Origin: Micavibrio sp.
GTDB taxonomy: Bacteria > Pseudomonadota > Alphaproteobacteria > UBA9219
Length of the DNA stretch: 57,147 nucleotides
Assembly (NCBI GenBank): GCA_020718105.1
Contig: DYDA01000015.1
Coordinates: 1-57,147 of the forward strand
Reading direction: 5' to 3'
Below, piece after piece: positions 1 through 57,147 of this stretch. How positions within the stretch are numbered: position 1 is the first letter of the stretch; the number at the start of each line of letters is the position of its first letter. The translations under genes were made by a program, and so were the position numbers. Under the pieces are notes generated by a model that saw only the letters and a list, made by a program, of their open reading frames with translations, did not search any database and was not told where the DNA came from.

Positions 1-167
1 TCATATGCTTACACAATTTCCAGCCACACAATTTTGTCCATTATGCCTCAAAATCGATGACCCCGTGTATCCCATTGAAAACAAACGCTTTTCCAAATCA
101 TCTTTTTGCGGAAGCTAAATTGAGCGAAGCTGGAGGCCTTTTTGCTTAAGGGGAGGCTCTTTGCCCC

Positions 168-980
168 TCACACGCCTCGCGGGATAAGGTCTCCCCCCAC
201 CTGAAGCGCTGTGATGCTTTTTGCCAATCCCGTCGCGTCGTCGGTTTCGATAAAGCAACCGCACAGCGTGGCTTCGCCCTCGGCGGGGGTTAGGCGCTCT
301 CCGGGCGTTTTGCGCGTAAAGCGCCACAGGGCCGCTTCTTTTTTCATGCCAATCACGCTGTTGAAATCGCCGCACATGCCCGCGTCGGTTTGATAGGCCG
401 TCCCTTTGGGCAGAAGGTGTTCGTCTGCCGTTGGGATATGCGTATGCGTGCCTATCACGGCGGAGGCGCGGCCATCCAAAAAATGCCCCATCGCCATTTT
501 TTCAGATGACGCTTCGGCATGAAAATCAACGAACAACGCTTGCACCTGATGGCCAAGGCGATATTGGGTTGCCAGCTTTTCAGCAGCGATAAAAGGATCG
601 TCCAGCGTTGGGGTCATATGCAGGTGCCCCATGATGTTGGCGATGGCAATTTTACGGCCATCGGGAAGCGCATGAACATAAACGCCTTTGCCCGCCGCGC
701 TTTCTGGATAATTCAAGGGGCGCAACAGGCGGGGCTCCTGCCCCAAGGAAAGCAAAACCTCTTTTTGATTAAAGGCATGATTGCCTGTGGTCAGGCATGT
801 CGCGCCAAGGGCGAAAAAGTCCTGCGCGATTTTAAGCGTGACGCCATGCCCCGCTGCCGCGTTTTCCGCGTTGATGATGATAACATCGGGATTCAGCTTT
901 GTTTTAAGCGCGGCCATATGCGCCGCGATGCCGTCGCGGCCAGATCGCCCCATGACGTCGCCCAAAAAAAGAATACGCAT
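168..980 (-). CDS. ymdB: YmdB-family metallophosphoesterase (TIGR00282-like)
   Basis: A 270-residue protein of the YmdB family, metal-dependent phosphoesterases; characterised members hydrolyse 2',3'-cyclic nucleotides. Metal-ligand motifs are all visible: GDVMG (7-11), NAEN (37-40), GNHAF (66-70), DFHAE (152-156) and GTHTHIPTAD (177-186). Length matches the family. I place the start at the ATG at 980, which gives MRILFLGD and has GAGG upstream, rather than the in-frame TTG two codons earlier. It is transcribed away from pepA, so 981-1196 is a divergent promoter region. The substrate in this organism is unknown. Family assignment is firm. Confidence 0.93.
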   Translation of the reverse strand: MRILFLGDVMGRSGRDGIAAHMAALKTKLNPDVIIINAENAAAGHGVTLKIAQDFFALGATCLTTGNHAFNQKEVLLSLGQEPRLLRPLNYPESAAGKGVYVHALPDGRKIAIANIMGHLHMTPTLDDPFIAAEKLATQYRLGHQVQALFVDFHAEASSEKMAMGHFLDGRASAVIGTHTHIPTADEHLLPKGTAYQTDAGMCGDFNSVIGMKKEAALWRFTRKTPGERLTPAEGEATLCGCFIETDDATGLAKSITALQVGGDLIPRGV

Positions 981-1044
981 GATCAAACCTCGTTGTTAAA
1001 AGACCAATCAGAAGGGCTTTTTGAGAACTGTTTAAAAACAAACT

Positions 1045-1068
1045 GGATCCCCGCTTTCGCGGGGATGA
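1045..1068. repeat. Small palindromic REP-like hairpin
   Basis: An 8-bp perfect stem, ATCCCCGC and GCGGGGAT, closes a TTTC loop between ymdB and pepA. This short hairpin type is dispersed in many alphaproteobacterial genomes. A half-copy of the same motif occurs near 39173-39185. No U-tract follows on either strand, so I do not call it a terminator. Confidence 0.6.
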
Positions 1069-1196
1069 CGCGAAGGAGGAAACAGTCTTTTATCCTCTTT
1101 TTTATAGAAAATCACGCGAAAGGGGCTTGCCTAAAATAAAAAAGCCCCCCTATCCTGTTGGCGCAGCATTTCCAGACCCCTTTTAAGGAGACCCCT

Positions 1197-2708
1197 ATGC
1201 TTAAAATGACGTGCGCGAAGACAGCTTCTTTTAAAAACAGCGCGGTGGCGGCGTTGGTTGGACAGGGCGGCCTGTTGGGCGCACAAGGCCTTTTGCTGGA
1301 TCAAAAAACAGGCGGTGCGGTCAAGCGTGCTTTAAAAACTTTTTCTTCCTTTAAAGGGGACAAAGGGCAAACGCTAACCCTTTTGTCTCCTGTTAAGGGC
1401 GGCCCTGCCCTTGTGGTTTTGGTCGGTGTGGGGGATGTCGGCAAGGCGGATGCGCTGACCTATGAAAACGCGGGCGGCGAGGCTTATGCCGCGATGGTTA
1501 AAGAAAAAACGGAGGCAAGCGAGGGGCTTTTGCTGAGTGAGAGTCTCAAAGGTTCTCTCCTTAGTGAGGAAGCCGTTGCTGCGCATATGGGGTTTGGTGC
1601 ACAGCTTCGCGCGTATCACTTCGATAAGTATCATACGAAAAAGAAAGACCATGCCGCAAAGCTTAAAACGCTGGCGCTTGTTGTTAAAAATGAAACGGAG
1701 ACCAAAAAGCTTTTAGCCGAAAAGCTAAAGCTTGTCGCGGGCGTGACGCTGGCGCGAGACCTTGTGTCTGAGCCTGCAAACACGCTGGATCCTGCTGCGA
1801 TGATGCAGGCCGCCGTGGCGCTGAAAGAGCTGGGCGTTGAGGTCGTGGTTCTTGATAAAGCGCAGATGGAAAAGCTGGGCATGGGGTCGCTTTTGGGTGT
1901 CGCGCAAGGCAGCGAAAAGCCGCCCTTTCTTGTCGCCATGAACTGGACGGGCGATGCGGCGGCTAAGGATAAGCGCCCCCTTGCCTTTGTGGGAAAAGGC
2001 GTGACGTTTGATACGGGCGGGATTTCGCTTAAGCCCGGCGCGGGCATGGGGGATATGAAATACGATATGGCGGGCGCGGCGGCTGTTATCGGCGCGATGA
2101 AGGCGCTTGCGCTTCGCAAGGCGAAGGCGAACGTTGTCGGCGTTGTCGGCCTTGTTGAAAACATGCCCTCGGGACGCGCCATGCGTCCGGGTGATGTGGT
2201 GAAAAGCGCATCGGGGCAAACCATCGAAGTGCTCAACACGGACGCGGAAGGCCGCCTTGTTTTGGCCGATGCCCTTTGGTACGCGCAGCACCAGTATAAG
2301 CCTCGCGCTATCATCGATTTGGCGACGCTCACGGGCGCGATTAAGGTGGCGCTTGGCGAGTGTTATGCGGGGCTTTTTTCTAACGATGAGGCTCTAGCGG
2401 CGCGGCTTTTAGCTGTAGGAGAGGAAACGGGCGAGCTTCTTTGGCGGATGCCTCTGCACAACAGTTTTGATAAAACGCTCGACTCCCCTATTGCAGACAT
2501 TAAGAACATCAGCGATGCGCCTTTGGCGGGAAGTTGTACCGCCGCGCATTTTCTGAAACGCTTTGTAAATAAGGGCACGCCTTGGGCGCATTTGGATATT
2601 GCGGGTATGGCGTGGCAAAAAAAGGGATCGTCCCTTTGCCCAGCGGGAGCCAGTGGGTTTGGCGTGCGTCTTTTGGATCTTTTTGTGATTGAAAACAGCG
2701 AGAAATGA
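1197..2708 (+). CDS. pepA: Leucyl aminopeptidase (M17)
   Basis: A cytosolic M17 leucyl aminopeptidase of 503 residues that removes N-terminal residues from peptides using two metal ions. The family signature NTDAEGRL lies at about residues 347-354. Upstream are metal-site segments GKGVTFDTGGISLK and YDMAGAA. Length is typical. The ATG at 1197 is chosen over an earlier TTG because AAGGAG sits 6 bp upstream. The stop overlaps the holC start by 4 bp (ATGA). The pepA-holC pairing is widespread in proteobacteria and supports one operon pepA-holC-ribF. Confidence 0.97.
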   Translation: MLKMTCAKTASFKNSAVAALVGQGGLLGAQGLLLDQKTGGAVKRALKTFSSFKGDKGQTLTLLSPVKGGPALVVLVGVGDVGKADALTYENAGGEAYAAMVKEKTEASEGLLLSESLKGSLLSEEAVAAHMGFGAQLRAYHFDKYHTKKKDHAAKLKTLALVVKNETETKKLLAEKLKLVAGVTLARDLVSEPANTLDPAAMMQAAVALKELGVEVVVLDKAQMEKLGMGSLLGVAQGSEKPPFLVAMNWTGDAAAKDKRPLAFVGKGVTFDTGGISLKPGAGMGDMKYDMAGAAAVIGAMKALALRKAKANVVGVVGLVENMPSGRAMRPGDVVKSASGQTIEVLNTDAEGRLVLADALWYAQHQYKPRAIIDLATLTGAIKVALGECYAGLFSNDEALAARLLAVGEETGELLWRMPLHNSFDKTLDSPIADIKNISDAPLAGSCTAAHFLKRFVNKGTPWAHLDIAGMAWQKKGSSLCPAGASGFGVRLLDLFVIENSEK

Positions 2709-3163
2709 CTGAGGTTCGTTTTTATCACCTCACGCGTCAAACGATAGAGCAGGCGCTCCCCGATCTTTTGGAAAAAACGCTGGCGCGGGGCTGGCGGGCG
2801 GTGATCCGTCTGCCGGATAACGCGCAGGTTGAGGCTCTTTCTTCGCATTTGTGGACCTATCGCGCCGAGAGCTTTTTGCCGCATGGCGCGGCTAAGGATG
2901 GCCATGCCGCCGACCAGCCGCTTTGGCTCACGGCGCTTGATGAAAACCCCAACGCGGCCACCGTTTTGTTTGTTGTTCGCGTTGAGGCTCCCTCTGCCAT
3001 CGATGGGTTTGATCTTGTTTGCGATGTTTTTGATGGGCAGGAGAGCGCCGCCGTTGCGGCGGCGCGAGCGCGATGGGCAATGTATAAAGAGCGCGGGCAC
3101 GCCCTGACCTACTGGCAGCAGGAAGAGCGTGGCTGGCAGAAAAAAGAAAGAGGGACAACGTGA
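2705..3163 (+). CDS. holC: DNA polymerase III chi subunit
   Basis: This 152-residue protein matches the HolC family: an N-terminal TEVRFYHLTRQTIEQALPDL-type start, the central ARGWRAVIRLPDN segment, and W-rich C-terminal helices. In the replisome chi joins psi and links the clamp loader to SSB. No holD is visible, which is usual for alphaproteobacteria. It overlaps pepA by 4 bp upstream and ribF by 4 bp downstream, implying coupled translation. Confidence 0.92.
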   Translation: MTEVRFYHLTRQTIEQALPDLLEKTLARGWRAVIRLPDNAQVEALSSHLWTYRAESFLPHGAAKDGHAADQPLWLTALDENPNAATVLFVVRVEAPSAIDGFDLVCDVFDGQESAAVAAARARWAMYKERGHALTYWQQEERGWQKKERGTT

Positions 3164-4101
3164 TAATAGAGGAGACAGGAGTCACGGGGGGCGTGTGGGC
3201 TTTGGGAAACTTTGATGGTGTTCATTTGGGGCATCAAAAAGTGATTGAGGCGGCTGTTCACGAAGGGCGTCGCCTCGCCCTGCCCGTTCATGCGCTGACG
3301 TTTGAGCCGCATCCCCATGCTGTTTTTCAAAAGGATGAGCGCCCCTTTTTGTTGACGTTGCCTGACGCTAAGCGTCGCTTGCTTTTGGCGGCAGGCGCGA
3401 ACGATGTTGTCACCCTTCCCTTTACGCCCGCTTTTGCGGCGCTTGCGCCAGACGCGTTTGTTAAAGAGGTGCTGTTGGGCGCGTGTCAGGCCGCGCATGT
3501 TGTCGTGGGGTTTGACTTTGTTTTTGGGCAGGGGCGTGGGGGCGACGAGAGAACCCTTAGGCAAGGCTTAGAGCCGCAAGGTATCGGCGTGACCAGCGTG
3601 CCGCCAGAGCGCGATGCGGGGGGCGAGATTATTTCGTCCTCGCGCCTTCGTGCCGCTGTGCGCAAGGGTGACGTGGTTGCTGCGGCCAAGCTTTTGGGCA
3701 GGCCGTTTGCCCTTAGCGGCGTTGTTCAAGAGGGTGCGCGTCGTGGCCGGACGCTGGGCTTTCCCACGGCGAATATAGCCTTGGGCGCGTTGGTGCATCC
3801 TTTGCCGGGCGTTTATGCCATTAAGGCGAGGGCGCTTACAGATGGCGCAGAGACGTTTTGTGGCGTTGCGAATTTTGGGGCTCGTCCGACGTTTGGCGCA
3901 TCGTCAGAGCAACTAGAGGCTCATTTGTTTGACTTCAACAAGGACATCTACGGCCAAGCGTGGGAGGTTGAGCTTCATCGCTTTTTGCGTCCTGAAATGA
4001 CGTTTGATGGCTTTGCCGCGCTTCAGGCGCAAATCCAAAAAGACGCACAGACGGCGCAGGAGGTTTTTTTATCGCGCCCTGCGTATACTACGTCAACTTG
4101 A
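3160..4101 (+). CDS. ribF: Bifunctional riboflavin kinase / FAD synthetase
   Basis: RibF of 313 residues converts riboflavin to FMN and then FAD. The N-terminal adenylyltransferase half has GNFDGVHLGHQKV (about 16-28) and LTFEPHPHAVF. The C-terminal flavokinase half has RGRTLGFPTANI (about 195-206) and GVANFGARPTF. It starts with GTG at 3160, overlapping the holC stop (GTGA). Its own stop codon lies inside the 5' arm of a long hairpin (4097-4185), which may end the pepA-holC-ribF transcript. Confidence 0.96.
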   Translation: MIIEETGVTGGVWALGNFDGVHLGHQKVIEAAVHEGRRLALPVHALTFEPHPHAVFQKDERPFLLTLPDAKRRLLLAAGANDVVTLPFTPAFAALAPDAFVKEVLLGACQAAHVVVGFDFVFGQGRGGDERTLRQGLEPQGIGVTSVPPERDAGGEIISSSRLRAAVRKGDVVAAAKLLGRPFALSGVVQEGARRGRTLGFPTANIALGALVHPLPGVYAIKARALTDGAETFCGVANFGARPTFGASSEQLEAHLFDFNKDIYGQAWEVELHRFLRPEMTFDGFAALQAQIQKDAQTAQEVFLSRPAYTTST

Positions 4102-4185
4102 AAACCCGAAAGCTTTTTGGCCGCAGTTGTTGATTTCTCTTGGACTTATGCGGCTTGGCGGGGAAAAACTTTTCGGGTTTTCAAG
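4097..4185. repeat. Long imperfect palindrome at the ribF stop
   Basis: Two 22-nt arms (4097-4118 and 4164-4185) are complementary at 20 of 22 positions. An inner 6-bp stem, GCCGCA (4120-4125) with TGCGGC (4149-4154), is nested inside. The left arm begins at the ribF stop codon. No T-run follows, so it could be a processed RNA hairpin, an atypical terminator or a palindromic element. I see no second copy in the window. Confidence 0.7.
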
Positions 4186-4309
4186 CGGACGGACTATAAA
4201 ACAACCCTTTATTGTTTTCATAGCCTTGCATTAACCATAAGGGATTGCTTTACCTATTCGTAACCAAAAGCCAAAGCTTTTTTAATTTATTCGGAGGTAT
4301 AGTCGGCGC

Positions 4310-6838
4310 ATGTATCTTGGCATTGATCTTGGCACTTCCAACAGCGTTGTTGCGGGCGTATCCGATGGCGTGGCGCAACTCTTTCGTCCTGCCGATGGCG
4401 GAGACGCGCTGCCGTCTGTTATTTATATTGATAAGCGCGGTCACCGCCTTTATGGCCGCCGCGCCTACGATCAGGCGATGCTTGCCCCCGAAAATGTTGC
4501 GGCGGGGTATAAGCGGCTGATGGGAACGGCAACGCCGCTTGCGGTCGCGGGACAAACGCTGACTCCAGAGGAGTGCTCGGCCGAAATCATTCGCCAATTG
4601 ATTGGGCAAGCCAGCACAGAGTTGGGCGAAGAGACGTTTGATGGCGTTGTTATCGCGGTTCCCGCTTCGTTTAATCAAATGCAATCCGAAGCCACCCTTC
4701 GTGCCGCCAAAATGGCAGGGTTAGAGCATGTGGCTTTAATACAAGAGCCTGTTGCGGCGGCGATGGCCTCTATGGTTGATGCCAAGCGATCGGGCCTCTT
4801 TTTGGTTTATGATTTGGGCGGAGGAACGTTTGACGTGGCTCTTGTGGAATCAACGCAAGGGCAGGTCAAAATTCTTGCGCAGCAAGGCGTGAACATGCTG
4901 GGCGGGCGCGATTTTGATCGCATGATTGTGCATGAAATCGTGCGCCCGTGGCTTTTGGCGAATTTTGATTTGCCCGATAATTTTTTGCGCGACCCTGCTT
5001 ATCGTCGCTTGGCTCAAATCGCCCAACTTGCAGCTGAACGCGCCAAAATCGATCTCTCGCAGCTTGAAGAAGCTTCCATTTTCGCCTCGGATGACGAAGT
5101 GCGCTTGATGGACCAAAGCGAGACTGAAATTTTCTTGGATGCGGCCATTACGCGCTCGCAGTTTGAGGCAATTCTTTTTAAGCCCGTTCAGCACACGATA
5201 GAGCTTATCCAGCAGCTTCTTGCGGAAAATGAGGTTGAGGCGGCGCAAATCGATCGCATTGTGTTTGTCGGTGGCCCCAGTCGCATCCCCTATGTTCGGA
5301 GGCAGGTGACGGAAACGCTTGGCATCATCGCAGACTTGAAAACAGATCCCATGACGGCCGTGGCTGAAGGCGCGGCATACTATTGCGAAAGCCGTTCTTT
5401 TCCAGAAGGGCAAGAGGCTCGCCCCTGGGGCGATAGCGCCCCCAAAGAAACAGAAGCGCACGCCATCGCACAGGATGATCCCGATCTTTCCTTTGATTAT
5501 GAAGCGCGAACGCCCGACGATAAGGCCGTTATTGCCATTCATCGCGCTCAAGATAAAGGGGCACAGCGCATCCGCTTAATAACGGAAGGCTGGGATTCCG
5601 GCATGCTTCCTCTTTCTTCTGGCCTCACGATTGAGGCTCCCTTGCAAAGGATGGGAGAAAATATTTTTGATGTGCATGTTATGGACGAAGACGGGGGACA
5701 GATCGAAGATCATGCGGAGCGGTTAAAAATAACACGCCTTGTGGCCGCGCCTGCGGGCGTTCCCACCACGCACACCATTGGCGTTAAGGTGCGTCTGTCC
5801 GCCGAGGCTGAGGAAAACAGTTTCCTTCTTCTGGTGAACAAGGGGGACGACCTTCCCGCATCAGGCCAGCTCTCTCTTAAAAGTGGGGCAACGCTGAAGG
5901 CCAGAGGCCCCGGCTCTTTGAGCTTTGAGGTGTTTCAGGTTGAATACCCCGATCGCGTAGAACTTAATTTATGCGTTGGCGCTTTGCGTATCGAAGGCGC
6001 AGAGCTGCCCGTGGGGACGTTAATTCGTCTTGGCGACCCAATCCTTTTTGATTGGCAAATGAACAGCGGCGGCGTGCTTCGCGCTTCGGTATCATTGCCC
6101 TCTAGTGGTACGATTCTTCCTGCTAAGCAGTTTTACGTGCCGCAAGCCGCCCAGATATCCTATGATAGTAAGGACGGCTACGCTTTTACGAAGGCGCTTT
6201 TATCCCGAGCAGAAGAGGATTGGGGCGATTTAGTCGCGGCTCTTGGCCCCGTTGTGGGGCCAGAGGTTTCCCTTCTTAAGGCGCGCCTTGATGAGCAGGT
6301 CGAAATTTTGGAAGAATCCAAAGAAGATGGCGAAACGGTGCGCGGCATTTCCGAAGAAGCGCGGTTTATTCGGCAAGACACGGCACGGCTTGAAACAAAA
6401 CATCAAGGCCCCGTGTTTCAACGGCGGCTGGGCAAGCTTGTCGCAGCGTATAATCGTATAAGCCGAGGCGGCGCGAAGCTTGAAGAAAATCAAGCGTTCG
6501 ATGCTTTGGCGCAACGCGTGCAACAAGAACTGGATGAACGGCAGGAAGGCCCCTATGGCGCGGTGCAAACGGCGCTGTCGCAAATGAAGCGGCTTTTCTT
6601 TGTTGTCGCGTGGCGCAACCCTGCCTATGTGCGGGCGTGGCTGGGGCGGCTAGAGAATGAAGCGTGGCTTTATGCTGATAAGGAGGTTTTTGCCTCTATG
6701 GTGCAAGAAGGCCGCACTTTACGCGAAAAGGGTGACGATCCCGCGCTGCGAACGTTGGTTCAAAAAATGCTGGAAGAGCGGCTTTCCCTAGGCGCAAACG
6801 ATGTTGCGGGCGACCTTGCCACCATCATGCGCGGATAA
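4310..6838 (+). CDS. Hsp70-family protein with atypical C-terminal half
   Basis: An 842-residue Hsp70-family protein, about 200 residues longer than DnaK. Residues 1-365 form an actin-like ATPase with phosphate-1 motif MYLGIDLGTSNS, phosphate-2 LVYDLGGGTFDVAL, connect motif IQEPVAAA and adenosine motif VFVGGPSRIPYVR. The rest does not look like a DnaK substrate-binding domain. It contains beta-rich stretches (about 390-620) and then a charged, probably helical region to the end, without a DnaK-like EEVD or lid signature. No dnaJ or grpE is adjacent. GGAGG lies 12 bp before the ATG. It is likely a specialised chaperone or ATP-dependent scaffold; the client is unknown. Confidence 0.88.
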   Translation: MYLGIDLGTSNSVVAGVSDGVAQLFRPADGGDALPSVIYIDKRGHRLYGRRAYDQAMLAPENVAAGYKRLMGTATPLAVAGQTLTPEECSAEIIRQLIGQASTELGEETFDGVVIAVPASFNQMQSEATLRAAKMAGLEHVALIQEPVAAAMASMVDAKRSGLFLVYDLGGGTFDVALVESTQGQVKILAQQGVNMLGGRDFDRMIVHEIVRPWLLANFDLPDNFLRDPAYRRLAQIAQLAAERAKIDLSQLEEASIFASDDEVRLMDQSETEIFLDAAITRSQFEAILFKPVQHTIELIQQLLAENEVEAAQIDRIVFVGGPSRIPYVRRQVTETLGIIADLKTDPMTAVAEGAAYYCESRSFPEGQEARPWGDSAPKETEAHAIAQDDPDLSFDYEARTPDDKAVIAIHRAQDKGAQRIRLITEGWDSGMLPLSSGLTIEAPLQRMGENIFDVHVMDEDGGQIEDHAERLKITRLVAAPAGVPTTHTIGVKVRLSAEAEENSFLLLVNKGDDLPASGQLSLKSGATLKARGPGSLSFEVFQVEYPDRVELNLCVGALRIEGAELPVGTLIRLGDPILFDWQMNSGGVLRASVSLPSSGTILPAKQFYVPQAAQISYDSKDGYAFTKALLSRAEEDWGDLVAALGPVVGPEVSLLKARLDEQVEILEESKEDGETVRGISEEARFIRQDTARLETKHQGPVFQRRLGKLVAAYNRISRGGAKLEENQAFDALAQRVQQELDERQEGPYGAVQTALSQMKRLFFVVAWRNPAYVRAWLGRLENEAWLYADKEVFASMVQEGRTLREKGDDPALRTLVQKMLEERLSLGANDVAGDLATIMRG

Positions 6839-6860
6839 AGTGCCGCGATTGATCTTCCCT

Positions 6861-6984
6861 TGTCATTGCCAGCGACCAACGGGAGCGCGGCAATCCATCA
6901 CCTGAACCTTCCACCAGAATCCCCATTCGCCAGTTCAGGCGATGGATCGCCGCGTCGCCTTTTCAAGGCTCCTCGCGATGATGA
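6861..6984. repeat. Nested palindromic intergenic repeat
   Basis: Inner arms 6895-6907 and 6933-6945 pair at 12 of 13 positions. The flanking sequence (TCATTGC...GCGCGGCAATCCA and TGGATCGCCGCG...TCGCGATGA) is of the dispersed palindromic type seen between genes in many proteobacteria. It sits between the convergent Hsp70 and DUF3576 genes and may act as a bidirectional transcription stop. No coding potential. Confidence 0.7.
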
Positions 6985-6999
6985 GGCTGACTCTGCGCC

Positions 7000-7554
7000 C
7001 TATTTCATTTCCTTTTGCGCAAGACGCATTTGCCGCGCGCGGGTCAAGATGGTTTCTTCAAGTGAGCTGGCCGTTGAAGGCACAACGGCGGCGTCCGCCC
7101 ATTGACCGTCCACGCCCTTTGTTTGACGGAAAACCGTAACCTTGACGCCATCAGCGCGTAAATCGCGATCAAGAATAAACGCATTGACCTTAGCGCGTTC
7201 GTTGGGCGCATCGGGGGGAGAAAACCAATCCGTTGTGATCACCCCACCAAAAGGATCCGCCGAGGCAATCGGCATAAAAGACAGAGTGTCTAATGTCGCT
7301 CGCCATAAAAAGCCGTTGACGCCAAGACCCGTTTGTTCCTTTTTCTTATCGTTGCCACCTAAAAGGTCAAACCCGCCCTTATCGCTGACCAAAGAGCCAT
7401 AGCGATACATGTCTTCTTGAGTCTTGTCCTTATACGTGGCGTCTGATTGAACGCCCGTTTCAGAACAGCCAGTAAGAAAAACCAAGAAAAGGCTGAAAAA
7501 AGCAGTGCGTTTGAACCAGAGGCCGTTAAAAGCAGGAAAAAGAGGGTAGGGCAT
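7000..7554 (-). CDS. DUF3576 lipoprotein
   Basis: A 184-residue predicted lipoprotein with a hydrophobic leader and lipobox FLTGC. Downstream segments GGFDLLGG, GVNGFLWRATLDTLSFMP and GGVITTDWF are typical of DUF3576, a widespread alphaproteobacterial envelope family without a known function. I choose the ATG at 7554, which has GGGAG 7 bp upstream, instead of a TTG at 7572 that lies before this ribosome-binding site. Its place next to leuS is common in relatives but not here. Confidence 0.88.
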   Translation of the reverse strand: MPYPLFPAFNGLWFKRTAFFSLFLVFLTGCSETGVQSDATYKDKTQEDMYRYGSLVSDKGGFDLLGGNDKKKEQTGLGVNGFLWRATLDTLSFMPIASADPFGGVITTDWFSPPDAPNERAKVNAFILDRDLRADGVKVTVFRQTKGVDGQWADAAVVPSTASSLEETILTRARQMRLAQKEMK

Positions 7555-7811
7555 GGGTTCGCTCCCAATCAAAAGTTAAGGATTTGCGATGACGCTTTCC
7601 CCCTGTTATGGGCGAAAAAACAAGGCGTTGCAAGGGAATCGATGGTTAACACGTTTGTTGCCTTTGTGCCACAGGTTTGTGACGAGTCGATAAAAAAGGC
7701 ATTTCTTCCTTGTCTGTGCAAAAGGATTGGTTCAAATTCTCATCTGACGGGGCGATCCGCCCTCACAGTCAGTTTTCTTAACACCAAGTCCATCCATGAG
7801 GGGGATACCAC

Positions 7812-8936
7812 ATGCGTAAAATTCTTTTGGCCTCTACGGCTCTCGTCGCCTTCGCTGGCGCTGCTCAAGCCGCTGAATCACCGATCCAAGTAACCTTGGG
7901 CGGCAGCGTCGATTTCCGTGCCGCTTTGTTCCATGAATCTGAAAAGGTCATGGCAACGGGCGAAACAGGCCGTCGTGGCGGCGATTTTCAGTCAGAATAT
8001 GATCTGACCATTGCTGCTACGGGCAAAGCTGCCGGCGGCATCGAATATGGCGCTCTTGTCAACCTTGACAACGGCCAATCACGCGTTACCACGGGCAATG
8101 GCGTTTCTATGCAATATGCCTATGTCTGGATGTCAGGCGCTTTCGGTAAGGTTTTGATGGGTGACGAACGTGGCGCAAGCGATCTGTTCGTAACGGCTCC
8201 TGCGGTTGGTGAAGGCCAACTCAACGGCAACTACACGAACTTCACCGATTCCACCACGTTGGCTCGTTTCCAGCCTGCCTATATCTCCACAAAGGAAGGC
8301 GCGACCAAGGTTACCTATTACACACCTAAGGTTGGCAATGCCGATCACAAGGTTCAGTTGGGCGTCAGCTATGCTGTAGAAAACGACCAAGGCACCGTGT
8401 CATCGCTTTATGACGATGCCACCGGTTACGAAAACCAAGTTGAAGCCGTTGCTCAATACACCGGTAACTTCAACCCCGTTAGCGTATCGGTTTCTCCTTT
8501 GTTTGCGACTGGTGAAGGTGAAGGCACAAAGAGCACAACCAACTTCGCCCGTGACTACACGGTCTGGGGTGTTGGTGCTGATGCCAAGTATGCTGGCTTC
8601 ACGTTGGGCACATCCTATGTTGACGCTGGCCACATGAGCTCAGCGCCCGGCCAAGAAGAAGACCAAAGCGTTTGGACCATTGGTCTGAAGTATGGCTTCG
8701 ACAAGGTTGAGTTGGCTGCCAGCTACATGGATGGTGAAGGCTATTTCAACACGCTGGCCGGTGCGGACAGCGACTATGTTGAATCCTTTGACGCCATTGG
8801 CCTTGGTGCAACCTACACATGGTTCCCTGGTTTGACAACGGCAGCGGACGCGGTCTTCTTTGACCAAGAACGTAAGGACGCGACAGCGGATAACGAAGGT
8901 CACGTCTTGATGCTCTCGCAAAAGATGTCGTTCTAA
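7812..8936 (+). CDS. Outer-membrane porin (Gram-negative porin family)
   Basis: A 374-residue porin forming a general diffusion beta-barrel. Residues 1-20 are a classic signal peptide ending AQA, followed by ESPIQVTLGGSVDFRAAL, the usual first strand of alphaproteobacterial porins. The protein ends with phenylalanine (LSQKMSF), the BAM-recognition signal. Strand-like alternation runs throughout. Codon use differs from neighbours (more GTT, GGC, AAG), as expected for a very highly expressed gene. GAGGGGG precedes the ATG. A strong terminator follows at 8972. Confidence 0.95.
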   Translation: MRKILLASTALVAFAGAAQAAESPIQVTLGGSVDFRAALFHESEKVMATGETGRRGGDFQSEYDLTIAATGKAAGGIEYGALVNLDNGQSRVTTGNGVSMQYAYVWMSGAFGKVLMGDERGASDLFVTAPAVGEGQLNGNYTNFTDSTTLARFQPAYISTKEGATKVTYYTPKVGNADHKVQLGVSYAVENDQGTVSSLYDDATGYENQVEAVAQYTGNFNPVSVSVSPLFATGEGEGTKSTTNFARDYTVWGVGADAKYAGFTLGTSYVDAGHMSSAPGQEEDQSVWTIGLKYGFDKVELAASYMDGEGYFNTLAGADSDYVESFDAIGLGATYTWFPGLTTAADAVFFDQERKDATADNEGHVLMLSQKMSF

Positions 8937-8971
8937 GCGACACTCTTTAGCGAACAGCTAAAACAAAAAGA

Positions 8972-9005
8972 GGGGCGGAGAGAAATCTCCGTCCTTTTTT
9001 GTTTT
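8972..9005 (+). terminator. Rho-independent terminator of the porin gene
   Basis: A hairpin (GGCGGAG with CTCCGTC, short AGAAAT loop) is followed at once by a T-run. It lies about 35 bp after the porin stop and insulates the downstream tRNA. Confidence 0.9.
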
Positions 9006-9021
9006 TTGTGACAGACAGGCC

Positions 9022-9050
9022 TTGCCAAGGCGTATCTTTAGGGGTATTAA
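9022..9050 (+). promoter_or_regulatory. Candidate sigma-70 promoter for tRNA-Lys
   Basis: TTGCCA (9022-9027) and TATTAA (9045-9050) are separated by 17 bp, close to the consensus. The mature tRNA begins 57 bp downstream, leaving a plausible 5' leader for RNase P. Confidence 0.4.
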
Positions 9051-9106
9051 AGCCGCCTCGCTTCGTTTTCTTGAGAAAGAAAAAGAGGAGGGAACAAGGA
9101 AAATGA

Positions 9107-9182
<76 letters not shown>

Positions 9183-9213
9183 TTTTCTTTTCTTATATTT
9201 TAAGGGGTGTTTT

Positions 9214-9999
9214 TTGAAAACGAACAAGCGCCATCCTTGGCCTTTCATTAAAGTATGCGGCATTCAAACAGAAGAAGAGGGGCTGCTGGCGCTTTCTTGT
9301 GGCGCGAACACCATCGGGCTTCTTGTTGGCCTTACCCATAAAGCGACGGATGAAATAAGCGTTGACTTAGCTGCGCGTATTTGTGCGCGTGCGCATACGG
9401 CTTTTCCTGCGGCACGCGTGGCGATGGTGACGCATTGGCTGGATCCTCAACACGTTAAAACCATAGCGCTTACGCTTGGCGTTGATGCGATCCAAATTCA
9501 CGACGACATGACGCCTGCCGATGTGGCCCTGTTAAGGCGGGCTGTGCCTGACGTTGAACTTTTTAAGGCGGTGCATATTGGCGCGGCGGGAACCAGCCAA
9601 ACATCCGATGTTTTGGCGTATGCCCGCGCTTATGCTCCGTTTGTTGACGGGTTTTTGACGGATTCAAAATCGATTGATCCTGATGGCCGTCTTCGCATTG
9701 GGGGAACAGGTAAGCGGCACGATCCTTTGGTCGGGCAAGCCCTTGTTCAGGCCTTTCCCGATAAACCCGTTATTTTGGCTGGCGGCATCAATCATACGAA
9801 TGCGATTCAGGCCATTCGCGCTATTCAGCCTGCGGGCATTGATGCAAACTCTGGCCTTGAAAATCCAGATGGCTCAAAGAGCGCCGATAAAATCACAGGG
9901 TTTGCCATTGCGGGCCGAACCTGTCCTGTGCTGGCCCCACGACGGCGTGCGGCCTATTTCCCTGCCGCCTACCCCACAAAAGGTGGTTTGGCGTTATAG
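9214..9999 (+). CDS. Phosphoribosylanthranilate isomerase-like protein (TrpF family)
   Basis: A 261-residue TIM-barrel protein resembling TrpF. KVCGI carries the catalytic cysteine; GFLTDS carries the catalytic aspartate region followed by GGTGKRHD. The phosphate-binding end has [10 protein letters not shown] and GIDANSGLE. Canonical TrpF has a KD pair after that motif, where this protein has KS. The start is a TTG with AAGGGG 7 bp upstream. No other trp gene is nearby. It may be true TrpF or a paralogue with another sugar-phosphate substrate. Its last 31 bp overlap the end of convergent gatA. Confidence 0.75.
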
Positions 10000-11453
10000 C
10001 CTGCGGCGGATTCCAATGCGGCGGCGGCTTTGAACAGCGTCATTTCATCAAAGGGCTTGCCGATCAGCTGCATGCCCATGGGCAGACCGTTTGCGCAAAG
10101 CTGCATCGGCACGACAATGCCCGGCAGACCCGCAAGGTTTAGCGTGACGGTAAAGACATCTTCTAAATACATTTTAATCGGATCGTCTTCGTTCTCGCCA
10201 ATGGCAAAGGCCGTTGATGGGGCAGAGGGTGTTAGGATCACATCGCATTTTTCAAACGCCCCGATAAAATCTTGCCGGATCAGGCGGCGTACGCGTTGTG
10301 CCTTTTTGTAATAGGCATCGTAATAGCCTGCGGAAAGAACATAGGTTCCCATTAAAATACGGCGACGCACTTCAACGCCAAAACCGCTGCCGCGTGTGTT
10401 TTCATACATCTCGGTCAGGCTGTCGCCTGTTTCGCGCAGCCCAAAGCGCACGCCGTCATAGCGGGCAAGGTTTGAGGATGCCTCGGCGGGCGCGATGATG
10501 TAATAAGTCGGCAAAGCGTATTTGGTGTGGGGGAGGGTGATGTCAACAACCTCCGCCCCAGCTTCGCGCAGCATTTGTGCCCCCTTGCCCCAAATTGTAT
10601 CGATTTCGGCGGGAATGCCGTCGATGCGATATTCGCGGGGGATACCGATACGCAGTCCCTTAACAGATTGGCCGAGGGCTTGGGTAAAATCGGGGACGGG
10701 TAGATTGAGGGAGGTTGAATCTTTGGGATCATGCCCCGCCATCTCGCGCAGCATAAGGGCCGCATCGGCAACGGTGCGCGTCATGGCGCCCGCTTGATCA
10801 AGAGAGGAGGCGTAGGCGATAATGCCAAAGCGTGAGCAACGGCCATAGGTTGGTTTGATGCCAACGATGCCTGTGATGGCGGCGGGCTGACGGATCGATC
10901 CTCCCGTGTCCGTGCCTGTGGCGGCCAAGGCCATGCGCCCTGCCACGGCGGCTGCGCTGCCGCCGGAAGAGCCGCCCGGAACCAATTTACGCGCCGCGTT
11001 TGCGGGGTCTTCGCCCGACCATGGGCTGACGACGTTGCCATAGGCCGACGTGGTGTTGGACGATCCCATGGCGAACTCATCCAAATTGGCTTTGCCCAAG
11101 GTGATGCAGCCTGCGTCCGCCAGTTTTTGCGATACGGTGGATTCATAGGTGGGGACAAACCCTTCCAAAATTTTGCTGGCGGCGGTTGTTTGCACGCCCT
11201 TGGTGCAATACAAATCCTTCATGGCGATGGGGATGCCGTCCATCGTGCCTGCATGGCCTGCCGCGCGTCTTTCGTCCGAGGCTTTGGCGGCCTCACGCGC
11301 CGCATCGAACGTCGTTGTGATATAGGCGTTGGTGGCGGCCTGCCCCTTGATGCTGGCCTTGATATAGCGATCGGTCAGCTCGGTTGCGGTAAATTCTTTT
11401 TTTGCAAGACCAGCAAGAGCCTGAGTCATCGAAAGATCGGTTAAATCGGTCAT
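9969..11453 (-). CDS. gatA: Glutamyl-tRNA(Gln)/aspartyl-tRNA(Asn) amidotransferase subunit A
   Basis: GatA, 494 residues, the amidase subunit of GatCAB that converts misacylated Glu-tRNA(Gln) or Asp-tRNA(Asn) to the correct form. The Ser-cisSer-Lys triad is visible: Lys79 in AMKDLYC, the GGSSGGS loop (about 160-166) and [11 protein letters not shown] (about 181-191). It follows gatC with a 3-bp gap on the same strand. gatB is not in the window, so it must be beyond it or elsewhere. Confidence 0.97.
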
Positions 11454-11456
11454 AGG

Positions 11457-11747
11457 TTATTCCACTACTTTGGGGACTGTAAAGAAATCAGCGGTTTTAG
11501 ACGGCGCGTTGGCAAGGATGTCTTGTGGCTTGTCGCCGTCGGTCACCACGTCTTGCTCACGCCAGCCCAACGAGCCGTCGTTGACGTTGGCCAAAGGCTC
11601 CACGCCTTCCACGTTCACTTCGTCCAGTTGGCCAACCCAAGCAAGGATTTTGTTCAGATCGCCAGCAACGCTTTGTTGCTGCTGCGGCGGGATTTTAAGG
11701 TGCGCGAGGTGCGCGATTTTAACGACGGTGTTGATATCAATGGTCAT
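11457..11747 (-). CDS. gatC: Amidotransferase subunit C
   Basis: GatC, 96 residues, a small helical subunit that clamps GatA to GatB. It has the usual VVKIAHLAHLKI start, a central LNKILAWVGQLDEV segment and the WREQDVVTDGD motif. It is the first gene of a gatCA unit and is divergent from ruvX, with a 67-bp spacer between them. Confidence 0.95.
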   Translation of the reverse strand: MTIDINTVVKIAHLAHLKIPPQQQQSVAGDLNKILAWVGQLDEVNVEGVEPLANVNDGSLGWREQDVVTDGDKPQDILANAPSKTADFFTVPKVVE

Positions 11748-11814
11748 GGCGTCTCACAGGTGAATAATTTTTAAGAGTCTTTGGCAAAAAGACAAAAGCA
11801 AGCTATCATCGGCC

Positions 11815-12309
11815 ATGGCCATCTGCAACCTTTCCGATATGCTCTCCCTGCTTAAACCCAGCCAATGCCTTTTAGGGCTGGATTATGGCAGCGTCGTCAT
11901 TGGCGTCGCCATTGCCGATCCTGCGGCAAGGGTGGCCTCCCCCCTTATGGGGCTTGTGCGGCGCAAATTTACGCAAGACCGTGAGGGTTTGAGCCAAATT
12001 ATCACCGAGCGCAATGTGGGGGGCCTGATTTTGGGGTTGCCCAAAAATATGGACGGAACCGAAGGCCCCATGGCGCAGGCGGTTAGAACCTTTGCCTCAA
12101 ACCTGATGCGCCGCGCTGCGCTGCCCCATCCCAACATGCCGATTGCCTTTTGGGACGAGCGTTTTTCCACGGCGGCCGTAACGCGGGCCATGATCGCGGA
12201 TGATCGCTCGCGCAAGCAGCGCGACGAAACGGTTGATAAAGCCGCCGCAGCCTATATTCTGCAAGGAGCGCTGGATGCTTTGCAATCAATGAAGAAGGAG
12301 AGAGCATGA
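11815..12309 (+). CDS. ruvX: YqgF/RuvX-family Holliday junction resolvase-like nuclease
   Basis: A 164-residue RNase H-fold protein of the YqgF family, linked to 16S rRNA 5' end maturation and proposed as a Holliday junction resolvase. Conserved elements are GLDYGSVVIGVAI (first acidic residue), GLPKNMDG, FWDERFST and the closing DKAAAAYILQGALD. The first Met lies about 20 residues before the fold, so the exact start is uncertain. The stop overlaps the hemG ATG by 4 bp. Confidence 0.92.
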   Translation: MAICNLSDMLSLLKPSQCLLGLDYGSVVIGVAIADPAARVASPLMGLVRRKFTQDREGLSQIITERNVGGLILGLPKNMDGTEGPMAQAVRTFASNLMRRAALPHPNMPIAFWDERFSTAAVTRAMIADDRSRKQRDETVDKAAAAYILQGALDALQSMKKERA

Positions 12310-12878
12310 ACGATCCCGCTCGTTTTTCACTCTTTTATGCTACGCGTGATGGCCAGTCGGCGCGGATCGCTACTTTTTTGGCTGGACATTTAACGATTAT
12401 GGGGCATGAGGCCGTTGTTTTTGATTTAACAAACGACACGCCGCCGCCTGCCTTGTGGGATGATTCAACGGCGTGTTTTATCATTGCTCCCATTCGCTTT
12501 GGCCGCCACCTGTCGCCCGTTGATGATTTTATCAAACGCCATAAAAAGACGTTAAGCGAACAACCGCTGGTGTTGGTTTCGATTAATCTGACGGCGCGCA
12601 AAAAGGGCAAAGACACGCCAGAGGCCAACCCGTATTTGCAACGATGGATCAAAAAGCACGCGCTGCGCCCGTTTATCGCGACTGTTTTTGCGGGGAAGCT
12701 GGATTACAAACTTTATAGCTGGTGGGAAAAGCAAGCGATCCGCTTGATTATGAAAATAACGGGCGGGCCGACCCACTTGGATGCCGCTATTGATTATACG
12801 CCGTGGGATAAGGTGGAAGGGTTAGCGCGTCGTGTCGCGCTTTTAGCCCCGCCCGTGCAAGAGGAAGAAGTGGCATGA
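12306..12878 (+). CDS. hemG: HemG-type protoporphyrinogen IX dehydrogenase
   Basis: A 190-residue flavodoxin-fold protein resembling enteric HemG, which oxidises protoporphyrinogen IX with FMN and passes electrons to quinones. FYATRDGQSARIATFLA is the FMN phosphate loop. APIRFGRHLSPVDDFIKRH, SINLTARKKGKDTPEANPY and the C-terminal LIMKITGGPT are HemG-specific, including the insertion that distinguishes it from plain flavodoxins. It overlaps ruvX and the next gene by 4 bp each. Most alphaproteobacteria use HemJ instead, so its presence is notable. Confidence 0.88.
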   Translation: MNDPARFSLFYATRDGQSARIATFLAGHLTIMGHEAVVFDLTNDTPPPALWDDSTACFIIAPIRFGRHLSPVDDFIKRHKKTLSEQPLVLVSINLTARKKGKDTPEANPYLQRWIKKHALRPFIATVFAGKLDYKLYSWWEKQAIRLIMKITGGPTHLDAAIDYTPWDKVEGLARRVALLAPPVQEEEVA

Positions 12879-13783
12879 CGAAGAGGCTGGCGGCCATTGT
12901 TTTTGGCGGCTCTGGCTTTTTGGGCCATGCCGTTGTGCAAGCTTTGGTGGCGAAGGGCTATACAGTGCGCGTGCCGACGCGGGACTTAGACAAAGCGCAG
13001 GATTTAAAAGTTCTGGGCGCGGTGGGGCAGGTTATTCCGTTTTTGGCTTCTGTTGGGGGCGACGCTTCGATGGCGGCGGCGGTTGAAGGCTGTGACATAG
13101 CTATTAACTTGATCGGAGCCTTGGGCGAAAAAGAAAAAAAGGGGGCAGGGCGGACGCACGTTGAAACGGCGGCGCGGCTTGCCCGTCTTTCTAAAAGTGC
13201 AGGAGTGAAGCATTTCGTCCATGTTTCTTTTTTAAGCGCGATGGTGGGGGGCTCCTTGGACTGTGCCCAAACCAAGATCAGGGGAGAGGAGGCCGTTCGC
13301 GCCTTTTTCCCCAGCGCCGTAATTGTTCGCCCCAGCTTGATGTTTGGGCCTCGTGATCGTTTTTTTACGCGCCTTGCCTTAATGGCGCGGTATGGTTTTT
13401 TTCTCCCCTTGTTGGGAAAGGACACGGCGCGATTTCAGCCTGTCTATGTTGGCGACGTGGCCTCGGCCATCGTTGCTTCTTTGGAAGACCCTTCTGCTCA
13501 GGGCGAGGTTTTTGATCTTGTGGGACCGATCACGTATTCCCTGCGTGACTTGGGGCAAGAGGTTCTGCGCGTGACGGGGCGCAAGCGGCCTTTCTTGCCG
13601 GTTCCTGTTGGGCTTGTGCGGGGGCTGGTGCGCTTTGTGTCGCTCTTGCCGCATCCACCAATAGCGCAAGGGACACTAGAGTTTTTATTGGCGGATAGCG
13701 TTGCGCAAGACGGCGGCGCGTTGCCGCGATGGGGTATTGCCCCCGCCCGCCTTGATGAGATTTTACCGACTTATTTGTGCTAA
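12875..13783 (+). CDS. NAD(P)-binding protein, NDUFA9-like atypical SDR
   Basis: A 302-residue Rossmann-fold protein of the atypical SDR group related to complex I subunit NDUFA9. VFGGSGFLGHAVV is the dinucleotide loop. INLIGAL, HVSFLSA and VRPSLMFGPRDRFFTRLA are group-typical, followed by FQPVYVGDVASAI. In alphaproteobacteria such proteins are thought to touch complex I or quinone metabolism. It overlaps hemG by 4 bp, which fits a quinone-linked role, although that is inference. Confidence 0.88.
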   Translation: MTKRLAAIVFGGSGFLGHAVVQALVAKGYTVRVPTRDLDKAQDLKVLGAVGQVIPFLASVGGDASMAAAVEGCDIAINLIGALGEKEKKGAGRTHVETAARLARLSKSAGVKHFVHVSFLSAMVGGSLDCAQTKIRGEEAVRAFFPSAVIVRPSLMFGPRDRFFTRLALMARYGFFLPLLGKDTARFQPVYVGDVASAIVASLEDPSAQGEVFDLVGPITYSLRDLGQEVLRVTGRKRPFLPVPVGLVRGLVRFVSLLPHPPIAQGTLEFLLADSVAQDGGALPRWGIAPARLDEILPTYLC

Positions 13784-13795
13784 AGGATTTTGCGC

Positions 13796-14890
13796 GTGAC
13801 GGTTTCTTCCCCCCTTTCTGCTGCAGCGCGGCAATGGAATTTAAAGCGTCCTTTGTGGGGTTTGTCAGCCAACCGTCGTGGCGATTGGGCTCTTGGCTCT
13901 TTGGGCGATGGGGCTTTGGTCGTTGTGCCGTTGGGCGATACGGGCGAGCCGCCACGTATCCTTGCGGGGCATCAGGGCGTGAGTCTGGAAACCTCCGCCG
14001 ATGCTGACGATCATGCCTTTTTATCGGGAGGCGATGATGGCCGTCTTCTTTTGGTGGATCCGCAGATTGATGTGCCGACGGTATTGGCCGAGCATTTGGG
14101 CAAGTGGATCGATCATGTTGCCTCCTCGCCCTGTGGCGGCTTCCGCGCTTATGCGGTTGGGAAAAGTCTTTTTTTGCTGAACGAAGAGGGGCAAGCGGCT
14201 GCGTCGCCGCTGCCGCTGCCCAGCAGCATTGGCGGGTTAGCGTTTAGTCCCGATGGCCAGTTGCTGGCCGTCAGCCATTATGGCGGGGTGAGCGTTTTGT
14301 CGTGCAAAGCGCCGTTAACCCCCACCACCCTTTTGCCGTGGAAAGGATCGCACCTTTCGCTGATATGGAGTCCTGACGGCCAGTTTCTTTTGTCCTCGAT
14401 GCAAGATGGCGCGGTGCATGGCTGGCTGTTTCATGGCGGCGTCCCGTCGCTCGAAGAAGGGCGCGAGATGCACATGCAAGGCTATGAAACGAAAATCGCT
14501 TCAATGCAGTTTACGTCCGCTGGAAAATATCTGGCGACCAGCGGCGCGGCGCAAGTCGTGTGCTGGCCGTTTGGAGAGGCAGGGCCGTGGGATAAACGCC
14601 CCCTTATGCTGGGAGGGGAGGAAACGCGGTTGGTCACCCGCGTTGCGTCGCATCCCGTCGATCCCGTTGTGGCGGCAGGCTATGATGATGGGATGGTGAT
14701 CCTTGCGCCGCTTGATGGCCGGATGGAGATTATGATCCACCCGCCTGTGGCGGCGCGTGGTGCGGGCGTTGTGGGGATGGTGTGGAGCGGCGAAGGCGAT
14801 GGCCTAGTCGTTGGCTTAGAAAACGGCACGCTTCTTTTGTTTACGCATACCTCTATTGCGCGATTTGTGCGCGGGCGTTTCTCGCTATAA
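13796..14890 (+). CDS. WD40-repeat protein
   Basis: About 364 residues of WD40-like beta-propeller. Recognisable blade cores are LAFSPDGQLLAVSHYGGVSV, LIWSPDGQFLLSSMQDGAVH and MVWSGEGDGLVVGLENGTLL, with more degenerate copies between. No signal peptide or enzyme domain is seen, so it is probably a cytosolic scaffold. I choose GTG at 13796, which has AAGGA 8 bp upstream; a TTG at 13790 would lie too close to that site. It follows the NDUFA9-like gene by 12 bp and is probably co-transcribed. Similar proteins stand alone in related alphaproteobacteria. Confidence 0.82.
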   Translation: MTVSSPLSAAARQWNLKRPLWGLSANRRGDWALGSLGDGALVVVPLGDTGEPPRILAGHQGVSLETSADADDHAFLSGGDDGRLLLVDPQIDVPTVLAEHLGKWIDHVASSPCGGFRAYAVGKSLFLLNEEGQAAASPLPLPSSIGGLAFSPDGQLLAVSHYGGVSVLSCKAPLTPTTLLPWKGSHLSLIWSPDGQFLLSSMQDGAVHGWLFHGGVPSLEEGREMHMQGYETKIASMQFTSAGKYLATSGAAQVVCWPFGEAGPWDKRPLMLGGEETRLVTRVASHPVDPVVAAGYDDGMVILAPLDGRMEIMIHPPVAARGAGVVGMVWSGEGDGLVVGLENGTLLLFTHTSIARFVRGRFSL

Positions 14891-15322
14891 AGAACAGCGT
14901 TGCGATGTGTTTTGAGCGAAGCCCTGCGGCTTATGGGGAATCACAGGAGCCGCCGCCGCCGAAAAGGCGGCGATGAAGTCGTTGACTTTTTGCGGCGGGA
15001 CATGGATCCCAAAGGAGGGGGATCGCCCCGTTTTTTCTTTTTCTTCGGTTTCGGGGCTTACGGTAACAACAAAGCCCTTTGTTGAAACCAACGAAGCAAA
15101 CATCTGTTTGGCGCGTTTTGCGGCAGCCTCTATGTCCTTCGCGCCACGTGGGCACACGCTAAAGCGATACGGCACCCCAACTTTGTTGGCGCAGTCAATC
15201 ACAAACGTTCCATCAGGCGTTGTCTGAACGTGAGAAAAGCTGCCGATACTGTCTTGGCCACCGACAGAAAATGAAGAATAAACAACGGTTTTGGGGGCTT
15301 GGACTTGTGCGGGGGCTGTCAT
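14885..15322 (-). CDS. Conserved-looking hypothetical protein
   Basis: A 145-residue protein I do not recognise. It has no signal peptide or membrane segment. The middle (FVIDCANKVGVPYRFSVCPRG) and the helical AKRAKQMFASLV stretch look well ordered, while the ends are rich in alanine and proline. AAGGAG precedes the ATG at the normal spacing, which supports a real gene. Its last 6 bp overlap the end of the convergent WD40 gene. Confidence 0.65.
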   Translation of the reverse strand: MTAPAQVQAPKTVVYSSFSVGGQDSIGSFSHVQTTPDGTFVIDCANKVGVPYRFSVCPRGAKDIEAAAKRAKQMFASLVSTKGFVVTVSPETEEKEKTGRSPSFGIHVPPQKVNDFIAAFSAAAAPVIPHKPQGFAQNTSQRCSL

Positions 15323-15540
15323 GGGGTTCTCCTTATATTATGTTTTTTCTAACAATAGTGATCGGGTCGTTTTATGAAGGGGCACTCACTGCGTAAGTCG
15401 CCCTGTAAGGCGGCCTAGCTGTGCGGAAAAAAATAGGGTAAGGTCTGTACGTTTCATCATGAAAACAAGTATCACCGAAAGCGTGATAAAAAACAATAAA
15501 AAAACACACCTTTTTATACTTTCATGACGTTTTTTTGTTT

Positions 15541-15563
15541 TGTGCGCAACTTTGTTGCGCACA
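15541..15563. promoter_or_regulatory. Perfect 10-bp inverted repeat upstream of the SDR gene
   Basis: TGTGCGCAAC (15541-15550) and GTTGCGCACA (15554-15563) are perfectly complementary around a TTT centre, ending 21 bp before the SDR start codon. It could be an operator or an mRNA hairpin near the ribosome-binding site. No T-run follows in either direction. Confidence 0.5.
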
Positions 15564-15584
15564 CGTGGGGTAAATGAGGAAAAT

Positions 15585-16346
15585 ATGGGGCTGAACATTC
15601 TTATTACAGGCGGGTCTAGCGGCCTTGGGGCGGCCTTGGCGCAGGCTTATGCTGCGCCAAACGTCTTTTTATTTTTAGGGGGGCGCGATGGTGCAAGGCT
15701 GGATTCTGTGGCCAATCTTTGTCGCGCTAAGGGCGCGAGGGTTGAGGCGAGCCTTGTAAACGTCACGGATGCGGCGGCGATGGCCGCATGGATCGAGGGG
15801 TGCGATCAACTGTCCCCCCTTGATTTAGTGATTGCTAATGCGGGCCTTTCGGCGGGAACAGGGGGCGGCGAAGAGACGGCAGCCCAAACAAAGGCTATTA
15901 TGGACACCAATGTGCAGGGTGTTTTGAACACGATCCATCCTGCCCTTGCCTTGATGAAGCCGCGAGGGCGCGGGCAGATTGCCCTTATGGCCTCGCTCGC
16001 GGGCTTTAGGGGGCTTGCAGGCGCGCCCGCCTATTGCGCCAGCAAGGCGGCGGTGCGTGTTTACGGGGAATCCTTGCGGGATGAGCTTGCGCCGCAGGGG
16101 ATCAAGGTCAATGTGATTTGCCCGGGCTTTGTGAAAACGCCAATGACGGGGCAAAACGGCTTTCCCATGCCGTTTTTGATGGAAGCCGATAAGGCGGCGC
16201 GGATTATGAAGCGGGGCTTGGAGAGAAACAAAGCCCGCATTACCTTTCCTTGGCTCCTTGCCGCATTGGTGTGGCTTCTGGCGGCCCTTTCTCCCAACCT
16301 GACAGATGGCCTTTTGCGCCATCTGCCAAGGAAAGGGGGCGGCTGA
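15585..16346 (+). CDS. Short-chain dehydrogenase/reductase
   Basis: A classical SDR of about 253 residues. The cofactor loop is TGGSSGLG; NAGLSAG follows strand 4; the catalytic residues are the Ser of MASLAG and Tyr/Lys of YCASK. The GGRDGAR segment after strand 2 suggests NADPH preference. A C-terminal hydrophobic stretch (LLAALVWLLAALSPNL) may be a membrane anchor, which is unusual for soluble SDRs. The ATG at 15585 has GAGGA upstream; the earlier TTG lies in the palindrome and is less likely. The substrate cannot be told from sequence. Confidence 0.9.
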   Translation: MGLNILITGGSSGLGAALAQAYAAPNVFLFLGGRDGARLDSVANLCRAKGARVEASLVNVTDAAAMAAWIEGCDQLSPLDLVIANAGLSAGTGGGEETAAQTKAIMDTNVQGVLNTIHPALALMKPRGRGQIALMASLAGFRGLAGAPAYCASKAAVRVYGESLRDELAPQGIKVNVICPGFVKTPMTGQNGFPMPFLMEADKAARIMKRGLERNKARITFPWLLAALVWLLAALSPNLTDGLLRHLPRKGGG

Positions 16347-16814
16347 TTAAGGCTGGGGCGTTGGCGCGGCGGTGCGTGCCGGAAGCCGGCTTTCCCCTGT
16401 GTTCAGGCGGGTTGGAAGCTTTTCCAAAAGGGCCGCCGTTATAACGGCGGGGTCATTCGGCGGCATGATTTCAAGAAGGCCAAGGATCGCCGTTCCGTTT
16501 CGTTTTCCTTTTGCAACGGCTTCGGCGTTAAGGGCATAGCCTGTCATAAAATCCCTGCGTTCATTGACAACAAACAAAGAATCCCACGTGGTCTTAAGTG
16601 CTTCGGCGGGAATAACGGGCTTAAAGGAAAGGTTATCGCCCCAAATTCGTGGCACAACAAAAGCAGCGGCCTCTTCAGGAGAGCTTGCGCTGACCATAAA
16701 GTGATGCCCCGCGTGTTCTGTAAAAAAAAGCGACGGCGTAAAAAGGGTAACGCGAGAAGATACCGATTCATCGACAAGGCGAAGCGGTTCATTCATTGGG
16801 TTTGTGCGGGGCAT
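16347..16814 (-). CDS. Hypothetical protein
   Basis: A protein of about 155 residues, not recognised. The start at 16814 (MPRTNPMN) has AAAGGA 8 bp upstream; the longer frame to 16925 has an unlikely N-terminus. Notable segments are VTLFTPSLFFTEHAGHHFMV and TWDSLFVVNERRDFMTGYAL. The C-terminal tail is rich in alanine, threonine and proline. No signal peptide or membrane segment. It abuts the end of the convergent SDR gene with no gap. Confidence 0.6.
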   Translation of the reverse strand: MPRTNPMNEPLRLVDESVSSRVTLFTPSLFFTEHAGHHFMVSASSPEEAAAFVVPRIWGDNLSFKPVIPAEALKTTWDSLFVVNERRDFMTGYALNAEAVAKGKRNGTAILGLLEIMPPNDPAVITAALLEKLPTRLNTGESRLPARTAAPTPQP

Positions 16815-17018
16815 GATCAAAATCCTTTCCACTGAAAATGATGACCTCAGTGTACGCGTTGAAGGTGGGGCAGAGCAAACAAAAACAAGCATATTAATAG
16901 TTTCATGACGGCGGCTAGGCGCCATAGTGAAAGAAAAACAACGACGCGCCCTTGTTTTATCGTCTCTTGATGGTTATAAGCGCGGGCAACAAAACAGTCT
17001 TTAAAGGAGAACAGTTCT

Positions 17019-17441
17019 ATGTCAATTCAACGCACTTTTTCGATTATCAAACCCGACGCCACGCGCCGCAACATAACGGGCAAAGTTAACGCCATGCTGG
17101 AGGCCGCCGGTCTTCGCATCATCGCGCAGCGCCGCGCTTTGTTGACTCGCGCTCAAGCGGAAGGCTTTTATGCCGTTCATCGTGAGCGCCCCTTCTTCAA
17201 CGATCTTTGCTCGTTTATGACCTCTGGCCCTGTTGTGTTGCAGGTTTTGGAAGGCGAAAACGCCGTTCAAAAAAACCGTGACGTGATGGGCGCGACCAAC
17301 CCCGCGAACGCGGATGCGGGCACAATCCGCAAAGAATTGGCCGAGAGCATTGAGGCCAATTCGGTTCATGGCTCGGACAGCGAAGAGAACGCGGCGATTG
17401 AGATTGCCTATTTCTTCAGCCAAACGGAAATCGTGGGCTAA
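17019..17441 (+). CDS. ndk: Nucleoside diphosphate kinase
   Basis: Ndk, 140 residues, transfers the terminal phosphate among nucleoside triphosphates through a phosphohistidine. The catalytic His117 lies in [12 protein letters not shown], the family signature. IKPDATRRN (11-19) is the other conserved stretch. Length matches the short bacterial form. AAGGAG lies 9 bp before the ATG. Confidence 0.98.
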
Positions 17442-17468
17442 AAAAACAAGCTGTGTTAAAAGGGGGGT

Positions 17469-18218
17469 ATGAACAAATCACTGCCCCCCTTTTATTGCCG
17501 CAGCAAAAACCCGTTATCGCGGGGGATGGCTTTTTTTGAGCACGTTCTCAAGGCCAAGCGTGGACGCGTGCAAACGCCGTGGCAGCGTTGTTTAGCTCAC
17601 TTTGAAACCCTTTTTATCGACAAGACCCTTTTTAGTTTTTTGTTTTTGAACAAACACCGCGTGACGGAAAAGCTCTGGCGCTCGGGACAGCCCCATCCCT
17701 TCCAGATTCGTGGTCTGGCCAAGGCGGGGATTCGCACCATTATCAATTTGCGCGGCGAGAGGGACTGCGCCTCTTATTACCTTGAAGAGCAAGCGTGCAA
17801 GCGGCATGGCGTTGCGCTTGTTAATGTCACAATGGAATCAAAGCGCCCACCGACCCGCGAAAAAATCGTGGAATTAGCGCAGGTGTTTTCAACGATTACC
17901 TATCCTGCCCTTATGCACTGCAAGTCTGGCGCGGATCGGACGGGGCTGGCGGCGGCGCTTTATTTACTGATCCACGACAAGCGCCCCGTTGAGGAGGCAC
18001 AAAAACAGCTTTCCTTGCGTTATGGGCATCTGGCTTCGTCCAAAACGGGCGTTTTGGATGCGTTTTTAGCGGCGTATCAAGAAGCTGCCGCGCAAGAAGG
18101 CGTGGCCTTTCTGCCGTGGGCGCAAAGCGCGGCTTACGATCGTGACGCGATTATTGCGGACCATAAACCCCGCCGCTTTATGGCGTGGTTGTGTGAGTCT
18201 CTTTTGGGCAGAGAGTAG
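17469..18218 (+). CDS. Tyrosine/dual-specificity phosphatase-like protein
   Basis: A 249-residue cysteine phosphatase. The P-loop HCKSGADRTG (150-159) contains the nucleophile Cys151 and Arg157 in C-x5-R spacing. IRTIINLRGERDC is the conserved segment before it. The family (DSP/PTEN-like, Pfam Y_phosphatase2/3 type) removes phosphate from proteins or from inositol lipids. An N-terminal basic stretch has no clear signal peptide. It follows ndk by 27 bp and may share its transcript. The substrate is unknown. Confidence 0.85.
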   Translation: MNKSLPPFYCRSKNPLSRGMAFFEHVLKAKRGRVQTPWQRCLAHFETLFIDKTLFSFLFLNKHRVTEKLWRSGQPHPFQIRGLAKAGIRTIINLRGERDCASYYLEEQACKRHGVALVNVTMESKRPPTREKIVELAQVFSTITYPALMHCKSGADRTGLAAALYLLIHDKRPVEEAQKQLSLRYGHLASSKTGVLDAFLAAYQEAAAQEGVAFLPWAQSAAYDRDAIIADHKPRRFMAWLCESLLGRE

Positions 18219-18246
18219 GAGACTAACTATAAGCCGTGAGAAAAAG

Positions 18247-18696
18247 ATGTTCGAAGTTAAGAGGGCAAAAACAGACGAAGAGATTCGCGCCTGCCTCTAT
18301 GTTAGGGAGCAAGTCTTTATCGTTGAACAAGACATTTCTCCCGACATTGAGCGGGACGCGCTTGATGCGTCCGCCTTTCATTTTTTAGCCCTCTTGGCGG
18401 GTAGTCCGATCGGCGCTGCGCGTGTTGTTTTGGTTGAGGGCGGCTCTTTGGCAAAAATTGGACGCGTTGCCGTTCTTAAGGCCGAAAGAGGGCGGGGCGC
18501 TGGCGGCGATATCATGGTGGCTATCGAAAACGATTTCGATCTTGCTCTTGTCGACGGGTTTGTTTTAGAGGCACAAGTACGGGCGTTGGCTTTTTATGAG
18601 CGCTTGGGATACGAACCCTATGGGGACGAATTTATGGAGGCGGGCATCCCCCACCGCAAAATGAAAAAAGAACGAAAAGAGATATCTTTTCCATAA
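18247..18696 (+). CDS. GNAT-family N-acetyltransferase
   Basis: A 149-residue GNAT protein, similar in layout to the ElaA/YjcF branch: RAKTDEEIRACLYVREQVFIVEQ at the N-terminus (VREQVFIVEQ is diagnostic), then AARVV, IGRVAVLKAERGRGAGGDIM with the acetyl-CoA loop, and AFYERLGYEPYGDEFMEAGIPHRKM at the end. The ATG at 18247 gives the proper fold start. Only a weak purine run precedes it. The acceptor substrate is unknown. Confidence 0.9.
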   Translation: MFEVKRAKTDEEIRACLYVREQVFIVEQDISPDIERDALDASAFHFLALLAGSPIGAARVVLVEGGSLAKIGRVAVLKAERGRGAGGDIMVAIENDFDLALVDGFVLEAQVRALAFYERLGYEPYGDEFMEAGIPHRKMKKERKEISFP

Positions 18697-18702
18697 GCGC
18701 AC

Positions 18703-18735
18703 AAAAAAAGCCGCCCCTTTTCAGGGACGGCCTTT
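18703..18735. terminator. Bidirectional terminator between GNAT and phasin genes
   Basis: GCCGCCCCT (18710-18718) pairs with AGGGACGGC (18723-18731). The stem is flanked by an A-run on the left and TTTT on the right, so it can end transcription of both convergent genes. It fits the phasin strand best, with seven T residues after the stem. Confidence 0.85.
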
Positions 18736-18759
18736 TCGATAAAAAGAAAACAAAAGGCG

Positions 18760-19158
18760 TTAGGCGGCCTTGATTTTCGAGATTTTGTTGATCGAGTCGT
18801 TAACGTGCTTGGTCACAGGCTCAGCGGCTTGTTGGGCAACGCGGCTTGAGATTTGAGACAGGTTGTTAATATCCGACATCATCGAGTCAAAGTTATCTTT
18901 AAGCACGGTGTTTTGTGTGCTCATCAAATCATTAACCGAGGTCATGGTTGAAAGCGACTGCGTGACTTTGGTGCTTTGATCGATGTTCTTTTGAACCAGA
19001 TTGCTAAGGCTGTCGCACAGCTCTCCGCAGCCCTTGGTCATAATTGAAACGGATTGCAGCGTGGCGCTCATCGTGTCGCGCATCATGGTGTTCATGTCAC
19101 TTGCCGCTTGGATAAGCGTGCTGGTCATCTTTTCCATTTGTTCGTTTGTGGCTTGCAT
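18760..19158 (-). CDS. Phasin family protein
   Basis: A 132-residue all-helical, Met/Ser/Thr/Gln-rich protein typical of small phasins, which coat polyhydroxyalkanoate granules. Repeated amphipathic heptads (LIQAASDMNTMMRDTMSATL, LSNLVQKNIDQSTKVTQSL) and the closing AEPVTKHVNDSINKISK support this. No signal peptide. A perfect TGTTGCA-G-TGCAACA palindrome lies 74-88 bp upstream of the start, resembling PhaR operators. No PHA synthase is in the window. Confidence 0.8.
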   Translation of the reverse strand: MQATNEQMEKMTSTLIQAASDMNTMMRDTMSATLQSVSIMTKGCGELCDSLSNLVQKNIDQSTKVTQSLSTMTSVNDLMSTQNTVLKDNFDSMMSDINNLSQISSRVAQQAAEPVTKHVNDSINKISKIKAA

Positions 19159-19231
19159 TTCTGCCCCCTTAAAAGAGAAATCTTACGCACAAACACCCCA
19201 CACAGGAAAGTCCTTGGCGCACATAATGGTA

Positions 19232-19246
19232 TGTTGCAGTGCAACA
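19232..19246 (-). promoter_or_regulatory. Candidate PhaR operator upstream of the phasin gene
   Basis: TGTTGCA (19232-19238) and TGCAACA (19240-19246) form a perfect inverted repeat around one G. TGC-rich palindromes of this kind are bound by PhaR, the alphaproteobacterial repressor of phasin and PHA genes that is released by PHA granules. Assignment is by resemblance only. Confidence 0.55.
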
Positions 19247-19392
19247 ATTTAGAGTTAATATACGCGGGCGTTTCTCGATTGTCAACAATACTTAACAAGA
19301 AAAAGAAAAATAAGGAAGCGGCTTGCTTTTGTGCCGCTTTGGACTCATCTTGGGCTCTTCTTTTCATGGAAGCTAAGAAGTGATACGGGGCA

Positions 19393-20733
19393 ATGGGGTT
19401 AAGAAGCGTTTATCGAAACAAAAAAATCTTTGTCGTTGGGCTGTTGGCTCTTGCTCTTTGTCTTGGGGGAGGCAGCGAGGCTCTGGCCAAAAGCAAAGCA
19501 AAAACCAAAAAGGTCAAGGCAAAGCCTAAGGTGCAGCGTGTGGTTTCTGCTGCCTCTTCGTCAGCGCGGTATGCCGATCTGGTGATCGAGGTTCCCTCGG
19601 GCCGCGTTTTGCATGAAACCAACAGCAGTGCGATTCGCCATCCGGCCTCTTTGACGAAAATGATGACGCTTTATTTGGCGTTTCGGGCCCTTGAATCGGG
19701 CACGATCCGGCTGGACTCGCCGCTTCCTGTTTCGGCCCGCGCCGCAGCGCAGTCCCCCACTAAATTGGGGCTGCGTGCCGGACAAACGATCCGCGCTTAT
19801 GACGCTATTATGGGGTTGATTACCGAATCCGCCAACGATGCGGCGGTTGTTTTGGCGGAGAATCTTGGTGGTGATACGCAGCGTTTTGCGGCGATGATGA
19901 CGCAGCAGGCGAAGGCGCTTGGCATGAACCAGACGGTGTTTCAAAACCCCAATGGACTTCCTGATCCAAATCAGCTTACGACGGCGCGTGACATGGCGAT
20001 GTTGGGCTATGGGTTGATTTATCATTTTCCAGGCTTTTATCCTTATTTTTCAAAACAGACGTTTGTTTATAAGGGGCGCACTTGTAACAATCACAACCAT
20101 TTGATGAAGCGTTTTGAGGGGATGGACGGGATTAAAACTGGCTATATCCGTGCTTCTGGCTTTAATCTTGTGGCTTCGGCCGCGCGTGGGCAAACGAGGC
20201 TGATTGGCGTGGTTTTTGGCGGGAACAGCGCCGCTTCACGCGATCGGCAGATGGAAGCCCTTTTAAACGACGCGTTTGCGGTTGTTTCACGCGCAGAGTA
20301 TCAAGAGGCGCGGGTTTTATCGTTGCCCACCAAGGCGGGAGAGGCGTCTGCCTCGGCGCGGCGGCCTTCTCGTACCCAAGGCGGGCGCGTCAGGGATCTT
20401 GCGGCGCGTGACCCCATCTTTTCTGCTCTGCCCCCTTCGGCGGCGGTTGAGGGCGATATAGGCGGGCCGGTTTCTCAAGATAATGAAAGCTGGGGCATAC
20501 AAGTCGGCGCTTATAGCGATGTTGATGGCGCACAAAAGGCGTTGGCGCTGTTGGCCTCTTCACTGGCCTCTCTTTTGGGACAGGCGGAGCCAAGCTTGCA
20601 AAAAGTCACCATGACGGATGGCTCGGTCATGTATCGGGCGCGGTTTATTGGACTGAATCAAACCTTTGCCCGCGCCGCGTGTTCCCGCCTCGTTAAAAGT
20701 GGGCATGGGTGTCTGGTGGTTGCAGAGCCGTAA
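19393..20733 (+). CDS. D-alanyl-D-alanine carboxypeptidase with SPOR domain
   Basis: A 446-residue peptidase S11 (PBP5/PBP6-type) enzyme that trims terminal D-Ala from peptidoglycan stem peptides. A signal sequence (about 1-32) is followed by a Lys-rich linker. Active-site motifs are SLTK (86-89), SAN (146-148) and KTG (248-250). Residues from about 368 to the end form a SPOR domain (IQVGAYSDVDGAQKALALL), which binds denuded glycan at the septum. This arrangement is common in alphaproteobacteria and implies a division role. It is convergent with apt. Confidence 0.95.
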   Translation: MGLRSVYRNKKIFVVGLLALALCLGGGSEALAKSKAKTKKVKAKPKVQRVVSAASSSARYADLVIEVPSGRVLHETNSSAIRHPASLTKMMTLYLAFRALESGTIRLDSPLPVSARAAAQSPTKLGLRAGQTIRAYDAIMGLITESANDAAVVLAENLGGDTQRFAAMMTQQAKALGMNQTVFQNPNGLPDPNQLTTARDMAMLGYGLIYHFPGFYPYFSKQTFVYKGRTCNNHNHLMKRFEGMDGIKTGYIRASGFNLVASAARGQTRLIGVVFGGNSAASRDRQMEALLNDAFAVVSRAEYQEARVLSLPTKAGEASASARRPSRTQGGRVRDLAARDPIFSALPPSAAVEGDIGGPVSQDNESWGIQVGAYSDVDGAQKALALLASSLASLLGQAEPSLQKVTMTDGSVMYRARFIGLNQTFARAACSRLVKSGHGCLVVAEP

Positions 20734-20754
20734 GGACGAACCGGTTTTGGGCGC

Positions 20755-21276
20755 TTATTCGTCGTAAGACAAAAGGCTAGAGACAGGAATATCGATCTTT
20801 TGCCGTCCGTTCAGGAAGGGCAGCTCGATGATATAAATCGCTCGCGTAGGCTCGATCCCCATTTGACGCGCCAAGTGGAGGGTTGCGGCGGTCGTGCCGC
20901 CTGTGGCCAGCAAATCATCAACAATAACGGCGCGTTGTCCTGCGGTGATAAGCCCCTCTTGGATTTCAAGAGTATCCGTTCCGTATTCTAAATCATAGCT
21001 ATAGGCCTGTGTCTTACCGGGGAGCTTGCCTTTTTTGCGAACCAGAACAAGACCAATGCCCAACTTGGCCGCTAAAGGCGCGGCAACCAGAAACCCGCGT
21101 GATTCGATAGCAATAAGAAAATCAGGGGAATCGGCGCGTACGAGAGGTTCAAGCCGATCGATTGTTTCTTGCCAAGCCGGGCCGTGCCTTAAAAGCGTGC
21201 CAATATCATAAAATAAAATCCCTTGTTTGGGAAAATCGGGGACCGTGCGAATGTGAGCTTTAAGATCGAGGGGCAT
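20755..21276 (-). CDS. apt: Adenine phosphoribosyltransferase
   Basis: Apt, 173 residues, salvages adenine to AMP using PRPP. The PRPP-binding signature AVIVDDLLATGGTTAA is complete. IRTVPDFPKQGILFYDI and IESRGFLVAAPLA are the other family hallmarks. Length is normal. Confidence 0.97.
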   Translation of the reverse strand: MPLDLKAHIRTVPDFPKQGILFYDIGTLLRHGPAWQETIDRLEPLVRADSPDFLIAIESRGFLVAAPLAAKLGIGLVLVRKKGKLPGKTQAYSYDLEYGTDTLEIQEGLITAGQRAVIVDDLLATGGTTAATLHLARQMGIEPTRAIYIIELPFLNGRQKIDIPVSSLLSYDE

Positions 21277-21451
21277 AAAACACCTTTATTATGGGGACAA
21301 AGAGCGGGCGCATGCTAACGCATTCTAAAAGATAATCCAGAAAAAAGGAGCACAAAATTAACTCTATGCAAAGCATTAAGCAGATAGGGTAGGATAAGAA
21401 GCCTGTCCGCTTTCTGTGGCGGAGGCGCTTTATTTTAGACGGGGCCTCGAC

Positions 21452-22570
21452 ATGACATCCCATTTGACCAAGGAAGACGTTCAACGCTTATTGCAAGAAC
21501 CCTCCTCTTCTGTGCGAGCAGAAGTGGCGGGCAAGCTTGCGCTGGACATTGAAAATCCGGTTTTATCCGATAATGAAACGGCGTTGGCGCAAGAAGTCGT
21601 TCGGCTTATGGCCAAAGATGTTGAAGCCTCTGTTCGTTTGGCTCTTTCTCAAAATTTGCGCCATGCGGCGCGGCTGCCTCACGATATTGCGGTTCAATTG
21701 GCCAACGATATTGAGCAAGTGGCCCTTCCCATTTTGCAAGAGTCGGGGGTTTTAACCGACCAAGATTTGCTTTCCATTATTGCCAAAGGGTCTGGCTCGA
21801 AACAAGAAGCCATTGCCAGTCGTGCCATCGTTTCGGCCACCGTGTCGGACGCGATCATCTCTACGGCCGGAGAAAAAGCCGTGACCACGTTGATGGGCAA
21901 CAGGGGCGCCCAGATATCTGAGCAAGGGTATGATAAGGCAATCGCGCGCTTTGAATCGAATGACGTGGTCAAAGAAGCCATTTGTCGTCGCGCTACCTTG
22001 CCCGCCACAGTGGCTGAACGCTTGGCCTTTATGGTTTCGGAAAAGCTGCAGGATTATTTGGTCTCGCATCATTCTTTGTCTGCGAATGTGGCCGCCGATC
22101 TTGTCTTGCAAAGCCGTGAGCGCACCATCGTTGAAATGGCTTCAGGCTCTTCGGAAGAGGAGATGGAAAAGCTGGTCACGCAAATGAATGAAAACGGGCG
22201 GCTGACGCCTTCGATCATTTTGCGCTCTTTGTGCATGGGAGATGTTTTGTTTTTTGAATCCGCGCTGGCTGTGCGGGCAGGAATTCCCCTTCTTAATGCA
22301 CGCATCTTAATTCACGATGGTGGGCAATTGGGCATGAAAACGCTTTATGATCGCGCCACCATGCCGCCCAATATGATGCCCGTCATCCGTGCAGCGCTGG
22401 ATGTTGTTCATGAAACCGAGATGGACGGCGCAGCGCATGATATGGAGCGTTATCGCGCAAGGGTGATTGAGCGCGTCTTGACGCAGTTCGAAGATGTTGG
22501 TTCAGACGATTTCGAATATCTTTTGAACAAACTGGGCGACATCATGACGGCGGAAAAACGCGCCGGATGA
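21452..22570 (+). CDS. DUF2336 domain protein
   Basis: A 372-residue protein of the DUF2336 family, common in alphaproteobacteria and of unknown function. The sequence is alpha-helical with HEAT-like repeats (VQRLLQEPSSSVRAEVAGKL, LARDVEASVRLALSQNLRHA-like helices, ADNLVLQSRER-like segments). ATG at 21452 gives the family-typical start; the upstream GTG lacks a ribosome-binding site. No signal peptide or membrane segment. It is convergent with holA. Confidence 0.85.
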   Translation: MTSHLTKEDVQRLLQEPSSSVRAEVAGKLALDIENPVLSDNETALAQEVVRLMAKDVEASVRLALSQNLRHAARLPHDIAVQLANDIEQVALPILQESGVLTDQDLLSIIAKGSGSKQEAIASRAIVSATVSDAIISTAGEKAVTTLMGNRGAQISEQGYDKAIARFESNDVVKEAICRRATLPATVAERLAFMVSEKLQDYLVSHHSLSANVAADLVLQSRERTIVEMASGSSEEEMEKLVTQMNENGRLTPSIILRSLCMGDVLFFESALAVRAGIPLLNARILIHDGGQLGMKTLYDRATMPPNMMPVIRAALDVVHETEMDGAAHDMERYRARVIERVLTQFEDVGSDDFEYLLNKLGDIMTAEKRAG

Positions 22571-22584
22571 TTTCGTCCCCTTAG

Positions 22585-23604
22585 CTATCCCTTGGCGGCG
22601 ATGCTTAGGAAAAGGTGAGAGACAAGGGCAACATCGGGCGTTCCTGTGCGCTTGCAGGCAGCCTCGGCTTCGGCAAGATGAAGAAGCCGCGCCTCAATTT
22701 TTTCTAACGTCCAGCGGCTTAGTTGGCGCGTCATGGGGTCAACCAGTTTCCAAAATACGGGCGGTGTCAGTTTTTTAATCGCCTCCCCCGCGCTTGCGCC
22801 ACCGGCCATATAGGCGCGTGCCAGCTGCAAGCGCATCAAGTGCCGTTGCATCCCACGCAAAAGAGCGACGGGCGATGTTGTCTCCGCCAGCAAATGATCC
22901 AGCAAGGTTGCGGCGCGGCGTACATCGCCGCTGGCGGCGGCCTGCACCAAATCATCAATTTCCGCGCCCCCTGCGTTGGCAATAACGGCGGTGACATCTT
23001 CAACAGTCACTTTGCCCGTGCCCCGCGCATAAAGGGCAAGCTTGTCCAGCTCACTGCGCATCGCAAGGCGGTCGGGCGGTAAGATGGCCGCCAAAAGCTG
23101 AATCACATCGCGTGGTGCGTCTAGTTTTTCGGCCTCAAGTGCGGCGGCGATGGTGCGGGCGCGGGCGACGGCATCTTCTTGATAGCTGGGGATTCCTGCG
23201 GCAAGGGGAGAGGCCCCCTCGCACAAAGCGCGAAGCTTGGATCGTTTGTCCAAATCCCCCGCTTCAATCAGGATAACGCTGTCCACGGCGGGCGGGTCTT
23301 TTAAGAACAAAGCCAGCGCAGCGGCGTTGCTTTCGTTGGCACGTTGCAGGCGGATAAGGCGTCGTCCACCGCCCAAGGCCATCGAAGCGGCCTCGTCATA
23401 AAGAAGAGAGCCATCGCCTCCGACCTGTCCCCCCGTCAGGAGAGACACGGCAAAAGGATCGGTTTTGTCCTTCACCAACTTGGCTGCAAGATTTTCGCCG
23501 CGTTCGCTGACAAGCCCTGCGTCAGGACCATAGACTAAAATGACGCGAACAGAAGGCGGCGGCGCTTGCAAAAACCCAGCGATTTGGGAAAACGAAAGCT
23601 TCAT
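22585..23604 (-). CDS. holA: DNA polymerase III delta subunit
   Basis: HolA, 339 residues, the clamp-loader subunit that opens the sliding clamp. The N-terminus [11 protein letters not shown] and VILVYGPDAGLVSERG are family-typical, followed by an AAA+-like fold without a Walker A motif and the collar domain (LLAETTSPVALLRGMQRHLM). It overlaps lptE by 4 bp. leuS-lptE-holA is a conserved operon order. Confidence 0.95.
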   Translation of the reverse strand: MKLSFSQIAGFLQAPPPSVRVILVYGPDAGLVSERGENLAAKLVKDKTDPFAVSLLTGGQVGGDGSLLYDEAASMALGGGRRLIRLQRANESNAAALALFLKDPPAVDSVILIEAGDLDKRSKLRALCEGASPLAAGIPSYQEDAVARARTIAAALEAEKLDAPRDVIQLLAAILPPDRLAMRSELDKLALYARGTGKVTVEDVTAVIANAGGAEIDDLVQAAASGDVRRAATLLDHLLAETTSPVALLRGMQRHLMRLQLARAYMAGGASAGEAIKKLTPPVFWKLVDPMTRQLSRWTLEKIEARLLHLAEAEAACKRTGTPDVALVSHLFLSIAAKG

Positions 23605-24131
23605 TGTTGAGGCGAAGGCTTCGTGGCGGAAGGCCTCTTTTTTTCCGCGTAATAAAGGCTGAGGCGTCCCGCGATTTGCTCACCAATTTCGTTCAGGGCG
23701 CGTTCATACGCATCGCGTTGTGTGGCCAGCGTGCCGAACTGCGCCGTCAATCGGCTATAGCTGGCGACGCTATGCGCCGAGCCCGTGAAAAGTGTTTTTT
23801 TCTCGCGATCCTTCAGCGTATAGGTGGCATTCATATCCAGCTGGCTGCGTGATGTGGTGGCGTCTTTTTGCACGCCAAGGCCTACTTCAATTGAAGAAAG
23901 CGTGATCGTCAAAAAGGCCGTTGGCTCGGCAGGACGACCATGGAAATAAAGACGATCAATGAGTTTATTGCGAAGAAACTGACCGTCTTTCCCATCAATG
24001 GACTCGATAAAGACGTTGCTAAGGGCGGCCTCTACGGCGGGGGAGCTTTCATGATGGCCGTAGATTGGTGAAAAACCACATGCCGCTAAAAAAACCAAGC
24101 CGAGAAGAAGAACCCCTGTGCGAATGATCAT
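23601..24131 (-). CDS. lptE: LPS-assembly lipoprotein LptE
   Basis: A 176-residue lipoprotein with lipobox LAAC (Cys18), then GFSPIYG, the LptE signature. LptE plugs the LptD barrel that inserts lipopolysaccharide into the outer membrane. Its location between leuS and holA, with 4-bp overlaps on both sides, is diagnostic. Sequence similarity is otherwise low in this family. Confidence 0.93.
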
Positions 24132-26674
24132 CCTGTCACCACAATGTTGACGATTTTGTTTGGAACCACGATGATTTTTTTCACCGCTTTTCCTTCCATG
24201 GCTCGTTTAACGCCCGCCTCGGCTAGCGCCGCTTCTTCAATCGCCTTGGGGGGGGCCTCCTTGGGAATCGTGATGGTGGCGCGAAGCTTGCCGTTCACCT
24301 GCACCGCAATGGTTGTGGTGCTTTCCACCAGTAAAGCGGGATCGGCTTTCGGCCACGTGCCTTGGACCAGCGGCGTGGCGTGCCCCAGCTGTTGCCATAT
24401 TTCTTCCGTAATATGCGGCAGCATGGGGTTAAGCAGACGCACCAGTGTTTCAACGCCCTCACGTAGCGCGGCGGCATCGCCCTCAAACGACTCCAGCGCG
24501 TTGGTCATCTCTCGCGCCCGCGCTACGGCGCGGTTGAAGTGGAAGCGCTCAATGTCGCCGGTAAAGTCCGCGATGGTGCGATGGATCATTTGCCGTAAGG
24601 CGAGCGCTTTGTCTGCAGAATCTTTTTCGTTTGTTGGCGCGGCAACTTTATCAAGGAGGCGCCACAAGCGTCCAATAAAGCGCCACGAGCCCTCAACGCC
24701 CGCCTCTGACCATTCGATATCGCGCTCTGGCGGGCTATCGGACAGCATAAACAGCCGTGCCGTATCCGCGCCGTAAAGCTTGATGATCTTGCCTGGATCA
24801 ACGACGTTTTTCTTGGACTTGCTCATGACCTCGATGCGGCCAATCGTGACGGGCCGCCCCGTTTGCGCGTGAACGCCAGAGCCATCGGGGTTGCGCTTGA
24901 CCTCTTCGGGATACAGCCACGCGCCGGTTTCGTCCTTATAAGATTCGTGGCAGACCATGCCTTGCGTGAACAATCCTACAAAAGGCTCATCGATCTTCAA
25001 GTGCCCTGTCGCCTTCATCGCGCGGGCGAAAAAGCGAGCATAGAGCAAATGCAAAATTGCGTGTTCAACGCCGCCCACGTATTGATCGACGGGCAGCCAA
25101 TAATCGACATCCTTTGGGTCAACGGGCTTATCCTCGCACGTTGCCGAGCAATAACGAGCATAGTACCAACTGGAATCTACGAATGTATCGCAGGTGTCCG
25201 TCTCACGCACAGCGGGCTTGCCGCATTGCGGGCACGTCACGTGTTTCCACGTTGGGTGATGATCCAGCGGGTTGCCCGCCTTATCCAGCGTAATATCTTC
25301 GGGCAGAGCGACAGGCAAATCCTTTTCAGGCACAGGAACCGCGCCGCAATGCTCGCAGTGGATTATAGGGATGGGGCAGCCCCAATAGCGTTGGCGGCTG
25401 ACGCACCAATCGCGCAGGCGGTATTGTACCGTTCCTTTGCCCGCGCCCAGCTCTTCAATTTTTTTGATGGCGGCTTTAAGGGCTTCAACCGTTCCAAGGC
25501 CATCCAAAAACTGCGAGTTAAAGGCCTTGCCGTCACCCGTATAAGCCACGTCGCCTACGGCAAAGGTGGCCGCGTTTTCGCCTTCGGGCAGCACGACCGC
25601 CTTGACGGGCAGGTTGTATTTGCGGGCAAAGTCCAGATCGCGTTGATCATGCGCGGGGCAGCCAAAGATTGCTCCCGTGCCGTATTCGACGAGCACGAAG
25701 TTGGCGACAAAGACAGGCAGCGTCCACGAAGAGTCAAACGGGTGGACAACGCGCGTGCCGGTATCAAAGCCCTTTTTTTCGCCCTTTTCGATATCGACAA
25801 TGCTGGTTCCGGTGCGGTTACATTCGGCGCAAAAGGCGGCGAGCGTCTCATCTTTTTCCGCCAGTTTTTTGGCCAAAGGATGGTTGGCCGAAATCGCGAC
25901 AAACGAAGCGCCAAACAAAGTATCGGGACGGGTGGTGAAAACCTCGACTTTTTCGCTTTTCCCCGCGACGGCAAAGTTCACATACGCGCCCTCGGACTTA
26001 CCAATCCAGTTTTCCTGCATGAGACGGACTTTGTCCGGCCAACGATCCAACGTCTTCAGCGATTGCAGCAAATCCTCGCTATAGGACGTAATATTCAAAA
26101 ACCATTGCGAAAGAAGTCGTTTTTCCACCAAAGCACCAGAGCGCCAACCGCGCCCCTCGATGACTTGCTCATTCGCCAAAACGGTGTTGTCCACAGGATC
26201 CCAGTTCGCCCACGCCTCCTTGCGATAGACCAATCCCGCCTTTAAAAAATCCAAAAATAGTTTTTGTTGATGCTTGTAATAAGAGGCATCGCACGTCGCA
26301 AGCTCGCGGTCCCAATCCAGCGATAATCCCATGCTTTGCAGCTCGGCCTTCATGACCTTGATGTTGCTGTATGTCCATGTGGCGGGATGCGTCTTGTTGC
26401 CTCGCGCCGCGTTTTCCGCCGGAAGGCCAAAGGCATCCCAGCCCATGGGGTGCAGGACGTTAAAGCCCATGGCGCGTTTATAGCGGGCGACCACGTCGCC
26501 AAGCGTGTAGTTGCGCACATGACCCATATGGATGCGCCCCGAAGGATAGGGCAGCATGGACAGCGCATAATATTTGGGCCGCGAGGTATCTGTGACAGCC
26601 TTAAAGGTTTGGTTTTGTTGCCAGTATTGTTGCCATTTGGCTTCGGTGGCGGGGGCGTTATAGCGTTCAGACAT
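24128..26674 (-). CDS. leuS: Leucyl-tRNA synthetase
   Basis: LeuS, 848 residues, class I synthetase. HMGH (49-52) within [15 protein letters not shown] is the HIGH motif; MSKSK near residue 616 is the KMSKS loop. The CP1 editing domain is present ([34 protein letters not shown]). The zinc-like CEHCGA and CPQCG motifs lie in the insertion. First gene of leuS-lptE-holA. A long frame on the opposite strand (24863-26245) is a shadow. Confidence 0.98.
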
Positions 26675-26841
26675 GATCGGGAACCAAAGGGTTAGCGGTT
26701 ACAAGGCGCTACGTTACCTCACATTCTTTTGCCCCGCAAGGAGGGGGTGCCCTTGCGAAATTAGTTTCATATAGACGAAACGGTGGGGCGTTTTGTATAG
26801 AAATAAAAGCGACAGACCATTTTTAACAAAGGATTTTTTGA

Positions 26842-27465
26842 ATGATAGAAAAAGAAAGAATGACATTGCTGGGGGATCCTCTTGCGTTTGGGTTCGGATC
26901 AAAACTTAAAGCCTTTGGCTTGCGAACAGACGTGCAAACGACGTTGCTTTCCTTTTCCTTTATGCTTGCCACAAGCCTTGTCTGCGCGCCGCAGGCATCT
27001 CCCGCTGCAGTCTTAAAATTAAGCTGCCTGACGGGGGCTAGCGCTGGCCTTGGGGCAACGCTTATGCGGGCTGGGGAATTGTGTTTGGCGGCTTTTCTTG
27101 CTGTCGAAAAAACACCCATGTCTCCATCGGGACAAAGAAAAGTAGCGCCCGTTGTCATTACCATGAATCCTTCGGATCACTTCACAAGAGAACGCCTCCT
27201 TTGGCAAAGCAACGCCAAAACACTTAAAGTCGGCGTAACGGCGATTTTTGCAACAATGTGCGCCACGACGGCCTTGGTTTCATCTTGGGAGGCCTCCCCC
27301 CTCTTAACGGCTAGTGCATTGGCCAGTCTTCTGCCGGCCGCGGCGCGTTTTGATGAAGGTTGGCGACGCTGGACTAACATGTACAGAGGCACGTGGTGCG
27401 CGGAAAGCCCCTGCTTGTGCCTTAATAAGCCCAAGGCGGCGCCCTTGCCTTCTTTAAAACCGTAA
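26842..27465 (+). CDS. Hypothetical membrane protein
   Basis: A 207-residue protein, not recognised. Hydrophobic stretches near residues 33-52 (TTLLSFSFMLATSLVCA), 60-90 and 128-150 (VGVTAIFATMCATTALVSS) suggest two to four membrane helices. No signal peptide. AAAGGA lies 8 bp before the ATG, supporting expression. It is divergent from leuS. The C-terminus has CAESPCLCLNKPK with clustered cysteines. Confidence 0.6.
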   Translation: MIEKERMTLLGDPLAFGFGSKLKAFGLRTDVQTTLLSFSFMLATSLVCAPQASPAAVLKLSCLTGASAGLGATLMRAGELCLAAFLAVEKTPMSPSGQRKVAPVVITMNPSDHFTRERLLWQSNAKTLKVGVTAIFATMCATTALVSSWEASPLLTASALASLLPAAARFDEGWRRWTNMYRGTWCAESPCLCLNKPKAAPLPSLKP

Positions 27466-27528
27466 CCATTTGCTAATAACCCCATGGCATAATGGCGGCG
27501 TGTTTTTGATATTATTGGAGATACCCTT

Positions 27529-28203
27529 ATGGATGGTCTAACTTTTGAAGCCCTTTCCCCCGATGATGCGCGCGCTTTTTTGGCGGCCATTGCCCATGAT
27601 TTATTGCCCATCATGGTTCCGGCGGATAAAACGCTGGTGCAAGTGGCGGCGCTGCCTTTTTATGACGAGTACAAGCTTTATGCCCTGACGGACATGACTC
27701 TGCCGCCGCCCAACGTGCGTTACGTCCTTTATAAGGAAGGCGACCTTCATATCATGAATTGGACGAATGAGCCGATTTATGAAGTGAACGAAAAAGCTCC
27801 CATCAAACTGGATCGCAAAACGTTGGTTGCCTATGCGCGGTTTTTCTTTCACTACGTGCGCGGGCAATTGGGGCGTTTTATCATTGTGGAAAAGCCAGAG
27901 GAAGTTGTCTGGCTGGACAATGCGACGGATAAGGAAAAGGCCGATATGGCCGCTAAGCTTCTGCCCGTCACCTATAAAGGTATTGGCCGCGACAACCTTT
28001 TTACGCTGACGGCCACGGTGGTTTTTAAAAACGCGCTGTTTAAAACGGACATTAAAATCGCGCCCTATGAAATGGACGTATTTGATGCCGAGGCGGGCGT
28101 GCCAGAGCATTTCACCATCGGCCAAATGAAGCTGACAAATGAAGAGCTTCTTTTGGAAGAGCTAAACCTGCCCATCGATCCTCCGCCAAGCGAGTTTGGC
28201 TGA
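27529..28203 (+). CDS. Hypothetical cytosolic protein
   Basis: A 224-residue protein without a recognised domain. It is acidic with ordered beta-like segments (YVLYKEGDLHIMNWTNEPIY, LGRFIIVEKPEEVVWLDN) and TVVFKNALFKTDIKIAPYEM near the end. No signal peptide or membrane segment. GGAG precedes the ATG at 27529. It precedes a small secreted Cys-rich gene by 33 bp and may be co-transcribed with it. Confidence 0.7.
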   Translation: MDGLTFEALSPDDARAFLAAIAHDLLPIMVPADKTLVQVAALPFYDEYKLYALTDMTLPPPNVRYVLYKEGDLHIMNWTNEPIYEVNEKAPIKLDRKTLVAYARFFFHYVRGQLGRFIIVEKPEEVVWLDNATDKEKADMAAKLLPVTYKGIGRDNLFTLTATVVFKNALFKTDIKIAPYEMDVFDAEAGVPEHFTIGQMKLTNEELLLEELNLPIDPPPSEFG

Positions 28204-28236
28204 GGCGATTTCACCGTTATCTTATAGGAGGTTTTT

Positions 28237-28707
28237 ATGCGCTTAATCGCTGTCTTGGTTTTTTCTTTCCTTCTTTTTTCTTCCGTTGCTTTTTCTGGCG
28301 TTCTTTTTCCGCCAGATAATGTGTCGCCGACAACCAAAGCCTGTCCTATTAATACCGTTTTAAAATGGACGGGGGATAGCGTCACCTGTATCAACCCGTT
28401 GTCTGAGGTTTCGTTGACCTGTCCCGTTGGCAAAGTCATGCTTGGAATAGATAAGGGGGCCGCAAAGTGTGCGAGCCCACGATCAGCATGGTATGTTCGA
28501 GATTGGAATCCTTTGGCCGGATCTTTTTATTTTAAGTGTCCAAGGGGCGTTGCTACATATTGTCTTGCTGTTAGTGGAGCGGGCGACAATACGTGTTCTG
28601 CTGCAGGTGGAAACTATGTTGTGGGGGATGCCTGTCAAATCAATGCGCTGTGTGGAGACGGTACGATAAAAAGAAGAGTTTCGGTAATTTGTACGTGGTA
28701 CGAATAG
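28237..28707 (+). CDS. Secreted cysteine-rich small protein
   Basis: A 156-residue protein with a clear signal peptide (RLIAVLVFSFLLFSSVAFS) and ten cysteines in the mature part, spaced throughout (KACP, VTCI, LTCP, AKCA, FKCP, TYCL, NTCS, DACQ, ALCG, VICTW). An even count suggests five disulfides in the periplasm or outside. TAGGAGG precedes the ATG. It ends at a perfect 11-bp hairpin. Function unknown. Confidence 0.75.
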   Translation: MRLIAVLVFSFLLFSSVAFSGVLFPPDNVSPTTKACPINTVLKWTGDSVTCINPLSEVSLTCPVGKVMLGIDKGAAKCASPRSAWYVRDWNPLAGSFYFKCPRGVATYCLAVSGAGDNTCSAAGGNYVVGDACQINALCGDGTIKRRVSVICTWYE

Positions 28708-28714
28708 TACACGT

Positions 28715-28740
28715 GGGGACACAATGGTTATTGTGTCCCC
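28715..28740 (+). terminator. Perfect 11-bp hairpin after the Cys-rich gene
   Basis: GGGGACACAAT and ATTGTGTCCCC pair perfectly around GGTT, 8 bp after the stop codon. There is no T-run on either side, so it may be a Rho-type or RNA-stabilising hairpin. Confidence 0.55.
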
Positions 28741-28762
28741 GCCAAGCGCTTGCTTCTAGAGC

Positions 28763-28994
28763 TTACCGTGTAAACGCTGTTTGTGCGGGATCGATGGTGC
28801 GACTGTCTGTCCCCGTGATTTCGATCACGGCAAGGCTGCGTTCGATCTGACCCGTTTCCATCAGGCGAAAGACCCCATCAATACCGGCAAAGCCGGAAGG
28901 TGACGTTAGTGTGGCGTTGTCGTAAGGCAGGCCATGACGCGCCAACACGACGGCCAGCGCCGTGGCGTCAAACGCTAAGGTCGCAAGCCTTGGC
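28763..28994 (-). pseudogene. 3' fragment of an lpoA-like gene
   Basis: The translation (RHGLPYDNATLTSPSGFAGI and onward to the stop) matches the last ~77 residues of the intact LpoA-like lipoprotein at 39714-40946, with several substitutions. The fragment has no start, leader or ATP/ligand lobes. Homology stops abruptly at a 30-bp perfect palindrome (28995-29024). It is a decayed partial duplication or the remains of a second paralogue. Confidence 0.85.
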
Positions 28995-29024
28995 GCAGGC
29001 TGCGTAGCGCGCTACGCAGCCTGC
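28995..29024. repeat. 30-bp perfect palindrome
   Basis: GCAGGCTGCGTAGCG is followed directly by its own reverse complement with no spacer. It lies exactly between the lpoA-like fragment and a transposase remnant, so it marks a rearrangement junction. Zero-loop palindromes this long are normally unstable. Confidence 0.9.
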
Positions 29025-29032
29025 GGGCGAAT

Positions 29033-29200
29033 GCGCCGTTTCTTTTTACCTACAAGCAGCATCCAAAGCTGAACATTCCTCACACCACAAACTCGTGCGA
29101 CGGCTCCTTCGCTCACTGGAAAAACAAGGTCAAAATACATCGGGGGTTGAAGAAGGAACGGCGAGCCAAAATGATCAAATTCTTGCTCTCAAAATCCTGA
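29033..29200 (+). pseudogene. C-terminal transposase remnant
   Basis: The + strand frame ending with TGA at 29198-29200 reads LFTYKQHPKLNIPHTTNSCD, then GSFAHWKNKVKIHRG and KMIKFLLSKS. The NTTN-x-DG-x-F-x-H and KIHRG pattern is the C-terminal end of a transposase group found in many bacteria (DDE family; exact IS family not determined). The rest of the gene is missing upstream, cut at the palindrome. 29201-29340 is AT-rich and holds nothing I can name; it may be the old IS end. Confidence 0.65.
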
Positions 29201-29353
29201 TCTTACCCACACCTTTTGATCATTATGCCCAAATTAATCAGATTTATACCGGATCGAGAGGGTTTCTTAATCATTACGACACCGAAAATTAATAGGTTAA
29301 GTGTAATGTGGGAGGTGAAAATACAAAGCATTTAACTAAAATGGGAGATAATC

Positions 29354-29452
29354 ATGGCTCTTTTCGACTCACGCCTCATTGTGCTTTTCAGTGTTGTTCT
29401 TTTCCTGTCGGCCGCCCTTTTTGCCGATGGAGCCTCCTCGGCTCCTTATTGA
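29354..29452 (+). CDS. Possible 32-residue hydrophobic peptide
   Basis: ATG at 29354 has GGGAG 8 bp upstream. It encodes MALFDSRLIVLFSVVLFLSA and then ALFADGASSAPY, a single hydrophobic segment followed by a short polar tail. It could be a small membrane protein or a signal-peptide-like fragment. It stands alone between the transposase remnant and the end of hemW, and could be chance. Confidence 0.4.
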   Translation: MALFDSRLIVLFSVVLFLSAALFADGASSAPY

Positions 29453-29466
29453 GTTTTCTTCTAAAA

Positions 29467-30615
29467 TCAGGAAAGTAAAAACGCCAGAACAGCGTTAAGC
29501 GTCTCTAACCCTTTGGGTGAGGCGCGAAGCGTGGCGGCGTCCTTCACCAAAAGGCCTTCGTGCACCAAACGGCTGACCTTATGCTGCGGAACATAATCCT
29601 TCAAAGGCAAGGCAAATTTCCTGTGCCATGCGGCCTTGTCGATTCCTGTGACAAGGCGTAGTCCCATCATCAACGCCTCACGCATCGCGGTTTCTTGATC
29701 AAGGATCGTTTCCTTGGCGCGGCCATGGCCTCCCGCGACAACCTGTTGTCGCCAAGCATCAGGGTTGCGGTGGTTTTCGGTAGCATAACGCTGATTGCCC
29801 TCCACAAAGCGGCCATGCGCCCCTGCGCCGATCCCGATATAATCGCCATAGTGCCAATACGTCAGGTTGTGGCGGCTTTCTTGCCCTGCTGCCGCATGGT
29901 TCGAAATTTCGTAAGCGGGCAAGCCCGCCATTGCCATAATTTCTTGTGTGGCCTCATACATCTGCGCGGAGGCATCATCGGGTGCGGTGAGCGTTTCGTT
30001 GGCGGCGCGTTTGTGAAAGGACGTGCCTTCTTCAATCGTTAGCTGATAAAGGGACATATGCTTTGACCCAAACGTAAGCGCTTCGCCAAGCTCGGCCTCC
30101 CACGCTGCGGGCGTTTGCCCCACGCGGCCATAAATAAGGTCAAAGGAAAAACGGTCAAAGGTTTTTGCAGCGGCCTTGATGGCTTCCCGCGCTTCTTGCG
30201 CATCATGCGCTCGCCCTAAAAAACGTAAGGACGCATCGTTCAGTGCCTGCACGCCAAGGGAAAGACGGTTCACGCCCGCGCTTTTAAACGCCTGAAACTT
30301 GCCGATCTCGGACGAAGAGGGATTGGCCTCTAGCGTGATTTCGCAATTTTGCTGCACCCGCCACAGTGCCACCATTTTATCCAAAAGAGTGGCAACGGTC
30401 TGCGGCTGCATCAAGGACGGCGTGCCGCCGCCAAAATAAATCGTCGCAATTTCCCGATCCGGCAACCGCGCCGCATAGTGCGAAAGTTCGTTTATATAGG
30501 CCTCTTGCCATGCACCTTCTTCTAACGCCGAAGGCAAAACGCGTGAATTGAAATCGCAATACGGGCATTTCGAAACGCAAAACGGCCAATGGATATAAAC
30601 GGAAAGAGGGGTCAT
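29467..30615 (-). CDS. hemW: HemW-type radical SAM haem chaperone
   Basis: A 382-residue radical SAM protein, often mis-annotated as coproporphyrinogen III oxidase. The cluster motif is Cys13-x3-Cys17-x2-Cys20 (CVSKCPYCDF). IYFGGGTPSLM is the SAM-binding segment. It lacks the fourth Cys of true HemN (CxC), which supports HemW, a haem-binding chaperone. It overlaps rdgB by 4 bp; rph-rdgB-hemW is a conserved alphaproteobacterial order. True HemN is encoded at 36725. Confidence 0.94.
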   Translation of the reverse strand: MTPLSVYIHWPFCVSKCPYCDFNSRVLPSALEEGAWQEAYINELSHYAARLPDREIATIYFGGGTPSLMQPQTVATLLDKMVALWRVQQNCEITLEANPSSSEIGKFQAFKSAGVNRLSLGVQALNDASLRFLGRAHDAQEAREAIKAAAKTFDRFSFDLIYGRVGQTPAAWEAELGEALTFGSKHMSLYQLTIEEGTSFHKRAANETLTAPDDASAQMYEATQEIMAMAGLPAYEISNHAAAGQESRHNLTYWHYGDYIGIGAGAHGRFVEGNQRYATENHRNPDAWRQQVVAGGHGRAKETILDQETAMREALMMGLRLVTGIDKAAWHRKFALPLKDYVPQHKVSRLVHEGLLVKDAATLRASPKGLETLNAVLAFLLS

Positions 30616-31205
30616 GGCGCGGCGAGCAAAGCCAGCAATTTTTCCATCGCGTGGCCACGATGGCTGATCGCCTGCTTTTCCGTCTCGCTCATTTCGCCAA
30701 AGGTGTGGGCGTGGCCATCGGGCACAAAAAATGGATCATACCCATGCCCCAGCGTCCCGCGTGGCGGCCAGACAATGTGCCCCGTACAGCGTCCTTCGAT
30801 AAGCTCATGTTGGCCCTTCGGCAACACAAGCGCCAGCACGCAAATGAAATAGGCGCTGCGATCGGTTGCGCCGCCAAGCTCTTTTTGCACGCGCGCCATG
30901 CCCACCATCGGGTCTTTTTGCGGGCCGCACCACCGCGCCGTGTGAAGGGCGGGCGCGCCGCTCAGCGCGTTCACGCAAAGCCCGCTATCATCCGCCAGTG
31001 TTGGCAGCCCCGTCGCTTCCATCGCAGCCTGCGCCTTTAACAGCGCGTTATCGGCAAAGGTTGCACCCGTTTCTTCCGGCTCTGGCAAGTTTAAGTCGCC
31101 AGCACAGAGAACCTCTAACCCCAAGGGCGCTAAAAGCGTCTGAAACTCGTGCAATTTGCCCTTGTTATGTGTCGCTATGAGTAGTTTTTTGACCAAAATT
31201 GGCAC
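30612..31205 (-). CDS. rdgB: dITP/XTP pyrophosphatase (RdgB/HAM1)
   Basis: About 197 residues. RdgB hydrolyses non-canonical purine triphosphates such as dITP and XTP and keeps them out of DNA. LLIATHNKGKLHEF is the N-terminal family motif, ADDSGLCVNALSGAPALHTARW the central one, and AISHRGHAMEKLL the C-terminal one. The start is a GTG at 31205 or a TTG at 31196; AAGG spacing slightly favours 31196. It follows rph by about 12-21 bp. Confidence 0.95.
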   Translation of the reverse strand: MPILVKKLLIATHNKGKLHEFQTLLAPLGLEVLCAGDLNLPEPEETGATFADNALLKAQAAMEATGLPTLADDSGLCVNALSGAPALHTARWCGPQKDPMVGMARVQKELGGATDRSAYFICVLALVLPKGQHELIEGRCTGHIVWPPRGTLGHGYDPFFVPDGHAHTFGEMSETEKQAISHRGHAMEKLLALLAAP

Positions 31206-31217
31206 CTTTTATGCCCC

Positions 31218-31931
31218 TTAACCTATCGCTTTTTGCTGCGCTTCTTTCAAAGACGAAATACCGCTTCGCGCCAGTGCCATCAATTCTAAAAACTGCGTTT
31301 CCGAAAAGGGCTTTTGCTCCGCCGTGCCTTGCACCTCCACAATCGCGCCGGAGCCTGTCAGGACGAAGTTCGCATCCGCCTGCGCGTTCGAATCTTCCAC
31401 ATAGTCCAAATCCAAAACGGCCATGCCCTCGTACAGGCCGCACGAGATAGCCCCCACGGTGTCCGTCAACGGGAAAGACGAAAGTTTGCCCGTTTTCATC
31501 AGGTACTTACAGGCCAGCGCCAGAGCAACATAGCCGCCCGTGATTGACGCGGTGCGCGTGCCGCCATCGGCTTGGATGACATCGCAATCAACCTTAACCT
31601 GAATCTCGCCAAGAGCTTTGCGATCCACCACGGCGCGAAGGGCACGACCAATCAAACGCTGGATTTCCTGCGTTCTGCCGGACTGCTTGCCCTTAGCCGC
31701 TTCGCGATCCATCCGCTCATGCGTGGAGCGCGGCAGCATACCATATTCCGCCGTGACCCAGCCCTGCCCAGAGCCTTTTATAAAAGCGGGAACCTTTTCG
31801 CTGACCGAAGCGGTGCACAGCACATGCGTATCGCCCATCTTGATAAGGCAGGAGCCTTCGGCGTATTTAGCGGCGTGAGGGATGATTTCAACAGCACGAA
31901 GTTGGTCAAAAGCGCGAGACGAAGGACGCAT
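31218..31931 (-). CDS. rph: Ribonuclease PH
   Basis: RNase PH, 237 residues, a phosphorolytic 3' exonuclease that trims tRNA precursors. [16 protein letters not shown] is the typical start; [25 protein letters not shown] is the conserved substrate-binding region (only part quoted here: [10 protein letters not shown]); [12 protein letters not shown]-like [19 protein letters not shown] follows. ATG at 31931 has AAGGG upstream; the longer frame to 31985 is unlikely. Confidence 0.97.
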
Positions 31932-32107
31932 GAAAACCCTTTCTTTCAGGAAAGCAATGGGACAAAAACACTTATTCTTCGCCACCTTAATGACAAAAGC
32001 AAGCGTTATGAAAAAATAGCCGATGAAACTAATTTTATCCTCTTTCTTTCCTCTTTTTATGCTAAAATGTGTCCATCGTTAAAGACTTTTGAAAAGGATC
32101 AAAAAGC

Positions 32108-33220
32108 ATGGCCAAGAACAAATCGCTCCTCAACGCTTTTCATGCCGCCGCCCTTGGCGTGACGCTTTTTGCAGCTTCCGTTTTTTCTGCCGGTCCTGCT
32201 GTGGCTTCTGAATCGATAGACGTTGGTGCCACACGCCAACAGCCCCCCATTACTGAGGAAACGCTGCCCACCTACAGCAATGTTCTGGATGATGGTAGGC
32301 TCAAAGCGGTGTCTTATGCTTCCTTAGCACCCCATCAGCCTCGTGTTGATGTTTTGACCGATAGAGCCAAGAATAAAACCGATGTCGTCATTACGGAGAC
32401 TCAACGCGAAAGGGCTCGCGTTTTCACAACGCTGGTGATCAGGGGAAAAGGCTATCCTTATTGTGTTGACATAGGGTTTGATGGCCGCGTCCTCCAAGCC
32501 GTGACGGGGCAAGGCGATTTGGATCGCTCAATCAGGCAGTTGGGTGAAAATCCGCCCGATCTTGACGCGATCAAGGCTCTTGTTGAAAAAACAAAGAGTG
32601 TTGCCAGCAAGGCCGTTCTTTCGTCCCGTGAGGGGCCTATGGAAACGGTATCGGCTCCCTTTGACCCCAGCCGTCCAGAAAATGATCTTCTTTTAAGTGG
32701 CATTAAGACAGAAGGCCGCGAAACGCAGGTTCGAGAAGTCGTTGATTACAACAGGGGGCGCCAGTTACGTAGCTCAACCGTTGTTGTCACAACACTTTTT
32801 AAGCATAAGGCGTTGCAAGATGGATTGCCCCTAACCATTACGATTAAAAATGGTCAGCCGCCCCTTAGCCCTACGGGTATTCTTGTAGAACAAATCGAGA
32901 CTGCTTTTAAAAAAGAGGGGCGAACAGTGGCCCCTAACATCAACTCTCGTGACTATTTGACTGTGTTGACCCACTGCGCCGAAGCGGCAGCCCGCGTGAT
33001 GACGGCTGATTTTGAATCCATTGCGTATCAAAAACCTATTGCAGCGCCTGTTTCTGCGGCAGCGTTTGTGCAGGACATGGACGCGCTTTTTGATCTTACG
33101 CAAGAAAGGATCGCCCAACCTGCCGTTAAGCCCGTAAAACAGCCGGAAAAACCCGCTGCGCCCCAAAAGAAAACGACGACAAACCCAAAGGTGGAGCAAG
33201 TCGCCCGCCTGACGCGCTGA
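32108..33220 (+). CDS. Secreted hypothetical protein
   Basis: A 370-residue protein with a signal peptide ending PAVAS (about residue 33). The mature part is unrecognised. Ordered segments include GKGYPYCVDIGFDGRVLQAV and PLTITIKNGQPPLSPTGILV. The C-terminal 40 residues are Lys/Pro/Ala/Gln-rich, like a periplasm-spanning or wall-interacting tail. AAAAGGA lies 9 bp upstream of the ATG. It is divergent from rph and precedes gyrB by 95 bp. Confidence 0.72.
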   Translation: MAKNKSLLNAFHAAALGVTLFAASVFSAGPAVASESIDVGATRQQPPITEETLPTYSNVLDDGRLKAVSYASLAPHQPRVDVLTDRAKNKTDVVITETQRERARVFTTLVIRGKGYPYCVDIGFDGRVLQAVTGQGDLDRSIRQLGENPPDLDAIKALVEKTKSVASKAVLSSREGPMETVSAPFDPSRPENDLLLSGIKTEGRETQVREVVDYNRGRQLRSSTVVVTTLFKHKALQDGLPLTITIKNGQPPLSPTGILVEQIETAFKKEGRTVAPNINSRDYLTVLTHCAEAAARVMTADFESIAYQKPIAAPVSAAAFVQDMDALFDLTQERIAQPAVKPVKQPEKPAAPQKKTTTNPKVEQVARLTR

Positions 33221-33300
33221 CCCTTCTTTTTATCTTGTTTTTCCAAAGCGTTAAGCCATTGCGCCCAGCCTTAAAGCGTGCTAGAAAAGGGGCTTCGTGA

Positions 33301-35769
<2,469 letters not shown>

Positions 35770-35777
35770 GGAACCCA

Positions 35778-35806
35778 CGTCTTTTTGACAAAGACGGATT
35801 TCTTTT
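35778..35806 (+). terminator. Weak terminator after gyrB
   Basis: CGTCTTT and AAAGACG form a 7-bp stem with a TTGAC loop, followed by a T-rich but broken run. It lies between gyrB and the TPP riboswitch. Confidence 0.45.
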
Positions 35807-35825
35807 CTAAGGTTACGTATCGTTT

Positions 35826-35901
35826 AACTGGGGTGCCCTTTTAACGGGGGCTGAGATTATACCCATTGAACCTGATCTGGGTTATGCCAGCGAAGGGAGT
35901 T
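35826..35901 (+). promoter_or_regulatory. TPP riboswitch (THI element)
   Basis: The conserved core is complete: GGGGTGC, GGGGGCTGAGA, then ACCC...TTGAACCTGATCTGGGT, TATGCCAG and CGAAGGGA. AACT at the 5' end can pair with AGTT at the 3' end to form P1. GGGAG within the 3' part sits 5 bp before the ATG at 35905, so TPP binding may hide the ribosome-binding site. The downstream gene is not a recognised thiamine gene. Confidence 0.93.
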
Positions 35902-35904
35902 TCT

Positions 35905-36756
35905 ATGCTGAAAGCCGCCTCTTTACGGACGCGATCGTGTCCGTCTTTTTTCTCGTCTGGCGCATGCTCTTTGCCCTCCGCTGGCCGCCGCCTTTGCCTC
36001 ACGTTCTCCCATCTTCAGCGCATCGGCAAAGGGGCCACGACGGATGTCTGGTTTTCGGATGGATTCTCGCCCAACAAAGAACCGCCGTTGACTTGGGCGG
36101 CGGTGCGGCAGTTAGAATTGTTGCAAGAGGCAGGCAATTTGGCGATTGAGGATTTGGACGTTGCCGCCGCGCCCCGCGCCTTTCAATCCATGATGAAGAT
36201 GCGGGCGGGTGGGTATCGCATGACAATGATTATGATGGGCGACACCACGGAAGAACCAGAGCGCGATGATCTGGCCATCGTGGATCAAAAGCTGCAAGAA
36301 GAAATCGCGCAGCTTATCCACTTTTTGTATTTAAGCGAGATGAGCGAGCATGCCTGCGCTCTTAACGCCACAGCCCTTCACCAGCATGCTTGGTCCTGTG
36401 AGGAGGCTCTGCCGCATATCATCCAAACGCTTGGCGCCAAAAGCCTGTTTAAGCCAGAAAAAGAAACGCTGGCCGAAAAAACCTTTCTCGCGCTTTTGAA
36501 AAAACTTCCTGCCCATCATATCGTGCATGATACGGCAATAGGTCTTGTCTTGCCCGATGCCACAAAGGAAAAAAATTGGACGTATATTGCGGCGGGCGAA
36601 AACACCTTTGCCTCCTTTCAAACAGCGATGACAACCGTTTTGGGTGGGCTGGATAAAAACATGGCGACGATGCGTCATATGCGTGGCTATGGCGACCGCC
36701 TTGGCTCACATTTTAAGATAAGAGCTACATCGCCCGCGATACAGGCGCATCTTTAG
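35905..36756 (+). CDS. Unrecognised protein under the TPP riboswitch
   Basis: A 283-residue protein. Residues 1-40 are Ser/Arg/Cys-rich (LKAASLRTRSCPSFF) and look unlike the rest. From about LQRIGKGATTDVWFSDG on the sequence looks like an ordered, mostly helical cytosolic protein with RMTMIMMGDTTEEPERDD, IAQLIHFLYLSEMSEHAC and DKNMATMRHMRGYGDRLG. I do not recognise it as ThiC, TenA, a thiamine transporter or any Thi enzyme. The N-terminus may be the relic of an older riboswitch-controlled gene fused to a downstream one. Its end overlaps hemN by 32 bp (convergent). Confidence 0.65.
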   Translation: MLKAASLRTRSCPSFFSSGACSLPSAGRRLCLTFSHLQRIGKGATTDVWFSDGFSPNKEPPLTWAAVRQLELLQEAGNLAIEDLDVAAAPRAFQSMMKMRAGGYRMTMIMMGDTTEEPERDDLAIVDQKLQEEIAQLIHFLYLSEMSEHACALNATALHQHAWSCEEALPHIIQTLGAKSLFKPEKETLAEKTFLALLKKLPAHHIVHDTAIGLVLPDATKEKNWTYIAAGENTFASFQTAMTTVLGGLDKNMATMRHMRGYGDRLGSHFKIRATSPAIQAHL

Positions 36757-38182
36757 CAAGGGTTGTTGTATCGAACAGCGAGGCCACAACGCGCACGGCC
36801 ATGCGGTGTGGCGTGGTGAGGGTGATTGTGTGCCCCTCGCGCTTGACCAGTCCCGCTTCCTCAAAGGGTTTGAGTCGCTCAAGAGCGCTGCCCAGAATGC
36901 TAAGGGAGTAGTTGTGGGCGCGGCAAAGGCTTTCCAGATTGACCTTCATCGTGCAAAGCAAGGCCTCGATGATCGCGCCGCGCAGCTTGTCTTCGCCCTT
37001 TAAGCGAAGGCCACGCGTGACGGAAAACCCTTCGGCGCGGACACGTTCTTGATACGCCGCGATGTTTCTCTCGTTTTGAAAATAGCCTTGAGTCATGCGC
37101 CCGATACTGCTGGCTCCCACGCCCAGCATGTGGGGGGCTTGATCATCCGTGTAGCCTTGAAAATTGCGGTGCAGCTTTCCGGATTTCAGCGCCTTGGCCA
37201 ATGAATCCGCAGGCCGCGCAAAATGATCCATGCCAATCTCAATCATCCCCGCCTCACGCAACACGGCGCGTGCCGCGCTCTCCATTGCCAAAGCGGCATA
37301 AGGCCCCGGCAGAATGTATTGTTCTAAAACCCGTTGGTGCTTTTTGGCCTGTGGTACATGGGCATAGGAAAACAGCGCGACTCTGTCGGGTCTAAGCGAT
37401 AGCGCCTGCAACGCCGTTTGTGCGACCGAAGGTGGCGATTGAAGGGGCAGGCCATACATCAAATCAAGATTGATTTTACGAATGCCTGCCTCGCGCAAAA
37501 GGGCGCACGCCCGTTCAACTTGATCAAAGGGCTGAACGCGGCCGATGGCCTTTTGCACATCGGGATCAAAATCCTGCACACCCAAAGAAACGCGCGTGAC
37601 GCCCAGCATCCCAAGCGCGCGCGCTTGCGCCCGCGTGATCAGGCGGGGGTCAAGCTCCATCGCGACTTCTGTCTCGTCATTAAGGGCGAAGCGCCGCGCC
37701 AAAGCGCCCATCATCAACCCCAAATCTTTTTCTGACATCATGTTGGGGGAGCCACCGCCGAAATGGACGTGGCTGACCCGTCGTGGACGGGGGGCTGTCA
37801 GGGCAATCCCCTCAAGCTCACGATGCACCGAGCCAAGATAAGAGGACACTTGCTCATGATTTTGCGTGGCCTGCGTATGACAGCCGCAGTAAAGGCACAG
37901 GGCGCGGCAATAAGGAATATGCAGATAAAGAGAAAGGGGCTCTTCTGGCGCAAGAGCCTCGAGCGCGTTGCGATAGGTTTGCACCGTCACGCCATCCTCA
38001 AACGCCGTTGCGGGAGGATAGCTGGTATACCGTGGCACGGCCTTGCCCAGCCATAGATCATCGCGTCCAGCTTTTTGTCCTAAAAGGCCAACAAACGGAT
38101 CCTCAAGATCAAAGGCGTCACCTTCCCTTTCTTGCTCTAGGGCGTCTCGTGCGGTGGCAAAGCGGTTCAAAGGGAGCCTCAA
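36725..38182 (-). CDS. hemN: Oxygen-independent coproporphyrinogen III oxidase
   Basis: HemN, about 485 residues, makes protoporphyrinogen IX from coproporphyrinogen III without oxygen. Cys92-x3-Cys96-x2-Cys99-x-Cys101 (CRALCLYCGC) is the HemN-specific cluster motif; HFGGGSPNMMS binds SAM. AVPRYTSYPPATAF before it is diagnostic. The first codon is a TTG at 38182; a second TTG four codons later has GAGG closer by, so the start is uncertain. Three ATCAC repeats spaced 10-11 bp lie just upstream (38193-38218). Confidence 0.95.
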   Translation of the reverse strand: MRLPLNRFATARDALEQEREGDAFDLEDPFVGLLGQKAGRDDLWLGKAVPRYTSYPPATAFEDGVTVQTYRNALEALAPEEPLSLYLHIPYCRALCLYCGCHTQATQNHEQVSSYLGSVHRELEGIALTAPRPRRVSHVHFGGGSPNMMSEKDLGLMMGALARRFALNDETEVAMELDPRLITRAQARALGMLGVTRVSLGVQDFDPDVQKAIGRVQPFDQVERACALLREAGIRKINLDLMYGLPLQSPPSVAQTALQALSLRPDRVALFSYAHVPQAKKHQRVLEQYILPGPYAALAMESAARAVLREAGMIEIGMDHFARPADSLAKALKSGKLHRNFQGYTDDQAPHMLGVGASSIGRMTQGYFQNERNIAAYQERVRAEGFSVTRGLRLKGEDKLRGAIIEALLCTMKVNLESLCRAHNYSLSILGSALERLKPFEEAGLVKREGHTITLTTPHRMAVRVVASLFDTTTLAKDAPVSRAM

Positions 38183-38192
38183 AGGTCAAGGA

Positions 38193-38218
38193 ATCACAAC
38201 GAATCACTATCCTATCAC
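38193..38218. promoter_or_regulatory. Three helically phased ATCAC repeats
   Basis: ATCAC occurs at 38193-38197, 38203-38207 and 38214-38218, spaced 10 and 11 bp apart, on the + strand between hemN and the OmpA-like gene. Such phasing puts all three on one DNA face, as for a cooperatively bound regulator. I see no FNR box here. Speculative. Confidence 0.35.
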
Positions 38219-38428
38219 AGGAGATTCCCCCCTAAAAGAACCCTTTCCGGCCAAAAAGTGTGACTTAAAAGGCGCGTTGCGAGTCGAAAACGACACAAGA
38301 GCTTCATTTTATGGCTTGAAGCCAAGACGTAATCGTTTTTTAATGAGATTGCGCGATAAATGCTTCTGCCAAATCTGCCCCAAGCTGCCTTGTCTGACGG
38401 GCTTTAGTCTTACCTTATGGAGAAACTC

Positions 38429-39082
38429 ATGAAGAATTCTGTGAAACTTTTGCTTGCCGGTGCCGTTCTGGCTTTCGGTATGGGAACCGCTTCGGCACAA
38501 GCGAGTAATCTTGATGTCGTCCGCGATTCAAACGGAACCCCCATCAAAACGATGAGTGGTGATTGCCTTCGTACACAATGGACGACTGATAAAGATAATT
38601 GTGGCGGCGAAGTTAAGCCCGTTACGGAAACCAAGTCGGTTTATTTCGGCTTTGGCAAGTCTGTTTTGACCAAGGATGGTCGCACAGCTTTGGATGCTTT
38701 GGCCACCGACATTAAGGCCAAAGGCAACAGTGTTGTTGCGGTTCGTGTTGCTGGTTATGCTGATCGTATCGGTAGCGCCACAGCCAACGAAAAGCTTTCG
38801 AAGAAGCGTGCTGACGCTGTTCGCAAGTATCTTGTCTCTAAGGGCGTTGTGAATGCGCAGGTCGTTGAAACCCGTTGGTTTGGTGACAGCGCTCCGGCAA
38901 CGGATTGCCCCAAGAAGATGTCCAAGGCCAAGTTGATCAAGTGCCTGCAACCCGATCGCCGCGTTGACGTTGAAGTTGACACGATGCCGGTTGTTGCCGG
39001 TGGTGCTGAGGCCGTTGCTGCTCCTGTGGCCGCGCCTGCGCCTGTAGCCAAGAAGGTCAAGGCTCCTGCAAAAAAGAAGTAA
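38429..39082 (+). CDS. OmpA-family outer-membrane/peptidoglycan-binding protein
   Basis: A 217-residue protein with signal peptide ending ASA and a C-terminal OmpA-like domain that binds peptidoglycan. VYFGFGKSVLTKDGRTALDA starts the domain; GYADRIGSATANEKLSKKRADAV is its core (quoted part: NEKLSKKRADAVRKYL), and PDRRVDVEV ends it. There is no N-terminal beta-barrel. The tail is Ala/Pro/Lys-rich. GGAG is 8 bp before ATG 38429. Codon use is that of a highly expressed gene. A strong terminator follows. Confidence 0.93.
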   Translation: MKNSVKLLLAGAVLAFGMGTASAQASNLDVVRDSNGTPIKTMSGDCLRTQWTTDKDNCGGEVKPVTETKSVYFGFGKSVLTKDGRTALDALATDIKAKGNSVVAVRVAGYADRIGSATANEKLSKKRADAVRKYLVSKGVVNAQVVETRWFGDSAPATDCPKKMSKAKLIKCLQPDRRVDVEVDTMPVVAGGAEAVAAPVAAPAPVAKKVKAPAKKK

Positions 39083-39104
39083 GCTTCTTTTAGTCTAAGG
39101 CTAA

Positions 39105-39140
39105 AAAACCCCGTCGTTCGAAAGAACGGCGGGGTTTTTG
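39105..39140 (+). terminator. Terminator of the OmpA-like gene
   Basis: AACCCCGTCGTTC pairs with GAACGGCGGGGTT around GAAA, one G-T pair, followed by T5. It lies about 25 bp after the stop codon. Confidence 0.95.
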
Positions 39141-39713
39141 TTATGGAAAGGGCGGAGGCAGCGTAGGGGGAAAGCGGGGATCCCCTTTTCTTTTTTTATC
39201 AGAACAAAAAGCAGCAGTGACTTTAATGGATAAAGACTAAAACAAATGGGATTCCGCATCTTCGGCCTGTCTTCGCGGGACTTCGCCTGCCCCGCGAAGC
39301 CCGACTTGTCCGGCGTAGTCCGAAGGACGAAGACGGAAGGGTGTAGATGGGTGAGGAATGACGGAAAAGGGAGAAGATTAGTTTCTAGTCCCTAGCCCCG
39401 AGCCCCCAGTCCCTAGCCCCCAGTCCCTCATCGTCACGCATTTTTGCTTTTGGCGATCCAAAATCGGGCGACGATTGCAAAAGCCTTATGAATCAATGGG
39501 TTAGGCGCTGCCCAAAACCGAGTCAGTTTTCTTATATTTCAATGGGTTACGGCATTAACTTTGAGCGGAAGGCGATCGAGAGGCACTATTCCACGCTCTT
39601 GGGGCTGAGAATCGATAAAAAACCCAAGATTCGTTGATTCTATTGGGTTTTTTTGCCTTAAAAAAGAGGGCAAAAAGAGGGGCAAAAAAGGAGGCGAAAG
39701 GGGGCTCTAAAAC
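39141..39713. other. 573-bp gene-poor stretch with palindromes and short repeats
   Basis: No convincing gene. It holds a 9-bp perfect stem (CTTCGCGGG 39271-39279 with CCCGCGAAG 39291-39299) inside a larger palindromic cluster about 39250-39340; a tandem low-complexity run of AGTCCCTAGCCCC-like units (about 39385-39428); and an 11-bp direct repeat TCAATGGGTTA (39493-39503 and 39539-39549). A short frame 39542-39637 encodes GYGINFERKAIERHYSTLLG and then a basic tail without a ribosome-binding site; it may be a gene fragment. Confidence 0.6.
39617..39655 (+). terminator. Terminator-like hairpin with long T-run
   Basis: AACCCAA and TTGGGTT pair across about 14 nt and are followed by seven T residues. 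It overlaps the end of the short frame 39542-39637. It implies that a transcript once came, or still comes, through this gene-poor stretch. Confidence 0.65.
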
Positions 39714-40946
39714 CTACCTTGCAAACGCTGTGGGGGCGGGGTCGATGGTGCGGGTTTCTGTTTCCGTGATTTCAATGACCGCAAGCTCGCGCTCAATCTG
39801 GCCTGTGTTCATCAAACGGAAAACACCGTCGATCCCTGCAAAGCCCGAAGGCGAAGTGAGCGTCGCGTTGTCGTACCTTAACCCATGCCGCGCCAAGACA
39901 ACAGCCAAGGCCGTGGCATCAAACGCGAGCGTGGCAAGCCTTGGCGCGGGCTGGCCATAGGTTGTCTGATAAGTGTTCATAAACTTTTCGCGAGACGCTA
40001 CTTCCGGTGCGGCGAACCAGCCTCCTTCTAAAAGAGGTTGGCCTTTGGCCAGCGCTGGTTCATCCCACAATCCCGTGCCGATAAGGCGCACGCGCTCTTT
40101 TTCAAAACCGGCGGCGGCCAATTGGCCTGCGATGGCGCGAAGAGCTTCGCCACCAAAGGGAACAAAAACAGCCTCGATCTCTGTTTTATGCGCGGTTAGC
40201 GCTGCCACCGTCGCGGGGCTTTCTGTGGCCACAATCACGCCGCCTGCCTCTCTGACAGCGTCTTCAAAAGCAGCCATGACAAGATTGCCATAAGGCCCTG
40301 TTGGGGCGATGGCGGCAAAATGGCGCAAGCCCCGACTGATGGCAAAAGAAATGACGCGCTTGACCTGTGGTGTGGGGGCAAAGCCCATAACGTAAGCGCC
40401 GTTTTCTGCCAAAGAGACATCCGTTGAAAGAGCCAGCATGGAGACGCCCGATGGCTTGATGACGTTTTTAACGGCGGCAACATCGCCTGCGAACAATGGC
40501 CCGATGATGAGGCTTGCTCCGCTGGCCAAAGCTTCTCTTGCAGCCTGTACGGCTCCGGCGGGGGTTCCCTTTGTATCGCGGGGAAGAAGTTCAAACCCAT
40601 CGCCGCCCATTTCGAAAACGGCCAGTTGCGCCGCGTTCACCATCGCTTGTCCAAGAGGGGCGCTTTTGCCCGATAGGGGAACAAGAAGGGCGACCTTGCC
40701 CGCTCTGGCGCCAACGCTTATGGGCGGCGCGTAAGGCGCGGAGCTTGTCCAAGAGGGGCTTGTGGTGGGCTCTCTATAAGGCGTAGAGGGGGCGGCAGGG
40801 ATTGTCTTTTCGGGCGTTGAGATGTTCCTGTGATCCTGTATGATGCCAAGGCTTGAACAGCCCCCTGCCATCAGGATCAAAAGAAGAGCCCATGACAAAG
40901 ACATCGATTTTTTTGATACAAGAGAACGAAAAAAAGAAGAAGGCAT
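39714..40946 (-). CDS. LpoA-like penicillin-binding protein activator lipoprotein
   Basis: A 410-residue lipoprotein (lipobox LMAGGC, Cys30) with a type-1 periplasmic-binding-protein fold: VALLVPLSGKSAPLGQAMVN, GPLFAGDVAAVKNV and the final TLAFDATALAVVLARHG. This family resembles the C-terminal half of LpoA, the outer-membrane activator of PBP1a. In alphaproteobacteria it is typically divergent from rsmI, as here. The ATG at 40946 is the likely start. Its 3' end has a decayed copy at 28763-28994. Confidence 0.88.
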   Translation of the reverse strand: MPSSFFRSLVSKKSMSLSWALLLILMAGGCSSLGIIQDHRNISTPEKTIPAAPSTPYREPTTSPSWTSSAPYAPPISVGARAGKVALLVPLSGKSAPLGQAMVNAAQLAVFEMGGDGFELLPRDTKGTPAGAVQAAREALASGASLIIGPLFAGDVAAVKNVIKPSGVSMLALSTDVSLAENGAYVMGFAPTPQVKRVISFAISRGLRHFAAIAPTGPYGNLVMAAFEDAVREAGGVIVATESPATVAALTAHKTEIEAVFVPFGGEALRAIAGQLAAAGFEKERVRLIGTGLWDEPALAKGQPLLEGGWFAAPEVASREKFMNTYQTTYGQPAPRLATLAFDATALAVVLARHGLRYDNATLTSPSGFAGIDGVFRLMNTGQIERELAVIEITETETRTIDPAPTAFAR

Positions 40947-41860
40947 GGCCGGATTTCTCTCTTTGGGGACAACGATTGATTCAAGGTAGCCAAGAAGACG
41001 AGTCAAGTAAACAAGCAACCCTGCCGCCCGCTCTTTATGTTGTGGCAACGCCGATTGGTCATTTGGGCGATATTTCTTTGCGTGCGCTTTGGGCTCTCTC
41101 GCAGGTCGATGCGGTTTTGTGTGAGGACACGCGCGTGACGGGCGGCTTGTTGCATCATTACGGCATTAAAAAGACCCTTCTTTCATGCCACGATCACAAC
41201 GAAGCCTCGCGCAGCCTTGAGGTTATGGCGCGAATCGCGGCGGGAGAGAGGCTTGCGCTTGTCAGTGATGCGGGCACGCCGCTTATTTCCGATCCGGGCT
41301 TTCGCCTTGTGCGGGCATGCCGGCAAGCAGGGCATGAGGTGATCGCGCTTCCGGGTGCCAGCGCGGTGCTGACGGCGCTGGCCAGCGGTGGGCTGCCGAC
41401 GGATCGTTTTTTATTCGCGGGGTTTTTGCCCGTGAAAACCAAGGCGCGGCAGCAGGCGTTGCAAGAAGCTTCGCGAACGAAAGCCACTTTGGTGTTTTAT
41501 GAATCGGCGCAAAGGCTTTCTGCGACGCTCACGGATATGGTGGCGGTTTTGTCCGGCACGCGCAAGGCCACGATAGCGCGAGAGTTGACGAAGCTTCATG
41601 AGGAAGTCGTGACCGCGCCGCTTGCAGAGCTTGCTGCGCGGTATGCTGTGGGCGAGGCTCCGCCCAAGGGTGAGATCGTGATCCTTGTTGAGGCGGGCGA
41701 AGATCCGCCGCTTTCTGATGAAGCCATTGAGCAAGCTTTGCGCGAAGCTTTGAAAACATTAAGCGTGCGTGATGCCGCAGCCTCGGTTGCAGCGGCTCTT
41801 GGCCTTAAGAAAACGGCAACCTATCAAAAGGCGTTGAATTTGGTCGAAAACGATGCCTAA
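40892..41860 (+). CDS. rsmI: 16S rRNA (cytidine-2'-O)-methyltransferase RsmI
   Basis: RsmI methylates the 2'-O of C1402 in 16S rRNA. ALYVVATPIGHLGDISLRAL, CEDTRVTGGLLHHYGI, LVSDAGTPLISDPGFRLVRA and GLPTDRFLFAGFLPVK are all family hallmarks. Its N-terminus is longer than usual. The ATG at 40892 overlaps the 5' end of the divergent lpoA-like gene by 55 bp; a TTG at 40976 with GGGGA upstream would avoid the overlap. The usual downstream yraN is replaced here by rpsD. Confidence 0.94.
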   Translation: MTKTSIFLIQENEKKKKAWPDFSLWGQRLIQGSQEDESSKQATLPPALYVVATPIGHLGDISLRALWALSQVDAVLCEDTRVTGGLLHHYGIKKTLLSCHDHNEASRSLEVMARIAAGERLALVSDAGTPLISDPGFRLVRACRQAGHEVIALPGASAVLTALASGGLPTDRFLFAGFLPVKTKARQQALQEASRTKATLVFYESAQRLSATLTDMVAVLSGTRKATIARELTKLHEEVVTAPLAELAARYAVGEAPPKGEIVILVEAGEDPPLSDEAIEQALREALKTLSVRDAAASVAAALGLKKTATYQKALNLVENDA

Positions 41861-41902
41861 AACGACCTGTTTTGATCCTCTTTTTGGGGCTTTTATTGCT
41901 GT

Positions 41903-41932
41903 TTGACAGGGGGGCGGTGAATTCGCTATAAG
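41903..41932 (+). promoter_or_regulatory. Sigma-70 promoter of rpsD
   Basis: TTGACA (41903-41908, perfect -35) and TATAAG (41927-41932) are 18 bp apart. It would start a leader of about 110 nt before rpsD. Confidence 0.7.
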
Positions 41933-41951
41933 CCCTCATTCCCGAAAACGT

Positions 41952-42028
41952 GGACAGTCTCGGTTTTCTCCTTTGAAAACGCGTCGGCCTGTCCCGCTTT
42001 GATCAAAAGGATCAAAGCCTATCGGGAC
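41952..42028 (+). promoter_or_regulatory. Structured rpsD 5' leader with two competing stems
   Basis: GGACAG (41952-41957) can pair with CTGTCC (41989-41994), enclosing a GTTTTC/GAAAAC hairpin. Alternatively GTCCCG (41991-41996) pairs with CGGGAC (42023-42028), enclosing CTTTGATC/GATCAAAG (41997-42004 with 42010-42017). Both use the same GTCC, so they exclude each other. The second ends 22 nt before the rpsD ATG, near the ribosome-binding site. This suggests S4 autoregulation; it is inference from pairing only. Confidence 0.55.
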
Positions 42029-42049
42029 ATTAAAAAAGGAAAAACAACA

Positions 42050-42664
42050 ATGACGAAACGTCTTGAATCCAAGCATAAAATTGACCGCCGCCTTGGCGTC
42101 AACCTTTGGGGGCGTGCTAAAAGCCCGCTTAACAAACGCGATTATCGCCCCGGCCAGCATGGCCAGCGTCGCACGAAGCCTTCGGACTTCGGCATTCAAT
42201 TGCACGCCAAGCAACGCCTTCGCGGGTATTATGGCAATGTCGGTGAACGCCAGTTCCTTCGCTATTATCAAGAAGCTATCCGTCGCAAAGGCGACAACGG
42301 CGAAAACTTGATCCAGTTGTTAGAGCGTCGCTTGGATGCTGTTGTTTATCGCATGAAGTTTTCGGCCACTGTTTTTGCCGCGCGTCAGTTGGTGAATCAT
42401 GGCCATATCCTTGTGAACGGCAAGAAGGTCAACATCGCGTCGTATCAGATCAAAGAGGGCGATGTCGTTGAGGTTCGCGGCAAGGCAAAGCAAATGGCGC
42501 CTGTTCTGATGGCGGTGGCGCTAACCGAACGCGATGTTCCCGACTATATCCAAGTCGATCATAAGGAAATGAAAGGCACGTTTGTTCGCGTTCCGAAAAT
42601 GGACGAAGTGCCCTATCCGGTGCAGATGGAACCCAATCTGGTGGTTGAGTACTATTCTCGTTAA
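42050..42664 (+). CDS. rpsD: 30S ribosomal protein S4
   Basis: S4, 204 residues, a primary 16S rRNA-binding protein. The N-terminus [20 protein letters not shown] is the alphaproteobacterial cysteine-free form. The S4 domain is [20 protein letters not shown] and then [23 protein letters not shown] at 42050 has AAAAGGA upstream; the longer frame from 41999 lies in the leader. It stands outside the ribosomal-protein cluster, as usual for alphaproteobacteria. Confidence 0.98.
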
Positions 42665-42683
42665 TCGATGGAAAGCTAAGAAC

Positions 42684-42716
42684 AAGGGGCGGAAGGGAAA
42701 CTTTCCGCCCTTTTTG
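42684..42716 (+). terminator. Terminator of rpsD
   Basis: GGGCGGAA (42687-42694) pairs with TTCCGCCC (42703-42710), followed by T5G T-rich sequence. It lies 23 bp after the stop. Confidence 0.93.
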
Positions 42717-42797
42717 TTTTTGTCTCATTTTAATTGCTTTCATGGTGGGAAAAGCTTAATCTCTTATTAAGGAAGAAGATTTTTAAGGAGTCTTTAT

Positions 42798-42965
42798 ATG
42801 CTTATGCGCCTTTTAAAAACCAACAAAACAGCCCCCGAACGCGCTTTTACATCGTTTTTGGGCGAGGGTGATATTGTTCGGGCCGTGGTTATTCAACGTA
42901 ATGCAACGCGCCCTGTTCATCAGCACTTCACGCCCCATTTTGATACATTGACCCACGATAAATAA
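42798..42965 (+). CDS. Small 55-residue protein
   Basis: ATG at 42798 has AAGGAG 7 bp upstream and the frame ends 20 bp before a strong terminator, so this is a compact monocistronic gene. The product is basic and His-rich near the end: MLMRLLKTNK at the start, then FTSFLGEGDIVRAVVIQRNA and HQHFTPHFDTLTHDK. No membrane segment. I do not recognise it. The ribosome-binding site and terminator argue against chance. Confidence 0.65.
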   Translation: MLMRLLKTNKTAPERAFTSFLGEGDIVRAVVIQRNATRPVHQHFTPHFDTLTHDK

Positions 42966-42985
42966 TCGTTTTTTGTTGTTTTGAC

Positions 42986-43012
42986 ACGCGCCCCTTTGGG
43001 GCGCGTTTTTGT
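42986..43012 (+). terminator. Terminator of the 55-residue gene
   Basis: ACGCGCCCC and GGGGCGCGT form a perfect 9-bp stem with TTT loop, followed by T4. Confidence 0.95.
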
Positions 43013-43154
43013 TTTCGGCAACGAAATAAAGGGGTTCGCTAAAGATTGGCGAATTAGATTCAATTTTATCAATGTTTTATCATTCATCACCCTTTAAATC
43101 CTTTGTGATAATAATAGGAAGACTTAAAAAAGGGATTTCTAAAGGAGGCTCTTT

Positions 43155-43475
43155 ATGCAACAGACAACCAAACAACCCTACGAGATTTCTATCAGGCAGC
43201 TTTTTAGAATTGTCACGCCGCAGGTCGTTGGTGGCGGACGCGTTTTAGCTATTTGGCTTGAAGAGTTTTTGGGCGATATCCGAAATTATGTTTCTCTGTC
43301 GGGCAAGGCTCTGTTAAAGGCCGCCGCTGTGCTGCAAGGCTCTTTGCCTATTGCCGATCTGTTTTTAGCGGCAGAAAAAACGCAAGGCACGCCGCAAGGA
43401 CGCGCCCCGCCCACGCTTCAGCGCGGCAAGGGCTCGGTTCTATCCCGTTTTTTGACAGGGCTTACTAAAGGTTAG
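43155..43475 (+). CDS. Hypothetical small protein
   Basis: A 106-residue protein not recognised. AAAGGAGG before the ATG supports translation. The middle looks helical (VLAIWLEEFLGDIRNYVSL, GKALLKAAAVLQGSLPIADL); the C-terminus is basic and disordered. No signal peptide. Its stop overlaps the end of convergent secB by 4 bp. Confidence 0.7.
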   Translation: MQQTTKQPYEISIRQLFRIVTPQVVGGGRVLAIWLEEFLGDIRNYVSLSGKALLKAAAVLQGSLPIADLFLAAEKTQGTPQGRAPPTLQRGKGSVLSRFLTGLTKG

Positions 43476-43939
43476 GCGTTGCCTTGTGGCGGGGCGTCCA
43501 TCGCGGGCTGCTGCTGCGCATACAGGGCGGCAAAGTCGATGGGATTAATCAGGACGGGTGGGAAGCCGCCATCGCGCACGGCATCGGCGACGATGGCGCG
43601 GGCGAAGGGAAAGAGGAGGCGCGGCGCTTCGATCAGAAGAAATTGTTTGAGCGTCTCCTCTGGCATGGGGGGCATGCCAAAAACACCGCCATAAGCCAGT
43701 TCGGCAATAAAGGCCGTTTTATCGGCCAGCTTGGCTTCTAACTTAAGCATTAAAAGCGCTTCGTATGTGTTGGCATCCAGCTTTCGCGTTTGGACGTTGA
43801 TGCCCATATCCACGGTGGGCTGTGCTTGCACAGCAGAAAAAATTTGGGGCGCATTAGGGCTTTCAAAAGAAAAGTCACGAATGTATTGCGCGTGAATGGC
43901 AACTTGCATGGAGGCAGGGGCAGAGGCTTGTTCTGACAT
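43472..43939 (-). CDS. secB: Protein-export chaperone SecB
   Basis: SecB, 155 residues, keeps preproteins unfolded and hands them to SecA. AQYIRDFSFESPNAPQIF, PTVDMGINVQTRKLDANTYE and LLIEAPRLLFPFARAIVADA are the family blocks, with GGFPPVLINPIDF at the end. It is divergent from the Tim44-like gene, the usual alphaproteobacterial arrangement. Confidence 0.97.
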   Translation of the reverse strand: MSEQASAPASMQVAIHAQYIRDFSFESPNAPQIFSAVQAQPTVDMGINVQTRKLDANTYEALLMLKLEAKLADKTAFIAELAYGGVFGMPPMPEETLKQFLLIEAPRLLFPFARAIVADAVRDGGFPPVLINPIDFAALYAQQQPAMDAPPQGNA

Positions 43940-44053
43940 CGTAAGGAGTCCTTCTTAAAAAATGATCAGCTTGCTTAGCATGGGGGCGGGGTAATCACAA
44001 TCCTGCCTTTACGCCCGTTGCGCAAAAGACGATGACGCGTTAAAGTATGATTC

Positions 44054-44731
44054 ATGGAAAGTTTTGATATTCTTATTTATGCGGGCATCACCGCCTTTTT
44101 GGCCTATCGGCTTTGGTCTGTCTTGGGTCAGCGTGATGAGGGGGAGGAGGGCAAGCCGTCTCGTCCCAACCCCTTTGCGCGGGCTGAGGTGCCTTCGCAA
44201 GAGGACGATGTGGGTGTAACGGTTGAGGGTCGCGCTCATCCTGTTTCCTCGTCCGTTTTGACGCCTGCGGGGCATGCCCTGACGTCTTTGGCGGGCGCGT
44301 TGGATCAGGTGAGGGCGATTGATCCCGCCTTTGATGAAAAAAAGTTTTTGGAAGGCGCGCGCGTTGCTTTTTCGCGCATCGTTGCCGCTTTTGCAGCAGG
44401 AGATATGACCCCTGTGCAGCGCTTTTTGGGAAGCGCCGTGATCAAACCGTTTGAGGAAGCTATTCGTCAAAGAAAGGCGGAAGGGCAAACCCTTGAAAAT
44501 CGTGTTGAGCGTTTTGCTGCCGTTGATATTGTGGGGGCTCAAACGCAAGGCTCCTTGTCAACGATGACGGTTGAGTTTGTGACGCATCAAGTCAATGTTT
44601 TACGTGACGCGGGCGGCCAAGTTCTTGGCGGGATCGTGGGCAAGGCCGAAGAGGTGCGCGACACATGGGTTTTTCGTCGCGATATGAAATCGGCCGATCC
44701 CAATTGGCAGCTTATTGAGACGCGGTCATGA
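44054..44731 (+). CDS. Tim44-like domain protein (TimA-type)
   Basis: A 225-residue inner-membrane protein with one N-terminal membrane segment (FDILIYAGITAFLAYRLW), a disordered charged linker, and a C-terminal Tim44/TimA domain (LTSLAGALDQVRAIDPAFDE, FLEGARVAFSRIVAAFAAGD, VNVLRDAGGQVLGGI). Alphaproteobacterial homologues are the ancestor type of mitochondrial Tim44. It overlaps mltA by 4 bp and faces secB. Confidence 0.93.
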   Translation: MESFDILIYAGITAFLAYRLWSVLGQRDEGEEGKPSRPNPFARAEVPSQEDDVGVTVEGRAHPVSSSVLTPAGHALTSLAGALDQVRAIDPAFDEKKFLEGARVAFSRIVAAFAAGDMTPVQRFLGSAVIKPFEEAIRQRKAEGQTLENRVERFAAVDIVGAQTQGSLSTMTVEFVTHQVNVLRDAGGQVLGGIVGKAEEVRDTWVFRRDMKSADPNWQLIETRS

Positions 44732-45798
44732 AGAGGCTCTTGGGTCTTGCCCTTCTTTTTCTGGCGGGCTGCGCTGTTGTTCCCGAAAAGCCTACGCTTG
44801 TTCCTGTTTCTTATGATGCGCTGCAAGGATGGGGTCAGGACGCGCAAGAGGAGGCGCTGGACGCTTTTCAAAAATCCTGCGCTGTTTTAAAGATCAAGGA
44901 AAACTGGCGTGCTGTGTGCGCAGCGGCGCGTGCGGTTCCTCAAGACGTGGCGGCCTCGCGGCGATTCTTTGAAGAAAACTTCACGCCGCATCGCTTTGAG
45001 GGCGCGGGGCAGGGGCTTTTTACGGGCTATTACGAAGCGCAGCTTAAGGGCTCATGGACGCAAAAAGGCGCGTATCAAACATCGCTTTGGACTCGCCCTG
45101 ATGATATGCTGATCGCTGACCTTGGCGCGTTTAAAGAATCGCTCAAAGGGCAAAAAATTACAGGCAAAGCGGAAGGCAAAGCCTTTGTGCCTTATGATGC
45201 GCGTGAGGCCGTCGCTGCGGGAAGCCTTGCGGCTCGGGCTAAGCCTCTCCTTTGGGTGGACGATCCGGTGGATGCCTTCTTTTTGGAAATCCAAGGATCG
45301 GGTCAAGTGACGATGGAAGATGGCAGCGTGGTGCGTATCGGTTATGCCGCGCAAAATGGTCACGGTTACACGCCCATCGGGCGATTGTTGGCGCAGCGCG
45401 GCGCCATCGAAAAACCCGTGACGATGCAAAAGATTCGCGTATGGTTGGCCGCGCATCCGGATCAGGCGCAGGCCGTGATGAATGAAAATCCTTCGGTTGT
45501 ATTTTTCAAAAAAGCGGAGCGCGATGGTGCGGTGGGGGCGCAAGGCGTTGTCTTGACGCCGCTTCGCAGCCTTGCCGTTGATCCGTCTTTCGTGTCTCTT
45601 GGCACGCCCGTGTGGTTAGAGACTCCCGCGCAGCGCCGTCTTGTGGTGGCGCAGGATACGGGTGGCGCGATCAAGGGCGCTGTGCGCGGCGACCTGTTCT
45701 GGGGCGCTGGCGATGCTGCGGCGGAAAGTGCGGGCGCGATGCAAGACAGCGGGACATATTTTCTGCTGTTGCCCAAGAACGGTGCTGAGGTTCCATGA
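44728..45798 (+). CDS. mltA: Membrane-bound lytic transglycosylase A
   Basis: MltA, 356 residues, cleaves glycan strands forming anhydromuropeptides. It is a lipoprotein (FLAGC, Cys15). GLFTGYYEAQLKGS, IQGSGQVTMEDGS and YAAQNGHGYTPIGRLL are family motifs; the 3D domain has VVAQDTGGAIKGAVRGDLF with the catalytic aspartate, then FWGAGDAAAESAG. It overlaps both neighbours by 4 bp. Confidence 0.97.
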   Translation: MKRLLGLALLFLAGCAVVPEKPTLVPVSYDALQGWGQDAQEEALDAFQKSCAVLKIKENWRAVCAAARAVPQDVAASRRFFEENFTPHRFEGAGQGLFTGYYEAQLKGSWTQKGAYQTSLWTRPDDMLIADLGAFKESLKGQKITGKAEGKAFVPYDAREAVAAGSLAARAKPLLWVDDPVDAFFLEIQGSGQVTMEDGSVVRIGYAAQNGHGYTPIGRLLAQRGAIEKPVTMQKIRVWLAAHPDQAQAVMNENPSVVFFKKAERDGAVGAQGVVLTPLRSLAVDPSFVSLGTPVWLETPAQRRLVVAQDTGGAIKGAVRGDLFWGAGDAAAESAGAMQDSGTYFLLLPKNGAEVP

Positions 45799-46316
45799 GC
45801 AGCGTGGACGATCAAGATATTTGGGGCCTTTATGCCAAGGGCGTGAAGCGCATGGGGGAGCAAGAGCCCCTCCCTTTGCAAACCAAAAGCGCGCTGCCGT
45901 TGTCTTCTCCTGTAAAAGAGGAAAAAAAAGCCATAGCGCAGCCGCTTGTCCCTCCTCCTCCTCCTCCCTCGCTGCCCAAAACGTGGAAGAGCGAGCCTCT
46001 TGATTTGCGGGTTGAGCGCAACATGAGCCTTGGCGATGTTTTTATTGAGGCGAAGCTGGATCTTCATGGAAAAACGGAAGCCGCCGCCTATGAATCGCTT
46101 AAGGCCTTTGTCGAAACGCAAAGCGCACGCGGCAAGCGTATGCTTCTTGTGATCACGGGCAAGGGTGGGGTGGAAGGCTCTTCTATCCTTCGCTCCAATT
46201 TGCCGCGCTGGTGTACTGTGCCCCCGTTCGATGGCCTTGTGCTGGCCGTTCGCACCGCTGCCTCGCATCACGGCGGTGAGGGCGCTTATTATGTTTTGCT
46301 TAGGAAAAGGGGATAG
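45795..46316 (+). CDS. Smr/MutS2-type DNA endonuclease domain protein
   Basis: A 173-residue protein with an N-terminal Pro-rich disordered region (PPPPPPSLPKTW) and a C-terminal Smr domain: LDLHGKTEAAAYESLKAFV, VITGKGGVEGSSILR and LRKRG at the end. Smr domains nick DNA or RNA; stand-alone alphaproteobacterial Smr proteins follow mltA in many genomes. It overlaps mltA by 4 bp. Confidence 0.94.
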   Translation: MSSVDDQDIWGLYAKGVKRMGEQEPLPLQTKSALPLSSPVKEEKKAIAQPLVPPPPPPSLPKTWKSEPLDLRVERNMSLGDVFIEAKLDLHGKTEAAAYESLKAFVETQSARGKRMLLVITGKGGVEGSSILRSNLPRWCTVPPFDGLVLAVRTAASHHGGEGAYYVLLRKRG

Positions 46317-46318
46317 CC

Positions 46319-46693
46319 ATGACCTATGACACAAACAACATCTTTGCGAAGATTTTGCGCGGTGAGATTCCGTGCAAGAAAATCTATGAGGATGATTTTG
46401 CTCTGGCGTTTTATGATATTCACCCCGCCGCGCCCACGCATGCGCTCGTGATCCCCAAGGGCGCTTATGAAAACCATGAGGCGTTCACGGCGAACGCAAG
46501 CGATGAGGCCATGGCGGGCTTTTCCCGCGCCATCGGCAAGGTTGCCACGATGATTGGTGTGACAGAGGGCGGCTATCGCCTGATTGCCAACAGCGGCGCG
46601 AATGGCGGGCAGGAAGTCCCGCACTATCACGTCCATATCCTTGGCGGCGGTAGGCTTGGCCCGATGATGGCTGGGACACTGAACTCAGATTAA
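46319..46693 (+). CDS. hinT: HIT-family purine nucleoside phosphoramidase
   Basis: A 124-residue HinT-type protein. The histidine triad is HYHVHILG near residues 103-110; IFAKILRGEIPCKKIYEDD is the typical N-terminus. It hydrolyses AMP-lysine-like phosphoramidates and acyl-adenylates. AAGGGG precedes the ATG, 2 bp after the smr stop, so it is probably the last gene of the operon. Confidence 0.96.
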   Translation: MTYDTNNIFAKILRGEIPCKKIYEDDFALAFYDIHPAAPTHALVIPKGAYENHEAFTANASDEAMAGFSRAIGKVATMIGVTEGGYRLIANSGANGGQEVPHYHVHILGGGRLGPMMAGTLNSD

Positions 46694-46716
46694 TAAAAGG
46701 ATTGAGCATCAAAAAC

Positions 46717-46895
46717 AAATCACCCTCCCCTTGCGGGAGGGTCGAAAACACGAAGTGTTTTCGGGGAGGGGTCAAAAATGGTTCAAGAAAAATGACCCTT
46801 CGCTCTGTTTGTTTCCTATCGCTGAACCCCTCCCCGAAAAATCCGTCTCCTTCGGAGTCAAATTTTTCGACCCTCCCGCAAGGGGAGGGTGATTT
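46717..46895. mobile_element. 179-bp non-coding element with perfect 32-bp terminal inverted repeats
   Basis: Left arm 46717-46748 and right arm 46864-46895 are perfect reverse complements over 32 bp. Each arm holds its own small hairpin (CCCTCCCC...GGGAGGG). A second 15-bp perfect pair is nested inside (46758-46772 with 46826-46840). No frame of note inside and no clear target duplication. The build resembles a MITE or palindromic dispersed repeat. Confidence 0.82.
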
Positions 46896-47107
46896 ATTAA
46901 CCTGATTTTAGGGCCAATGGTGACGAGAACCTCCTAACACCATCTGAACTAAATTTTAACGATTAGAAACGCAAACTCGCCCTTGGTTTCCGGCGAAACC
47001 AGTTGTTCGTGCATACTTGTGCGGACAACGAGCGTGTGTGTTGAATACAGGGCGGGGTTGGACTTGACGTTTCTGTCCCGAAAGGATGCTTTGTCGGTGA
47101 GGGCTTT
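46896..47107. other. Spacer between the inverted-repeat element and the giant gene
   Basis: 212 bp without a supported gene. A minus-strand frame (46949-47164) is present but it overlaps the giant gene's start and has no ribosome-binding site. The promoter of the giant gene must be here or upstream; I see no close sigma-70 match. With the element, the gene-free gap after hinT is 414 bp. Confidence 0.5.
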
Positions 47108-50100
47108 GTGGAGAAAACCATAAAGCCGCAACCTATAAAAAGAGGATCGTTGCGCTTTGGGCAAAAGCGCAAAGGGGAGGGATGCGCCTGCGAATCACGG
47201 CCTCATGATTCTCGTTCTGGCTTTGCGATTGCGCCGATCCTGTACCTTTTGGCGCTTGCGGGCGTTGCCAGCGGCGTGCTGTTCAGTAACATCAGCCAAG
47301 TTCTGCGCAGCAACATCAATGTCACCAACGCGACGACGGCCAAGAATGATATTGCGGGCGCGATCACGACTCTTTCCGCGACGGCAAAGCTTAGCGCCGA
47401 TTTAAGCCTTCTTTGCCCGCCGACAAGCGGCGCCGTCAGTGCGGATTGCACCGTGGTTCCCTCTATCCCCGAAAAGCTGGTTCTTTTTGATGATGTGGCG
47501 GCGGGGGATCAAAGCAAGCGTCCGACCAACTACGCTATAGCCGACGATTCGGGCTCTCCGGCTGAGGCTGGCGTTTTCGCGGCGGCGGCGGGGATCAAGC
47601 AGCTGGATCCGTGGGGGCATTTTTATGTTTATTGCCGGTGGGAGAATCCACGCGCTACGGCGGACGCCCCTGCCATTAAAGTCATCTCGGCGGGTGCGAA
47701 CGCGACGCTAGAGACCAAGTGCGGCGACGATACGCCCAAGGGCGATGATCAGATGAACAGCCTGACAGTTGGCTCGGCAATTCAACGCGCCGCCGTGTGG
47801 CAGGATACGGGCAGCTCGGTCGAATATGGCCAAACGGGCAATAAGGTCAGCGTGTCCGATTTGGGCGTGATTACGGCCACGGGGTTGATTGTCAACACGG
47901 CGACGTTTGGGGAGTTGTTTTTGACTTCGCCCCTTCCAATCGTCAGCGGGGGCACGGGCGCAAGCACGGCGGCCACGGCACGTGTTAATTTAGGGTCGGG
48001 CACGACGGGCGATTCTCTGTTCTTGGCCTCAACGGCGACGGGCGCAAGAAACACGCTCGGTGCAACGTCTATCGGCCATTATCTGTTTGCCGGATCGTCG
48101 CTTGTGGCCGCAACGGCCAGCGCCGCGAGGCTAGAGCTTCTGGGCGCAAGCGCAGTGGGCAACGATTTGTTCGTGGCCACCGATGCGGCGGCGGGTCGTG
48201 GCGTTTTGGGCGCGACGGCTATGGGCGATTATTTGTTTAGCAGCGGCGCGTATGTCGCGGCGACGGCCACGGCGGTGCGGGCGACGTTGCTGGGTGCGGG
48301 CGCGATTGGCGATGCGGTCTTTTTATCGGGCGATGTTGATACGGCGCAAACGGCTTTGGGCGCAACAGCGGTTGGCAAGGCCGTCTTTATGGCAGCAAAC
48401 GCAGCGGCGGGACGCACGGCGCTGGGCGGTGGTGCGGTCGGCAGTCCTTTGTTCACGGCTGGCGATCAAGCGACGGCGTGGAGCATCCTTGGCCTAACGG
48501 GAACGTCAGGCACGCTGAACGTCGATATCACGGGCGAGGCTGGCAGCGTGGACGGCGCAAACATCACGGGCACGGTTCCCATCGCGCATGGCGGCACGGG
48601 GAGTGGCACGGCCAGCGGCGCTTTGGATAATTTATTCGGCGGGGATATCTCGCCCACGACGGCGCTGAATGTTGATCGCATAGGCGCAAACAGCCTTGAC
48701 AGCGGCAAGCTGACGAACATCGTGGCGGCGGGAACCTATAATCAGGTGGATGTGGACAGCGCGGGGCGCGTGACCAGCGGCAGCTTTGTTTTGCCGCTTA
48801 CCGATCGCATCACGGATGGCGTGGGCGATAGCATCACGGCGACCTCCACCAACGGCGGTATGCTGCTTTTCTCAACGGCCAGCAGCACGCAGATGGTCTT
48901 GACCGCAACGGGCAGTCTTGGCCTTGGCATCACAGAGCCTGCGGAAAAGCTGCATATCTTTGGTGGCAACACGCGCATATCGGGGCCCAGCGATGGGTAT
49001 CGCGAACTGCAATTCGCAACCTCCACCAACTCTAAGCGTTGGGTTGTCGCGGCGGATGACAGCACCGAAACAGGCAGTGGCGACACGGGGTCTGATTTTG
49101 TGATCCGCCGCTATAGCGATGCGGGCGTGGCGGCCACGGTTCTCAATATCGATCGCGCCACGGGCAATGCCAGCTTTGCGGGCAGCGTCGCGGCGACGGG
49201 CGGCTTCTTGGGCTATTTTACGGGCACGTTTGACGGAACCTATATCGGCACAATTTCGGGCAGCGTTTTGTTGGGCACGGACGCAACCCATGCCAACCCG
49301 CAACGAAGCGCTGATGCCACAACGGGTCTGTTCAGCGGGGCGGCAGCGCAGGTCAGCACGGCGATTGCGGGGACAGAGAGGCTGAAAGTCACGGCGACGG
49401 GCACAATCACCTATGGCGGCGTGGACGTGGGCGCGATCACGAACGCGTATTATATCGCGGGGACAAAAATCCTGCACCAGCCTGCCAGTGATACGACTTC
49501 CATCGGCCTTGGCAGCGGAACCCTCGCCGCCCAAACGGCCACGAACCTGAACAACACGGCAGTGGGGTATCAGGCGTTGGCGGCAACGACGACGGGGTAT
49601 AACACGGCAGTTGGATATATGGCCCTTTATTCATCCACAACGGGGATGGGGAATACAGCTGTGGGATATCGTGCTTTTTATGCCAATACAACGGGTTCTG
49701 GTAATACAGCGAATGGGTTTCAAGCCCTTTCTTCTAATACGACCGGTAACTATAATACGGTCATGGGGCTTAACTCCATGCTTTATAATGCGACGGGGTA
49801 TAACAATGTCACGATGGGGGCTGGTGCCGCTCGTAATATAACGGCTTCATCCAATGTAGCCATTGGGTTTGATGCGCTGACAGGCGACTCCGCCACGGCA
49901 AACCGGCTGACGGGGGGCTATAATACGGCGGTGGGACATGAATCGCTTAAGGCGGTGATGACGACGGCGAATGAGAATACGGCGTTGGGGCGTAGGGCGG
50001 GTTACACGGTCACCACGGGGTCTGATAATGTGATTGCGGGGGCGAGTGTCGCCAGCACGACGTTGACGACGGGCTCCTCCAACATCCTTATCGGTACGTC

Positions 50101-53100
50101 ATCGGCGGTGGACACCCCCGCCGCGGCGACCAGCAGCTACCTGAATATCGGTAATGCGATCAAGCTGGATATGACGGCGGTGACGGCGACCAACCCGATT
50201 ATCAGCATGCCTGCGCTGGATAATACTTCTATTGCCGTGGGGCTTGGGACTCTAGCCGCGCAGACGGCGACGAACCTCTACAACACAGCGGTGGGTGTGG
50301 GGGCGCTGGCGGCAACGACAACGGGATGGAACACGGCGGTGGGATACGGGGCTCTGCAGGTAGATACAACAGGAAAGACAAATACAGCGATAGGGTATGC
50401 TTCCCTTAATAAAACCACGACGGGGGGGGCTAATACAGCGGTGGGGCAAGAGGCAGCTTTTTCTAATACATCGGGATCGGGAAATGCTGCGATTGGAAGG
50501 CAGGCTCTTTATTCTAATACAACAGGCAATAACAATGTGGCACATGGAGTGTCTGCTCTTTTTTATAATACAACGGGGGGGGCTAATACAGCGGTGGGGC
50601 AAGAAACCCTTAACAGAAATACGACGGGCAATTATAATACAGCAAGTGGCTATTATGCGGCTTATTATACTAATGGGCAGTACAATACAGCGATAGGAAA
50701 TGCCGCGCTGCTTGGCGACTCCGCCACCGCAAACTGGCTGACGGGGAGTTATAATACCGCGCTTGGATATACGTCTCTTAGCAAAGTGATGACAACGGCG
50801 GGCAATAACACGGCTTTGGGTGCCGCCTCGGGTAGTATGATCACCACGGGCGCGAGCAACGTGATTGTGGGGCCAAGCGTCGCCAGCACCACCCTCACCA
50901 CGGGTTCATCCAACATCCTGATCGGCACATCGTCGGCGGTGGATACGCCCGCGGCGGGGACAAGCAACTGGCTGAACATTGGGAACACGATCTATGGTGA
51001 TCTGTCGTTGGGGAGTGTGGCCATCGGCGCGGCGGCGGTGACGAGTGGAACGAGTTTGGATTTATCGTCTCGCACCGACTCTCTGCTTTTGCCCAAAGGA
51101 ACAACCGCGCAGCAGCCCGTGGGCGTCGAGGGCATGGTGCGGTACAATAATGATCTTCATAGTATTGAGATTTATGAGGGCTCTACCCCCGCATGGTTCA
51201 CACTGACGACCTCGGCCACAGCGGGATCGACCATGTACCTAGGCGCGGACTCCACCCACACCTCACCCTCGCGCAGCGATGATGTCACCACGGGCTTGTT
51301 CTCCGACGCGGCAAATGAGGTCAGCACCGCGATTGCGGGGACAGAGGTTCTGCGCGTGACAGCGACAGGAACCATCACCTATGGCGGCGTGGACGTCGGT
51401 GCGATTACCAACGCGTACTATATCGCGGGCACAAAAGTCCTGCACCAACCGGCGAGTGATACGACTTCGATTGGCCTTGGCTCCGGCACGCTTGCTGCAC
51501 AGACGGCGACGAACCTTGGTAACACGGCGGTGGGCGTCGGCGCATTGGCGACGACGACGACGGAGAAAAACACAGCCGTTGGGTATCGTGCGCTTTATAG
51601 CAATACAACAGCATCGAACACAGCAATTGGATATAAGGCGCTTTATTCAACAACAACGGGATATAACAATACGGCGCTTGGGCAGGAAGCGTTTTATAGC
51701 AACACAAGAGGCGCTGGTGGAACGGCCATTGGGCATGGAGCGCTTTACAGCAACACAGAGGGTTGGGTGAATACGGCTGTTGGTTATGGTTCTCTTGGGG
51801 CCAACACAATAGGTAGCAACAATGCAGCGCACGGGTATGAATCTTTGCGTTATGCTAATGATGGCTCATACAATACGGCGATTGGTGCGCGGGCGATGTA
51901 CGGCAACTCGGCAACGGCGAACTGGCTAACGGGGGACTATAATACGGCAGTAGGGGCTGAATCGCTCAAGGTGGTGCAAACAACGGCGAACAGCAATACG
52001 ACGTTGGGGCATCAGACGGGTTTCTTGGTTACCACGGGCGCATCGAACCTGATCTTGGGGGCGAGTGTTGGCTCAACAGTTTTGACGACGGGCTCTAGCA
52101 ACATTTTGATTGGCACGAGTAACGCTGTCACAACCCCCGCCGCCGCGACCAGCAACTGGCTGAATATCGGGAACACGATCTATGGCGACCTTTCCACGGG
52201 GCGGGTGGCGATGGGGACGGGCGCGACCTCTGTCACGGCGGGCGCGGTGCTGGATTTATCGGGCGCGACGGGCGCGACGCAGTCCTCCCTGATCGTGCCA
52301 AAGGATAGTGAGGCCAATCGCCCCGCGGGCGTGACGGGCATGATCCGCTACAACACCGATACCGCGAGCGTTGAGTTTTATCAGGGCGCTGTCCCCGCGT
52401 GGTATTCTTTGGGAAGTACAGCCACAGCGGGATCGACCATGTACCTAGGCGCGGACTCCACCCACACCTCGCCCTCGCGCAGCGATGACGTAACGACGGG
52501 GTTGTTCAGTGATGCGGCTGCAACAGTCAAAACCGCCATCGCAGGAACCGAGCGCCTGAAAGTTTCCGCCACAGGCATCGAGGCGGCGGGCAACATCAAC
52601 GTCGCCGCCATCACAAATTATTATTCGATTGCGGGCACAAAAATACTCCACCAACCGGCGAGTGATACAACCTCCATCGGCCTTGGCTCCTCGGCGCTCG
52701 CGGCGCAGACGGTTACGAATATGATGAATACAGCTTTGGGGTATCAGGCCCTTCAATCTGCAACTGGTATTTCAGAAAACACCGCGATTGGATACACTGC
52801 GTTGAAGGCAAATGTCGGTTGGGCAAACACCGCCATCGGAAGTCGAGCGTTGGCAGGTAACACAACAGGACATGGAAATGTTGCTGTTGGGACATGGGCG
52901 TCAAGCGCGTTAAACGTCAATGATCTCGTTAGCATAGGGTATAACACGGGGGGGGGATCAAGCACTGTTGTTATAGGAAGTCAGGCTGGAGCTTGGGGTG
53001 TTTCCAATGTGGCGATTGGTTCCAATGCTATGAGGAATGCTGGCAACAATTACAATGTAGGTTTGGGGAGTGACGTCCTTTACGCTTCTCACGGCGATAG

Positions 53101-56100
53101 CAACACGGGGGTTGGTGCTTCTGCACTCTATCAAACAGCAACAGCCGCAAATAACACGGCGGTTGGCAAGTCCGCAGGCTATACAAATACCACGGGATCT
53201 AATAACACCATTTTGGGATATACTGTCGCCAGCACAACCCTCGCCACGGGGTCATCAAATATCCTTATCGGGACGTCATCGGCGGTGGATACTCCCGCGG
53301 CAGACACCAGCAAGTACCTGAATATCGGTAATGCGATCAAGCTGGATATGACGGCGGTGACGGCGACCAACCCGATTATCAGCATGCCCGTTTTGGATAA
53401 CACGTCTATCGCCGTTGGGTTGGGAGCCCTCGCCGCGCAAACGGCGACGAATCTTGGTAACACGGCGGTGGGGGTTGGGGCGTTGGCGGCGACGACGACG
53501 GGAAATAACAATGTTGCTGTTGGCGTAAGCGCTTTAGGAAGTAACACCACAGGAAAACAAAATGTTGTTATTGGAAGAAGTGCTCTTGTCACAGGGACAG
53601 CAAACAATTCTAACATCGCCATTGGCTATTTTGCCAAAGCATCTGCTGGAGGTAGCGAGAATATTGCGATTGGAGAGCAGGCCTTAAAGAATAATGGCGG
53701 CAGCGATAATACGGCTGTAGGTCATTTGGTTATGAATGCGTCGTATGGAGGGGGCTTGTCTTCAGCCTTTGGCGTGCAGGCGTTGTATCACGTAAACGGC
53801 TCCTATAACGTCGGCATGGGCGCAAATGTACTTTATAATACCGTCACAGCTGTCAATAACACAGCCGTTGGGACATCTGCGGGCTATGCGAATGTCACGG
53901 GATCGAACAACACGATCCTTGGCTATCAGGTTGGATATACGACCTTGGCTTCTGGTTCCTCTAACATCCTAATCGGAACCAGCAGTGCGGTGGATACGCC
54001 TGCCGCCGCAACGAGCAACTGGCTGAACATCGGGAACACTATTTATGGTGATTTGAGCCTTGGCAGCGTGGCCATCGGCGCGGCGGCGGTGACGAGCGGG
54101 ACGAGCCTTGATTTGTCCTCGCGCACCGACTCTCTGTTGTTGCCCAAGGGCACAACCGCGCAGCAGCCCGTTGGCGTAGAGGGCATGGTGCGGTACAATA
54201 ATGATCTTCATAGTATTGAGATTTATGAGGGCTCTACCCCCGCATGGTTCACGCTGACAACCTCGGCCACCGCGGGCAGCACGATGTATCTGGGCGCGGA
54301 CGCCACGCATACCTCGCCGTCCCGCAGCGATGACGTAACGACGGGCTTGTTCTCCGACGCCGCACAAACCGTCAGCGTGGCGACCAATGGAACCCAGCGC
54401 CTTATCGTCACCTCCACCGGCAGCGTGGGGATAGGAACCGCCACCCCCGCCCAAGAGCTTTCTGTGGCAGGGGACATCAATGTAGAGGCAATCACGAATG
54501 CCTACTATATAGCGGGCACAAAGGTTCTTCATCAGCCTGTATCGGACACAACATCGATAGGGTTGGGCAGCGGCACGCTGGCGGCACAAACGGCCACGAA
54601 CCTCTACAGCACGGCGGTGGGCGTTGGGGCGTTGGCGGCAACAACGTCGGGGTATAACACGGCTGTTGGGTATCGGGCGCTTTATTCATCCGCAACGGGA
54701 ACCTCTAATACAGCGGTGGGATATCGTGCTCTTTATGCCAACACGACGGGGATTGATAATACGGCCTTGGGGCATGATGTGCTTCATAGCAATACAACAG
54801 GCGGATGGAATACAGCGGCGGGATATGTAGCGCTCTATAGCAACACAACAGGGGAAGGTAATACGGCTTATGGGCTATGGACTCTTCGTGAGAATACGAC
54901 AGGTGGACAAAACACGGCTCATGGCGCTTGGGCGCTGCAAAAGACGACGACGGGGAGCCAGAATACGGCCAATGGATATGCTGCGTTAAGCCATGCTCTT
55001 GGCTCATCTAACACAGCAGTTGGCTATAATGCTCTCTACGGCGACACGGCAACAGCGAATTGGCTGACGGGTAGTTATAACGTCGCGGTGGGACGTGAGT
55101 CGCTCAAGGCGGTGATGACGACGGCGGCCAGTAATACGGCGCTGGGGTATTTATCGGGCGGGACGATTACGACGGGGGCGAGCAACCTTATCCTTGGGCC
55201 AAGTGTGGCCAGCACCACCCTCACCACTGGCAGCAGCAACATCCTTATCGGAACCAGCAGTGCGGTGGATACGCCTGCCGCCGCGACGAGCAGCTACCTG
55301 AACATCGGCAATGCGATTAAGCTGGATATGACGGCGGTGACGGCAACGAACCCGATCATCAGCATGCCTGTTTTGGACAATACGTCGATAGGCGTGGGGC
55401 TAGGGACTCTTGCCGCGCAAACGGCGACGAACCTTGGTAACACGGCGGTGGGCGTCGGCGCATTGGCGACGACGACGACGGGTGATAACACGGCCATTGG
55501 TTATAGGGCGCTTAACAGTACGACAACGGGCACACAGAATACAGCGGTTGGTGGAGATGCGCTTAACCGTACGACCGTAGGTATTCGAAATACAGCTGTT
55601 GGCGATGTGGCTCTTTATTGGAATTCGTCAGGTAACCGTAATACGGCGGTTGGCGTTTGGTCTTTGTTTAGTAATACAACAGGCGGGCAGAATACGGCCG
55701 GTGGATACAGGGCTCTTTATGCTACCTCAACAGGAAGCAGTAATACTGCTTTTGGTCATTATGCTGGTGATAATATTACGACAGGCTCTAATAACACGAT
55801 CTTAGGAAATGAAGTTGGCAATACGAATCTTGCAACAGGCAGCAACAACATCCTGATCGGGACATCGGATGCCGTTGATACGCCCGCGGCGGCGACGAGC
55901 AACTGGCTGAATATCGGGAACACGATCTATGGTGATCTGTCGTTGGGGAGTGTGGCCATCGGCGCGGCGGCGGTGACGAGCGGGACGAGTTTGGATTTAT
56001 CGAGCCGGACAGACAGCTTGCTCCTGCCCAAAGGAACAACCGCGCAGCAGCCCGTTGGCGTAGAGGGCATGGTGCGGTACAACACCGACCTTCATAGTAT

Positions 56101-57147
56101 CGAGATTTATGAAGGCGCAACCCCCGCATGGTTCACGCTGACGACCTCCGCCACAGCGGGCAGCACGATGTATCTGGGCGCGGACGCCACGCATACCTCG
56201 CCCTCGCGTAGTGACGACGTAACGACGGGGTTGTTCAGTGATGCGGCGGGGACGGTGGCGATCAGCAGCGCAGGCACCGAAGCCTTGCGCGTGACAGCAG
56301 CAGGCAGCGTGGGAATCGGTGCGACTGCGCCCGCGGATAAGCTGGAGGTTGCCGGGGGCTTGCGTGTTGGCGGAACGGGGGGGGGCGCGACGTTGAGTGG
56401 TGCTATTAATTCCTCGCAAAACACAATTACAGTAAACAACGCATCGGGCTTTCCCAACTCAGGAAGGATTTCTGTTCAATCTGGGGACTACGGCGAAATC
56501 ATGACCTATACGGGAAAAAGTGGAAACACTTTAACCGGTGTGACGCGAGGGCTTGATGGCACGAGTGGAACGGCTTTTTCCTCTGGCGCTACTGTGGTTT
56601 ATTTTGTGATCAGTAGCAATTCTATGCAGAATGGCCCAACTATCTTTTTAACGTCAGGGGGGCTTCTTTCTCTGGGATACAGTCAATATACGGGACGATC
56701 ACCTTCTAATGCAGGAATGGGGCTTATGGTGGGCTATAATACAAGGGCTGGATGGGCCTCTGCTTCCATAGGCAATGCAGCAATAGCAACAGGGGTCTCT
56801 TCCTTTGCTGCTGGGCAGAACATCTCTGCTTCTGGTGCTTCCAGTGCTGCTTTTGGTGGAGATAATGTTGTATCATCGGGGGGGAGTTCTTTTGCTTCAG
56901 GAAAAAACTCTACTGCATCAGGGGAGGCGTCTGCTGTTTTTAATTATGGTACTAGAGCTACGGCTTATGCCTCAATGGCCATTGGGCGCTACAACGTTGG
57001 TGGCGGGACGGGGACGAGTTGGGTGGATGCCGATCCGTTGTTTGAAATCGGTATTGGTGCCACTGCGACGTCAAGAACTAATGCGATGACGGTTTTAAAA
57101 AATGGCAATATCGCCATCGGTGCGGCGGCGGTGACGAGTGGGACGAG
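47108..57147 (+). CDS. Giant modular repeat/fibre protein, 3' end beyond the window
   Basis: The frame is open from 47045 to the window edge; from the likely GTG start at 47108 (GAGGG 4 bp upstream) it has over 3,340 codons. Order: one membrane segment (about 38-58, SGFAIAPILYLLALAGVASG); a Cys-containing domain with DPWGHFYVYCRWEN; 22-26-residue tail-fibre-like repeats (278-465); a tail-fibre segment with DFVIRRYSDAG; then seven blocks of 17-residue NTAVGYxAL repeats separated by framework cassettes; finally GVTRGLDGTSGTAFSSGATV and Ser/Ala/Gly-rich YadA-head-like repeats. Phage tail fibres with a chaperone-of-endosialidase (S74) end have such repeats, but no phage genes are near and the end is unseen. 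No stop was found on reading through. Confidence 0.85.
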   Translation, partial: MEKTIKPQPIKRGSLRFGQKRKGEGCACESRPHDSRSGFAIAPILYLLALAGVASGVLFSNISQVLRSNINVTNATTAKNDIAGAITTLSATAKLSADLSLLCPPTSGAVSADCTVVPSIPEKLVLFDDVAAGDQSKRPTNYAIADDSGSPAEAGVFAAAAGIKQLDPWGHFYVYCRWENPRATADAPAIKVISAGANATLETKCGDDTPKGDDQMNSLTVGSAIQRAAVWQDTGSSVEYGQTGNKVSVSDLGVITATGLIVNTATFGELFLTSPLPIVSGGTGASTAATARVNLGSGTTGDSLFLASTATGARNTLGATSIGHYLFAGSSLVAATASAARLELLGASAVGNDLFVATDAAAGRGVLGATAMGDYLFSSGAYVAATATAVRATLLGAGAIGDAVFLSGDVDTAQTALGATAVGKAVFMAANAAAGRTALGGGAVGSPLFTAGDQATAWSILGLTGTSGTLNVDITGEAGSVDGANITGTVPIAHGGTGSGTASGALDNLFGGDISPTTALNVDRIGANSLDSGKLTNIVAAGTYNQVDVDSAGRVTSGSFVLPLTDRITDGVGDSITATSTNGGMLLFSTASSTQMVLTATGSLGLGITEPAEKLHIFGGNTRISGPSDGYRELQFATSTNSKRWVVAADDSTETGSGDTGSDFVIRRYSDAGVAATVLNIDRATGNASFAGSVAATGGFLGYFTGTFDGTYIGTISGSVLLGTDATHANPQRSADATTGLFSGAAAQVSTAIAGTERLKVTATGTITYGGVDVGAITNAYYIAGTKILHQPASDTTSIGLGSGTLAAQTATNLNNTAVGYQALAATTTGYNTAVGYMALYSSTTGMGNTAVGYRAFYANTTGSGNTANGFQALSSNTTGNYNTVMGLNSMLYNATGYNNVTMGAGAARNITASSNVAIGFDALTGDSATANRLTGGYNTAVGHESLKAVMTTANENTALGRRAGYTVTTGSDNVIAGASVASTTLTTGSSNILIGTSSAVDTPAAATSSYLNIGNAIKLDMTAVTATNPIISMPALDNTSIAVGLGTLAAQTATNLYNTAVGVGALAATTTGWNTAVGYGALQVDTTGKTNTAIGYASLNKTTTGGANTAVGQEAAFSNTSGSGNAAIGRQALYSNTTGNNNVAHGVSALFYNTTGGANTAVGQETLNRNTTGNYNTASGYYAAYYTNGQYNTAIGNAALLGDSATANWLTGSYNTALGYTSLSKVMTTAGNNTALGAASGSMITTGASNVIVGPSVASTTLTTGSSNILIGTSSAVDTPAAGTSNWLNIGNTIYGDLSLGSVAIGAAAVTSGTSLDLSSRTDSLLLPKGTTAQQPVGVEGMVRYNNDLHSIEIYEGSTPAWFTLTTSATAGSTMYLGADSTHTSPSRSDDVTTGLFSDAANEVSTAIAGTEVLRVTATGTITYGGVDVGAITNAYYIAGTKVLHQPASDTTSIGLGSGTLAAQTATNLGNTAVGVGALATTTTEKNTAVGYRALYSNTTASNTAIGYKALYSTTTGYNNTALGQEAFYSNTRGAGGTAIGHGALYSNTEGWVNTAVGYGSLGANTIGSNNAAHGYESLRYANDGSYNTAIGARAMYGNSATANWLTGDYNTAVGAESLKVVQTTANSNTTLGHQTGFLVTTGASNLILGASVGSTVLTTGSSNILIGTSNAVTTPAAATSNWLNIGNTIYGDLSTGRVAMGTGATSVTAGAVLDLSGATGATQSSLIVPKDSEANRPAGVTGMIRYNTDTASVEFYQGAVPAWYSLGSTATAGSTMYLGADSTHTSPSRSDDVTTGLFSDAAATVKTAIAGTERLKVSATGIEAAGNINVAAITNYYSIAGTKILHQPASDTTSIGLGSSALAAQTVTNMMNTALGYQALQSATGISENTAIGYTALKANVGWANTAIGSRALAGNTTGHGNVAVGTWASSALNVNDLVSIGYNTGGGSSTVVIGSQAGAWGVSNVAIGSNAMRNAGNNYNVGLGSDVLYASHGDSNTGVGASALYQTATAANNTAVGKSAGYTNTTGSNNTILGYTVASTTLATGSSNILIGTSSAVDTPAADTSKYLNIGNAIKLDMTAVTATNPIISMPVLDNTSIAVGLGALAAQTATNLGNTAVGVGALAATTTGNNNVAVGVSALGSNTTGKQNVVIGRSALVTGTANNSNIAIGYFAKASAGGSENIAIGEQALKNNGGSDNTAVGHLVMNASYGGGLSSAFGVQALYHVNGSYNVGMGANVLYNTVTAVNNTAVGTSAGYANVTGSNNTILGYQVGYTTLASGSSNILIGTSSAVDTPAAATSNWLNIGNTIYGDLSLGSVAIGAAAVTSGTSLDLSSRTDSLLLPKGTTAQQPVGVEGMVRYNNDLHSIEIYEGSTPAWFTLTTSATAGSTMYLGADATHTSPSRSDDVTTGLFSDAAQTVSVATNGTQRLIVTSTGSVGIGTATPAQELSVAGDINVEAITNAYYIAGTKVLHQPVSDTTSIGLGSGTLAAQTATNLYSTAVGVGALAATTSGYNTAVGYRALYSSATGTSNTAVGYRALYANTTGIDNTALGHDVLHSNTTGGWNTAAGYVALYSNTTGEGNTAYGLWTLRENTTGGQNTAHGAWALQKTTTGSQNTANGYAALSHALGSSNTAVGYNALYGDTATANWLTGSYNVAVGRESLKAVMTTAASNTALGYLSGGTITTGASNLILGPSVASTTLTTGSSNILIGTSSAVDTPAAATSSYLNIGNAIKLDMTAVTATNPIISMPVLDNTSIGVGLGTLAAQTATNLGNTAVGVGALATTTTGDNTAIGYRALNSTTTGTQNTAVGGDALNRTTVGIRNTAVGDVALYWNSSGNRNTAVGVWSLFSNTTGGQNTAGGYRALYATSTGSSNTAFGHYAGDNITTGSNNTILGNEVGNTNLATGSNNILIGTSDAVDTPAAATSNWLNIGNTIYGDLSLGSVAIGAAAVTSGTSLDLSSRTDSLLLPKGTTAQQPVGVEGMVRYNTDLHSIEIYEGATPAWFTLTTSATAGSTMYLGADATHTSPSRSDDVTTGLFSDAAGTVAISSAGTEALRVTAAGSVGIGATAPADKLEVAGGLRVGGTGGGATLSGAINSSQNTITVNNASGFPNSGRISVQSGDYGEIMTYTGKSGNTLTGVTRGLDGTSGTAFSSGATVVYFVISSNSMQNGPTIFLTSGGLLSLGYSQYTGRSPSNAGMGLMVGYNTRAGWASASIGNAAIATGVSSFAAGQNISASGASSAAFGGDNVVSSGGSSFASGKNSTASGEASAVFNYGTRATAYASMAIGRYNVGGGTGTSWVDADPLFEIGIGATATSRTNAMTVLKNGNIAIGAAAVTSGT
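47938..48500 (+). repeat. About eight tail-fibre-like 22-26-residue repeats in the giant protein
   Basis: Starting at VSGGTGASTAATARVNLG, units with the pattern A-A-R-x-x-LGA-x-A-x-G-x-x-LF-x-A recur (GARNTLGATSIGHYLFAG, GRGVLGATAMGDYLFSSG, GRTALGGGAVGSPLFTAG). The GGTG-x-T-A-A-x-A-R-x-N-L-G motif is common in phage tail fibres and collar proteins. Confidence 0.8.
50138..50211 (+). repeat. Second framework type (AIKLDMTAV cassette), copy 1
   Basis: Encodes YLNIGNAIKLDMTAVTATNP and IISMP. It is identical at all 74 bp to 53315-53388; a third, slightly different copy starts at 55295. It alternates with the 117-codon cassette as the joint between repeat blocks. Confidence 0.88.
50963..51313 (+). 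repeat. 117-codon framework cassette, copy A
   Basis: Runs from SNWLNIGNTIYGDLS through VEGMVRYNNDLHSIEIYEGS and YLGADSTHTSPSRSDD to LFSDAA. Copies B (54014-54364) and C (55898-56248) have exactly the same length; a fourth (52151-52519) is diverged and six codons longer. Confidence 0.9.
52151..52519 (+). repeat. Framework cassette, diverged copy D
   Basis: Same order as copy A but with many substitutions and six extra codons (MATGTGATSVTAGAVLDLSG-like region, then GMIRYNTDTASVEFYQGA). It ends with the shared YLGADSTHTSPSRSDD segment. Confidence 0.85.
53315..53388 (+). repeat. Second framework type, copy 2
   Basis: All 74 bp match 50138-50211. The flanking sequence differs (MPALDNTS in copy 1, MPVLDNTS here), so identity is confined to the cassette core. 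Confidence 0.88.
54014..54364 (+). repeat. 117-codon framework cassette, copy B
   Basis: Shares a 74-bp identical tract with copy A (54179-54252 with 51128-51201), including third codon positions, while other parts differ at many synonymous sites. Confidence 0.9.
55295..55368 (+). repeat. Second framework type, copy 3
   Basis: Encodes the same residues as copies 1 and 2 (YLNIGNAIKLDMTAVTATNP) with a few synonymous changes (AACATCGGCA in place of AATATCGGTA). Confidence 0.85.
55898..56248 (+). repeat. 117-codon framework cassette, copy C
   Basis: Shares a 65-bp identical tract with copy A at a different place (55916-55980 with 50981-51045). Part of the same motif (ATCGCCATCGG...GTGACGAG) recurs at the window end (57110-57147), so another copy probably begins there. 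Confidence 0.9.

Follow-up and report, generated by a model that had tools for sequence, protein, structure and literature searches.

A TPP riboswitch precedes an undescribed gene in Micavibrio-like bacteria, a strong candidate for vitamin B1 acquisition

In the window, by which we mean the whole stretch of 57,147 nucleotides of Micavibrio sp. DNA analysed here, a complete TPP riboswitch lies directly before a gene for a 283-residue protein and embeds the ribosome-binding site of that gene. The gene belongs to a new family of predicted cytosolic proteins. It has stayed with its riboswitch throughout a bacterial family in which none of the known routes to vitamin B1 that were tested was found, and it is therefore a strong candidate for a hitherto undescribed gene of vitamin B1 acquisition. 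The proposed function is drawn entirely from regulation and genome context, from which we infer both the link to thiamine and the biochemical activity. By linking a protein family of unknown function to one metabolite, the riboswitch makes the function of a "hypothetical protein" directly testable. The analysis also exposed a gap, as the Micavibrio-like family uses TPP enzymes and has none of the known TPP routes that were tested; if the protein fills this gap, it would represent a new way of obtaining vitamin B1. Most Micavibrio-like lineages have not been cultured, and there is general interest in what they acquire from other cells. No paper in the literature searched connects a TPP riboswitch with Micavibrio.

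The TPP riboswitch and the ribosome-binding site

The RF00059 covariance model matched positions 35819-35915 of the + strand, on which all window features described here lie. The match covered the whole model (positions 1-105) with 72.1 bits (E 2.7e-12; gathering score, 54.3 bits), the non-conserved 3′ end of the model extending beyond the ATG. The core elements CUGAGA, GAACCUGAUC and AGGGA and the helices are all present, in agreement with an earlier note on this DNA that had called the riboswitch core complete. No other TPP element was found in the genome assembly (1.91 Mb, 42 contigs, 96% complete). When the window copy was aligned with 22 related copies, giving 23 copies from ten genera, the aptamer core was found to be near-invariant, and compensatory changes that preserved pairing were observed at 7 of the 17 consensus pairs of the aptamer helices.

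The ribosome-binding site of the gene, AAGGGAG (35893-35899), is located inside the aptamer, and 5 nt separate its GGGAG (35895-35899) from the ATG at 35905. In the fold taken from the Rfam alignment, the G residues at 35895-35896 pair with 35871-35872, while G35899 pairs in the P1 helix, whose arms (35826-35828 and 35899-35901) close the aptamer on the ribosome-binding site. Because its G residues are engaged in the aptamer and in P1, the ligand-bound aptamer would physically mask the ribosome-binding site. The same arrangement recurs in the 23 copies, in which a GGGAG-type sequence is followed after about 3-9 nt by the start codon, an ATG or, in some copies, a TTG. The earlier proposal that GGGAG serves as the ribosome-binding site and that the link to the gene is direct was thus upheld. 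Burial of the ribosome-binding site in the aptamer core has been described for some riboswitches as the "direct" arrangement (Barrick and Breaker 2007, PMC2258182). The window shares with these direct translation-attenuation TPP riboswitches a complete aptamer and a ribosome-binding site in the aptamer core; it differs from them in that the controlled gene lies outside every known thiamine family.

There is good support for the riboswitch and for its overlap with the ribosome-binding site, and we consider it very probable that the gene is under TPP control, with TPP presumably acting as a repressor. When TPP is plentiful, the aptamer would close over its own GGGAG and translation would stop; when TPP is scarce, the ribosome-binding site would open and the protein would be made. 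Thermodynamic folding of the leader in silico, with and without the aptamer, was neutral on switching, because the ribosome-binding site was also paired in the free-state fold and no fold left it open.

The 283-residue protein and its linkage to the riboswitch

The ORF extends from 35905 to 36756, with a TAG stop at 36754-36756. Its conserved body (residues 25-276, 35977-36732) comprises an alpha+beta core up to about residue 215, followed by a poorly predicted C-terminal part, and is preceded by a variable N-terminal tail (residues 1-24, 35905-35976). Comparison with the nearest relative, which is 86% identical and has the same start, yielded a dN/dS of 0.13 for residues 25-283 and of about 0.86 for residues 2-24, the latter being based on few codons. 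For the body, the values against the next two relatives were 0.11 and 0.22. The protein body is under purifying selection, and this is a real, constrained gene. Among 20 aligned sequences, 30 columns are invariant, including G27, R28, Q38, R39, W64, A66, R68, N78, M99, R105, D121, D127, Q131, W163, H171, H208, H258 and Y262.

The earlier note had described the first 40 residues as foreign to the rest of the protein. The start does differ from that of the relatives, but the change point lies near residue 24 and not at 40-45. In the orthologue alignment, conservation begins at G27-R28, the first ~24 residues are absent from most relatives, and all orthologues carry tails of other forms or lengths. 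Since the body is constrained and the first ~24 residues are free to vary, the apparently foreign N-terminus is better read as a fast-changing tail. Hydropathy analysis of 27 orthologues revealed no evident transmembrane segment or signal peptide (best 19-residue mean, 1.19). The orthologue in G007, with 295 residues, is complete and compact. In two other orthologues (L018, 1411-2691, and L021, 1396-2643), a mid-protein insertion of about 80-100 residues matches the phage family phrog_8234, of unknown function.

A protein search detected the gene in 26 of 59 related genomes. The order was then represented in a profile search by 33 genomes, namely 24 of the window's family (f1), four of a neighbouring family (f3) and five of a thiC-bearing sister family (f2); carriers were 22 of the 24, all four and none of the five, respectively. 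In 385 sampled alphaproteobacterial genomes, matches were confined to the four f1/f3 members included, with none in the ~380 sampled alphaproteobacteria outside the order, and no relatives were found on plasmids or phages. A TPP riboswitch is located directly 5′ of the gene in all 22 f1 carriers, counting G009, whose element scores 53.2 bits, slightly below the gathering score, and in one f3 genome (G025). Every f1 orthologue therefore has both the riboswitch and a start codon behind it, which answers a check proposed in the earlier note, namely whether orthologues also follow a TPP riboswitch. The two f1 genomes without the gene, G014 (98% complete) and G008 (63% complete), are also without the riboswitch.

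The flanking genes change from genus to genus. The gene mostly stands by itself, and the gene that follows is often convergent to it; no operon partner is conserved throughout, the neighbours being mainly housekeeping genes. At six loci from several genera (L053, L054, L055, L066, L067 and L069), a cytidine/dCMP-deaminase-like gene is near or convergent to the gene. Elsewhere in the window, 5′ of gyrB, positions 32108-33220 (+) encode a 370-aa predicted exported protein with no significant Pfam or NCBIfam match.

Homologues without the riboswitch were also observed. In f3, G029 and G031 carry very divergent homologues lacking it, and the copy in G027 is cut off by the contig start, so that its upstream region cannot be judged. 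G012, in turn, carries two copies, of which the second lacks the riboswitch and is sister to the first, which has one. Because of these divergent f3 relatives and the second G012 copy, the link between the protein family and TPP control is not universal. That second copy (L106, on contig C43 of G012) has a near-identical fragment, L108, on contig C107 of G004 from the same metagenome, which may be due to cross-binning. A RecX-like gene adjoins the homologue in G029 and lies near the gene in G025 (L117, L119), suggesting that the two occupy the same locus and that the riboswitch was lost in G029.

Thiamine genes of the order and the proposed role

TPP-dependent enzyme domains were found in all 33 genomes of the order. 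Neither ThiC nor a ThiE-type TMP synthase above the cut-off was detected in the 23 f1 and f3 genomes searched for them, while both are present in all five f2 genomes. TPK, PnuC-type and ThiB-type proteins were detected in none of the 33 genomes, by searches that were positive in well-known control genomes. Across the same 33 genomes, ThiL exceeded the cut-off only in f2 and in none of the 28 f1 and f3 genomes, where the weaker matches had the lengths of PurL and of HypE/PurM-type proteins. The best ThiL-like match of the window genome was rejected as ThiL, since it is HypE, encoded beside HypD. As TPP enzymes are present and ThiC, ThiE, TPK and ThiL are missing, f1 and f3 would need TPP without synthesis or a known kinase; the known routes covered by the search were ThiC, ThiE, TPK, ThiL, PnuC and ThiB. 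By comparison, the gut auxotrophs that have been surveyed retain ThiL or ThiN (PMC6593275).

The earlier note recognised no thiamine enzyme or transporter in the product, and Pfam, NCBIfam and profile comparisons likewise gave no Thi family. No Pfam or NCBIfam model reached its cut-off for the 283-residue protein, weak matches varying between members, and we found no reliable PDB family match, no recognisable nucleotide-binding motif and no homology to anything thiamine-related. ThiL and TPK (ThiN) make TPP, a step that is missing in the gene-bearing lineage and that would have to be supplied by a salvage gene; the 283-residue protein differs from both in having no sequence similarity to them. 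Comparison of 27 orthologues with four ThiL sequences of the sister family by hhalign gave a probability of 0.03%, with no TIGR01379 match, and the TPK/ThiN model PF04263 was unmatched in 20 members. MnmC2/Methyltransf_30 was discarded as well (18.6 bits against a cut-off of 22, over 19 residues only and in 2 of 20 members). So was FolD: the lone PDB profile match was to Francisella FolD over 54 columns, E. coli FolD gave 2.0 bits and an hhalign probability of 0.7%, and the protein family had no folate dehydrogenase Pfam match.

Structure prediction with AlphaFold2 gave mean pLDDT values of 69 for the window protein (20 sequences) and 77 for an orthologue (27 sequences), with a well-predicted alpha+beta core and a poor C-terminal part. 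Searches of PDB structures and viral models returned a best VIA-align Z of 2.2 and no Foldseek match at E <= 0.001; because the models are only moderately confident, the lack of a fold match does not demonstrate a new fold. A ThiL-like fold, proposed by low-ranking Foldseek matches to HypE, ThiL and SelD (E 0.14-2, TM ~0.1), received no support from profile comparison.

PnuT, ThiBPQ, ThiT and ThiV are transporters typically encoded behind TPP riboswitches in auxotrophs (for a transporter list, see PMC6593275). They are membrane or periplasmic proteins, whereas in the 283-residue protein neither a membrane segment nor a signal peptide is evident. An acquisition or salvage role appears likely, because the lineage is without the synthesis genes and both known TPP-yielding kinases yet uses TPP enzymes. 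In a genome of this kind, the one gene that follows a TPP riboswitch is a natural candidate for providing TPP. On balance, we favour a part for the protein in obtaining or processing TPP or thiamine from outside. The conserved riboswitch linkage and the missing pathway genes thus lend support to one option of the earlier note, a new thiamine-related gene. A single cytosolic protein would be translated under a direct-type TPP riboswitch, and could be a soluble salvage protein, for example a kinase with no relation to ThiL or TPK, or a protein that works with an unidentified importer in binding or handling. A more specific proposal is a thiamine- or TPP-processing enzyme or a TPP-capturing protein unrelated to every known one, which might, for instance, stand in for TPK or ThiL without being homologous to them; the lineage that keeps it, perhaps predatory or host-associated, would live on vitamin B1 from other cells. 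We advance this proposal only tentatively.

TPP riboswitches in described genomes are mostly found on synthesis, salvage or transport genes. This argues against a gene that is controlled by TPP and serves a TPP-using or TPP-sparing process, for instance by regulating a TPP enzyme or acting together with it, and so does its position behind the sole TPP element of a genome in which no known route of TPP supply was found. Such a role would suit a cytosolic, soluble protein that resembles neither transporters nor kinases, and would also fit the riboswitch-free homologues in f3; we regard it as a possible, though rather doubtful, alternative to acquisition or salvage. A point against acquisition or salvage is that G014 has TPP enzymes but neither gene nor riboswitch.

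The sister family raises another explanation, in which the riboswitch is a relic left after thiC loss, with an unrelated gene now behind it and no meaningful TPP control today. In f2, a TPP riboswitch lies directly 5′ of thiC, and thiC is missing from the gene-bearing lineage. The likeness is that the same riboswitch class directly precedes both genes; the difference is that thiC encodes an enzyme of de novo synthesis, whereas the gene for the 283-residue protein has no relation to it and is confined to genomes in which no thiC was found. A relic would decay, however, and the core is near-invariant in 23 copies with compensatory changes in its helices; in addition, the riboswitch stays with the gene while the neighbours change, and it is missing from G014 together with the gene. 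A relic is therefore improbable. The least probable account is a fusion accident, also raised in the earlier note, in which a deletion brought a riboswitch-driven start together with a coding body of foreign origin. The different make-up of the first ~24 residues, poorly shared with relatives, would agree with it. The same layout is nevertheless conserved in the 22 f1 genomes and one f3 genome, and the nearest relative shares both the start and the high identity. According to that note, orthologues lacking both the first 40 residues and the riboswitch would point to such an accident; the f1 orthologues all keep the riboswitch, each with its own N-terminal tail. Because the layout is conserved in 22 genomes, we consider the fusion accident refuted. 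Acquisition or salvage of TPP or thiamine thus remains the reading that we prefer.

Hairpins in the coding start

In the coding start of the window gene, a hairpin, ACGGACGC-gatc-GTGTCCGT (35925-35944), is followed by CTTTTTT and is terminator-like in the window genome. An intrinsic terminator at 35925-35951 was rejected as the expression platform: the hairpin is common in orthologues, and the T run behind it is missing in most of them. Transcription attenuation is accordingly not favoured, because of the mostly missing T run. A perfect short hairpin (stem of at least 6, loop of 3-5) within codons 3-20 was observed in 12 of 23 orthologues, compared with a chance level of 3.0 ± 1.6 from dinucleotide shuffles (at most 8 in any of 300); windows further downstream in the coding sequences of these genes gave an expectation of 1.5. 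The coding-start hairpin possibly belongs to the expression platform, and it could be the reason why the N-terminal codons can vary in protein sequence. The hairpins are GC-rich and about four times as frequent as chance, and their sequences differ between orthologues, as seen for example in L006, L011, L013, L014, L016, L017 and L092.
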